Source of the DNA: Gavia stellata | Lineage: Eukaryota; Chordata; Aves; Gaviiformes; Gaviidae | Reading direction: 5' to 3' | Length of the DNA stretch: 64,000 nucleotides | Assembly: GCF_030936135.1 (NCBI RefSeq) | Contig: NC_082618.1 | Location: 7,785,034-7,849,033, forward strand | In this document: one piece after another, positions 1-64,000 of the stretch | Layout: each line of letters starts with the position of its first letter | Position numbering within the stretch: position 1 is the stretch's first letter | Program-made: the position numbers and the translations under genes | The notes under the pieces: generated by a model | The model's input: the letters and a program-made list of their open reading frames with translations, nothing else | What the model was told of the DNA's origin: nothing | Databases searched by the model: none

Positions 1-569
1 CGGCCGGGGGGCCACGGCTGCCGGGCCGGTGAACGGGAGGCCCCACACCAGCTCCCACAGAGCGGGGAGGAGCAGCCCCGCAGCCCCCCTCGCCCGCCAC
101 GAGGCCATGGTGGGAGGAGGGTGTCCACACCAACATGGAGGCAGGGACCTGCCGTGGGCAGCGGAGCAAGGTGACGGCGGTGTCCGGCAAGCGCCCAGCC
201 AAGCCCTCCACCCACAGGGTCTCACCAAGAGGGTCCCGTGCCATCCCTGCCGTGCCAGCCGGCGCCAGGGCCGGGCCAGCCCCCGCGCTTGCCCCATGAC
301 GGCGTGGTGCATCGCCTCTGGAAAATGCCAGAGCGGTCAAACCGTTGAGTCATTTGTGCCCAAGATTATCTGTGCAAACAGCCGCCACGATTATTTTTCT
401 TTTTTTATTATCAATTTTTTTTTTTTTTTTTCCCTTTTTCCCTAAGAATGTGGCTCAGACCATGGGGATGAGCAGCTGAAATCTCCGGGGATCAGCGGGA
501 CAATGCCAGAGCACGCATTGTGCTGACAGCTCTACAAACGCTGGCACCAGCTCCCGGCCAGCAGCACCC
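1..569. promoter_or_regulatory. CRYBA1: 5' flanking region of CRYBA1
   Basis: GC-rich flank with no recognisable coding exon. In human, MYO18A lies on this side, but no MYO18A exon is visible here. Visible features are an AP-1-type TGAGTCA at 346-352, an uninterrupted run of 17 T at 415-431, and a TGCTGAC Maf half-site at 521-527, about 80 bases before the expected transcription start. Maf-family sites are typical of lens crystallin promoters. Which of these sites work cannot be told from sequence alone. Confidence 0.6.
521..527 (+). promoter_or_regulatory. Maf half-site (TGCTGAC)
   Basis: TGCTGAC is the half-site of the Maf response element. It lies about 43 bases upstream of the TATA box of a lens crystallin gene. 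L-Maf and c-Maf drive crystallin promoters in birds and mammals, so the location is plausible. A seven-base match is weak evidence alone. Confidence 0.45.
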
Positions 570-577
570 TATAAAAG
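570..577 (+). promoter_or_regulatory. CRYBA1: TATA box of CRYBA1
   Basis: TATAAAAG stands about 30 bases before the expected start of exon 1 (about 600) and 36 bases before the first ATG at 606. TATA boxes are usual in crystallin promoters. The spacing implies a 5' leader of only about 6 bases before the first AUG, a layout that favours leaky scanning to the second AUG. Confidence 0.8.
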
Positions 578-599
578 CTGAGCCGCTGAAGTAGGCAAA

Positions 600-637
600 C
601 ATTACATGGGTGAAGCAGCAGTAACCGCCTGAGCTAG
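600..637 (+). other. CRYBA1: CRYBA1 exon 1, with a disrupted betaA3 start frame
   Basis: The 5' edge is inferred from the TATA position; the 3' edge is the donor at 638 (ag|gtgagt). The ATG at 606 opens a frame of eight codons that ends at TGA 630-632. Read in the frame that joins exon 2, the end of exon 1 gives PPEL and continues into exon 2 as DTVPAAK and then M of betaA1. This resembles the mammalian betaA3 arm (ELETLPTTK before M), so the exon itself is right. In that frame, however, a TAA at 622-624 precedes PPEL and no ATG is in frame. One A fewer at 623-624 would restore a 17-residue extension and the family length of 215. Confidence 0.75.
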
Positions 638-1420
638 GTGAGTCCTGAGACCGATTCATACCTCCCCCACCTCGCCCCGGTTCGTGCTTGCTGCCGCCGG
701 CCGGCCAGGCAGACACCCTTCCTCCTGCCCAGTGGCAAATGACACCCAGAGGACCATCGCCGTTCCCCGCGGCAAAAGACAGGCTCACACGTCCCCGCTG
801 GCAGCCAGGGTGGCTGAGAGCCCCTCTACCCTGGGGCACCCCACTCCTGGCACCCACCTGGCCCCGGCCCCCGGCACGGCACACCGGTTGGCATCTTCCA
901 CCATTAGCTGGGGCTATCCATGGGAGCCCACCGTGACTCCCAAGGGAGGCACAGCCGGGGTGCTGGGGCAGGTAGAGGGGAGCAGGCCGGTCTGCTGGAT
1001 GCTGCCGGGTACCGGGCAGCCCATGTCTCCCACTGCAGCTCCCCACTCCAGCTCAGGGGTGTTTTTCCTAGCGATGGCCTGGCCTCAGGGAAGTATAACG
1101 GGGAGCCGGGCACTGTGTCCCAGCGGGCACGCAGGCTCCATGCCACGGCTGGGAGGAGGGAAGGGGCACCGCGGCGGTGAGAAGGGAGCACCCTGCTTTG
1201 GACGTGTCCCGGAGCCCCTCCGCCGTGCCCTCCACCCCATCCTGTGGCTAGCAAGAGGGTTTTGCTGTGCCTGGCATGGCTTGTCCTCAGCAGCAGGGCA
1301 GCTGCCTTCCAACAGGCACCATGGGCGGCGGGCACAGAGTCGTCCCCCAGCCCCAAGAGCAGGCAGCAGGGATGCACAGGGGCATGCTGCAGTGCAAACA
1401 GCTTTTCCTTCCTTCTCCAG

Positions 1421-1485
1421 ACACCGTTCCAGCAGCAAAGATGGCTCAGACAAACCCTCTGCCTGTCCCCATGGGCCCGTGGAAG
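1421..1485 (+). CDS. CRYBA1: CRYBA1 exon 2 (betaA1 start codon at 1441)
   Basis: Acceptor cttctccag ends at 1420 and the donor gtatgt starts at 1486. Bases 1421-1440 belong to the betaA3 extension (TVPAAK after a split D codon). From 1441 the exon encodes [15 protein letters not shown]. It ends in phase 0. Confidence 0.93.
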
Positions 1486-4400
1486 GTATGTCCTCGCACC
1501 CCCTGTATCTCGCCTTTCCCGGTGTGCAGGTGGGGGACAGGGAGAGGGGCAAAGCCAGTCTTCCAGGGCCAGGAAAGCTGCACAGCAGGCAGTGAGGTGG
1601 GGGGAGCACAGGAAGCAAGGCACCCCTGTCCTCTGCCCATGGGAACTTGCCTCTTGGCTGCTCAAACACCTTCCGGGTGTTTTTCATAAGCCTCTCTGCA
1701 GCACCCTGGCCCCGCCATGCCCTGCTCTTACCAGTCGTCCTGTGCCAGGCAGTCACAGCAGTCCCCAAAAGCCACACGCTGTTATTTGCCCTCTGTCAGT
1801 GCAGGCAGGCTGGCAGGGCGGGCAGGCACGAGGGCTGCAAAGGGGGCGGTGGGCACGACAGAGCAAGGTGGGGAGCAGCCCTGAGGGGTCTGGCAACAGC
1901 TCCGGAGACACAGTTTGAGCAGGGAGCCGAGAGGGAGAAGAGCACGTGCGCAAGTGGGGCGCACCCCGCCAAAGCCTGGAGCTGTCGTGGGAGAGGAGAG
2001 CATCAGCTGCAGCCCCCCGGGGAATTCCCCTCGTCCTTTCCCCCGTTAATCCTCTTTGCCCTAGAGCATTCGGAGCAGAGGCCAGGAGAACCGCCAACCA
2101 CAGCCCTGCCACCCGCCCGTCCCAGAACGGCTCCGCTCCTCTCTCCGGACGGCACCGCTGCCCCGGGAACTGATCTCCGCAGGGGTGAGCAGGAGAGCGG
2201 AGCGGGGGCCGGCATTTGGCTCCCCTGACACCAAGGCAGGGCGCCGCGGGGCCACCAGTGCAGGGATGCGCAGAGGCATGCGGGGCTGCGTCCCAGCCTA
2301 GAGGGGTGCCCAGTGCAGCCTCCGCTGGCTCTTCCCCGGATGGAGCGCGATCCTCGGTCTCGAAGAGGCGCTGAATCGCCTGGGGCTGCTGCCAGGCAGT
2401 TCCCAACTCGGCAGCTCACTCTCCGTTCCAGATCACCGTGTACGACCAAGAAAACTTCCAGGGCAAGAGGATGGAGTTCACGTCGGCCTGTCCAAACATC
2501 ATGGAATGTGGCTTCGACAACATTCGCTCCGTGAAGGTGGAGTGTGGCGCGTGAGTACCCGGCAGCCAGTGGTGGGGACGCTTTCCTGGGCGGGCTGGCG
2601 GGGCAAGGGGTGCCTGAGCGTGGAGCGAGGCCAGCTGTCGTCGCTGTGTTTAGCTGGAGCCAAGCACCGCAGCCAGGGGAAGCCAGGCACAGCGGATCTC
2701 ACCCTGCCAGGGTAGAGCAGCCAACCCTGGGCAGCACTGACACCAACGCAGGGCCAGAGGACAGCAGCAGCGCCTTTGGCATCATCTGAAACTGCCTCCC
2801 GCAGCCTGGGAGCAGCCAGGTTTGGAGCTCCCCAGTGCCCCACAGGGACGCTGCCCAAGGGTGCAGCAAAGATCGGTGCTCGCTGAGCGGCTTTTGAGCT
2901 CAGCCTGGTCCCCATCCGCCTGTGTAGCTCCATGAAGCACCTTGCCTAGAGAACCATTTTTCTTGCCCCAGGGCCCAGCCCTGCTCTGCCCAGTGCTCTC
3001 CCCACACCATGCAGCTCCCCAGGGCCAGAGCAGAGCCTTCACGCAGCCTGCGCTGGGCTGCCTCAGTTGCTGATAGGTAGGGAGCAGAGCCCAGCTTCTC
3101 CCTGTGCGCAGGAATCTTCCCTGGCACAGGCAAGACATCTCCTGAGCTGCCCTGAGACGCTGTGTGTAAGGAGCGGTCCCCACGGCTAGCATCCCGCTGG
3201 GGCCGGGGAAGCAGACAAGATAGATTTGCACTGCTATATTTAGTATTTGTAATGCTAATGGGATTACAGCGGCATGCATGCTCACGCCGTAATCAGCTCA
3301 CTGCTCCAGTTGACGTGTTCCTAATCAGGCTGGTCACCTTTCATGGGAGGGGAGGCTGACTGCGGGACACGGGATCGGGACTGAGTTTGGGTCAGTGGCA
3401 AGAGGCCCTCGACCCCCCCGGCTCAGCATGCCCCTCAGCGCCCCGCGTACCCCGTAAGCAGGGGGTCTGTGGGCTGCACAGCCTCAGCCCTTCCAGCCCT
3501 CAGCCCAGCCTCTGCCTCCACGCTCAGCTGCGGCTGTCCTGTCCCCAGTCCCTGTAAGGGGACGTCCCCAGGAGAGGTCCCCACCCTGGGGACGGGCACT
3601 GGGCAACAGTGTGGGCAACACCAGGGCTTGCAAAATGTGTCCTGCAGGGTGGAGGCATCTCTCTCACCTCTCCTTGTTTGTTTTCAGCAGAGGGGGACCC
3701 AGAAAGGGGAAAGGCAACAGGCTCCTGCCCTGCCCAGAGCCAGATGGGTTCTGCCTGGTTTGAGTATTAGGAATTCAGGTCTTTCCAGCTCTGCCGGGTT
3801 GTAATTGGGAAACAAGTAAGAAATGAGGCCTTTGGGAGAGAAGGGCAGCTGGGGGTGTCCTGCGGCATCCCAACGTGATGCCGATCTGCGTAAATAACCA
3901 CAGAGCAGTTAGGGGAAAGGGAGCCACCCTCGCAGGCTGGGCCCCTTGAGGGAGGGACCCCATCAGCCGCCACAGCCAGGGGATGCCGGCGCTGCCATGC
4001 GGGCTGCCTCCCAGGCACCAGACGCGGTTACACATCCAGTACCGCTTCCTTTCCTCCCGGACTTGTGGGCAGAAGCCAGACCCCAACCTCCTCCTCGCAC
4101 CTACATCTGTGCCCCGGTGCCAGCCCCGAGCAGGAGGCCCAGAGCTGCTGCAGGAAGCCCTGGCAGCCCTTGCTCTGTTTTTGCAGCTGGGTCGGTTATG
4201 AGCACACCGGCTTCTGCGGGCAGCAGTTCATCCTGGAGAGGGGAGAGTACCCACGCTGGGACGCCTGGAGCGGCAGCAACGCCTACCACATTGAGCGCCT
4301 GATGTCCTTCCGCCCCGTCTGCTCCGCTGTGAGTGTCCTGGCTCCAACGGAGCTCTCGTGTCTCTGATCCCATTAAAATGTCGCAGGCAATAGCACCAGG

Positions 4401-5292
4401 CCAAGGGAGTGAGGTTAGGAAGGGCAAACACAGCCATGCCAGGGGCTCTGTGGGTGTCAGAGGCTCCTCAAGGTGGGCTCAGCTCTTCACCCCCACACCC
4501 AGCAGGATTTTCTCTTTCTGCCCTGTTTTCCAAAACTTTTAAGGGAACTTCTGGGCCAGCTGTACGTGCTCAGAGCTGGGGGACAGCCAGCCTGAGACGG
4601 TAGCCGTGGCATAGCTGCCACTGACACCTCCCAGGCCAACCCCTGCCCCATCCTGGCTGAGCACCTCCACACATCTGGGCTTTGGGAAAAGCAGGCTCCC
4701 CCACCCCAAAAAAAAACCAGCCCAGGGTCTGAACACCTCCCTCTCCAGGAAATGCTCCAAGCAATGCCACAGGGAGGGACAGCCATCACCCCACCATCCC
4801 CATCCACGCCAGGGAGAGAGCACTGCCTCCCTCTCACCCCCTGCTCTTCCCCCCCCAGAATCACAAGGAATCCAAGATCACCATCTTCGAGAAAGACAAC
4901 TTCATCGGCCGCCAGTGGGAGATAAGCGACGACTACCCCTCGCTGCAAGCCATGGGCTGGGCCAACAACGAAGTGGGCTCCATGAAGATCCAGTGTGGCG
5001 CGTGAGTGATGGGCAAAGGGCCACGAGCAGCAGAACACACCGCTGCCATCGCTGTGCTACCACAGCTGGAGGGGGGACACCCTGTAACCCCCTTGCTTAC
5101 CTCTTTTTCCCCCTTCGGCCGCCTGACGACTCCTTTTCTTCCAGCTGGGTTTGCTACCAGTACCCCGGGTACCGTGGCTACCAGTACATCCTGGAGTCCG
5201 ACCACCACGGAGGAGACTACAAGCACTGGAGAGAGTGGGGTTCGCACGCCCAGACCTCCCAGATCCAATCCATCCGGCGTGTCCAGCAGTAG
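1441..5292 (+). CDS. CRYBA1: Beta-crystallin A3/A1, betaA1 form (spliced: 1441-1485, 2432-2550, 4187-4328, 4859-5001, 5145-5292)
   Basis: A soluble structural protein of lens fibre cells that assembles with other beta-crystallins to give the lens its refractive index. The five coding exons total 597 nt, giving 198 residues plus stop, the usual betaA1 length. All junctions are GT-AG and keep frame. Residues 1-15 form the N-terminal arm; exons 3, 4, 5 and 6 each encode one Greek-key motif (about 16-55, 55-102, 103-149 and 150-198), the one-motif-per-exon plan of beta-crystallins. The sequence is nearly collinear with mammalian CRYBA1 (for example [20 protein letters not shown] and [20 protein letters not shown]). 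It has cysteines in VECGA and IQCGA where I recall serine in human. The ATG at 1441 has A at -3 and G at +4, a strong context. Confidence 0.97.
2432..2550 (+). CDS. CRYBA1: CRYBA1 exon 3, Greek-key motif 1
   Basis: 119 nt between the acceptor ccgttccag and the donor gtgagt at 2551. It encodes [16 protein letters not shown] through VKVECGA, with the aromatic and glycine positions of a Greek-key motif. Ends in phase 2. Confidence 0.97.
4187..4328 (+). CDS. CRYBA1: CRYBA1 exon 4, Greek-key motif 2
   Basis: 142 nt after the acceptor tttttgcag, with donor gtgagt at 4329. It encodes [20 protein letters not shown] and continues to FRPVCSA, completing the N-terminal domain. Ends in phase 0. Confidence 0.97.
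4859..5001 (+). CDS. CRYBA1: CRYBA1 exon 5, inter-domain link and Greek-key motif 3
   Basis: 143 nt after the acceptor ccccccag, with donor gtgagt at 5002. It begins with the connecting peptide NHKES, then [20 protein letters not shown], and ends with MKIQCGA. Ends in phase 2. Confidence 0.97.
5145..5292 (+). CDS. CRYBA1: CRYBA1 exon 6, Greek-key motif 4 and stop
   Basis: 148 coding nt after the acceptor ttcttccag. It encodes [20 protein letters not shown] and runs on to SIRRVQQ, then TAG at 5290-5292. The C-terminal RRVQQ matches the family end (RRIQQ in mammals, from memory). Confidence 0.97.
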
Positions 5293-5470
5293 CTCCCCAC
5301 TTTCCAGTACATCTCTGCAAGGTTTCTAAAGCTCACCGGCTCCCTTTTGGTGCTAATACTCCCCTCCTGAAATAACCACCCCTTCTTGTACTGCAACTGC
5401 TTATGGAACAACACTCCCAAACGGTACCAACTGCCACAATTGCCAATAAATGTGACTGAAAGAAAAAGAT
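5293..5470 (+). terminator. CRYBA1: CRYBA1 3' UTR and poly(A) signal
   Basis: A short 3' UTR with AATAAA at 5445-5450, 152 bases after the stop codon. Cleavage is expected about 15-25 bases later. A GT-rich stretch at 5480-5505 (ggtgggtgtttgctgttgtg) fits the downstream element. Confidence 0.88.
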
Positions 5471-5475
5471 AAACC

Positions 5476-5914
5476 AGCTTGGTGGGTGTTTGCTGTTGTG
5501 TTTGGGCTTGAAGTCACACATCCCCATCCCAGCAGCAGGGACCAGACTCTTCCCTGCCCAGTTTAACCAGGACTGAAGCCCGGTGGGGCTCACACCAAGG
5601 CACGTTCATCCCCCGACTGTCGCACGCACAAACACAGCAGCCAAATCCTTGGTGGCCACAGCTCTGCAGCCGCGTGGCTTTCTTTCCTCCCTGCCCTCCC
5701 TTTCCCCAGTCAAGGTAGAGGATATTGCACTCCTGGCCCCTCGCCCCGCCAGCACCGGGCACCCACGTACGCACAGCCACCCGCGCCCCGCTGCTCGTGG
5801 GCTTTGCGGGCAGTGCCGCCAGACCTGAGGGACCAAAAGTCGGTCGGTGGCCACGCAGCATCCCCGGGGCCAAGGGATGCTCCCTGAGAGCGCAAAAAAG
5901 AAAGTCACACTGAC
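5476..5914. other. Gap between the convergent CRYBA1 and NUFIP2 3' ends
   Basis: About 440 bases between the two predicted cleavage sites. Apart from the CRYBA1 downstream element at the left edge and the NUFIP2 downstream GT-rich element (on the minus strand, about 5900-5925) at the right edge, I see no gene or repeat here. Confidence 0.6.
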
Positions 5915-5933
5915 ACCCACAAACTTTAAAATT

Positions 5934-5939
5934 TTTATT
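5934..5939 (-). terminator. NUFIP2: Distal poly(A) signal of NUFIP2
   Basis: AATAAA on the minus strand (TTTATT on plus). About 10-30 bases downstream on the minus strand is a GT-rich stretch, so this is a complete polyadenylation site facing CRYBA1. It is the last good signal before the CRYBA1 3' end. Confidence 0.75.
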
Positions 5940-8479
5940 CAACAATTTACATCACTTATTGTCTGTCTTAACGTATTCGATCTACACAAATTTCTTTTTT
6001 TTCCTGATAAAATAATAAAATTTGGATAAATTTTGAAGACCTGTTGGTGCAGAATAAACAAAATTTCAGGTAACTTTTTTTTTTTTTTAAACATTTAGTG
6101 TGAAGTATGACATCATTGGTAAAGATACATCATGCCATTACAGCTCATGGACATTACCTATCCTTACAGTCCGTGACATCACTCATACCAGCGCAAGGGG
6201 CTGCGCCAGACACAGCTACAGCAGGTATTACACTAACTCTTCTAGCCACCCTCTCACGACCGGGAAAATGCCTACACTTTTCCAGCTGGGCACACAGAGT
6301 GCATTAACCTAATCGGAAATACCAGGGAGGGAGAAGGAAACAAAGACTACCTTTACCGATCCGTGTGGTCGCACACTACAACATCGACAACAAAGAGGGG
6401 CTGCCCCTCTCCGCGGGTCAGAGGTAATTCAGCTCCTGAGCAGGTAGAGCACAACCCCTCGCGGCGATTTTAATACACACCAGGAAACCGAACGAAATGA
6501 GAACTTATTGACGGGGTGGGGGGGGCAGGAGAGGAGACGGCTCCGGCCCCAGCTCGGAGTTGAAGCGCGCGGTTGTGTTTCGCACCGCCCTTAACACTGA
6601 AATATTCAGGGGAGGGGGGAGAGAGGGGCAACTGTCCCCCCAGTAAACAAGTTGAGGACCTTCAGAGGCTTGCAAGCCGCTGAAGGTGTGTAAGTACACG
6701 TGTGATGGTAGATAGAAAAGCAGCCCTGTTCTGTATGAAAAAAAGCTGTCAAGTTAGTACAAATTTCTGCCATGGCAAAGGGAACACGAGGAGAAAGCTG
6801 TCAGGGTCCTTCTCCCGTCACAGAATCCCGACTCTCCTGCACAAAGGCTCTGGGCTAAGCAACAAGTTTCCAAAGGTGGTACCTACAACCCAATGCACCC
6901 GACTCACGAAAACAAAACCAAAATAAAGCTCTTGCCCCGGAGACCGGTGGGAGCCCACCCTCCGCTCCATGGGCCATGAACTACAGCCCCCGCAGCGGGG
7001 ACAGCGAGGAAGCCCGTCCCTCCCGCTTCACAGCGAGAATACACAACAGTAGGGTCTCTCTTCTGCGGATGTTGTCATTAGAAGCCTCAAGTTTGCCCAC
7101 GCCACCAGCCTGCAACGCGGCTGACCGATCTCCATCCCCTCCTCAAAGCTGCTTCGCGTGGGGCCGAGCCGCACGCTCCCCGTCCCCATCGCCACCCGCA
7201 CGCCCGGCGGGGCGCCGGTGGGTACCACCACCGCGCTCTCGACCAGAGGAAAAAAGGGCACTCATTCATCTGACAGTACGAAGTGTATCTGAAACACAAG
7301 CCAGCAGACCTCGCTCCCTCCAATTCAATTACTAAAGTAGGCTCTTTAAAATAAAAAAATAATATATATATTTATATAGCTATACAGAGAGATACAGAGA
7401 AAGCAAAGGAGAGAGATAGGCTACTAAAAAAATCAAGAAGCGCCAGTTTTCTGCTACAGCTGTCAGCAAAGAACTGTCACCTTACATCATACCCTCTGAG
7501 ATGGTGAAGATAATGCAGGCAATGACAGCACAGGAATGCAAAAGAGGGCAGATAAGTCACTTCTGGTAATGAGACACAAATTAAACTTTCAAAACATGTG
7601 CATAGCTTTATTCATCTGCTTCAAACTAACCTTTTCACGGAGCTTCAGCGAAACCCGAGTGTGCAAAATGCATTTCTAAAAAATAATGCAAGCAAGCTTT
7701 CACATTTACAGTGGCAGAAGTACAGAAAGACTCGGACAGAAATCACACATTGGGGCAAGTGAGTCGGGAGAGAGATGAAGAGACAAGAATTGCACAGCTT
7801 CGTATTCTGAGTCACTGACTGCAAACAAGCATTTCTATTTTGTTAACTTTAAGCAAGGTGTGTTTACTTCTCCTTTACAAAAAAACTGAAAAAACCCCAC
7901 AGTAACAAGAACCACAACCTGGAAGGGAATAAATCCCCTGGGTAACGGGGTCCCTGGCGCCGCAGAGAGCCCTAACTCCAGAGCAAAGCCGGTTCCAGAC
8001 CTTCACTTGTTTTCGCTTTGCAGGCAAAGCATGGCAACGCTCATTTTTGTCCGCAGGAGAACAGCAAAGCAGCTTCTCTTTCTCTCCCCCCAACTCCCCT
8101 CCAAAGTCACAGACAACAGCTCGTGTTAGGAAAGGAAAGGTGCCACCCCACAGGACATCGTCCCCAAACTGTAAGACAGCCACTACGCAGGCTCGAGTCC
8201 AAGTCTCATTTCGATCCGCTGGGTCACCGGGACAGTGACGAACCCTCGACTGTAGATGGGGCACGGTCATCGTGCTGCCAGGCAGGAGCCCGGCCGTCCC
8301 ACGCCACGTCCCAGCAGCTCGCACGCCACTACAAACTCTCTTCAGCAAGACTAAGCACACACGCAAGGCACATTTAGTCAGATGTACACACACACGTGTG
8401 TGTCAAAAAGCAAACGCTGGCTAAAAAGAAAAGGATGCTGGATAAACTAATTAAACAGGCAGAGAGTTCTGGCCTATGG

Positions 8480-8487
8480 TATTTACA
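8480..8487 (-). promoter_or_regulatory. Second Pumilio response element in the NUFIP2 3' UTR
   Basis: The minus strand reads TGTAAATA, the same eight bases as the site at 9631-9624. Confidence 0.45.
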
Positions 8488-9623
8488 TGCTATTTTCCAG
8501 GCAGTTGTAATCCCCGAGTGTTTTTCCTACACGACTTCAGAACTTTCTTACTCTTCCCTCGCTTTACAGAGGTACTTTATTTTCCTAAAGGATCTTCTAT
8601 AAATAGTCAAGTGAATTCCCTTTTTTCCCCTCCAGTGAACTCCTCCTTCACGGTACGCACCCCCCCGCGGTGGTCCAGGTGTGACCCATGAAGACAAGAG
8701 GTTCTGGACCTGCCTGCGCCCCGCGGCAGCACCTCCATGCAACGAGACCTCCCTCCACTACTCCCTAAGCCGTGGGCTTTCACGCCTCAGCCGTCAGGTT
8801 TCGGCCGGGTAGATGGCCTGGCCTCGCTTCTTCCTCAGAATACACCCGACTCGGGGCACCGACCGTTCCCCGGCACCCGAGGGCAGCTGGAGAAGGAGCC
8901 TAGGACTCCCCAGCGCCGCAGGCACGGGTGGGAAGGAGGCCATGCAATCGTTAATACTGCTGGTTAACTTCACATTGAGATAAAGCATTAAAAAGATCTT
9001 TTCGCAGAGATGAGCAATTTCCTTCCATAGAGAGATTCAAACAGAAAACAAAATTTTAAAACCAGAGACGGGATTGAGATTTTTCTACCTTACGAGTTAC
9101 TCAGCATCTTCCCCGCGCCACCAGCCGTGGAGGAAGAAGTTGAAAACCTCAGGGATTTGCACTACCCTTCCAATAGCAGCTTGAGAAAAGGAAGGAGAGG
9201 GAAAAAAAAATAAAACTGCACAGTGTTCTCTCAAGTTAAGAGTTCTCCTTTGCTTGCGTTTGCATAGAAATTCCCGTAGGTCAGCACCAAAATCAGGTAC
9301 ACCCCTCTCCGGCTCCCCCAGTTCCTACGCTACCCGCAGAGTTAGTGGCTGTGTTACAGGAGGGTTCGACTATCCGCAGAGGAACTATATGGTCATGTAA
9401 AAAAAAGTGCATCACACATTCTTGATTTTCAGGGTTACTTATAGCAGCAGCAGCATTAATCCAAGACAATGAACAGTTGTAGATTCATTCTTAAATGCAG
9501 CAACACTTAATGAAATGTCTTCAAGGAAGGTCATAAGAGGGTCCTTCTCAAAAGGATAAAATGAAAATTAGACTATTCAATATAGACAAAAAGGAGATAA
9601 AACAAAAATTAAAGACACAATCT

Positions 9624-9631
9624 TATTTACA
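9624..9631 (-). promoter_or_regulatory. Pumilio response element in the NUFIP2 3' UTR
   Basis: The minus strand reads TGTAAATA, a match to the Pumilio consensus UGUANAUA. A second identical site is at 8487-8480. Relevant only if the long 3' UTR form is made. Confidence 0.45.
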
Positions 9632-12600
9632 TTAAAAAAACATTCTTGTTAAAATATCTTTACAACACCTAAGCAAAAAAATATGTATTTTAAGAATAAA
9701 GCAGGAACTCCTAAAGCAGTATCCATTTTTGGAACCCTTATTTAGCACCTGAGGAAAGACCGTATGGAAAGCAGACAGGGGTTTTTTTTGTTGGGTTTTT
9801 TTTTGTTTTTTAAGAAAACTGTAAGTTGTGGTTTTGCTAAACGTTCATATGTTCGCAGTACACAAGTTTCATACCACAGAAAGAAATGAGCTATTTTTTT
9901 TTTCTTCTTTTTCAAGATACTCTAGCTCATTAATAAGGCTGTAGAAAAGGGATACCGCTATCTTACAAAATGGCTTTAGAGCTCTGGACACGTTATACGA
10001 AGCTTTCCGATTAACAGTCAAGATAAATACAGCTCAGCATCCCCTGGCGAAAGCACAGGTATGACTTTTGCTCCCGTCCCAGGACAGAGCAGCCCGACAC
10101 CTCCGAGGGTCTCATGCCCCGAACACAAGGCCACCGCGGAGCTCTCTTGTACCTGCCCAGACGTCCGCTGCTTCGGCGTCTCGCTGCTGAGCGATGCCGC
10201 TTTTGAGGATCTCGAGCAGGACACAAGGAAGCCAGCCTTACCCTGTGGCGTAACACGTATTGTGCAAATGTCTAAAGCTCTGTCAGCTCTGGAGGGCAGC
10301 GTGTCCGGCAGCGCAGACCGAGATCTTCTCCTGCGCACTAGCCCGGGTTCCTGCTTCTCAACCGCTTGTCCTAGGGGTTTTTTCGCGTGGATAAACCGCT
10401 CTCGCGGTGGCCAAAGCTAGCGCTACTCTGGCTTCTTCAGCTACTCCACCCCGCCAGCGCTCCTCCAGCCCCAGCCCTCCTCCTGCCTTACGCACCGGTG
10501 TGAAAATGTGTAGCAGCTTGAAATTAGGTGTAGCCTTGTTCTCTCCCCTCCTGACCTCGACCATCTCCCTTGTAAACAGCCTCTGTAAGGAAAACAAATC
10601 ACTACGGACGTACGTACAGAAAAATCTTCTAAAGACGAGACTCCTGAAAGCTTCGGACACCATAGCAATGTACTGAAAACGCTGAATCAAGAGCAAAAAC
10701 TGAACGCAGAGGAAAACTACCAGCAGTCCTGCAAGACACCTGTGAATGCCATCGCTCCCAGATGTCCCTGAGGTCACCCACCGGCCGCTTCTGGAAAGGA
10801 TGCTATCGTGCTACGGTAACACTCTCTCAAAGGTGAAAAGCACTAATTACACACGCAACCGAGAGGACAACTTCTAGCTCTCTCCTTCTCTTTTTTTTCC
10901 CAAGGAGGAAGGGATTTTCCTTTCGATTTAGCTAGCCAATTCACCCTGTCACCCGCTCCCAGCCGCCGAATAGCTGGCATACTCACAACCTAACGAGAAT
11001 TGGGTTTTTCTTCCACGTTTCAAAGACGTTCACAGCAGCTATGAAAGGCAAACAGTGGGATTTACAGTTCGGAAAGGTTTGAAGTGGGTTAGCGACAGAA
11101 ACCGTGCCCTGGAGCTATACCCACATTGTCAAAGAGACAAAGAGATTTTTAACGACGAAAACAGGTCTTGTGGACAACTGAGGTGGGTTTAAACCAAAAC
11201 CAAACTCCAACCAAACCTCGAAAGCCATCGCGTTGCCAATCCACCAGACAGGCGGAGTGGGAGGGAGCAGGGGAGCTGAAGGTCCCCAACGGAGACGGGA
11301 GCACGGAGCAGCTTTTAAACCATCTCTTGGAGTGGAGGAAACACTCCCTGATCCACCAAAGAGAGAGCAGACCCCATGCTGGATCGCACTCCAGCCTCCG
11401 CTACACGAGACCCTGTACAAGACACCCGACAGGACCTGCCGGCAGAGGAGGGGCGGTGGGGAAAGACCGGAGGAGAAAGGAGACAGCCCCTGCCCATGCA
11501 GGAATCCTTACTGCAATAAATAGACAGCCTGGCAAGGGAACCGGAGGAAAGGGGCTCATCGGACCCCCAACGGGAACAGAAACGGGAGAGAAGCCTTACC
11601 CTGAATTAGTATCTTCATAGCTAATAAAAAAATAGGTCATGATTTCACCCTTAGTGCCACTTTCCGATACTACACGTATTGAAGGGTTTTTGTTTTAAAA
11701 CTTACTCAGTGTAATGAAAACAATGGCACAAATAAATACACGCTCGCTCTCCTTACGCGAGTAAGATGCTCGCACACGCACCGCCAGCTCCTCGCCCCCC
11801 CGCACGTGTGTGCGCACAGACACCCTCGGGTGCAGACCCGGGAGAGAAGGCTGCTGCACCCCTTCCCGGGGTGTATTTGGTTTATGCTACAGTACTAATA
11901 CTCTGAGTCAAACAAAAACAAAACAAAGAAAACCAAAACATGAGACTTATCAGTAACACCTTAGCATTATTTAAATGTGCTAAATTAGTCACAGCTCAAT
12001 TTCAGGGTTTTTTTTTTCCTTTTTTTTTTTTTATAAGTTTACACAAAAATAATCAGAAAACAGATTAAATCTTAAGATATTTTTAATAAGTGCTCAGTAA
12101 AGAATTGCGTGAGGACTTCGGGAGGACTGCAGATAGCGACAGGGCAAGTTACATGACGGCACGAGGAAGTTTCTTCCACGGTCCTGCCTGGCTCTAGGCA
12201 ATAGTCTATCCCAGAAATACCGCCTGTGCCGGTGAGCCGGAGCTACAGGAGCTCAGAGAGAGGATTTCCTAACTGCTTAGCACTGAGCACACGCCGTGGA
12301 GCTCATGGAGACAGACAGACAGACATTTGAAGAGAGGATGGTCAGAAATACAGCAGAGAAGCTGCAGAGGGTATTTCTGGATGGGTACCACCGTCAAGGG
12401 GCCACGCGCAGCGAGAAGCAGTAGGGACGAATGTCGGGGAAAAAACAACCCAACCCATCACTTAAACCGTGTTTCTTTCAGCACTTCTTTCGCTGTTTAG
12501 AAGACGGACTGGACTAGGCCAAGATGAGCGTCCTCAGATACTCAGCAAGACTCAGATCTTTCTAAAGAGGCAGGGTCAGATTCAGCATGGGTTATTGCTG

Positions 12601-12696
12601 TCCACCTTCTGCATCGCGCCAGCCCCGAAAGTGGATCTGGGGGCGAGGGTACCAGGACAGCGCAGACCCCAGGTGAGCAAAACAGGGTTTGGTTTT

Positions 12697-12748
12697 GTCT
12701 TTTTTTTTTTTCCTTTTTCTTTTTTTTCTTTTTTTTTTTTTTTCTTTA
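12697..12748 (+). repeat. T-rich tract (A-rich in the NUFIP2 3' UTR)
   Basis: About 50 bases of T with scattered C. In the NUFIP2 transcript this is a long A/G tract. Confidence 0.85.
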
Positions 12749-13191
12749 ATGGAACCCAGCCCTTAAGGCGACAAGTGACTACACAAGGCAAATAAATACA
12801 CAGCAGAGCCTTAAAGCCAGTAAAACAAACTGGAAACTTTGCTATTAGCCTTCAACTTTTTGAAAAGAATAATAATAAAAAAAGAACATTTCTTCCACCT
12901 TAATCTTCCCAGTCCCACCATCCAGTTTGTTCAACACTTTAAAGCTCAGGAACGCCCCAGCTCTTCCGCAGCGGAGCCGGAGGCGATTCCGACTTTTGGC
13001 AAGCAGTTGGGAGACTCAACAGAATTAAAAATAGGAACGTCGGAGGACTAGGTGTCGGGCACATCTGTAAACATGTTATACATCTGAAAGTTACACACAC
13101 CTGTAAAGGTGGTACAGTTTATAGGTGATACAGAACTATTTGCGACTGGCCAACCACACATTTCTGAACCTGGACTGATACAACACATGAT

Positions 13192-13231
13192 TACTATATA
13201 GTATTACACTGCAGTATTATACTATATAGTA
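13192..13231 (-). repeat. Near-perfect 40-nt inverted repeat in the NUFIP2 3' UTR
   Basis: Symmetric about CTGCAG (13209-13214), with ACTATATAGT, itself a palindrome, at both ends (13193-13202 and 13221-13230). Of 20 base pairs 18 match; one mismatch is T/T (13205/13218) and the other C/A (13207/13216), which becomes a G-U pair in the minus-strand RNA. Confidence 0.85.
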
Positions 13232-14047
13232 TTTTATACATAAAATGGAGTAGGCAATCCATAGTCAAACTTTTAAAACTAAGCGTGGCAGAAAGCTAGC
13301 AATCTTACAAAAGGTACAGCATTAAGTTTCATTGTTCCACCATGAACGTGTCTCATTCAGGAACAATCTTATTAAAAGAATAAAAACAATCAAAACCACA
13401 CATGCTACATACTCCTAGTTAACAAAAAAAAAAAGTGGATAAATCTAAGCACAAGGGGTAGGCAAAAGTTTTGGGCTTATCTGCTTCCTGTAATGCCCCA
13501 TAGGGTCCAGTCTAATTCTAGAAGACACCAACTGCTGCTGACCTTGATGCCTGGGCAAATATTAGCCAGTATCCAGCCACAAACACCCACGATGAGCACT
13601 GGGTACGGGTGGAGCTTGGGCGGGTCAGAAAACCCATTTTTGCTTCATTCACTGCTTGCTCTTGCACTGGACCCTGTGAACTTTCCACCTTTTAGAAAAC
13701 CCAGAAGAAACTACCCAACCCCAAGATGATTTGGACGCGCTACACAAGCTGCAACGGGACAGAGCGGGTTACACAGCCAGAGCCTGCAGTCTGCTCAGCC
13801 TTCTCTATCACTGCTAGGAAGCTTTCCTTTCCTTGGGATTTTTTTTTTTTTAATTTTTAAATTATTATTTTCATTCCTAAGTCCTCCATTTTTGTAATAA
13901 AATATATTTTTATTAAGAGATAATTCGAAGCAGAGCCCGGAAATACACAGACTGCATTAAAATATAAAAGAGCATTTCCAACGGGCAGGTGCAGGAAGCC
14001 CAGCCATTGGCATTCTATGGACAAATTGAAAAGGATTCAAATTCCCA

Positions 14048-14115
14048 TTTTTCTTTTTTTTTTTTCTTTTTTCCTTTTTTTTTTCCTTTTTTTTTCTTTT
14101 GAATATTTTTTTTTT
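14048..14115 (+). repeat. T/C-rich tract (A/G-rich in the NUFIP2 3' UTR)
   Basis: About 65 bases of T-runs broken by single C or CC. Together with the tract near 12.7 kb it would give A-rich segments inside the NUFIP2 message. Confidence 0.85.
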
Positions 14116-15160
14116 AAGAGAAAAAAATAATTCAAGAAGGGTGAAAGTTAGCAGAACTCAATTCCTCTTCAGTTTTCCAATGAAAATGGGAAAAAAATCC
14201 AGCACATTTAGTGTTAGGAGACAGACAAAGCAAATATGAAGCACCTACAGTTGAAAGCAGAAGATACTTTTTTTTTTTTGCTCCCAGTAATACAATGGCA
14301 TTAAACTATGGGAACAGTGGTTTTTTGTTTTTTCCATATTAAATGCCTAAACAGGTTGCTTATTTTTGCATGTTGTCTTTTAAAATTAAAGAACTCTTCC
14401 GTTGCAATAGTCCAACGTCTAACCGGAGCCAGGTCAACTGTGTGACTTCACCATGCATCCTAGAACTGCAGTATTACCATCTTTCCCCCAGAAGAATGAT
14501 GCTTTAAGACAATATCCCCAGCATAGGATTGGCTGCTTTACTCCTGGCAAAACATGCGGATTATAATTCTCTGGAAAAAAAAAAGAAACTCTGCAAACTT
14601 CAAGGCGTTTCTCCAGCATTCAGTGGAAAACAAAACAGAAAAAAAAAAACCAAATAGGGGAGGTGGAAGGGAAAGGGGAGATGAAGGATGGTGAATCATC
14701 CTGATTTCCCTGTGATTAGTGTGTCACTACAGAACAAGAAACAGAAACCTTGTCAAGTGGAAATGCCTCTCCAGTGGGTTGCTGTTGCCCATGTAGACGA
14801 CAGCAGGAACTTTAGAACCGGGCTTGTAAATTGAGTCTGTATTCGTTAATCACTTGCATTCACTCTTTAAACAAAAACAAAACAAAAAAACGAAAAAAAA
14901 AAAATCTATTCAGTACCGGAGATTAAATAATCACGTGTGTAGTCTCGTTGAAATAAATTTTCAGATTCCTTAAGAGTCTAATTACTTTCAGTTGCCATTT
15001 TTAAATAACTATATATATATTTGTATATATTATCCTGTGATTCTAGTTATGGTTCCTCTGCTGCACTGAAGATTTAGAAGGAGCATAAAAGCCTTTTGTC
15101 CCCCACGAACAGCACAAATGCTGCAGAAAGGTTATAACAGGCAGTCTCATCTTGCTACCT

Positions 15161-15213
15161 TCATTGATCCGGGCGATCCATGGCTTCATCGTAAGTGATT
15201 ATCCTTTTGGGAT
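15161..15213 (-). CDS. NUFIP2: NUFIP2 exon 4, C terminus and stop
   Basis: After the acceptor ctttccag the 53 coding nt give DPKRIITYDEAMDRPDQ and TGA at 15163-15161. Human has NEAMDSPDQ at the same place (from memory). The same exon continues as the long 3' UTR. Confidence 0.94.
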
Positions 15214-18200
15214 CTGGAAAGAAAGCAAAACCCTAAGTTTTCAACAAGCTACTTTCAGGATCTGTGGCTGAAGACATTCACAAGAGATCTGCAAGGTACT
15301 CAGCCGTTAACAAACTCTCCCTTAAGATCCCCAGTGACACCACCTCCTGCAAACGCGCTCCGGAGCCCTGGCCGACCCTAACAGGGCAGTGCCTGCTCCC
15401 CACGTTACACCCCCGGGCCGCAGCGCTGCGACAAGCTCCCGAGTCTCCGCTTACTGCTCTTCCCACAAGCTGACACAGAACGTCTTCACAGGTGACGTGT
15501 GGGGATACATCAGAATTTAAAACTTGTTCTTGGGTGTGACACCCAACACCAGCAATAGAAAGCAATTATTGTATACACATAGGGAAGACTCATTACATCT
15601 AATTTGACACTGGTTTTATTTCTCTATTAGAGACTCTGCTTCTCTCCAAACACCCCACCATTATGGCAGAGCTTACTGTCCCAACTTTCAGCGATCCAGA
15701 CCACAGATAAACTCAGACTACAAACAGCAAGCGCTGAAGAACCAAAATTGGGCATCTCCAGACACCGAGACAACCCGCTCTCAACACCCATCCCAACAGA
15801 CAGAGCCAGACAGAGTAATTTGGTTTATTTATTCCTTCCAATATCCTTACCTTGCTTCTGCAGATTCCAAACCGATTCCATTTCTGTGGAGACAAAATGA
15901 GAAGACCATTGTTATTATGCAGATTTATGCTGCCACTAAAGACAACTCCAAACGTGCTTTAATTTTCCAAGTGTGGCATGACACCGCTGCGGTTGTGCTG
16001 AGGCTTTCACACAAAGCCAACCCCATCCAGCCCAGCAGCGCAGCCCCAACCAGCCCAGAGGACTGCACGAATTTGACGTGAATGATCCAGCAACAAAAGG
16101 CAGAGAGATGGTTGTAACACGGTCTTAAGGGTCAGATGGCCAAACCGAGCATCAGAAATGTCATCGCCATTCTTCACTTCTACAAATCACAATCGAACTT
16201 CGGGGTTTACTACTCCGACTCCAATGCTGCTTCACACATTACAGCCTCAACAAGTAGTCTGGCGAGATTATTTTTACGAGTTGACACTTAGTGTGTGTGA
16301 AATCAGAACTGCTGGACTAAGCGAGTTCCTCATGGTTCACAGCATGCATCTGCTGAAGCACTCCATGCAAAGATCACTCTGCTAACATCACTGCAAAACT
16401 GCTGCCAACGTATCATCCGAGAACAAGGTGCGATGCTCCAGACACCCGGCTGCCTGCTTGGCTTGCAGCTCTTTCCCCAATTTACCTCTACAACACACTC
16501 GTAGGCTAAAGACAAACAAACCCTCCCCAATTCTCGCTGAAAGAGCACATGCCTCTGTTTACCTAAGAAATAACGAAGTTAAATGCTCCTTTCATTCACA
16601 TTAAGAAACAGAAGGCTCTTCCCTTTAAAATATCCAAAAAATTAAGGCACATCTTCAGACCTATTCCAAACAACTACATTTAGCCACTATCAAGGTGGAA
16701 TTTTGTGAGCTAGAATATCTATGAAGACACTAACTAACCCTGCGCCCAAGTTTAAGGGTCAAAATTACAGAAAAGGAGCATTTGGTAGGAACACAACCTT
16801 CAAGAAGAGTCTTTCAAATCTCCCTTCTGCCAGAAAGGAGGGTGACAGGACCTTGGTAGGGGCTAGGAACGGAGAACGGCAATGGATTATTAAGCTACAC
16901 GGTATGTGCAGTAAAGCACAAAACAAGGCAATAAGTAAACTAACCAGCATGGGAAAGGAAGAAGAAAAAACCCTACAAAACTCATGGCCTCAGCACGATG
17001 TGTGCCAAGTGTCACCTCGATCAATCGCTTGCATGTTCGCATCCCTTCCCCAACCCTTCATCTGTCCTTTGTCCGCTACAATCTCAAGCTCCCCGGGGCA
17101 GGAAATTGCATGCAAATAAATATTGCCAGCCCTCTCTGCACAATTAAGTCTTTTGTAAGGAAGGCCCCGACAAAATTTTACGAGGTCTGTTATTTTTGCA
17201 TCACTATAATAACAGCAATACTTTGCGCTTTCATCGGGGGAACCCTAAATGCTCTGGGAATAGTAACCAGCCTCTAACACCCCCAGGGATATAAGCAACC
17301 TAGCAAGGGACTACCTCCCTCATCTGCCAGATGCAGATTCCCCAGAAGTAAAATGAACCAGCTACTAAAATTACCTCCAGCAGAGCTAGTTTTCCATTCA
17401 GTGAAGTTAGACGCATCATTTCCTAACGGCTAAAGAACATCACCTATTTTAACAGCTTGCCCCAAAGGCAGGGAACAGAAAACTACTCTCAAGTTGATGG
17501 TTCCTCCACATTAGAGCAACGTTTGAGTATCAAATACAAGGCAGAGACTGAAGCGCTGCCTGCTGCAAAAGATCATGCCTTCTTTTGCACTTCAATTTGG
17601 TCCTAACTTCATTGGACACCACAAGAATGTGAACTGCTTATATTAAAATGTGCCTGACAATAAGATAGACTGTGCTATACTATCAAAAACACACCAGAAC
17701 AAAATTCTGTTTTTTTAAAACCTAAAAAACCAACACCCAAACTCCCCAACCTTTTCAGACTTCAATCTTCCTCCTTATTCAGAAAGAGAGGTAGGAGAGC
17801 GGGTGGTGTAAAGTGTCCTGTAAACCCCAAACACCTGGACACGTTGTCAGGCTGAGCATCTGCCAACCAGAGCCACAAAAACAAAGACCATCGGCAAACT
17901 GGATGAGGTATCGACTGTTACTGAATATCGTCTGTCATCAGAAGAGCAAGAGCAAGGTCCTCCCCTCCTCCTGGCCAGCAGCACGGGGATGCAGGATAGC
18001 ACAGGTTAAGCACATTTACCAACTGAAACAACCTCACAGAGGAAAAGAAAAATAAATCTTGCGCTAACTGGAACACAAAACTAGGGGAGAAAAAAGGTTT
18101 TCCTTTAATCTGAAGATCAAATTTTATGATTTTTTCTGATTTACTTCGTACACATTAGAGCGAGTTTTCCTCACGGTTCTGGATCGGTTGCAGGCTGCGG

Positions 18201-21200
18201 TCACCTACGAGCATCCCAGGGTGCTGTGACAAGTGCCATGACCACTGTAACAGTGACTGGACAGACCTCAGTGACAGATTTGGTGGACTGGCAGCTCAGC
18301 AGAGCCACTGCTGCACAAGCTCTGGCTCCAGCTAACCAGGGCAGGAAGACCAGGGATGAAGGGTGGAAGAAAAGGCAGCCAGCCCCCACAAGATAGCCAT
18401 GTAAGAGGCCCCAAACCTCCCTCCTTGGGCTCAAGGAGCTCTTTTCTTGAGCCTGTTTTCCCTGGATAAAGGTTCCAGGGTGAGTTTGAGCAAGGACTCT
18501 TACCATCGCTCACCCCTGCACGGGGAAAGGGGTATCCTCTCCAAAGGGTACCTGAGGTACCAACCCAAAACCTAGTACTGCCGCTTTCCAAAGCAGAAGG
18601 TCAAGACCTGACCAAGAGACAGGGGTCACCATTCCTGAAACAGGACACGCAGCCAGGGAAATGGCACGCTTCCTTCTCAGCGGACTCCAGCCCAGCTGGA
18701 GAAAATGCCATCAACAAACTCTTGCACAATCCAGCGTCAAAGCCAGCCCTGCTCCGAGCCAGGGGCAGAACTAGGTCACCTCCCGTGCCCCTTCCAACCT
18801 CACGTTTTCCAGGATTTTTTTTTTTTTTTTTTAACAATTAGCCGGTCTCTCCACAGCCCTCCGGCTCGCAGGTTTGCTGAGGAACTGCCGACAGCCCCAG
18901 CCACATCCACCTAACGAGGTCCAGGGAGAGGAACCACTTTTTCTGGGGACTATCACTGAAACAAAGGGTCAGGGGAGGAAGGCTTTGATGTCAGGAACGG
19001 ACTAAGGCACACTGGTGAATTGCAGTGAGATTCCTCATAGCTCAATAAACTTTATAGCAGGACTGGTACTTAACCTTGGAGGGAAAAGAAGTCTTTCTGT
19101 GATAACTTGTTAAGACAGGCACTTTCACACACATGTTCTTTGCTAGAGAGGCTGCCCCTGCAAACAGAAGAGTCTGCACAATGCCACAGTACTATCTCTT
19201 TGTTCTCCTAAATTTAACATGTAAACTGACAGTTGTCCCTAAAATGAAGTGCTTAAAAACAAAACAAAAAAACCAAAACAAACAAAAAAACAACACACAA
19301 AGAGGGACCATCTTTGTCTGATTTCTCTGTTTCTATCTGCAGGACACTATGATTAAGTTAGGGGATTGCCCTGGAAACAAAGCAAAGACTGAAAATTGAA
19401 TGCTGTGGAGACTCATCGCTGTACCAAATACACTGTACTCAACCTGACAACTGGAAAAAGCAGAGACTTGAAGGAGAATTAAATCAGCTTTTGCCCCACA
19501 GCTCAGGCCCCATGAGACCATAAGCAACAGACTGAGATCTAACCCCTTCCCACCAAGGGGGATGGGAAACCAAGGCTTCCCGCCCCCCCCCCCGATGTAA
19601 AGGATGAAAATTGCTGAATTCACAGCTCTGCTATTTCTTCTGACCCAGTTCACCATTCCGGCGAACGCCACTCCTGGCTGGCCCGCGCTGCCTTGCTCTA
19701 TTTTCCACGCTGCTCTTCTGCTTCTTCACGTGAGCAGAGATGCTGGCACAACCGAGATGCCGAGAAGGAACAAAGCGGCGGCACAGGCAGAAACTTAGGG
19801 GCAAGACAGAAGAGGGAAGCACTGCAGTTTCCCCTCCTCCACCTATGTAGTCTTTGCTACTGTGCAGCTGAACTGGAGACCTCCAACATTTGCTTTTTAG
19901 CTAAGGACAAGCAAACTACTAAGCTTCCCACCACAAAGCTTGACATGCAGAGCCCGGTGTTAGTGATGGACAGCCTGGAAGACTGCAACTGCCCAAACAC
20001 AACGAAATTCTGCAAAACGTTGACAATTATTCTGATATGAAATGTTTCATCCAGCTGTCTTTAAAATGAGGACTAAAGCAGTAAGAAGATACTGATTTCA
20101 GTAGAAGTAAAGCTGAGATACACCCAGCCTCCTCTTTTGAAGGACCAAAAAATCTGCGAGGACCAGTTCTACCTCAAAAAGATGAGGATTTTGGCAATGC
20201 CACACCGAGGCAGAGGTTCAGCTCTAACCTAGATAGGGACAATACACCTAAGCAAGAGCATCGCTCCTTCCTGGTCTTTCCAGTCTCCCATACTAAGCCA
20301 CTGTCCCTGTCTCATAAACAGTAGGCACACCAGTGCTCAACTAGATCAGATCTACGTTGCTAAATCAGGTATGTCACCCGCGAGTGTTTCAATGCAGCAT
20401 CACAAACACTGAGCGGCACGCGCTGTCAATGAAGGCAGCCACGTTGAAGGATCGTGTTTTACAGTCAAGCAGATCAGACGATCAAGGGAGCCTTTCTGCC
20501 CTTTAAAAAGAGGAAAAAAAAAAAGCAAGGTACAGAACAGGGTCACAGAGAAAACCAGCACGAAAAGCATCCAAGAGAAGAACAGGAGGACGCATCGTCA
20601 GCCTTGCCAGCACCTTCCCAGTGCCCTGACTTCTGGGGAAAAAGCACCCTGGGCACATGCAAACAAGCGCAGCTTCCTTCGGCAGGACCTCACCCAGCCT
20701 TACACCCCGGCACGGCCTTGCCAGCATGCGCGGTGCTTTAAACAGGATCACTGTACCAGAGCCAGCCCACCCTCTGCGTTACCTCCTCCATCCATCCCTT
20801 CCCTGGGAAGCTGTGAAGAAATTAGTCTATAATGCCCCTTGCAGTCACTGGGCAAATCGCACACAGGAAAGCCTGGTTAGCTGGAACAAAGCTACTGGGT
20901 AAGCTGGAGGCTTTCCCACAGCCTATTTACAGTCCGAGATGAGGATCCACATAACCTGATCACAGCTACAGACACTAACAGTGCAAAAAAGAGTGCGAGC
21001 TTGCAACAGACAGGTCGAAGCACTGCAATCGCTCATGCTGGAGCCCATTCCTCACTGCAACACCCAGAGCTTCATCCTTGCGCCACGGGCAGCTTGCACC
21101 GAACTACTGCACGTGGAGGAGCTCAGGGTGGGGAAGGCAGCAGGACCCCACCAGTGCTCCACGCTCACCCTTGTCCTTGCCCCGCAATCGTTTCTCTGTG

Positions 21201-24200
21201 TCCATAACCCCAGAGGCAGGGCAGATTTGACGATCAAACTATCGAGACTTTGCTCAAAAGCAAACAGATCAATCTGAAGAGGGAGAAGTTCACCCTCCTC
21301 TTGAAATCAAAACCAAACAATCTGAGGATCCAGCTGCCCGGGACACTCTAACAACTGACCCAGGCAAACCTGCACGCTCTCCTGAGCGGGGAGGAAGGGA
21401 AGGCAGCTTGTGAAAAATAAGCAAGCAAAACCGTTCCTTTCCTACTGCAGAGGAACTGGCTGGCTAGGAGTAGGACCTCAGGAAAACTGCCCAAGATAAA
21501 CGGAGAGAATGGTGTGGGAATTAACCTCTGCACTGCTGTCCTGCAAACGCACCCTGGCAGCTCTGTCTTCTAGACATTTTGCAGCACGCTGTGCCACAGG
21601 AGCTCACCCGCGGGATCATGGCCACGAAGAGGAGACAGCATTTTCCACCTGCATGGGGTGCTGTTCCTACCAATACCCCTCAACCCAACTCACCCCAACG
21701 GACTTGAGCACACACAGAAATGCAACACCCAACATCACAGAAGACTTACTAAGACCTGGACTGATCTGCTTTGTAAACCAGCAATAGCACCTGAAGAGTA
21801 AGTAGGAGAAAGACAAGCTCAAGCTGTTTGGAGCACTCCTATCACTGCATTAATGACAACACTGATTAGAAACATCCATCATCTTTCACCCCTAAGTAAC
21901 ACCTTGAAGTTGGCACAGATACAGCTTGAAAAATAAATCAGCACAGAGGAGCGGTGGGGCAGGAACCCGTTTCCCCAGGGCATCACACGGGTGCTTGCTC
22001 TGGATGCTCAAAGCGAGAGCATTCACATGCAGAGGCAAGAAAAGAGCAGAAAACCGTATTTTAAAGAGCGCTTTAGGTGTCCATTGCTGCCATTGAATGT
22101 AATTAACTCCTGTGCTTAGAACTAAACGCAGCCAGACCTCGAAGTTAACACCTCCTTAAGAGGACATGGGAAGGGAGTGTTCTTTATTTTCCTGTCGTTA
22201 CTATTGTTTTACTGGGGTCTGTCTTTCACACAGCTAGTGAGAAAGGGAGAGCCTGATGAGTCTTGCTGCGGCTGTACAAAGCTGCTTTTCTACATGAAAG
22301 TTCAGGCTGACCAAAACAAAGAGAGACAAACTGAAGCGTTAGAAAAATTTGCGAGCTGTTAAGAAGAGGATTGCCTAGGACTTCCTTCTACACCATGCGA
22401 TGCTTGCTGGCACCCCCATTTTGTGATGAGAAACTGGGATTTAGGCTGCAGGCAGACAAGAAATGAGAACGGAAACCTTGCTTTAAGACTGGAATAGATT
22501 GAGCAGCAGGTAGAGGACCAAGACCCAGATAAAATCAATTGATGAACGCTGTTCTCAAGAATACTAGAGCTTAAAACGTTAACATTGTGAGAGTGTTATG
22601 ACCTGGAAAAAATATTTGGAGTTATTATTCTTAAATGACTAGGCTTACTATTACTAAAGGAAGCCATCTAAGTTTCCGTATCCTATACAAAGAGATTGCA
22701 AACAGGTAATTGAAGAACTTTGCAGTGGATCAAAACGCAGCAAATTTGCCAACGCCATCCAAATACCAACCCCTCTGCAGAGGGGAGCGAGATGTTATCC
22801 ACATAGGTATGTGGAACAGCAAACAAGAATTGGATGATCACCTTTTTCCCTTCAGGTAGGGGGATGCAGGGAGAGGGACGGGGGCGAATAAAAAAGGAAC
22901 TGCCCCTGTGTTTCTCAGGGGTAAGTACGTAACACCGTGGTACAAGGGAACATGCCGCCGGGCTCCCGCTAACACTGAGCCAGGACCAAAAGCCAAGAAC
23001 TGCCACAAGCCCTCAGAGCTTCTGGGGTGAGGCTAAAGCAGAAAGCAAGCCGTCCCACAGGCTTCCCTCTGCTCCCAGTTTAAAGCGTCTGTATCATGTT
23101 TGAGTCATTTCAGTCTCAAAAAAAAAAACCCAGGAAAAAAAAGGAGCTGGATTACAAAGGACTCCATGAAAGCAATAAAATCATCTGAGAGATTTGGCCT
23201 ACAAAGACAACAAGAGAATTCAATCTGCAGCTTACAGAAGAGTTGATAAGCAAAGATTTGTCTTGCTGTTGCCACAGTACTCAAGAAGGGCAGGGGAAAA
23301 GCGCGTGTGCAGGATCCGCTTAAAAAAAGTGAAATAAAATAAGCACACCATGAAAAGCTGTAGGAATATTTCTTTTCTTCCTTCAAAGCCATGATTTCAT
23401 GGCCTGATCTGCCCAGGGGAGAAGCTGCAACACTTTGGTGGCAGAGGTGCGAGCACGGACTATGAAGCCTTTTTGGTAACAGAATATCACCTGGTAAAGC
23501 TGGAACAGAGCCGGTGATTCTACACGTTTAACTCCTTCCAATGCTGAGAAGCTCAGGAGGACCTGCTTGTTCCATAGGAATTAAAATGTAAACTACACTA
23601 GCTAACTATTATCCCTACGAACATCACTTACGCTGGTCCTTAGGAATGGGGAAACAAATACCTCTTAACATTAATTAAACAACCGTTTAAATAACTTTCC
23701 CAAACCGTTATTGCCATTAGAGATAGGAAAGCAAAAGTCTCATTTTCAAAACAATCAGAACTGCTGTAAGGAATACATCATGTTAGAATATAGCACTTAA
23801 AAAAGTATTTAAAAAAAAAAAGATAAGAGAATGCCTTAGGCAGCAAGTTAAGCCATTACCTTTAGTGTGATACATAATAGCAGCCCTCAGGTCAAAAGAA
23901 CCCCAGCTATCTTTCCTTTCTAGGCCTCTCTGGTACCTCTGTTCTTTGGCGGAGGCTAGCAAATTGTTCGTAGGAGAGGCCAGAGGATTCTCTATTTCAT
24001 AGTCTTTTGAAAGAAACACTAAAGCACCTTGGCTACCGGTGTCTGCCTTTTGTAGGTCACCTGTGTGATGCGACTCCAAAGCTAAGACACCACCCTCAAC
24101 AGCAGTCCCAGGCTTAAGAATAGCACTAAGAATTTGGGGGCTAGTCCGTTTATCCAGCTCATAAGCCTTAGGAAACACAGGTTGTTCAGTTCCTGAGGGA

Positions 24201-27200
24201 ATGATTTCAGCACACTGTGAAACCAAAGCGGCAGGATATTCCCCTTGAAATGTCACTTCCATTAACTGATTATCCGCAGATTTCCCCACAACAGTTTCAG
24301 GGCCAGCGCTGGGCTCGTTTATGAAAGACAAGCCCCACTGATTCTGGAAGATATCTCCCAGGTTCTGCTGATTCGTCTGCGATGGGAAATCGACTTGCGC
24401 TGCACCCAGAAGCACAGTTTGCATATTTGAAGGGTAGATAAAAAGGCTAGATTTCTTTTGTTCGAGAGCTGTTGAAGTTGTACTGATGTCCTGGGGTACT
24501 GACTCGGAGGAGGTTGACGGTACAGTACTAGCAGCAGTTGAGAGCAGTGGCTGGGTCCCTGGAGAGTACACGCTTCCGTCAGTCCCCGCTAGAATTGGCC
24601 CATTCGAGAAGCTAGCAGAAGTAACAGATTTCATAGCAGACATGGGGACTTGGGACAGTCGACTTGATGTTTGGGCCGGCGTTTCCCCGGCAGATGACGA
24701 CGATGACGAAGACGACGTGGATGGCGTTTGAGCTGCTTTGTTGAGGTTTTCTTTAACTTTACTTGCATAACTTATTTTGGGAACAATTTTAGCACTGCTA
24801 TTGTCCACTGGAAAAACTGGGGGTGGTTTAAATAAGGTCCATGAGTCCTCTTTAGATGTAGCCGAGGCGTGCTTCCCTTTGGGCCGGTCATCGAACTTCT
24901 TGCTGCTAATCCCAGGTTTGGCATCAGAGTTTTTTCGCTGTACATCTCCAATCCCAGGCTTTCCCCGGCCTGCTCCACTAGCCCCAGCCTCGTATTTCCA
25001 AACAGGCTTAGTATTTTCAATTCGGTTCCCCTTTTGTTCACTATAATCAGGCTTGAAACTCTCAAGTTCCTGTTTTAAGGTTGGTGCACTAACCTCCTGT
25101 TGCATTATTTTGTCCTGTACTAGATTCAAGTTCTCACAACCCTTGGCACTGTTGCGCCTGCCTTTCCTTTTTTTAGGCGTAGTATATCCACTCTCGGAGC
25201 CACTACCATCGTTATCGGCCCCTTTGCCTACGTAGCCATTCGTGATATAGCTAGAGTTATTGGTTACCACCCCGTTTGGAATAGACACTCCCTCTGGCTT
25301 GTCTGAGGACTGGCTTTCTCTAAGTTTATTTTCGTAGGACTTCTCATTCTTTTTGTCCATGCTATTTTTCTGGATGAAGTTCTTGGTTTTGATTCCAGCC
25401 TTCCCCAAAGCACTGGCCTTCACAGTCTGCTTTGGGGTCACGTTAGTGTCTACGAGCTGCTGGCTGCCATTGGGTACCCTGGATCCTGGGGTGGTGGGTT
25501 CATCAGAGCACAGGCCCTTTAATGACACTTCTCTTTCTCCTGCGTTACCATTTAGCTCTCCGTAGCCTAGAAGAAAGCCAAAAACAACAAAAGGCAAGAA
25601 TTAGAATGTGAAATGTTAAACTTCTGATTGCAGAAAGCTGTAATCAGCCGCAGACATTTTAAAATAGGAAAACATCTAGTCTCTGATGTACAAAAGCCTA
25701 TGCTTATTGCTGGAAACCACAGCTAGAAGGGTTAAGCAGAAAGTACCAGCAGCTACTGACTCTCACGTACAACCGGGTGATGTATAGATAACAAAACAAA
25801 GCAGAAGTACATACAGATACTGTGTAAGGAAAATATACTGTACTAAAGATCACTGGCAAGCTGGAGAGCTATTTCATCAGCTACTATTTCCAGGTCACAC
25901 AGAGGAAAAAAAAAAAAATAATTCCCAGGGAGTTTCAAGACAGAAAGAACCGCTGCCTTTGCTACAAGATTTGTTGAGGTTCAGAATCCATACTGTGAAC
26001 AATGGCCAACTCCTATCATCTCCATCAGCTCCCAGGCCTGCAACACCAGCAGCCCTCCTTCCCACCCTGTTCCCAAACGCCATCGCTAGTAAAAGGGGGA
26101 AAAAAAAAGAAAAAAGCCATTTTCCAAAAGGACACGTCCAAGTCAAGTTGGAAGTTGCATCTACTCGCTTCATTTCAAAATAGCAACCAACACCTCCCTA
26201 CACGTGCTCTTTAGCTTTGGAAAGGTGATAAAACTGGGAAGAAACGCATCCCTGCAAGCGCCCTTCCACCATCCGTGGCAACTGGCCTCCTGCCCACTGA
26301 GAAACTTGGGTATTTCAGAGTCCCTGGGAGACCCAACACTCGCCAAGGGCTCCAGCTCATCCAACCCCGAGATCATGCTGTACACTCAGCCTTCCTTTTT
26401 GCTTCTCAAGTTCACTTCTAGGCCTTACGGTTCTGACGTGAATCTTGGGAGTGCAATTCAAGCGCAACTGAAGTGGAGCTGGAAGCCCAGGACAGTCTTG
26501 ACCCAACCACCTCACCTGCCTCAACCTTTTTTATATTTTTTTTTTAATCTCTGGCCAGAGACCTATTGCTTTTGCAGACCCTGGCTATAACGCCCCAAGA
26601 GAAGCCTTGAAGCCCCACTGAGGGATGGGAAGAGCACGCTGTACCCAGCTCAGCAAATACACCGCAGCTGCGGACGGAGGAGAGGGACTCCCTCCTACTG
26701 CACCCGCTCCTCCAGGAAGAGTGCTAGCCTCGCTCCTCCTCCGGCTCATCCGTCCTCCTTCCCGAGGGTGGAAAGCCTTAAATCTCCCGCAACAACTGAC
26801 CCACCTAAGGCTTCATCCGCAGCCGCGGTGCTGCCAAGTCAGCACTGCGCACGGAGTCCCCCAAGAACGAGAGCGGGCAAAACTCCAGCTTGAAAAAGAA
26901 TGTTTTTGTTGTTGCCGATGTTGTTGAAATTAACTGCTATACTAAAAATCATTGTTATCCTCACATCCTGGAGCCTCAGATGTCTGGCAGATGTAACCGC
27001 TCAAGTTCTGTGCAAGTCGGGAACACAAGAATCCTTGTAGGAATCTTTACAGGAATTCCACAACTGAGTTTGCCGAGGGGGATCAAAAAGGATTTTACTA
27101 GATGCAAGTATCTGTAACCACCACAACTTCCACTGCAACTTTCAAATACGCTGTTAAGAATATTAACCGTGAATACTTCATCCCAGAGAAACCTGAGAGG

Positions 27201-28815
27201 ATGGGATTCTCAGCTGAGCAAAGGACTAAAAATTAAGTACTTCAGAATACCGTGCAGAGGAAGCCTTCTCAAGAGCAACGTGTTATAGCTGACCTTGTAT
27301 GACTCAAGACTTCTGACACCACTTGTTAATGAAACAAAACAATAAGAGTGGTCATAAGACCATTGCAGATGAGGAGCAAAAGAATAAAACGAACAAAATC
27401 CATTTCAGTAAGTCAGTGTGTCAGCAGTTTCTAGTTCCAATTTTCAAGTATTCACAACTCAGCCGCCCGAGTTTTCTCCAAATCAACATTTGGCGCAGCT
27501 GGCTCTGGCCTGGACACAGAGGTGCAGCAACCAACGTTTAGGGGAGGGGAAGGAAAAAAAAAAAAAAGGATGTCAAAATGAACAGGTGAAGAGTATTTAG
27601 CAACCTCACAAGGTGTTTCATAGCTGCAAAGGGAGGGGTGTCAGCGTAAGTGCATATTAAAACCCCGGGCACACTGCGGACAGTGGAATGACTACTCAAC
27701 TTCTTTTTGCTCAGGAACTTATCTTAGCGTACGCCTGGCCGGGTCCCTGCCGACCCCCGCTCCGGGGGCTGCCCGCGGGGGCACCGTGCGCGGCTCCGGG
27801 GCACTACCCACCCCGCTCCCGCTGCCGGCCGGGCCCCCCCGTCTGCCGCCTGATGTGCGTCAAAATTCCAAGGAAAAAAAAAAAAATAAAATAGAGGTAC
27901 GCGGCATTTTGTCTGTCCTTGTAATCACGCACTTGCTTTGAACCCACGCAGGCCCCCAGAGGGGGATTTTTAAGAGGCAGCAGCCGGCCGGGCAGCCCCC
28001 CGTGAGCGAGATGGGGGCTCCGACCCTGCTCGGGAGCAGCCCCCCCCGGCCCCGCCGTAGCCAGGGCTGCCCCGCCACCGCCTCTGCGGCGCTGCCGCCC
28101 GGCCAGCGCGCCGGTACGCCGCCGGCTCGGCACAGCCGCCCTCCCGGCCGGCCCGGAGAGCGCGGCCCCGGCCCCAGCCCCTGCGCCCCCCCGGCTAAGG
28201 GCGGCGGCCGGGGAGGAGGAGGCGGCGGCCGAAGGCCCCCGGGCCGGGCCGGGCCGGGCCCCGCCGCCTCCCCGCTCCCACCGGCGGGGCCGCCCCCCCC
28301 CCTTATCTGACTCATTGATTTTTACGCTCATCAATTTTTAACCAGCGCCGCCCCCCCCGCAGCCCCCCGGCTCGGCGCGGCCCGGGCGGGGGGCAGCACC
28401 CCCCAGGGCGGCGCGGCCCGGCCCCACGTGCCCGGCGGGCGGCGGCGGTGCCGGCGGGCCCCGCGGCTCCCGCAGCCGCGCCGGCCCCAACATGGCGGAC
28501 AGGAAGCGGCCCCAGCGCGGCGGAGAAGCTTCCAGCCGGGCCGGGGGAGGAGGAGGCGGAGGAGGAGGAGGAGGATGGCCCCGCCGCCGCCCCGCGAAGG
28601 TCACAGGCCCCGGCCCGCCGCCCGCCCCGACCTGGTCTCCGCTTCGGCGCCTCCTGGTGCTGCGGGCCGCCGTGCTTGTGCTCGTGTCGGAGCGGCGGCT
28701 TGGGCTGGGCTCGGCCGTCGGGCGGCGGCAGGTAGGCGCTCTGCGGGTGGTGGTGGTGGTGGTGGCCGTAGTAGTAGTAATGGTGGTGATGGTGGTGGTG
28801 GGGCTGCTCCTCCAT
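15161..28815 (-). CDS. NUFIP2: NUFIP2, FMRP- and Roquin-associated RNA-binding protein (spliced: 28815-28632, 25566-23860, 15883-15851, 15213-15161)
   Basis: NUFIP2 (82-FIP) binds RNA, associates with FMRP on ribosomes, enters stress granules and acts as a cofactor of Roquin in mRNA control (family knowledge). Four coding exons total 1977 nt, giving 658 residues; human is 695 from memory, the difference lying mainly in the N-terminal His/Gln region. Residues 6-23 are His7-Tyr4-Gly-His6. A basic stretch PKKRKGRR at about 192-199 is a candidate nuclear localisation signal. A Ser-rich tract lies near 344-353. Well-kept blocks include SWTLFKPPPVFPVDNSSAK (about 303-321) and DSWGSFDLRAA near the C terminus, which ends RIITYDEAMDRPDQ. 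Most of the chain is low-complexity and probably disordered. Start choice: the ATG at 28815 is the first after an in-frame TGA at 28935-28933. Confidence 0.95.
15214..15850 (-). other. NUFIP2: NUFIP2 intron 3 (637 bp)
   Basis: Short GT-AG intron between the 33-nt exon and the last exon. No other gene or repeat recognised. Confidence 0.85.
15851..15883 (-). CDS. NUFIP2: NUFIP2 exon 3 (33-nt small exon)
   Basis: Acceptor gtctccacag and donor gtaagg flank exactly 33 nt, encoding EMESVWNLQKQ together with the split codons. It matches the mammalian EMESIWNLQKQ (from memory). Because 33 is divisible by 3, skipping would remove 11 residues without a frameshift. Confidence 0.93.
18740..18815 (+). 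mobile_element. Old CR1 LINE 3'-end fragment
   Basis: The stretch gagccaggggcagaactagg, then tcacctcccgtgccccttcc and aacctc, follows the usual CR1 3' end (gagcagggg, ggactagatgacctcc, ggtcccttccaacctc) with several substitutions and has lost the terminal ATTCTATG repeats. It is antisense to NUFIP2, inside intron 2. The match is from memory of the CR1 consensus; no search was run. Confidence 0.55.
19257..19300 (+). repeat. A-rich (AAAAC-type) simple repeat
   Basis: Runs of A broken by single C over about 44 bases in NUFIP2 intron 2. Low-complexity DNA, perhaps the remains of a poly(A) tail, but no adjacent retroposon body is recognised. Confidence 0.7.
23860..25566 (-). CDS. NUFIP2: NUFIP2 exon 2 (large central exon)
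   Basis: 1707 nt carrying residues 62-630 with no stop. The acceptor is ttcttctag and the donor gtaatg at 23859. It starts GYGELNGNAGEREVSLK and ends DLRAAIMYHTK. If the donor is not used, the frame runs on for about 25 residues into intron 2. Confidence 0.96.
25567..28631 (-). other. NUFIP2: NUFIP2 intron 1 (about 3.1 kb)
   Basis: The GC-rich 5' part (27.7-28.6 kb) is in the CpG island and holds a YY1-type site (aacatggcgg, plus strand, about 28489-28498) and a small AT-rich cluster at 28303-28341. The rest is ordinary intron with a short poly(A) run at 25904-25918. Confidence 0.82.
28303..28341. promoter_or_regulatory. AT-rich motif cluster in NUFIP2 intron 1
   Basis: A 39-base AT-rich island in very GC-rich surroundings. 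It holds a GATA-type TTATC (28303-28307), a consensus AP-1 TGACTCA (28308-28314), and two related blocks, ATTGATTTTTA and ATCAATTTTTA, separated by a few bases. It looks like a compact factor-binding cluster; function is inferred. Confidence 0.4.
28632..28815 (-). CDS. NUFIP2: NUFIP2 coding exon 1 (His/Tyr-rich N terminus)
   Basis: 184 nt encoding 61 residues plus one base. It starts MEEQP, then His7, Tyr4, Gly, His6, then a Pro-rich stretch and HQEAPKRRP. The donor is gtcggg at 28631, which is weak beyond the GT (usual gtragt). It still joins exon 2 correctly: G|GC TAC GGA GAG gives GYGE, as in human NUFIP2. The exon lies in a CpG island. Confidence 0.88.
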
Positions 28816-29899
28816 GGGGGGCGGCTGGCGGGGCCGGGCCGGGCTGGGCACTCGCTGCTGGGCCGTGCGGCTCCGGCGCTGGGACGCGGCTGGCGCGGGG
28901 GAGGCGGCGGACTGGCAGCGCCCGCCCTGCAATCAGCGAGCCGCGCCGCCGCGACCGCCCCCCGCCCCGCCCCGCGCCGGCCGCCCGGCGGAAAAGGAAG
29001 CGCCGGCCGCCCGGCGGAGGGGAGAGGAGAGGCGGTGCGGTGCGGTGCGGGGGGCACCCGGCGCGGGCGGGCCCCGCCCGGCCGCCCCCCCCCTCCCCGG
29101 GGGCAGCGGCAGGTGAGGCCGCGCTGCCGGAGACGGGGGGGGCTTCGCCCCCCTCCCCGCGCTAAAGGCGGCCGAGCCGGAAAAAGCGGCCGCGCCGGAG
29201 CCATCTCCTTCCCCTGCCCTCGCCGCTGAGTCAGGCCCCGGCGCCTGGCGAGCAGCCCCGCGCCTTCGCTTCCAGAGAAGCGGGGTGTTTCACAACCCCG
29301 CGCCGCAGCCTCGCCTCCCGGAGGCCGGGTTTCGCTGCAGGGTCACCGGGGAGGAGGGCGGGCGGCCCGGCAGGCAGCGAAGCCTCCTTTCACCGTGAAG
29401 GAGCGGATAAACCGCGCCCCGCGGTGCCAGGCGGGTGGGGGCTGTTGGGTCAGCGTCAAAGGGGGCCACGCTGGAGGGGATTCGGTCAGGGAGGTGAAGC
29501 AGGAACAGGGTCAACTGCCGCGTTTCCAGCCGCAGTGGCGGAGAAGGCGGGAGCGGCAGCAGCGCTCCCGGAAAGAGGCCGGGTTGAGCTGCAGAGGCTC
29601 CCGCCGGAGCCCCGGGCTGCTCCCGGGCTCCACCCGCAGACCGCCCGACAGCAGCGCAGCCCGGGACGGCCCCCGCTGCTCCCCCGTCCCCGGGCCCGCT
29701 GGAGCACGGTCAGCGGGGTGCCCGGCGGCTAGGGGACTCCGCTAAGGGAGCCCTGAGCGCGCTCCGCGGCGGGGGGAAGGCCCGCGGGACGGCCCCGCAG
29801 GCTGCCGCTCCGGCCGACGGCTCCCGGCTCCCGCCTCGGCACCCAGGCGGAGCGCAAACGGAGCCGAGGACTCCCCACGGACACCCAGAAGCGTTTTGA

Positions 29900-32800
29900 T
29901 CTGAACGCAGAGCGGTGAGGAACCGGGGCAGGAGTTAATCAGGAGGGTAGGGAGAGGGCAGAGAGAGGGATGGGGAGACCCGAGATGAACACGTACAGGC
30001 TGGAGTCGGAGGCAGAGTCCTGCCCCGGGTAACTCGCTGCTCCGGCGCGATTGATTACCTCCAAATACTCGCAACGTGCATGGCATCAAACACGGAGGAA
30101 GAGTGACAAAAGAAAATGTGATCATGTAATTAAAGACTTATAATTAAAATGCACAAAAAGTAGAAACAAGCTGCATAAGTGATATTAAAAATAGTATGTC
30201 CTTGCTTCTCAGGGCTTGCAGTTGAAGCTTTAATGCCCTGCTATATTTCTTTAATATTTTAATACAGGAAATTAATGAGGTTCCCGTGTCCAGAAAGCCC
30301 TATCAGACTTTGGCTCTGTTCTGCTGGGCACTGTACAAAAGACAGAGCCCTTGCCCAGAGATTTTACAGTTCCCAAGTTTTATTTGAACTGAACATGGTT
30401 GAAAGTTTATGCCTCAAGCACAGCTTCCCACTCCACCCTCCTCTTTAATACATCCGAGGGAAAACTTTTCCTACCAGAACTACCAACTTCTACATTAATA
30501 TAGAAGATTTATTTTCAAGATTTGAGGTGCCTGAAATATCACGAGTTCTTTGCCAAAGGGGCCCCACAGTTTACATTTCTTTCAGCACAATGCAAAGCGA
30601 TTTCAAATGCAGGGAAACCATTTAAGCAAGCAACTGTGAACTTTGGGCTTTACCCATGCTCTCAGGAATAACGGTCCTTTCAAACGCTGACTCATAGAGT
30701 GACCTCACATTGCTTAGGAGACAAGTCTTGAAATGAGGAGTCAGGCTTTAATCACAGTTGACATTTTATTGGTGGCTTGGAAGAATTTATTTTTAATATA
30801 AGGAACTGGCTAGAAGACATAAACTTCAAAAGACTCTGAAGAAAGCAAACAATTATGGGCAAATCAGCTCTGCACACACATATACCAGAAATCTAAATAC
30901 AGAGGGCAGTGGGTTGTCTCTTCATGAAAGACAAAGCAACTATTTTGCCGCTTAGAAGTACCATGTTGTCGATATTATATTACCTAAAGCTTGCAAAAAC
31001 AGATTAAAAAAAATCCAGAATAATAGAGCCTGGGCCCATCACCTTCAGTAACACACCTAACAAACGAAGCACAGGCATCCCACTGCTGGCATCCCGCGCC
31101 ACGAGGCAGCTAACTGCACACGCGTCTACAAGGTGGGTTGCGGCCCCGCTTAGTGCAGAGATGCGTTTTAAAGGTACTGCAAGTTCCAGCATGCGGTGCT
31201 GCACCACGGCCCAGTGACTGCTACCTGCCGTGCTGGGACACGTAGTCTTCAGCAGCTCTACTTCATCTTAATCCCATCGTTAGCACAACCTTGCAGCAGT
31301 TACATTGCGTATTAATATTCAACAGTTGTTTGGGATGTTGAAGAGGGAAACCGGAGACTTCCGTGCCTCCTCATCATTCCTTCTTACTGCTCTTTGAGTT
31401 TGGCAAGCCAGCAGGGTCTTGTGCAAAGGAAAGAGGTAATTTTCCTTGGAATTCCACACCCAGTGCCAAGTATTCCCACATCCAGGCACAAAGCTGGGCA
31501 CAGCCAGCGTCATTTCTAACTCAGTAATTTATTCAAAGCTTCATTTTATAAACAGCTTTGAAGTAGATGGCTTTTCAGAGAACCTGCCATTTAAAGATGC
31601 AAAAGGAATGAATCAACTGCTACAGAAGCCATGAGAAAGTTTTCCTGGAGAGTCTGACCCGAGACAAGTTTTGAATTAATACGAAAATGCAGTTAAACTG
31701 AGAAGCTATTCTAGGGATTTTCTAAGAACAAATAATTTCCTTTCAAAGGCAATCCTCTTTAAGACACTACATTTAATTTCCATTAAATGTTTTCAGGTAA
31801 GTTAAAACTGAAACTATAAAATTAAATCTGTGAAAAGAAAAATGCTGGCTTTGTAATATCTCTTTGTGTCTGCCTCCTGTTTAAAACCCAAAATTGGGAA
31901 ACATCAAAATTACCATATTTATAGATCTTGGGGAGAGCTCTTATACAAAGTATGTGTGGCATTTATTTACATTTTTTTGCCCAGTGTTTTCATTTATAGC
32001 AAGCATTCAGACTTGCAATATTCTCTATATTCTAACACATCCAACCTAACAGCACTCAAGCAGATGTTTAGTTCCAAGTATGTTTACAACCATACTATTC
32101 AAAACCTTGCCACATTTGGCCCCTGAAATCGAATGTCTTTCAATACAACGCTGTCATGATTTACCCGTTAATACTCAAATGTTGGAGGAAGACTCAGATC
32201 TCAGAAGTAGTTTAGTCAAGATGGATGACAGGGGTGACAGTGCTCCTTGCAGCCTTCTGCTTGACCAGGGGTACAGCTATCCTCACACAGCTCACAATGC
32301 CGGCCTTCGAAATTACGTTTGGGTAAGGTGGAACCTTGCCTTGACTCCATTTTTGTCCTCTGCTGTGTACATTATTTATAGGTACAAAGCCGGTCTCTTT
32401 AAAGACTTCTACCTCTAGAGACAGCTTGATAATGGACTTTGGGTTAGAGGTCTTAAAAAGCAGCCAAAAAAAAAAAAAGGATTTAATCCCTAACTGAATT
32501 GTAGGAATGGATACCGTGGACATTTATCCTTCCTGTCCCTAACAATTTAAACATTTCCACCTAATAGCATATGCTGAATTAAGATTATTTTTTTCTAAAA
32601 ACTTAACTTCCAAATGCAATAAGCACACTATGTTAATCCTTCACTCACTCTCCAGAAAATTAAGGCAGCCCAGCACCAAAAATAACCATAGGGCATAGTT
32701 TTGTGAGGCAGCAAAACTGACGTAACGGCTAGCTGCTCCCAAAAGGGAAGGTCATCCCTCTCCCTCTGCCTGCCTGCCTCTGCCCTGCCCTCACAGCAGC

Positions 32801-35800
32801 GCTGGTGCTTCTCTGAGCCTGTTTGAGAAATTAAACTAAAAGGCAATTCTTCGGATGAAAAAGTGCACATTTTTATTCTGGTTAAGCTTCCTGAACTGTT
32901 TCACAGGGGAGCCAGACAAGTAATAATGCCCTTAAGAATGGGCTGTCACTCCAGCAACTCAGGAGTTGCCTTCTACAGCCAACCCTGCTGCAGGGATGAC
33001 CCCTTCTGGGAATCGGACAGTGGGGACACAGCTGGGGTTGCAGCCACTTAAGCCATCTAATTTTATTTTGCTCATATTTGTGAGTCAATCTCCTCAAATG
33101 CCTGAAGAGGGATGGCGTGACCACCCTTTAAAGTGTTTTGGGCAAGCTATAACAGAATGGCTGTAACCAGTGGGACTTCCTTCTGGTGGCTACATCCATT
33201 GTTTGATAAGACTAGATCTGAGGAACGTCCCCTGTTGTAAACACACTGAAGTGTTCACAGAAGCATAAGTAACATCTGCTGCCCATATCTGCATGAAAAA
33301 TTGTTTACTAGAGTGCAATCATATAAACTGGAGGCAGCTTCTTGGACGCATAAAAGCAGCACAGGAGGCAGGCTAGCAGATTGGCCTCAGCCAAGTCTCT
33401 CATCATTTCTTGTCTGGGATTTCAAAGAATCCTGGCTCTGGGCTTTCAGAGAGTTCTACATCTCCTCCTGCTTCCTAGGATCATCACAGGCACCACAGAG
33501 AAATCGGCACAAACGCCTTCCAAGGTGCTCTTGCAAAAACTGCCCTGCTGTTAGGAGCTGAGCGCACAGGCCGTCTAGCCTGACTTATGTGGGGGATTGT
33601 ATCAGTCACTGCTTGCAGCAGACTTTGACCTCTGGAAGACAAATGAGAAAAAGCTCAATCCACAAATCCCAAGCACTTTTTATCTTGTTATACAACAGAA
33701 CAGTCACAAGGTCGCTAGTCACTTACCTTTCATTCTCATTCCATTTGGATACCAAGCAGGTATTATTTTGAAACAGGGATTTTTTTAAAATATGCGTTGG
33801 GTATGTCTGCATCTGGCGCGTGGAGACTTAAATACTTGTGTTTGAACTCAGGGTCTCCAACCTAACAACGCCTGGCATCGGCAGAACATTGACCCTAGAA
33901 GGGTTATTGTTTGAGCTAGTACTACGATTGCTGTTTCATTAGGTGACACAGGGCAATGGTGGTTGGCTACAAGATTAGGGGTTGAGAAGAGCCCTTGTCC
34001 AAAGGAAAATGAGAAAGACTGGGACCATTCACCTCTGAGGGAGTGAATCAAAAAGTCCACAGTGAAGGTGCTACAGAATGCATAGCCTAGAGATAGCAGT
34101 TTGAGAACTTTTGTTCACCTTATCTCAAAACATAGGAACACATGAAGGAAAAAAAAAGGTAAATTAGAAAGATAAGCAACCACTTTTTAAGGCTTTGCAT
34201 AAAATATATATGGAATTCACTGACATGCAACATTGTGAAGAGCAAGGTATTGTTAGTATTCTCAAAGGATGGGCATAATTCAGCCAGAAGTAAATATTTA
34301 ACATCTAAAATAGATGTTTTAGAAGAATTATTATCTATCATTCTTCAGGGCAGAAGTGAGCTTTTACCTCTGAGGATTTAAGAGGAGATTTCTTCTAGGT
34401 ATCCAGCACCTGGAGAGCTCAAATAGAAGTGGGGGGCAGAATTTACTCATCATAAAACCATCTATTCCGAAGAACTCATGAACTGAATATAAACAAGACA
34501 GCTGATGGCTCTAGCTAGACAGGGAGGAAAACGCAAGGCACCAGAGACCTTTAATGACTAGCAAGGTAAGCAATGGTCACTGTGCAGCAGATGCCTGTTA
34601 ATATCTAGATTCCACAGAGGGGTTCTTTCATGCTCAACTTAGTGGATCTAGGCTCCAATTTATAAAATTCAGGTATTTTAGTTACTAAGTGACAACACCG
34701 CAGAAGACAGTCAAAGGCTAATTCTCGCCTCATCTTTAGCCCTAATTCCTTATCTTGGAATCTGGTCCACAGTGCCGCTCTTGTTCTCCCACACAGTTTC
34801 TTTACATCACTGCTTACCTACTCATGAGGACTGCATTACAGGACAAAGGCTATTGTTTGCAGCAAAGGGTTTGTGGAACAGCTATTCTGGCACAGCTCCC
34901 CAGGTGGAGATACAGTTCATATAGGCAAAAGAACTCACGAAACCGTCTCCTTAAAAGGCAAACTACACCATCAGAATTAATCAGCTCTACATCTTCGCTT
35001 TTTGCATGCCATCGTTTCTCCAGGGTTAAGGCTGGGATTTTTACATTCCAACCTGCATAACTATTCTGGGCAAGACTAGTAGTTCCTTGACCAGGAAGAC
35101 TAGATGCACCAGGAAATAAAATAAAAAAAGAAAAGAAAGAAAAAAGAAGACCTTGCTTTGTTTTCTTAATGGCTTCTTTTTGTACATATTGAACAAGGAT
35201 AATGAACAAATGAGCCATGACCACTGACTCTGTTCCCAATGGGAACTGTGTTCAGAAGTCACCTCTGGGGTGGAGAATAGCAGCTGAATAGCAGTACACA
35301 GCAACCCTACCAAAAAAGTTTATTTACTACATGCATGGAACAAGAATATTATGTCCTAATGAAGCGATAGTGAAACACAAGTAAAATCTAAAGACAAGAA
35401 CATAAATAACTCATCTAGAATGGAACCCAAATTCTAGATAGAAGACCCCCACTCTACTGGAAAGTAGCCTAGGAATTCATACACCCAGTCCAATTAATAA
35501 TATTAATTCTTCATTAGAATCTTTACACTGCAATAGACCTCATGTCGGCCCCAGGAAAGGATATGAGTCAATCCTTGACTAACTGGCTCTGATTCACTAA
35601 GGAACCAACATATATAAAATCACTCAAGATAAAAAAATGCTAAGGTTTGCTTCACTGATAATTTATCTAATGGCTGCTAAGATTGGAGTAATAGGAGAGA
35701 GATGAGAGAGAACAGCACTACATCGCTATGGAAACTAGAATTTTGAAAACAAATACCTTTGCAGAACTGAGGTTGCAGATCTAAAATAATCCATACTGTT

Positions 35801-38800
35801 TTCGATGTTACCTCCCTTTGCCACGAGATCCATCCAGGCTGACCAGCCAGGCATAGGCAAAAAGCTTGCATGCGGTGATATCCCATGGTCCAGTGCAGGT
35901 ATGGGTTCTGAATAGAAACCTCAGCGTCTGGTCTCTTACCCGTACAGTTTTGGGGGCCGTCCTGCCACACAGCCAGCCTGGCCAGGCCAACACAAAACGA
36001 ATCCATAACCACTTGAGGGGGGTAGCATTACCTTTATTCCACTGTATTGATAAACCCAAGTATTTGCAGAGTCCTTTTTTTTTTTTTTTCCTTTATTTTA
36101 AGTGAACTAAGACAGCACAACACACACAGCTTTGTGATGTTCTGATTCCCTTACTCACACTAGGAAACTCTTTACCCTGCAAATGTCTCCACTGCAGTTA
36201 CCATTCAGGCTATCCAGTTCTTTGCTCCCTGTTAGTCCTGTTTCGGAAAGGCGGTTGATAACTTCCCCACTTGTGCCTGGGCAAAGGGTTTCTCATTTTA
36301 CACACACACACGTACCTCCACACCCCTCCTACCTACCTAGTACCATCTCACTGATTGCTGCTGTAAACAAGCCTAGGCTCTAGAAATGCTGACTCACAGT
36401 GCTAGGACTATGGAAAATATTTGGAGTTGCTAAAGAAGTGAAGCCCGGCAGGTTTCCTGCCCTTCCTCCTTATCTGTGAGCCCCTTGCCATGACAGGCTG
36501 TAATGAAGGACCTTGCTTCCTGAGAGGAGGCAAAGAGTAGGTACTCGCTTCCTAAAGATAGCCCAGATTCCTTTGAATACCCAGTTGCTAGCTCGTAATC
36601 GCAGGCAGGGGAAGAAAACCTCCAGTGCTTACAACCACAGGGCTACTGATTTTGAGATTAATGGCTCCTGGGTAGGCTCTCTTGCCTCATGCAGCATTGC
36701 TCACTTCAGTGCGCTCCCTGGGACATAGTCAAATTCCTTTAAAATGCCTCAGTATGTGTTATGGCAGGCTATTCTTTACCTATAGACTTTACTGAACCAG
36801 ATTTAGCTCCAATTCCTGCCTTCACCATAGCTGAGTCAGTGCAGACAGGCAAATCACTATTTGCTTTGGGAGGGTTTGCCACCAATCGAGACTCGCGCAA
36901 GCAGCACTGGGTGCAAATTATGGTTCACTGTGGCATGCTGGCACAGGCAAGGAGAGGGACCTGTGCTCACGCTGAACTGCAGGGACGGCGGAGAGCGGTG
37001 TCGGGACATCTGCGCTATCTAGATGGGAGCCAGTCTGGGTGCATTCTGCCTGTGTTAGCACGCTGCTGCGCCCAAACTAATCGGCTCTGGATTTTATCCA
37101 AATGACAAGCTGACTGCCCACCATATCAACAGCCTGTTTTCCCCACTGGGAAATGACCTCCTGTTGCAAGAGACAGAGCATTTAGGGAAAAACCAAAGTT
37201 TTATACCCACACGATTCACGTGGCAAGTAAGTCCAGAAAGCCTAAGAAGCACGGAGCCTTTACGACTGGCTGGGATGGGCAGGTTGCTGAGCTGCCTCCT
37301 CCTCCTCCCATTACCTAAGCAGCTCATTTGCAAAGAAGCAGAGGCTGATGAGCTACATTTGCAAGCTGGGCAGGGCAGACCAGAGAGCAACTCTCACTGA
37401 ATGGAAGGAGCAGGTTGTGGCGAGAGCTGTATTGCAGTGCTCAGAAATGACTGTGCTAAATGCTCATGGGAGCGGTATTGAGTTGATTTTACCTCTAGCC
37501 TATTCTAACTATTCTGCAATCAACGCGGCCTGTAGCTTCAAAATGCACTAGAAGCACACAACTAGGGATGCAGAGCTTCCTTTTTTATTGGCAGCTGACT
37601 TACAGCTCAGCTTAGCTGTGCATCGAATGAAATCCTTAGCGAGCTGATCTTCCCCATAATTCTCTCCATACTTGTCAATTTAGAGATGCATTTGGCTGAA
37701 GTCTCCCTCTTTCAAGGCAACGGGAGCCATTTTGCATAGGTGGAGACTGGGGCTGGTCCTACAAGGCTCTCACACTAGTTTAAGAGAACAGCAACTATAG
37801 TGCTTTTGCCCTATTTATAGTGCTTAAAGCAAACCTGAGGTCCTATCAGTCCTTCATCGCAGGTAACTGCTGTGACAATGAAGATTGCTCCGTGTGAAGA
37901 TGCCCTATATGAGGAATAGATCTGATCATAAATGCAGAACAGCTGCTTAAGCAGAATGCAAGGAAAAGCAGCAATGATGTTGCTGGGCAGAGAAAAGCAT
38001 TGCAAGAGCTTACAGATAGCCTCCTTTCTCCAAAGGCACATGCGCACTGCTATCATTCAGTCACATTTCTCTCAAGCTTCCTGGTAGCAGCATCAGCAAG
38101 TGTGTTCCGTCGCATCTGACTGGCTACCGGACTCTGTCCTCATCTGACAGTAATGGCCTGGCCTCAATTTTTCACAGTTTTGTCACCTCCTTCCTCTCTT
38201 TCAGCACCATAAAATCACTAGGCATGAAACCTGCAGCACAAAGGAAATTCTCGCTAGCACAGCCTGCTGCAGTACGCTTCCCTCAGCAACACAGACGACT
38301 GCAGGCATGGCAAACCTCTCATAACCTACATTAGATTCCTGTAACATTTCAAATCAGGCACTTAACTTCCACACTTGGCTGAAACTTATCTCTATGGCCA
38401 GACTTAGTATACACAACGGAGACTAAAACTCCGAGGATCATAGCGAGCAGCTTTGCTCCTTTGGTAAAATGTAATGCTTTACAATAGACAGTTCAACCCC
38501 ATAAAAACGCCTTTTTTTTCCCCCAAGAACAAATATTGAAATCCCCCCTAGAACTAAGGGCCATCCCGATTTCTCCACATGGAAATCACACTGGTTGAAC
38601 GGCTACAGCAAAACACATTTGACATTGCCATGGCCATAGCCTCCGATCTGCCCCTGGCCAGAGGTGATGTCATGAGTTATGTTCATTGCCTGGAAATAAG
38701 GAGCAAGAAACACGCTGCTGTTGGCTGGCAGGCCAGTCCAGTGACACATCCTGACACAGGCCACGAGGAGACAGAAATGGGCAGACTGATGCCTCTTAAA

Positions 38801-41800
38801 CATGATGGGAATAAAACCCCAGGGAGAAGTCATCTGTGCAAAGTATCTTGGTCACTGGCAGAGGGTCTGCCCAAGCCTTTGATGCTTTTGTCCATCTCTC
38901 TTGCTGCATCTCCTTAGTCCTTTTCCACCCCTTATCACATCTCTTTCCTCAAGGCTGCTTAGCTAACTAAACTGCTGCTGTTACCCCTTTGTTTACCCAG
39001 TTCTACCTGCACCGAGCAGCAGCAAGAGTGCTCTCCCACTGATGTCACCACTACCTTTAAGAAAAAAGCTGACCTGCAAGCTATTTTTAGCCACATTGTA
39101 AAGTTGTGGAGCTATTTTGGTCACATCTCTGTACTGTAAGCTGCAGGACGCTGACAGGCTCTGTGTTTGCCTAGGGCAACAGGGGCTTTAGCTGTGAACG
39201 AGAATGGCTTGTGACTTTGCACTATGGCTTCTGTGCCCTTCCTATGCCATAGGACTCTACACCAAGATTTGATTTCTCATCTTTTTAGAAAAGATCAAGA
39301 CACCTTCCTGAATTCTGCTGGGATACCAGACGCTGTGAAGGGCCTCTGCATTGTCATCCTCCAGCCTTCATTGTTTCTAGGTCTGCAGAAGGTGCTATTT
39401 GTTCTATGGGCTCCCTCACTCCCATTTGCCTCACTTGCTAGGAGGATACAGGTGCAATTATGAATCCACAAAGACACTGGACTAGATTTTAATCAATCTT
39501 CCTTTGCATCAGACCTTTGCAAAAAGATCAATAAACATTAGGCTAGCGCCTGCTGAGAAGTCGGGTGCACATAACTCCACGGAGGTAGAAGGAAGAGCAG
39601 AGGGGAACCATTTGCATAGCAACAGGTTGTTCTGAATCCAGACTAACACCTGGGAGCTCTGGGGTACATCCAGGGCATTGGGCAGAAGGTGCCTGGTCTA
39701 GACAGTTGTTTTCTCTAGAGTGCCCAAGGGTTGGTTGCCAAGTTTGCTGGGGCTATGTAGCAGGTGCAAAGCACAGGCGGAGTAGAAACCAAAGCAACTG
39801 GATTTAATAGAATTAAACCCATAGGTACAAAAGGAAGCTTGAAGGAGAGGAAATATGAGGTAAATACTGAAAATGGTGTGTTTAGGACAGGGACAGATGA
39901 GTCAGATCTATAAAGCAAGAACAAGGGAGTAACTGTACATGAAAGTTTTTGAACAGCTGTCAGCCATCCCTCCCCAGAAAACTCTTCTTAAGACTGGAAA
40001 CTCCTCTTAGGACTATTGCTGTCTTCAGCTACACTGCCTGTTTTCCCAAGACACTTCAGGTAGGTGCATAACTGTTAATACCCTTATCCCATTTGGGGCA
40101 AGCCTTTCACACCGCAAGAGGAAACCAGAATTTCATCAAGTCAGATTTCAAAGTCCATCTCACGTATTTTTCCCCACAACTTTCTTGTAGAGGTTCTTCC
40201 TTAAGAGTTCTCAAACTAAAACCTACATCCTGCTCCTAAGGTGAGCCACTCCTTACTCTACTGACGCAACTTGCGCCTGTTTTCATGAGTCAGCACAACC
40301 CACATCTCTCCTCCACAGCAGGATCAGTGCCTGTGAACAGGATGGACTGTCCCAGGCAAACACTGGCAACCTGTTGCAAACAAAGATTTGATTTACACAG
40401 CATCACTGTATTTCACTGGGTATTTCAGCAGAAGAAGCTGCTTTAACTCATTTGGTCCCATCTGTCCATGTCATATACATTACAATCTTCATGCCAGTGA
40501 AATCAGCTGACCATTAACTAATATTTTATGTAAATTAGATGTTAATATGTAATATTAAATATGTGAATTTCAATTGGTTTACTAACAATTTCACTTTTTA
40601 GTCAATAGGTGGAAATGGCATGGACAGAATAATACCGTTTAATATGATGTTATTTTCCAGGACAGAACGGAACTGCCACAGTTCAGATCAGACAGAGAGA
40701 CGTGTCCAGCAGCAAGGTGTCAAGACCTGTTGGGTCAAAATGCTTAATGAAGTGTTTTGTGGTTTGGCTTCCCCCAGAGCTATGCACAAGACTAGCAGTA
40801 AGCGTTACATAGTGAAAACGTTTTGGTGAGTTGAAGTAACATAGCAACATGTTGCATTCTTTCCCTGCTGAGTTTCAGCAGCCTTGCTTTGGGACACTGC
40901 ATATGCAGGATAACAAACACAGCATGACAAGAGTGTCTGACAGAATGCACAGAACAGATAACCTGTCAGCTCCTGCATGGTGGACGCATGCTCCTGCTAG
41001 CAGAGCTTTGCCAGTGTAGGGAGTTACTAGTTTACCTTTCCTCACCTGTCTAGATCCTTATATTTCATCCATTTTCACACAATTTATCTTACTGTGAGAG
41101 CATCACTGGAATCATCACTTGTCTCCACCAATTATTTAATGAAGACATCCTATCTCCGTCTCCACAATGCAGGTATTTTACTAGTAAATATAAAGAAAAC
41201 GCATTTTTAAATATTCCTATTTTCTGGTATGGCAACACCAGGCATACAGTAACAAATCACAGGCAGCTCACCCCATAGACGTAGTCGGAGGTTGTCCACC
41301 AATTGTGTGGATCCAGACAAGTGCAAATAATCGCTTTAGCTGATGACTGCAATTGTTCCAAGTCTCCTCTAGGGAGTGCAGTCGTAAAGGAAGAAATGAA
41401 AACTGCAGCACACATGCCAGCTGGTAATCGGTGACTCAGGATATTCAGGCAGCCACAAATGGTGCCTGTCCATTTCCAGCTGAACACAGGGAGCAGCAAT
41501 GAGGTTTGAGACTGATGTAAGAGCAGGATTCTACTAGAACCTGAGGTGTGCTTTAGTATGTGAAGGAAAAGTCTGCCAAGATACTAAAAATCAAGATCTA
41601 AATCAAGCAATAGGACTTCAAATACCAGATCAAACATTTAACCCAACACACCCACAGCTGAATGCAGCGTGGACAGCACTGCTATGGGGCTTCCATCTCT
41701 TGCCCGCTAGTATATCATGCTGCATATCCATCAGATCATCCAGGGAAGGCATGCTCAGTCTCAAAACATCATTTAGGCCTTGGCCTCTGTGCAAAGAACA

Positions 41801-44800
41801 GCAAAGAGACATTGATTTCTAGAACTAGCTGTATTTTGTGTGTATGTGCACATCTCTGTACTAGAAACTGGGTGGAGCCATCAACTTATTTCACCCTGGA
41901 TTCATGGAACAGCTAAGCAGATAGTACCTGGCTGATGTTCGTGGTAAGGAATCATAGACGAGAAGGCGTATGGTTACCTATTTCCTCCTTACAAATCATG
42001 TGCATGCCTCGACTCTATGACCTTCTATGTCTTCATTAAAGAAGCACCAGAACATAAAATGAATCTGCTCAGAATAGGATCTTTGCCCCCCCAAAATAAA
42101 AACCGTGTTCCCAGTCTCAAGAAAAAAAATAATTAAGGAATGCAGAAATCATACTACCATCCACCAGAGGCAAAGGGCAAGAGAACAAACTTGCCAGGTA
42201 AGAGTCTGAATAGGAAGAGCAGGTCTGCAGCAGGGACGTAACCACATTCAGACAGGCGCCAGGGTCCATCCCATACCACAGCAGAGGATACAGTGATTTC
42301 TGCAAAGTTACTGACTGCTTTGTGACAAAGCAGGTCTATTGCATTTCCTAAGGATGGTCCCTTAGTGTCGCCAGGACAACACACCTTTAGAAGCAGGGTG
42401 TCTTTCTGTCCTGCCGTACCAGATGCTCCTTGCTTTTCTAAGTAAGTGCTACATAAGAAGCTGCTGTCACAATAATTAGGGATTGCATAGTGATGCACTG
42501 AAGCAGAGATCTTTTGCAAGATTCTTGCTCTCTCACAGGGTGCCAGGCTCTGGGTTCCTCATTGGACCCAGTGAGCAGCAGCAGCTTTGAGGACAGCGGG
42601 TTTTGGAAGCCAAGAGGCAGCAACCGTTGCTGCTTATGGATAAAGCTGCCAGGCTGGCACAGACAACTTTGCCACATACAGAAATCATCTATTGCTAAAG
42701 AGGAACAGACATTCACATATCCTAAGGAGAGCAACTGGACCAGTGGCCAGGAATTCCACCTTCAGCCAGGCGTTCAAGTGGCAGCCGATACCTATGGGAC
42801 AAGGTCAGCCTTGTGCTTTTAGAGACTAAAAGTTGCCTCTGTAGCAGGTGACAGGATGATAGCTTCTGCTGTGTCTGTTACTACATGTGGGTTCTGCAAT
42901 TAAAATGCCAGCAGCTGGCTCAGTTTAGACTTCGCAGCATTGCTAGTATCTGTTAGTGTGTAACAGCCCATGGGAAGGAGGTAGAGGCACTGAGCACAAG
43001 CTTCATGTTTATTCAGCAAGCACCAGCTGAAGAGAACCATCTGATTTCTAAACTCCTCTTGCCTCCCACTTTTTGTCTTATCATCACACACACACACACG
43101 TAAGGCACCACAAGCTAATTCACTCATCCGCTCCCTTTATTATAGCCCCTCTTGCTGTTCTCTCACCTGTCTCCTTCAAACAGCATACCAGAAGCCCTAT
43201 GTACTGATACAGGGAAAAAAATAAAAAAAAAGAGAAAAAGCCTCCAGAAGCTGTGATAAATAAAAAGGAACCACCAGCTCTTTCTTGCCCTTGCAAATAA
43301 CAGAGCATCTCCTCCCTGACCTGTGCCATCCACTCTTAAGTTTTCCCACCAGCACTGATTTCTATTGCTGTCTTGAACAGTTACAGGTGCTTTTTAACAG
43401 AAACATGGGAAAGGCAGGCTTAGCATTAAGAGATCCTCAGAAATCTGTAAGAATACTTCTGGTGAGGGCACATCTGATTTCTAGGGGCAATGTTATGATT
43501 ATCCCAGTCTCAGAACTTCATTCTCCACCTATTTAGGATTCCCACACTGGATTACAACCTGCTTTCACATATGAGATGTTGAAGCTTTCAATGAGGTCAC
43601 ACCAGACTCTGACAAGCACTGATGGGTGAGTCATGCTGCAGTAGCCAGAGATACTAGCAACAGATTTGTTAATCTGTATGCAGTCTAACTCTTTTTCTGG
43701 TCTAGAATCTTATTCAAGAGTGGAACATAATGTCTCAGAGATAGGTGACTGCAGAATTGCTGAAGAGCAAGGCCACATTTTTACATCTGTTTCACAGATT
43801 ATAATAAGAATCAGTTCCTAGGAGTATGTTTACAACAATGCAAAATGTGTTGTTTTACCTATAAAAATGGAAGATCAAGATCCAGATGGCGTCAACAGCG
43901 GAGCTGTTCATTGCAGATCACTGGAAAAGCCACCATGCTGATAAGCAATCTAAGGGTTCTCAGAAGAGTTCCACCAATTCTTGCTCCAGCAGTTTAAATC
44001 ATCGTTCCAGCAAGCTGCTCTTACAGAGGCTACATCCCTGTACCAGGGTCAGCAGGTGTAAATACACGTCTGTACACCAGCCAATCTAGCACAAAGGCCA
44101 GTGCAGTAATGGGATTGTTCGGCTTGGGTTTGAGCTAAGACATCTAACCATAACCCACCAGGGTCAGGCACAGAATAAACTCTCTTCCGCTGGCTCTGCT
44201 ACAGGACGGGAAACCTCTGGAAAAGGACTAGACCAGGCAACAGCAACATCCTGAACCGCCACAGCAAAATTCAGTGGAGCTTGCCCATCAAAGCTTTGGA
44301 AGTGTGGCAAGAGGGACACAGAAAACCATGGAACAAGTGAGATACGGGGACCAAGTGCATGACAGCGAAAAAAGTTTCTTCATTTTGGCTAAACTACTGG
44401 ACAGCCAGAAGAAGACTCAATCAGAAAGGGAAGAGACAAAGTAAATCTAAAAGAAATTCTGTAGAGGCAGAACAAAGAAACAAGGTGCTGTTGTAGTCTC
44501 ATTGCTACGAAGCAAAATTAAGCTTCCCAAGTCAAGCAGAGAAAATAATTGTTTTAAAGACTTCTATTCAGAAGACAGCGTGAGCCAGTGGTATAACCAA
44601 CAAAAGGTGTCTTCTCACAGAGAAAGAAAACCACCTGGAGATTGCATAACTATAATGAGTTTCCTCCCAGTTTCACATTATTAGTCACCTTTCACCCTTC
44701 TCTGCCAAAGGCCTCTTCTTATACATCCATCCAAGGACCAGAGCCAAGACACAAGCCTTTCCTGTGCTGCTTCTTTTCATCAGTCACTCTTCAAGGTCAA

Positions 44801-47800
44801 GGCCTTCACAATACTGATCCTTGCTGCCCATTCCAGACATTTTGAACCAACTCCAGAGTAAAACCCTCTGCAGCCCTGCTGTTGGGAAAAGATCTGAGAT
44901 ACCTGAACAGACCCTCCTTATATTCAGTTGTCACAGCCTGGAAAAACAGTTTTTGGACCAACGCATTTTGGTTTTGCTATTGAAAGGGAGTCAAGAACAT
45001 TGTTAGCTACAACTGTGTTTAAGAGACACCCCAACACCCCACTTGTCTTTAAGCATCTAATCTGATATATCAAAGTGCAGTGCATCTTGTTGTGCTGTAT
45101 CAGTCACAATACGTTGTACTGATATTTTCCGGAAGTACTTCCTAGCATCAGTTCATTTGGCATGTATGTTACAAGCTACGTATAAAAAAAAAAGCACCTG
45201 AAAAACAACAGCTTAAGCAGCTTACTGTTATTCCCTTGCAGAGAAGGGTAAAAAGAGTTCCTGGGTGTCCCTGGGCAACTTATATTACAAAAAACCCTGG
45301 AAGTAATCAGAGGAAATGTACATCTGCTAAAGAGACTTTTTTCAAGTTCTGAAAATATTTCAGAGCAAAACCATTGCAAAGATCCATCGAGGAGCCCTCT
45401 CCAGCAGAAGACATGCCTAGAGTCCCTTGGAAACCTGTTTGACTCAGGTGGAAATGACCTACTGGCATTTATTTGTAATTGCCCAGCATGGCAGTTGCTG
45501 AGGAAGGAAAAGCGGTTGAGTCACACTGCAAGCCACTTTTCCACTTTTGTCTGGTTGCCTAGAGGGTAGAGTGGGACAGTCAGAAGGCTGAGATTCTGTT
45601 TATGCCTCTGACACCGATTTCCCATACGACCTTGGTAAGCACTACTTCTTGTGCTACTGTTTCCCCATTTCTTAATAAATAAAACCACTCCCTTGACTCA
45701 TGGGACAATCATAAGTGCACAGCAAGGAACACATTTTTTTATCTAATAAAAGGTAAGAGAGAAGACTGAAGTATTATTGTTGTTTTCATATAATACAAAA
45801 GTGCTTATGTAATAACATCAGTATTGCTTCATTTTTGTCATTACGACATAAACTGTCAGAGGGATACCGTCTGACATGGTATCTTCATCCCAGCGAATGT
45901 ACTGAAGTGTTTACCTCATTGATACAAAACCAGATTACAACGATCTGGAAGGCTCTACCTCGATTATTTTGACCAGCCTTTCTCTAGAACATGTTTTTCC
46001 TGTATAACCTTGTAACCCATAATAATGGCCCAAACTACACTGCAGGAATGACAGCAGGTTTCACGAGCTAGTAAAAGCAAAACAATTCCTCACTTGTGCA
46101 TTTCACAACTAGTCACACACCAAAACACACGAGTGCTTATCTTTTTTGCGAACAGAGAACAAGCTGAAAGTTAGGTTCTACATCAGGACATGATACATAC
46201 AAAGAACACATTCTAAAAATCTCAATGCCATGAAAGAATTAAAAAAAATTTGTAATTTGGCTATATTACATTCTGCTTGTATGACGACAAATTTCCTAAA
46301 AGAAAAGCATTGACAACTGCAGTTCATAACTGCTATCATAATTAAGAACCAAATTTCATCGGTTCAAGATCTACGATTTATTCTAAGATTTACAATTGTT
46401 CGCATAAAAAAAGGTCAGATTAAAGCAGCATGCAGACTGAAGGCTAAGGAAGGTATGACCGTGATTACAGCAGCTGAAAGCCTGCCCTAATCACACTCTT
46501 ATCTTTCTTATCTACTGAAAGTATTTATAAAGCAATGATTACTGTACTAGGCCCCATCACTCCTCCGAGTTAGTTCTGAACCAGCACCTTCGTGTTGCTG
46601 TAAGAAGTTTATACTGCTAGAGCTGTTGTCATTCTGCTGAGACAGAAAAGCCAAGCTTCTCATCACTTAAAGTCATGAAAAAAACCCCAACAACTATGAC
46701 ACTTCTAAAGAAGTAGGGGTGTTAACCCCAATGTCCTGGCCAAATTCCCAACTTGAGTAATTACAGTGTGCCTTGAATAAATTCTTGCCAGTTTCCGTTG
46801 GACATAGTATTGTTCTCTACTTCCTCTCCTACAATATTACGGAGTGCTGATGACCTCTTAAAAGGTCCTGTCTACACTGGAATGTCATACGGGTCTACCC
46901 CAGGACCAGCTCTGCTGCAGAACGTTGGGAACAACATGTTGAAACCAGTTCTGCCTGTCAGCTGAACCGCTAGGCAATTTGTAATTTTTATTTATTGATG
47001 TTCTGGCACCTCCTTCAGATGGAATTAACTTTGGGTATAGCTTTCTGATAGATAGACTGTTGCAAATCCCAGTGCAGACATTCATAAACCTGTTTAGTTC
47101 TCCTTTAAATGAACTAAATTTGCATCACGAAATTAGCAAACTAATTTAACTTTCTAGATGCCTACTACGATCATCTGACAAGGCAGCAAGAGTATGCCTA
47201 ATAGCACAGGCCTAGAAAAGCATGCTAGATGTGTCTAGTTTAGCTGGTGACAATACACATAATCGTTTTTATACCACCTGTTCCTTTATAACTGACTCTT
47301 TCTAAACTGATCGTCCAAGGGTGATACTGTTTATTTTTGAAGCAGTCACTGAATACGTATCAAATGCAGGTCTAGTATTTTAAGCAATATAGTTGATAGT
47401 TAATGGTAAAGCATTATTCACATTTTTCTGCAGTCACCATTAGAGACTAGGATTTTTACCTAGAGCTATCATTATCTTTTTGTATGTGTAACACAAAGAG
47501 CCGAGGCCCAGACTCTCTGCTGGTGTTTGCTGCGTTAGCTCCATGGACCTCACTAACTGAAGCTTTTACTCTCATAATTCATGAACTTTAAAGGCAATTT
47601 AACCGCAGGAAGAAGTACAAGATCAAGATTCAGAAGAACCCGATTCTCAATTCCACCCCATGGGCAGATCACTCCCTCTTACTGCTCCATTTAGTGCTCC
47701 CATCTGCAAAAGCAAATGATAGCCACTAATTTGACAAAACAAGTACAAGAACACATTTGTATTGATAGGCCATGCTGAGCAGATTTGTGTTAAATGCCGT

Positions 47801-49200
47801 TGTTCTAACATTTGAAAATACAAATATTTACCTTTCAAGTATGTCCTTAATTTCCCCAGAAGCATGCCTCCAAACCCATATTATTTTAGAAGACAGAAAC
47901 TGTAGTTTTCAGAAAGTGGATGGTTTTATTTTTGTGCCATTACAAAAATGCCTTTTAACTTGTCAAACGATACGCTACAAATATCTTTGGCAGATGAATG
48001 AAACCAAGTTTCCTGTCATAGCTGCCAACTTCAAGGTTGAGATAATCAGATAAACCTTTAGTTTGCCTCTCCCAATACTTACAACAACATATGTTTGAAG
48101 ATATCCACATTTGTCTTACTTTTCCTATCGGGATTTGAAAAGGCAAAGTATCAGACCACTACGTGACAAGCCTGCAAAACGCTAGATGTGGCCCACAATT
48201 ATTAATGCCAACCTCTGTTCTCAGCTTTCCTCAGGTTTCCCTCATCCCAGGTTAAATAGTCCCCAGTAGCTCTGCTTGTATAAAGGTAAACGCAAAGTTA
48301 CATAAATAGCATCCAGCATCATCCTCAATGCCTGCTGGATGCAAAGCCTTCTTATGGTAGAAAATACCTGTTAGTTTATGGGAAAATAGGAAGGAAGCTT
48401 GATTCACTTGTTTTATTTCAGCAGTATCAGTAACACTGGGTTTACAGAACTGTATTATTTCAGGTTGGGGACACCACAAAACCCTTAATATTTGCAGGGT
48501 ATTTTATAACTGAGAACACTGTCCTTTCAGATATAATCCTGAATTTAAAAGTGGAAGCAATCCCTACAAACGCACCTTCTACAAACTTTCTGTCTTACGT
48601 AATTGTTTCTATTAATTTATTATCAGGATGTCAGTACAAATTGTTATTTTGATGATTCCTTGCCCCCATACTTCTGAAAGGGAAAGCAACTATAAACACA
48701 AGGGAGACTGACCTCAGTGATTTCCTCTGTTCAGACAGGAGCACAATGCGCTTAAACACCATGAACAAGGAGAGGTGGACTGTTTAGAATTCCTCCAGCT
48801 GTAATCTATAGTAAAAACAAATAAACAAATACATGACTACAAGACGTGATAATTAATCCCTGCATGAAGCCAACTGTTATCTCTAGTTCATAGATGGAGA
48901 AACCAAAGCACACAAAGGCTCAACAACCTACCAAGTTCAAAACCCACCGAGAGCCAAGACTACAGCTCGGGAGGCCATGTGCTCGGTCCGTGAGATGGTT
49001 TTGTGGTGGTGTTTTGTGGTTTGTTTTTTTTTTTTTCCCTCTTCTGGCCATAAACCGGATACAGTTCGGCCAAGGGCAGACTGAAGCGCACCCATTTGGT
49101 CAGGCCAGTTGCACAAGAGTTAGCACAAGCAGACACCTACCACCTCCTGGGGTTATGGCCTGTAGCTGAGCTGCTCCGGGCGAGTAAGGCAGCTCCACCC
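29900..49200. other. NUFIP2-TAOK1 intergenic region
   Basis: About 19 kb between two divergent CpG-island promoters. The longest open frames are short, unlike any family I recognise, and lack coding character. Small CA runs occur at 36301-36311 and 43085-43099, and several poly(T) tracts (for example 36075-36090 and 49023-49036). I found no tRNA, no clear CR1 end and no pseudogene. Enhancers or a non-coding transcript cannot be excluded. Confidence 0.6.
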
Positions 49201-49222
49201 AGCCATCTCCTCACCCCAGCCG

Positions 49223-49380
49223 GCCTGCCCCAAACCCACCGTCCTCCGCCCCGCCTGCCCCAAACCCACCGTCCTCCGCCCCGCCTGCCCCAAACCCACC
49301 CTCCTCCGCCCCGCCTGCCCCAAACCCACCCTCCTCCGCCCCGCCTGCCCCAAACCCACCCTCCTCCGCCACGCCTGCCC
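49223..49380 (+). repeat. 30-bp tandem minisatellite
   Basis: Five consecutive copies of a 30-base unit begin at 49223, 49253, 49283, 49313 and 49343, followed by an 8-base start of a sixth at 49373. The unit reads gcctgccccaaacccaccgt then cctccgcccc. Copies 1 and 2 have ccgtcc where 3, 4 and 5 have ccctcc, and copy 5 ends in ccac. There are no spacers. It lies at the upstream edge of the TAOK1 CpG island. Confidence 0.95.
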
Positions 49381-49934
49381 CCACCAAGCTCCCACCTGCC
49401 TCCAGGCCTCTCCCCTGCCCTCATCCTTCACCTCCCCACCCGTGCCCGAGCCCCGCCTGCCGCGTCCCCAAGCCCTCCTTCCCCCCGCTAAGCCTCTCCA
49501 CGCCCTTCCTCAGTTTCCCCATTCCCCGTCGAGCCCTCCACCCCCCGCAGCCCCGCCGGGCTCTTACGGCCTCAGCAGCACCCCCCCACCATCTTCTCCC
49601 TCAGGCCCCTCTCACCCACCCGCCTCACAGTCCGCGGGGCTCCCGCAACCCCTCTGCCCCCCACGCCCCTCTCTACACCCCCCCGGCTCCCTCCTCTCCC
49701 TCAGCGCCCCCCGCATTGCCCTGGCTCTCCCCCCCAAACCGCCCCACTCGCCCCCTCCTCACACAGCCCCTCACGGCCCAGCCGCCCCCTCACCCCGCCG
49801 CGCCACCACCGCCCCTCCGCCGCCGCCCCCTCACGGCCCCGCCGCCCCCGGCCCCGCCCTCCTCTCCCCCCCCCCCCCGCCGCCCCCCGCCCCTCCCGCC
49901 GGCCGCGGTGGTGGGGGGGGAGAGGGCGGCGAAG

Positions 49935-49944
49935 TCTCGCGAGA
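49935..49944. promoter_or_regulatory. Palindromic CGCG element TCTCGCGAGA
   Basis: A perfect ten-base palindrome, the known CGCG-box of TATA-less CpG-island promoters, bound by BANP in a methylation-sensitive way (established). It usually lies close upstream of the start site, suggesting transcription starts around 49950-50010. Confidence 0.8.
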
Positions 49945-49959
49945 GGGGCGGGCGGGGGC

Positions 49960-50466
49960 CGCTGGCTGCGGGCAGCGCGGAGCGGCGGCGACGGAGCAGC
50001 CGGAGCCCGGGCGGCGCTGAGGGGAGGCGGCAGGCAGGCAGCCATCCCGGCGCGGCGCGGCCCGGCCCGGCCGAGGGACCCGCTCCGCCGCGGCAGGCAC
50101 GGCCGGCGCCGCCCGCCCTCCCGCACGCCGTGCCTCCGCGGCGCGGCGCGGCCTGGCCGCGGCTCGGCGAGCGGGGCCCAGGCGGCGGCGGCGGCCGTGG
50201 TGGTGGTGGTGGCGGCGGCGGCTGGGCGCTCCGCCGCGCCTGCCCTGCCATCTTAGGTGCCGTGCCCCGCCGCCTTTGTGCCCGCCGCGCCCGGGCACCC
50301 GCGGGGGCCGGGCCCGACGCCCCTCCAGGGGCGCCTCCCCCCGCGGGGCCGCCGCCCCTTGCCCCGCTCCTCCTCCTCCTCCTCCTCCTCCTCCTCCTCC
50401 TCCTCCTCCTCCTCCTCCTCCTCCGCGGGGGGCCGACCGGCGCTCCCAGCCCGGCTGCGGCGGAGG
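49960..50466 (+). other. TAOK1: Predicted non-coding exon 1 of TAOK1
   Basis: Left edge inferred from the TCTCGCGAGA element; right edge is the donor gaggg with gtaagg (gt at 50467-50468). The TAOK1 start codon lies in a later exon in mammals, and no frame here resembles the TAOK1 N terminus, so this would be 5' UTR. It contains a long TCC repeat. TAOK1 is a STE20-family kinase acting on p38/JNK and Hippo pathways and on the cytoskeleton. Confidence 0.5.
50367..50424 (+). repeat. (TCC)n trinucleotide repeat, about 19 units
   Basis: An uninterrupted 58-base CTC/TCC run near the 3' end of the predicted TAOK1 exon 1. The homopurine-homopyrimidine mirror-type sequence can form triplex DNA and is likely length-variable. 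Confidence 0.95.
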
Positions 50467-50541
50467 GTAAGGCGGGCATCGCGGCGGGGGGCTCGGCCGG
50501 GGCGGGGGCGCCCCCGGGAGGGGGGAGGGAGGGGAGGGAGC

Positions 50542-50558
50542 GGGGGGGGGGGGGGGGG
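50542..50558 (+). repeat. Poly(G) run of 17
   Basis: Seventeen G in a row, preceded by gggggagggaggggagggag, just inside the intron after the predicted TAOK1 exon 1. Many G-runs make it a strong G-quadruplex candidate. Exact length is unreliable in most sequencing data. Confidence 0.85.
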
Positions 50559-50910
50559 CGGCCCGGTGGGGCCGGCGCCTCCCCCGCCGCGCTCTGCGGC
50601 AGTGCCGCAGGACTCGGGGCTGCCGCCTCGGCCCCGGCGGCGGGCGCTCAGCACCGGCGGGGGCGCGGGAGGCGAAATGGCGCTTCCCGCCGAGGGGCGG
50701 CCGCCGCCGGCGGGGTGTTCCCCGCGGCCGCCGCTGTCAGGGGCCGCCAGAGGCCTAGGGCTGGGGCAGGGCTGCCGGCTCCCACCGGCCAGGCGTGCCC
50801 GGCGCTTCGGGCCCTTTTTGTCTGCGCCGCTCCGGTGGGCTTCGTCGGCCGAGCCCGGAGCCCCGAGGGGCTGGGGTCCCTCGGCCACCGGCGCGGATTC
50901 CTGCCCCTTT

Positions 50911-50956
50911 TTTTCCCCCCTTCCCCCCCCCCCCCTTTTTTTTTTTTTCCTTCCCT
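50911..50956 (+). repeat. Polypyrimidine T/C tract
   Basis: Runs of T and C alternate (T, C, T, T/C) over about 45 bases at the downstream edge of the CpG island. Low complexity, no coding value. Confidence 0.85.
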
Positions 50957-51815
50957 GCCCCTCGCTCCTCCCCAAGTGGTGAGTTTTCAGTGTAAATACC
51001 ATTTTGTTCGGTGCTGGTATGGGATTTGGATGAAAGTGACCTATTTTAAAGACCTTTTATTGCCTCCCCTCAGCAATGCATGTGGCGGCCGATTCCGTTA
51101 GCCAAATAGCGTTTCCCAACCATTTTAATTTGTCAGATTAAAACATCCTCACGGAGGCTAGATTTCTGTAACCCGCGTGTGGGTATGTCTTTAGAAATAT
51201 CCTTCAGCCTGCTTTGCTGCAAGCATCTTCGGAGCATTAGAGTTCACCTTTTGTCACTGTGAAAGCAGAAATAAATATAAAGGCGATACCTGGGCGCCTG
51301 TAACATGCAGTTGTACCATTGTGTTGGGCGCGGTACAAGAAATGGGGGGGGGCACGGACCAGGGATTAAAATGGTTGTTGTCAAATGTAGATCTTTACGT
51401 GTCTTAGGAAAAAATGACAGAACGGTATTAGCCTTGAGGACTTCCATTTATTTTCTTAGAAAAACGCTTCGTGTTTATCGTGCTTGTCTCTGCTGCTTAT
51501 CATGGTATGGAGTATTTCATTAGGTGGCATTTTAGTGGCTGAGTTGGTTAAATAGCAGTTGCATTAACTAGTTGAACAAATTGTGTCCTTCACCTTTGAC
51601 TATTGCATTTTGAGAGCCCTTACAGCAGCGTGTCTATGCATGCCAAGGACGGATTAATAAGATGTTACCTAAAGGTTTGGATGTTATTGATTCCTTACTA
51701 TTAATGCTATTTATAGTGCATTTGACATGGCTCGTTTTATGTATTTGGATAAAGGTTATCAGCTTGGAGTGCTTCAAATGAAATGTTCCCAAAACACCGC
51801 CCCTAACGTTTTTTT

Positions 51816-51839
51816 ATATAAATATATATATATGTATAT
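51816..51839 (+). repeat. AT dinucleotide repeat
   Basis: Imperfect (TA)n over 24 bases in the probable TAOK1 intron 1. Confidence 0.85.
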
Positions 51840-54800
51840 TGTTGAACGGCATAGTTCAGATCTTCAGTGTCTGAAAAATAGCTTTAGTAGATAGCACATC
51901 ATAATAGTGAAAACATGGTGGAAAACTGCGATATATTTTGACACTAGTGAAGGTTTGTTTTCATATTTCAGGATTACAGAATAACAACTTCTGTTGCAAT
52001 AAATATGATTTGAGATACATTTGTCTCAAAACTACTTTGAGCCTGCATTTTCCTTGCCGTTGTGCCTGTTTGTAGTGAGCGTTCCATAGTTTTTGCTACT
52101 TATGTCCAAGGGCAAACCCAATCAATGATTGGTTTGAGCCTTCATATTAGATTCTCCACAACATTGGCCTACTTCTGACTGGTATGTTTGCCATTTTTAG
52201 GACTCCTCTTCTTTTTATCTCTAGACTCAAATACATTGATAGACTTGAACCTTAATTTGTCCTTTGAACTTGAGAGAATGTTTTTCTTCTCTGTTAAGAA
52301 CGTCTCACTGAAGAGAAAGTGATTCTGGTAGAACAGCTTAAATTAAATTTAATCCTGTTGAAACACAACTGCCCGAAATAAAAACTCCTTGGACAGTTTG
52401 ATATTTTTTTCTTTTTAACTAGACTGAAATTAAGTGCTGCATGTAGAGGACCAGATGTTGGCGTTAAAATTATGTACAGATAAGGTGACTTAGGCCTCAA
52501 GTTAGACTATTGGAAAAAGTTATCTATTGTATGTCCTTCCGTTAAATTCTGGTGTAAGCTAAGATGGAGAATTTTAAATGTTTACTTCCATCTAAATAAC
52601 ATTTCCATTTGTGCAGCTTTCATCTTTGCTTATCCATTATAATTCATCAGTTTTTGTCACCAGAATAACGTATTTTTAATGAGTTGTAAGACAGCCTAAG
52701 TTTTTATGCTTGGTGAGATGCATTAGAAGAGAAGCAAATATCACACTAATAATTACATCTTCAGATGTATCCTAGTAGTGGATTTCCTGTAATGAGGATG
52801 TTTTGTAGAGAACAATAGATATGGCAACGAATTCAGAGATTTGTTTTAAAGATGTTGTAGGTGGCTGACTCTGCAGTAGTGGGTTCCACTTTGACACAAC
52901 CGTTGCATACTCAACAGGAACATTAGGTGGTTTCCAGGTACTTCGTTTTCAGGTGCTAATTTTTCTAGCAAAGACAGACTGGATGGACTACCGCTGTTGT
53001 CTCTCTCGTCTATCTCTTCTGCAAGGATATACTTCTGATATAACTGAATAGAGGCTACAGTCATTTGCAAAATATGCCTCGTATAAATTTATTTGACGGT
53101 ATAGATGTTTTGTCAAATAAGAAAATGTTCAGGGTTGAACTGGCTCTTGTGATCCAGAAGTGGTAGGGAAGCTATGATAAATATCACTTGTCTTATTCCA
53201 TTCTCAATGTGTTTTGGAGAACACTTGCATGATCACTAAGATCCTATCTTAGAAGCATTTTCTGTTGTGTTTCTGTTCATATTAAAATTAGGGAAACAAC
53301 ATATTGTTATGTTGAAGTGCACACTAGAAACTATAAAAAATCTTTGGTATTACCAGTGGTGACCCAGGCTCATGTCTTCTGAATTACAATGGTTATGGGT
53401 GGCCATTACATTTTTCCTGTTCAAATATGCTATGTAGTATGAAGGTTTTTTGTTTTATTTCCTTACATGAACCTGGACAAAGGGAAGAGCTTAACTTCAA
53501 CTCTGGACTAGACTCATGTCTGCATTAGAAAGTTATCCTGGGTCTGACAGCAGGGTTTCAGACACGGGTAACACAGACGTCCTCCCTCGGTTAATGGTGT
53601 TTGAGACAAGTTTGCCTATAGCAGTCCAGAGAAGGATGATTTAATACTTTCTGAGACTGATGGCTGTCCTTTCTTTTATAACTCCTGAATGTTTCTTACT
53701 CTTCTCCACAAACTGCTCATTCTTGACTGACACAACGCCGGATGAAAGCCCGGTCTGCGTGGTCTTGTGCTCACTGGTGAGTTCCTGTTACCCTAGAAGC
53801 TGATTTGGGCGCGTGGTCCTGTCCTCCACCTGCTTTTCCACGTATGTCATTCCATTGGCTTTGGTCTTTGATCCTACACTGAGCCACACCAGCAGAAAGC
53901 TAACCTAAGGAAAAATGCAAAGAGTTTTGTGCCAGCCTGGTGATCTGAAATGGCTCAGTGCAGTTAGGTGATGCTCTAGCATCAAGACAACCCAAGGGAC
54001 TGGGCTGCACCACGACAGCCAGCAATTAGATTAGTTTATGCTGCCGTGGAACCACAGCTTGTTCAAAGAGAAATGTTTGGAGACGGTGGTGCTTGGTGGC
54101 GCTTTTTCCTAAACTTGTAGTCGTTAGGTTTCAGGATTCTTTGTTTTCATTGTTCTTTAATGTGCTGAGGAGTTGCTCATCATACATTGATTTCTGTGTG
54201 GAGAAGAGACTGGAAAAAATCCAATGGATAAAGGGTCAGAAAACCACTAATCCTCTCATGTGAAGTTCCAGAGGGAGCTCAGCTGTGCAGAGCTGCAAAG
54301 CAGAGTCCTTCCTGTGAAAGGAGAACTTACAAATATAAAAACATGGAATCAGAGGTGAAGTGCAAAGTGTCTGAGGGGAAAAAGTGTGCACAAAATGGGA
54401 GGAAAGGATGGAGAGCTGTTTAAAAGCACAGTTGGCTTTTAGACACTGTATTCCCTCCTCTTTGTTTAAGTGCTCATTTACAGTACAAAACATGGAGGAA
54501 GGAATACTTTCTGAAGGCCCTTAGAAACACAATGGACGTCAGACAGCACAATGGGTTCTCCAAACGTTCTTTCTTAAAGCAGTTTTTAAACAAATATTTG
54601 GTGATCACTGGAATGACAGTATTTTTTTAGTTACCAAAGGGAAACCATTGAGAATTTTTAATACTTTGTCAGAAATTAGCGCATTGTTACTCTTGACTTT
54701 TTTTTTTTTTTTTTACATCCTGCTAGATCTTGGTGTCTTTGCTAGAAGAACAGGCAAGGTAGCCACTGTAAACATAGAATGAAATTGCCAAAGCAGCAAT

Positions 54801-57800
54801 AACTTTTGTCTAAATGGAAAAGTTTCTCCAGTTTAATCGGAGCTTGCTGAGCCCAGCTATGCAGAGTTAGTTACGCCCCTACATTGTAGCTTAAAGATGA
54901 GGTTTTCCTTCTCTTAGGGGTATGGTGAGGACAGCCCAACAGCCGTTCTGAGTTACGGTGATGATGGCTTCTTAATACAAGTGGACAGTAGCTGATAGTT
55001 TTGCCTGTTGTATTGCTTGGCTAGAAACAGTTCTGATTTTTCTGTGGTGGTCAGGATGGGGTGACAGCGTGAGATTTACGTATCGAGTATTGTCCTTAGA
55101 ATGGAAAAGTCTAGAAATGTTTTGTTTTGGGGAAAACTTAGATCTTGAGGAAGGATGTAAAAAATCACACAACTCTAAAGCTGGGAGGCTCTGCAGTTTT
55201 CTGTGCCTGTGATCTTCCACTGACCCTTATTACGCTCCTGGCTATAGCCATGCAAATATTTTCTTTAGAGTGAGATGTAATTTTATGAAAACAGTTTTCT
55301 CCTATGCTCATCAAGTGTAGCGTGTTTACAGGGTTAGCCTTCTATCGGAATGTGGGTGAGTGGTGCCTGTGAATTTAGTTGGAAGCTTTTACTGCATGTC
55401 AGTGATGTCAAGCCATATCTGAAAAGTAAATTTTGATGTTTAATGTTAATGTCAGAGATTCTTGCTTATAGCTTTCAGACCAAAAGCCAGTGTGTATTAT
55501 ACCTGAATTCTTAAAATGTCAATAAAGTTGCTTTCAGCCTTTCACTTAGTTCAGCTAAATTTCAACACCCCTTTAGTCTGCTGCCGTTCACTGAGCATCA
55601 GTAGACGCAGTTTTTGAGGGGTTAGGTCCTTTAGGACCAATCCCTCTCTTTGCGTTGCTGGTTCAGCTTCAGCTCATTCTGGTCTGGCTAATTTCTAACC
55701 TGTGGAAAGCCTTGGGATCCAGGAGCATGGGAAAGTGGCATATGCAAATGAAAGTATGTTGAAAGGGTAGGGAACATTTCTTGTAACAGCTTTTGGCTTG
55801 TTCCCCGTCCATGTGTTCAGTCTGTTTTCCAAGCATCCAGCAGTCCTTCCTCTTCCCTGACATACCGCTACTCAAAGGCAGTAACAGACCCATGAGCCTG
55901 TTCCCAGAGAATTGTTGTATTGGGTTTTCTTGGAAAGAATCGCATGTGGTATTGCACATGGTTGTTATTTTTGTCTTCCTCCCCCTTCTTAATATGCAAT
56001 TCTTATTTCCCACCTCAGTCCCCTTTTAATTGGTGACTGTCACTCCCTCCCCCAGCCGAGAAGATGAGAAGAGAGGTTATTTTTGCTGACACTGTTTCTC
56101 AAATAGGCCACGGGTATGCCGTAGGTAGTGCAGTAGCTTTCTCCATGGGAAACCATCAGTTATTAGGATTTCTCAAGCTGCGTCCTGGTGGCAGTGCAAC
56201 ATGTTTCTTCTTTAGTTCTGGCTTGCAGTTGTCACTAGCATTAACTCCTCCCAGTTCCCACTTCCTTGTAACCCAGTCTGAATAAAGATCATGGGATTTG
56301 AATGTGCCTTGCTTTGCTGCTGCTGCTCTGAATGTTTGGGTTGTTTCTATGTTCTTTGTAAACTGTATGCTGTGATCTTCGCTTTTTGGCTTTGCCTGTT
56401 CCAAAGAGCAGTTGACGGTTGTTAAAATCAGTTCTGGGCCAGCCATGATTTGATGCGATTAAACTGTGTTAAATATGTTCCAGAACTGTTTCTTGGCCTA
56501 GATAGCAAACTAGTTAAACTCTGGTTTTGAAATATATTTATGGACGATTTGGCCCTGTGCCCCTAGGTAAGCTGTCTACCTCTTCAAGGGTCAAACAGAG
56601 CACAGGATCTATGCAGAGCACATAATCTTCTGCCTTTAAATCCGCTGCCCTCCCACATCTCCTTGGGCTTTTTTATTACTCTTTGCATATCTTAGTCTTG
56701 TCTGTTATGTACTGGGCTAACTGTTGTAATGTGGTTTCACCACCTGTAAAGACTAACTGTGTTGCAGTGATATGATTTTCCCTGGCATCAGCTGAACTGG
56801 TACAAACTCCACTTTATACTTGTTCAGTATATCCTAGTATGCAGGCAGGCTCCTAGATTGGCGTTTTAATGAAGGTTTCCAACTTTAATTAAAAAAGGGG
56901 GTAACCTAGGCCTTGACAAAATTTTATGCTGGCTTCTAGAAGTGTGTATCAAAGTTGGGAAGGAAATAATGATACGTTTCAGAGGTAGTGCCTTACTAAG
57001 AATGCCAAACTCCATTTTTATTTTAGGTTAATTGCCATATAGGCAAACCCTGAACTCTTACCTGGGTTTTTGGCTTAATTTTCCTTCTTCCCTTTCCACA
57101 CAAAACCCCCTCTAACCCATGCTTTGAAGTATTTAAAACTAGGTTAGTCTCTGGCTGGAGGTGTGTGGTAGAACCTCCTGTTAGTTCTTGCTGGGACCTG
57201 CCCGTTTTGCAGCAAGAATGCAGGCGAACCCATCTGAATGCTGATCATCTGTCCTTTGTGGAGCACGGAAGATTATTTTTCCTTCATTTGACACAACACA
57301 GGGGCAAAGGAATCCTAGAGCATCTCCGTTCCAACAGCCAAGTGCCCAGAGTCGTACAAGCAGGAGTGCGTGCCCATGGAGGTGCTGGAGGAGGGCTTTG
57401 TGAGGATGCTAGGTCCGAGTTTAGTTGACTGCATGACAACCACTGGAGATATTTCCTTCTCCCACTCTCAGAAGATGTTGCTGTGAGCTGCTAGCTCAGA
57501 AGTTGACCACATTCTCACTAGATCAACGTACGCAGCAGTCCTGAACTGACCAGGGTCTTCAAAATTTCACTCTCTTGCTGCCTGGGAAGACAGAGTGCAG
57601 GGTCCCAAACACTAAGATAACCTGTGCTTAAGGAGAAGCCAATATGCCTGCTTTTTATCCAAAATAAAATGTTATGGAAGAAGCAAGTTCTCATCCTCAC
57701 CATTACCTTTTATTTCATTGCAATACTGATGTTTTAAATTTGTTTGCAAAAACAAGACTGGACAAAAGATTTGTTCCTGATTTGACAATAACAAGCAGAG

Positions 57801-59211
57801 CGCTTTGGATACTAGACTAACATGAAAATAGTTTACTTAGAAAGAACGTGATTTACCTTCATTAGCTCGTAATTAGTCACAAAAACATAAAGAACATTTA
57901 AAGAATTATTTGCTGGTTTATTGGAAAAGATTTGACATGCAGTTTTTGATGCACACTGTTTTTTAAAATATTTTGGAAAAGTCCTTACATTTTCCAAAAT
58001 ATTTTAATGGCAGATGCTTTTTCTTAAATAGCCCCTATCTCTTGAAAAGCAGTGGCTGGTCCAGCACCAGAGTATATGATCCTCATTTGTATAGTCTTCC
58101 CATTGCACTCTCTGGTATTGAAAATTAATTACTGTAGTGACTATAAATTGGTAAAATCACTATGCTTTTTGTAGGTATTACAAATATTTTCATTTAAATA
58201 GAAATAGCTATCGTTAATATGATGAGAAATGGAATATTAATACACAAATAGAAATTTAAGTAGGCTATAAGACAGAACAATTATCTTACATATGTGATGT
58301 TTTTACACTTTTCTCTGAGTTGGCAGGTTACTAATATTAATTTCCAGTTGTTAATTTCATCCATAAATCTCAAGGTATTTTAAATGGGTGATGAATGCAT
58401 ATTTATTTTTCACATTTACAAGGTGGGGATACTGAAGTACAGGTGGAGGAGTGAGGGATTTTCCCAGCATAGCTGGTGACAGAGGTAGAAGAATTTGTCT
58501 CCTTGGTCCCCAATTAACATTTGACCAGCAGGACTCCAGCACCTCCTAGGTGGTACAGCAGAAGCAGCAGTGTAGGAGATGCTGCATTGTCTGGGGGGTG
58601 TGGTGGAACAGCACAGGCCTCAAAGCTCAGCAGCACCACCGTCCCAGATCTCCTCCTGAAAGTCTGGCTGGCCTACTAAGAATGCAGGGGGTTGGGGTTT
58701 TTTTGTTTCATCATGTAAGCTCTATGTAGATTTTTCTTATTATAATGGCAATTTAATGCTGTTCCCAAATGAGCTGGCTAAATCTTGACATTTGTAATAT
58801 GATATGTGCCTATGGTGTGACTTGTTGCCTGATTTTTTTATTTTTATTTTTTTAAAATAAATCTGGAAGGGGCCTTTAGTGCATTACAGATCTGTCCTTG
58901 AACCTGATGAACAACAAACTAAGTATTTTCATTTTGGGAGTCCCTCACATACCGGGATAACTGGGAACTGCCTACCTCAGTAAAAATATTTCTGTGCATA
59001 TATAATTGCAAGACCTGGGGATTGTCTGGACATCTTTATGGGTATCTGTGGAGGCAGAGTGTATCCTTTTATCCTGTTTGTGCAGTCCCTACTACAGCTG
59101 AATCTCACATCTCCTTATGGGTCTAGTCATTGTGTAAAGCAAATGCATACTGCTGTTTTCTGTAAAAAGCTGAAAGCCTTCTCACCTGATGCCCTAGGAA
59201 GGAAGGAAGAA

Positions 59212-59316
59212 GAGGTTGCTTAGGGACATGGTTTAGTGATGGACTTGGCAGTGTTAGGTTTATGGTTGGACTCGATGATCTTAAAGGTCCTTTCCAACCT
59301 AAATGATTCTATGAAG
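59212..59316 (+). mobile_element. CR1 LINE, 5'-truncated 3' end
   Basis: Reads gaggttgcttagggacatgg, then tttagtgatggacttggcag and tgttaggt, then ggttggactcgatgatctta and aaggtcctttccaacct, ending in aaatgattctatg. This is the diagnostic 3' end of avian CR1, including one copy of the terminal ATTCTATG unit. It is about 100 bases long, so severely 5'-truncated as most CR1 copies are, and carries no coding part. The match looks close, suggesting a younger copy than the one near 18750. Confidence 0.88.
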
Positions 59317-62300
59317 AGCTTTGAGGCCCTGTACCTGTGAGGAAGCTGTACGCGTTGCTGAGCGAGCCGTTGCTCAGCTCATCACAAGTAACTTTCATCT
59401 GTTCTAGATTCTATTTTAACTGTCTCTGCAGAGAGGTTTACAGTGCTGATATTCATTTAAAGCATATCTATGCAGTAGAATTGCTGGGGCTTATTTGGAA
59501 ATAATAAAACTAAGGATTTTGTTGCTTCAGTCATGTTATTTTTAAACTAGAATAACCCAAAAAGCATGAAAACCTTGAGATTTGAGTCCCTGTGTGGAAG
59601 TGCTCAATATTTTGGGACTTGATTTTCTGAGAGATTTTGGTCAATGTTGCCACAGCCACGGAGTATGAAATTTAGCAAGTTTTCTCCAAGATTTGCTTTC
59701 AGCTTTGGAACTAATGTTACCTGTGCAGGTTTGAAATAGTTGGTATGTCTTTATCATGTGCATTGCAAAATCTACCTACCTATTTACATAGGTGTTGGGG
59801 AAACAAGGATGATACGGACTAGCATGAGTGGTATGGAGCAGCATGAGTGGAAGGAGAGTATGGTGTGAGTTGTGATTCTACTTGTCTGCTTATTTTCTGG
59901 TTTGGAGGCATCGAGCACCTGCTGATTTAGGGGTTTTCTGTATATGATTTCATGCCTGTGATTAGCACTTCTAAGGACATGACACATACGGTCTCACCAC
60001 TGAAATACGTTCTGTAAATATGTAAACAGAAAATTAGAGAGATGGTCATTGTCCGTCTGTCCTGACTAGTCTCCAGAGTTAACCCGACAGGACTCAGCAC
60101 GCTTCATTGGGCCCATCCGATGTAACAGATCTCGGACTTCAAACTTACGAGTAAAATTCCTTCTCTGAATGGAGTTACCACCTCCTTCTGATGCTTCCCT
60201 AATGGCAGTTGCTTGTTTGATTTTCTTTCTCGTTAATCACCGGGGCAGGAGATTGAGATATTTAGATAGCATATTCCAGTGTCTTACCGTTTTACTGTTT
60301 AAAGTCTTGAAGTCAAACTCTATGGAAAACTTAAGCTGCTTTGCAGAAATCTGTAATTGCATTTTATCTGAAATCAACCTTTTGTTATGCCAGTATTTCT
60401 CAAGGTAGATGATGAACAGTAATAACAGGACTTGTAAGTTCTGGGGAGGTGTGAGCGATCCTGTGTGATGGCATCTTTTAAAAATGTTTTTCTGGACAAA
60501 ATCTGAGAACGATACCTGGTTAGTTGATGTTATTGTTGGAGCATTGTCCCTAAGGTAATAGTGAGGCTATGTTTGTTTTGCTGCTTTGAGAAATTATTAG
60601 TATTCTGTCTGATTGAGCGGGCTGCTAATACTGATTAGCTTGTGCATAAGGTGGAGATGGCAATCTCCATAATTTCATATTTAATTACAAAAAAAATCAC
60701 ATCGAAGAGTTATCGAATGATTTGTCACCGTTGTGCTGTTCAGTAGCTATCAGTTGAACCATGGGACCACTGGGTATTTAATATCTTCCCCTTCTATAAT
60801 TCTCTATTTTTTCTTTCTTTGCTGTTTTTTGCTGTGGCTGTTTAAAATTAAGTCATAAATTGTTAGGAGCAAGGAAAATGGTCATGTACCATCTAGTTTG
60901 GTGTCTTGAATCTCCAAGAAGCATCTTGGAGATTTGCTTCCAAGATTTTGCAGATATTTCTCACTTAAAACCTGTTATTTCTGAGCTTGCCAGTCATGTC
61001 AATCTGTTGAGTTCAGGTAATACGTGAAGTATAAGTCTTCTTGTGACGTGGAGCAGTGAGCACACATGTTCTAGCATGGGCCTCTCCTGAGTTTTAATAA
61101 ATACAGACAAGGTATGAATGCCTCTGCACTGCAAGAGGCGTGTTGTTTCCCTCTGCAGGTGCTACCTTCTGCATGCATACACATCTAGCCGTTCCTCTGT
61201 CTCTGGTGTAGCATGTGTACTTGCTCTGCAGGAAAGATGCTTCTCAGAATGCTTACCTCATATGGAAGAAATAATTCTATAAAGCCTTTAAGAGCAGTTT
61301 CTAGTTTACAGCAACTTAAACACGCTATGCTTTGCTGTGTTTCATCATGGTGAAAGCCACTTGCCTGTCTAACTGGAAAACAATAATAAAACAGGCATAA
61401 ACAAGCATAAAACAATGTAGTGTTCAAGGTATCTTTATAGGCGAAGAGTAACTAAACACCTTTTAACTTGATTCTGCCTGGCCTGGAAAGCATCAGGGCT
61501 GTTGCCTTCCCCCATTTTGATGGGCTGCTCTCCTGGGCCAGGGGTCTGAAGGGAAATGTATTTTTAGCCCTGGACACATCGAGTTTTGACTTGTCCAAAA
61601 GGTAACAGCCAGAAGCAGAGCTGTCATTCTGAGCTCTTGTTTGAGGGAGAGCTGCTTCCCTCCTGTTCTGGTTTTGCCTTTTTTTGTAGGTGTGATGTCA
61701 TCATTCTGCGAGGTCTGCGCCGCCGCGTCCTCCAGGAAAACAAAACAGGGGGACGGGACCTGAATGTCAAATGAAAAAACGAGCAGATCTGATTCTTCTT
61801 CTCCTCCCTCCCCCTTTTTCTTTGAAAGGAGCTTTCAAGCTGACTTTATACAACAGGAATTAGCTTAACAGAAAAAAGAGAGCGAGAGAAGCACAGTTAT
61901 TTCTTTTCAGTTCTTGCTATCAAGTTCTCAAAAATAACTTGTTCCTGCCTTGTATGCTGGAGGATGTGATGTGTCTTATGTGTCAGATGCAAATATATGG
62001 GCATTTTATAAATACCTAAGTCCTCCTTGCTTCAGGGATCTTTTCTCTTTCAATGTAACCTCCCTCTGCTTTTTACTGTTTTGGAGGTATTTAAATAAGC
62101 ACTGCACAGTGACGACTTGTCACGCTTGTGTTGGTCTCTATCAGAGAACTGTCCAATATGCTTCAAATGTTTGTATAAATATCATGGTAGTACTAACAGC
62201 AGCCTTCCACCAAGATTACTGTTGGGCCCTGGCCAGGGTCAGGGGAGCAGCCAAAACCAACGGCAGGACTGATACAACCAGGCTGATTTTTGTTCAAGCC

Positions 62301-64000
62301 TGGGAAATTTCACGGAAGACCGTATCCGAGTTCTTCCCTCTTTATGGGAGCCCTTCCATGGCCTAGCGACAGCTGTCTTTCATGCAGCTTATTAGCTGTA
62401 CTGAGTAATATGGTTCGTATAATTATGGACAGGTTTATTCTTTTTCAGGCTAGAGCTTTAGATATTCCCTCACTCAAGATGACTTTGCAAAATAATCTGC
62501 AGAAAGGCTTTTTTTAGGTATTTGGAGGCCATAAACTCTGAGCATTGGTCATGAGAGGATAGGCTGGTGGTCTCTGAGAAGCTGTCCAGATGTAGTAGGA
62601 ACTTCTGGGCAGTGAGCAACACTGGAGCTGATATTCTTTGCCCTGTTGTGTTTGGGAACCTTAATTACTTCTTGGTTGCTCTTTATAGCTTGCGTCCAAA
62701 AAGTAAATACTGTTTTCTGGCATGGTGTGTTGAGTTCTCAGTAGCTCCCTGTCCAGCTGGGCTGCATGGGTGATCTGCATGCATGATGAGGGAGCAGTTC
62801 TCGCTTTTTGCTGGTTGGTTGTTAGGGCAGTATCTGCCTAAGGTATCAGGAGGTTGTCCTACTTTCCCAGCTCAAAAATCCAAGATCCTTAGAATTTGTA
62901 AAATGGACACCTGACTTTCCCTTTGTTTATTAGCCAACAGGAGCAGTCAGCAAATAGATCTTCTTTCAATAATGGAAATGTTGCTTGAAACTTTACTTTT
63001 TTTTTTTCTTTTCTTATTTGTCTGTTCCCACTGACAAACAAAAGGCACAATCCATTATTCCAAACTGCTGAAAAAGAGGCTTCAAATTGCCAGGTATGAA
63101 ATTATGCTGCTTGTTCAGTTACCAGTAGGAAACGACGTGCAAGATGTTTCAGAACCTACAAAGGAGAAAGTTCTTTGTATGTGTGAGTTTAGTATTCACA
63201 AAAGGTGTCAGATTGACAGCCTTGGAGATTGTGGAGATTGGAATTTTATTTATCCCTAGAGTAGGTGCAGTGCAGACTGCAATAGTGCAAAAATTTCCTG
63301 TATTATTCTGCTGTTACACCCTACTAGTGCCCTTCCCAGGCAGCCTCTAGGGTGAGGAGCTCCTCCTTTCTCTTTGCCCCTTCAAATAGTTGGCTGCTGA
63401 AAGGATGTGAGGGTGGGTTTTTTGTGTGTGATGTGGGTGCTTGTCTCCTGAAATCTAAACAGATGTGAGAGGAATTTGATAACATCTGCCTCTAAACAGC
63501 CACTGGAACAGAGGCAGCCTTCAGCCCCCATGTTCTCTGGCTGTGTGCAGACTGGTATTCTTGGGTCAAAAGATGCTAGTGGTCGTAAGTCTGTTATTCA
63601 CTGACTTCTCTGTTCTTCTGCAAAAGTTTAACACTCTGTCTTGTGATAATTGTAATTGAGATAGAAGGTTATAAAATCAGGTAAATAATACTGCTCCTTA
63701 TTTTAATAGGCTGAGCACTGGATGAAACTTGAAAAAGAAACACAGACCCTATGTATTTAACGGTTGGCACAAGAAACATGACATCAGACCTTTCTGTTCT
63801 TGCTGTGAACTTGTGTGGTCTTGGACAGGTCACCTCTTAGTCACATAGTTTACATGTTTGTAAGTAAGAATGTTTATTGCAACTCCGCTAAGTACTCGGC
63901 AAATACCAGGTGGTTTTTAAGCCTTTGCAATGAAAGTATAGGTCAGATGTGCCATTTTGAGTTTTGGCAATTGAATAGTATCCTCTTAGGAGAAAGTAGT

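Follow-up and report, generated by a model that had tools for sequence, protein, structure and literature searches.

The question raised by this locus is whether CRYBA1 in Gavia stellata can still encode both of its proteins. Leaky scanning lets a single CRYBA1 mRNA specify two proteins, betaA1 and the longer betaA3 with its 17 additional residues, as stated in excerpts of two papers (PMC7904954, PMC8266859); the arrangement of one mRNA with two starts, which a preliminary description of this DNA took as its premise, is thus in print for mouse. Dual initiation of this kind requires that the first start codon (AUG1) and the second (AUG2) share a frame after splicing, and in the DNA analysed here they do not.

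The gene lies in a window of 64,000 nucleotides (the whole stretch that was analysed), located at C25:7785034-7849033 in an assembly of 1185 contigs totalling 1.32 Gb. The gene is read on the plus strand, AUG1 being at 606 and the stop codon at 5290-5292; all of its features given here are on that strand. A TATAAA box at 570..575 presumably belongs to CRYBA1, as it lies some 30 nt ahead of where transcription is expected to begin, and its position suggests a very short 5' leader of about 6 nt (600..605). Exon 1, counted from AUG1, is 32 nt long (606..637) and is followed by the donor GTGAGT at 638. Exon 2 (1421..1485) carries a remnant reading DTVPAAK and then AUG2 at 1441, and exons 3, 4, 5 and 6 occupy 2432..2550, 4187..4328, 4859..5001 and 5145..5292, the last ending in TAG. 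All five introns have GT/AG boundaries, the exons other than exon 1 and the splice sites are intact, and exons 2-6 form from AUG2 a single unbroken betaA1 frame of 198 amino acids in five clean exons. The earlier claim that betaA1 remains encoded is thus borne out.

The identity of the gene is supported by its product and by its surroundings. Two beta/gamma-crystallin domains of the acidic beta class span the betaA1 frame, Pfam Crystall (PF00030) matches the open frame at 4615-5289, which includes exon 6 (E 1.4e-11), and the closest solved chain is beta-crystallin A4 (E 7.5e-94, query residues 11-198). NUFIP2 and TAOK1, which we take to be the neighbours of CRYBA1 from the human gene order, are both present: NUFIP2 is on the minus strand at window positions 23786-25600, and coding matches to TAOK1, with the human protein as the query, are found from some 18 kb outside the window onward. 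Window positions 49223-51100, which are perhaps the CpG-island promoter of TAOK1, reach 87% GC. They contain 5.3 copies of a 30-bp unit in tandem and 19 uninterrupted copies of CTC, both inside an open frame of 637 amino acids without a Pfam match. CRYBA1 has one DNA match in the 1.32-Gb assembly and one exon set among 28 crystallin-type matches; no second copy was found among the best candidates, which are those that the search scores. Rfam gave no match at gathering scores anywhere in the window.

The break is confined to the beginning of the gene. From AUG1 the codons read ATG (606-608), GGT, GAA, GCA, GCA, GTA, ACC and GCC and are followed by TGA at 630-632, making an upstream open reading frame (606..632) that specifies MGEAAVTA in place of the former betaA3 start. 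The spliced distance between the two AUGs is 52 nt, 32 nt from exon 1 and 20 nt from exon 2 (1421-1440). Read in the betaA1 frame, exon 1 contains TAA at 622..624, just upstream of PPEL, and this triplet holds the apparent extra A. After it the frame continues as PPELDTVPAAK, apparently the latter portion of a betaA3 extension. Because the AUG1 frame stops at TGA and the betaA1 frame holds TAA 622-624, betaA3 cannot be made in frame from this exon 1; the same TAA excludes an in-frame extension from any upstream start in the exon, non-AUG starts included. These results reproduce most of the preliminary description: termination at 630 after eight codons, AUGs separated by 52 nt (32+20) and hence not by a multiple of three, a recognizable PPELDTVPAAK in the correct frame, and reduction of AUG1 to a small upstream open reading frame with loss of betaA3. 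The in-frame TAA is not among its points. It had also proposed that one A fewer at 623-624 would restore 17 residues and a total of 215. The arithmetic stands (17+198=215), but the exact site would follow from comparison with the chicken peptide, which we take to be MGEAAVPPELDTVPAAK; the sequence itself defines a net gain of one nucleotide somewhere between about 609 and 624, in the first half of the extension. Judged by the two frames, the surplus nucleotide is in the part of exon 1 that serves betaA3 only.

Taken literally, the sequence would allow CRYBA1 to yield betaA1 only. At AUG1, position -3 is U and the presumed leader measures about 6 nt; at AUG2, position -3 is A and position +4 is G. 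With the start site placed from the TATA box, these contexts fit a scheme of short leader, weak AUG1 and strong AUG2. A 1999 paper by Werten reportedly deals with the short leader, to go by its title. Ribosomes that initiate at AUG1 would terminate at TGA 630 after only 8 residues, 25 nt short of AUG2, and those that pass AUG1, presumably by leaky scanning in this animal also, would reach AUG2 and make normal betaA1. The retained AUG1 should keep wasting initiations rather than relaying them downstream.

In human CRYBA1, AUG2 is located in exon 2. The gene described here resembles the dual-start genes of mouse and human in being one gene with two AUGs, of which AUG2 has a strong context, and in its very short presumed leader. 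It differs from them in that the AUGs are 52 nt apart, compared with 51 nt for an extension of 17 residues, and only AUG2 yields a crystallin. Six exons are also given for human CRYBA1 in an excerpt of a published study (PMC3554465). An engineered mouse in which AUG1 was mutated to knock out betaA3 is, according to excerpts of its description (PMC7904954), likewise left with betaA1 only. Unlike that mouse, which lost AUG1 and in which astrocyte betaA1 rose, the bird sequence retains AUG1 as the start of an upstream open reading frame.

The surplus base could have arisen during assembly as an error of a single base in the consensus, such as the merging of two haplotypes may produce. We consider such an error the likeliest single origin of the base, at about even confidence. 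The other CRYBA1 exons, the splice sites and PPELDTVPAAK are all intact, as expected if the animal has no break, and a route to such errors is known: in the excerpted text of one report, an early long-read assembler introduced indels into a hummingbird assembly by merging haplotypes (PMC5632298). Artefacts of this kind in long-read bird assemblies are similar to the CRYBA1 case in that a single-nucleotide shift stands isolated in a gene that is otherwise intact; the CRYBA1 site differs in having no long homopolymer and only modest GC. The sequence of exon 1 poses little difficulty (56% GC, no run above 3 nt), which argues against an error. Excerpts of the mouse work describe betaA3 and betaA1 as functionally distinct outside the lens, which lowers the expectation of a silent loss (PMC7904954). 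On the reading of a consensus error, both isoforms are probably still made in the animal itself.

A yardstick for errors of this class was sought in the same assembly by counting broken open frames across gene families. The Cadherin_2 profile gave 52 matches; for 46 of them the open frame is 836 amino acids or longer, and the six short ones were fetched. The protocadherin cluster on contig C16 accounts for 43 of the matches (38 with frames of that length, 5 short), and its intact members comprise 115 kb of open frame. Three loci in the cluster (L031, L032 and L033; G000:C16, 20.79-20.90 Mb) each show one single-nucleotide frame switch relative to their intact neighbours, two through loss of a base and one through a gain at a run of seven A; the other three short loci (L034, L035 and L036) are only partial matches. 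The same class of defect as in CRYBA1 thus occurs elsewhere in the assembly, in 3 of 43 clustered matches, and favours an assembly error, although the switches may be either errors or true, recent pseudogenes. Within the same contig, at G000:C16:21038039-21143305, eleven protocadherin matches have one identical Cadherin_2 score, which suggests a recent array of near-identical first domains.

Controls outside the cluster point the other way. They comprise 47 frames (8 protocadherin, 7 Kv1, 13 IRK and 19 connexin) covering at most 76 kb, and none is broken, which argues against an assembly error and for a genuine insertion. For Kv1, 8 of 43 matches (7 genes) were counted, and 5 of the remaining 35 have a stop inside the match and were taken to be multi-exon channel genes. 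For IRK, 13 of 16 were counted, the three short ones being dropped, one of which contains a stop, on the assumption that they are interrupted by introns. For connexins, 19 of 22 were counted, and those dropped were two pieces in one 249-amino-acid frame and one partial match. The 95% upper limit on the break rate is ~4e-5 per nt, which is approximate because open-frame length overstates coding length and the count is blind to shifts near the C-terminus; an error in the 51 nt at issue would then be expected in at most about 0.2% of cases (0.002 expected). Our guess is that a true isoform loss in a given bird, or a segregating frameshift, is similarly improbable, so that the yardstick does not choose between an error and a real change. 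The neighbouring genes are also without a break and add to the case against an error: NUFIP2 has a frame of 605 amino acids, and 974 of the 1001 residues of the human TAOK1 query are covered in 19 matches, with the gaps and a single stop located at match ends that run into introns and with a stretch reading N among the 27 uncovered residues.

If the base is real, it would most plausibly be a young single-nucleotide insertion, recently fixed or still segregating, such that this bird or haplotype makes betaA1 only and AUG1 acts as the decoy start of an upstream open reading frame. This account is possible, at well short of even confidence. The easy local sequence favours it, as do the unbroken controls, and mice lacking AUG1, and with it betaA3 only, were bred, with a rise of betaA1 in astrocytes, according to excerpts of a paper whose authors also state that the two isoforms function interchangeably in the lens (PMC7904954). 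betaA3 therefore appears dispensable enough for animals to be bred without it, and its loss seems tolerable. The remnant of the extension looks uneroded, as would be expected after a recent change. A weak bound on the age of the change, roughly 44 My, is obtained from the absence of change in about 34 replacement sites relative to the presumed chicken peptide, at an assumed 2e-9 changes/site/year. Against a young insertion, no alternate-haplotype copy was found among the best candidates scored in the assembly, which holds one match.

A real insertion might also be circumvented, so that a modified betaA3 is produced either through a weak donor in exon 1 or from a transcript beginning in intron 1, and both frames work on paper. 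Splicing at a cryptic donor at 609..610 (TGG/GTGAAG) would fuse ATGG with exon 2, so that MDTVPAAK precedes betaA1 in the same frame. In intron 1, the betaA1 frame, read without splicing, contains no stop from 1252 up to AUG2 in exon 2 (window positions 1252-1440), a run of 63 codons with several in-frame ATGs. We regard rescue by either route as unlikely: the donor at 610 scores 3.53 and that at 638 scores 10.87 with an assumed frequency table, and the 63-codon intronic frame is no proof of a transcript and is likely open by chance.

An old loss common to all members of a bird lineage is the least probable account and a very unlikely one, since the broken frame itself is all that speaks for it and the correct-frame peptide equals the presumed chicken peptide with no further change, whereas a long-unused extension would have drifted. 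The apparently uneroded extension thus favours an error, or else a change that is recent or still segregating. In the choice offered by the preliminary description, between an assembly error and an isoform dropped by a lineage, the reference to a lineage is therefore the weakest point. Among the titles and starts of abstracts listed in literature searches, none reports betaA3 loss in a bird. Relaxed selection on CRYBA1 is reported for the night heron in an excerpted paper, which is a different observation (PMC9531477). Viral contigs contained no relatives of CRYBA1, and GTDB contigs gave one irrelevant match of 28% in Treponema; neither collection is meant to hold birds.

If the surplus base is an assembly error, which is the reading that we prefer, the locus illustrates how one wrong base in a consensus is enough to remove an isoform from an annotation. 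The finding has real value only if the base is genuine. The bird would then be a natural betaA3-null vertebrate, with a single-nucleotide insertion, an upstream open reading frame of eight codons and a lens that relies on betaA1 alone through leaky scanning past the decoy, a proposition that we advance tentatively and at somewhat less than even confidence. Nature would then offer an equivalent of the engineered betaA3-knockout mouse, and with it a single test of whether lens clarity, and the roles ascribed to the isoforms outside the lens, depend on the 17 additional residues.
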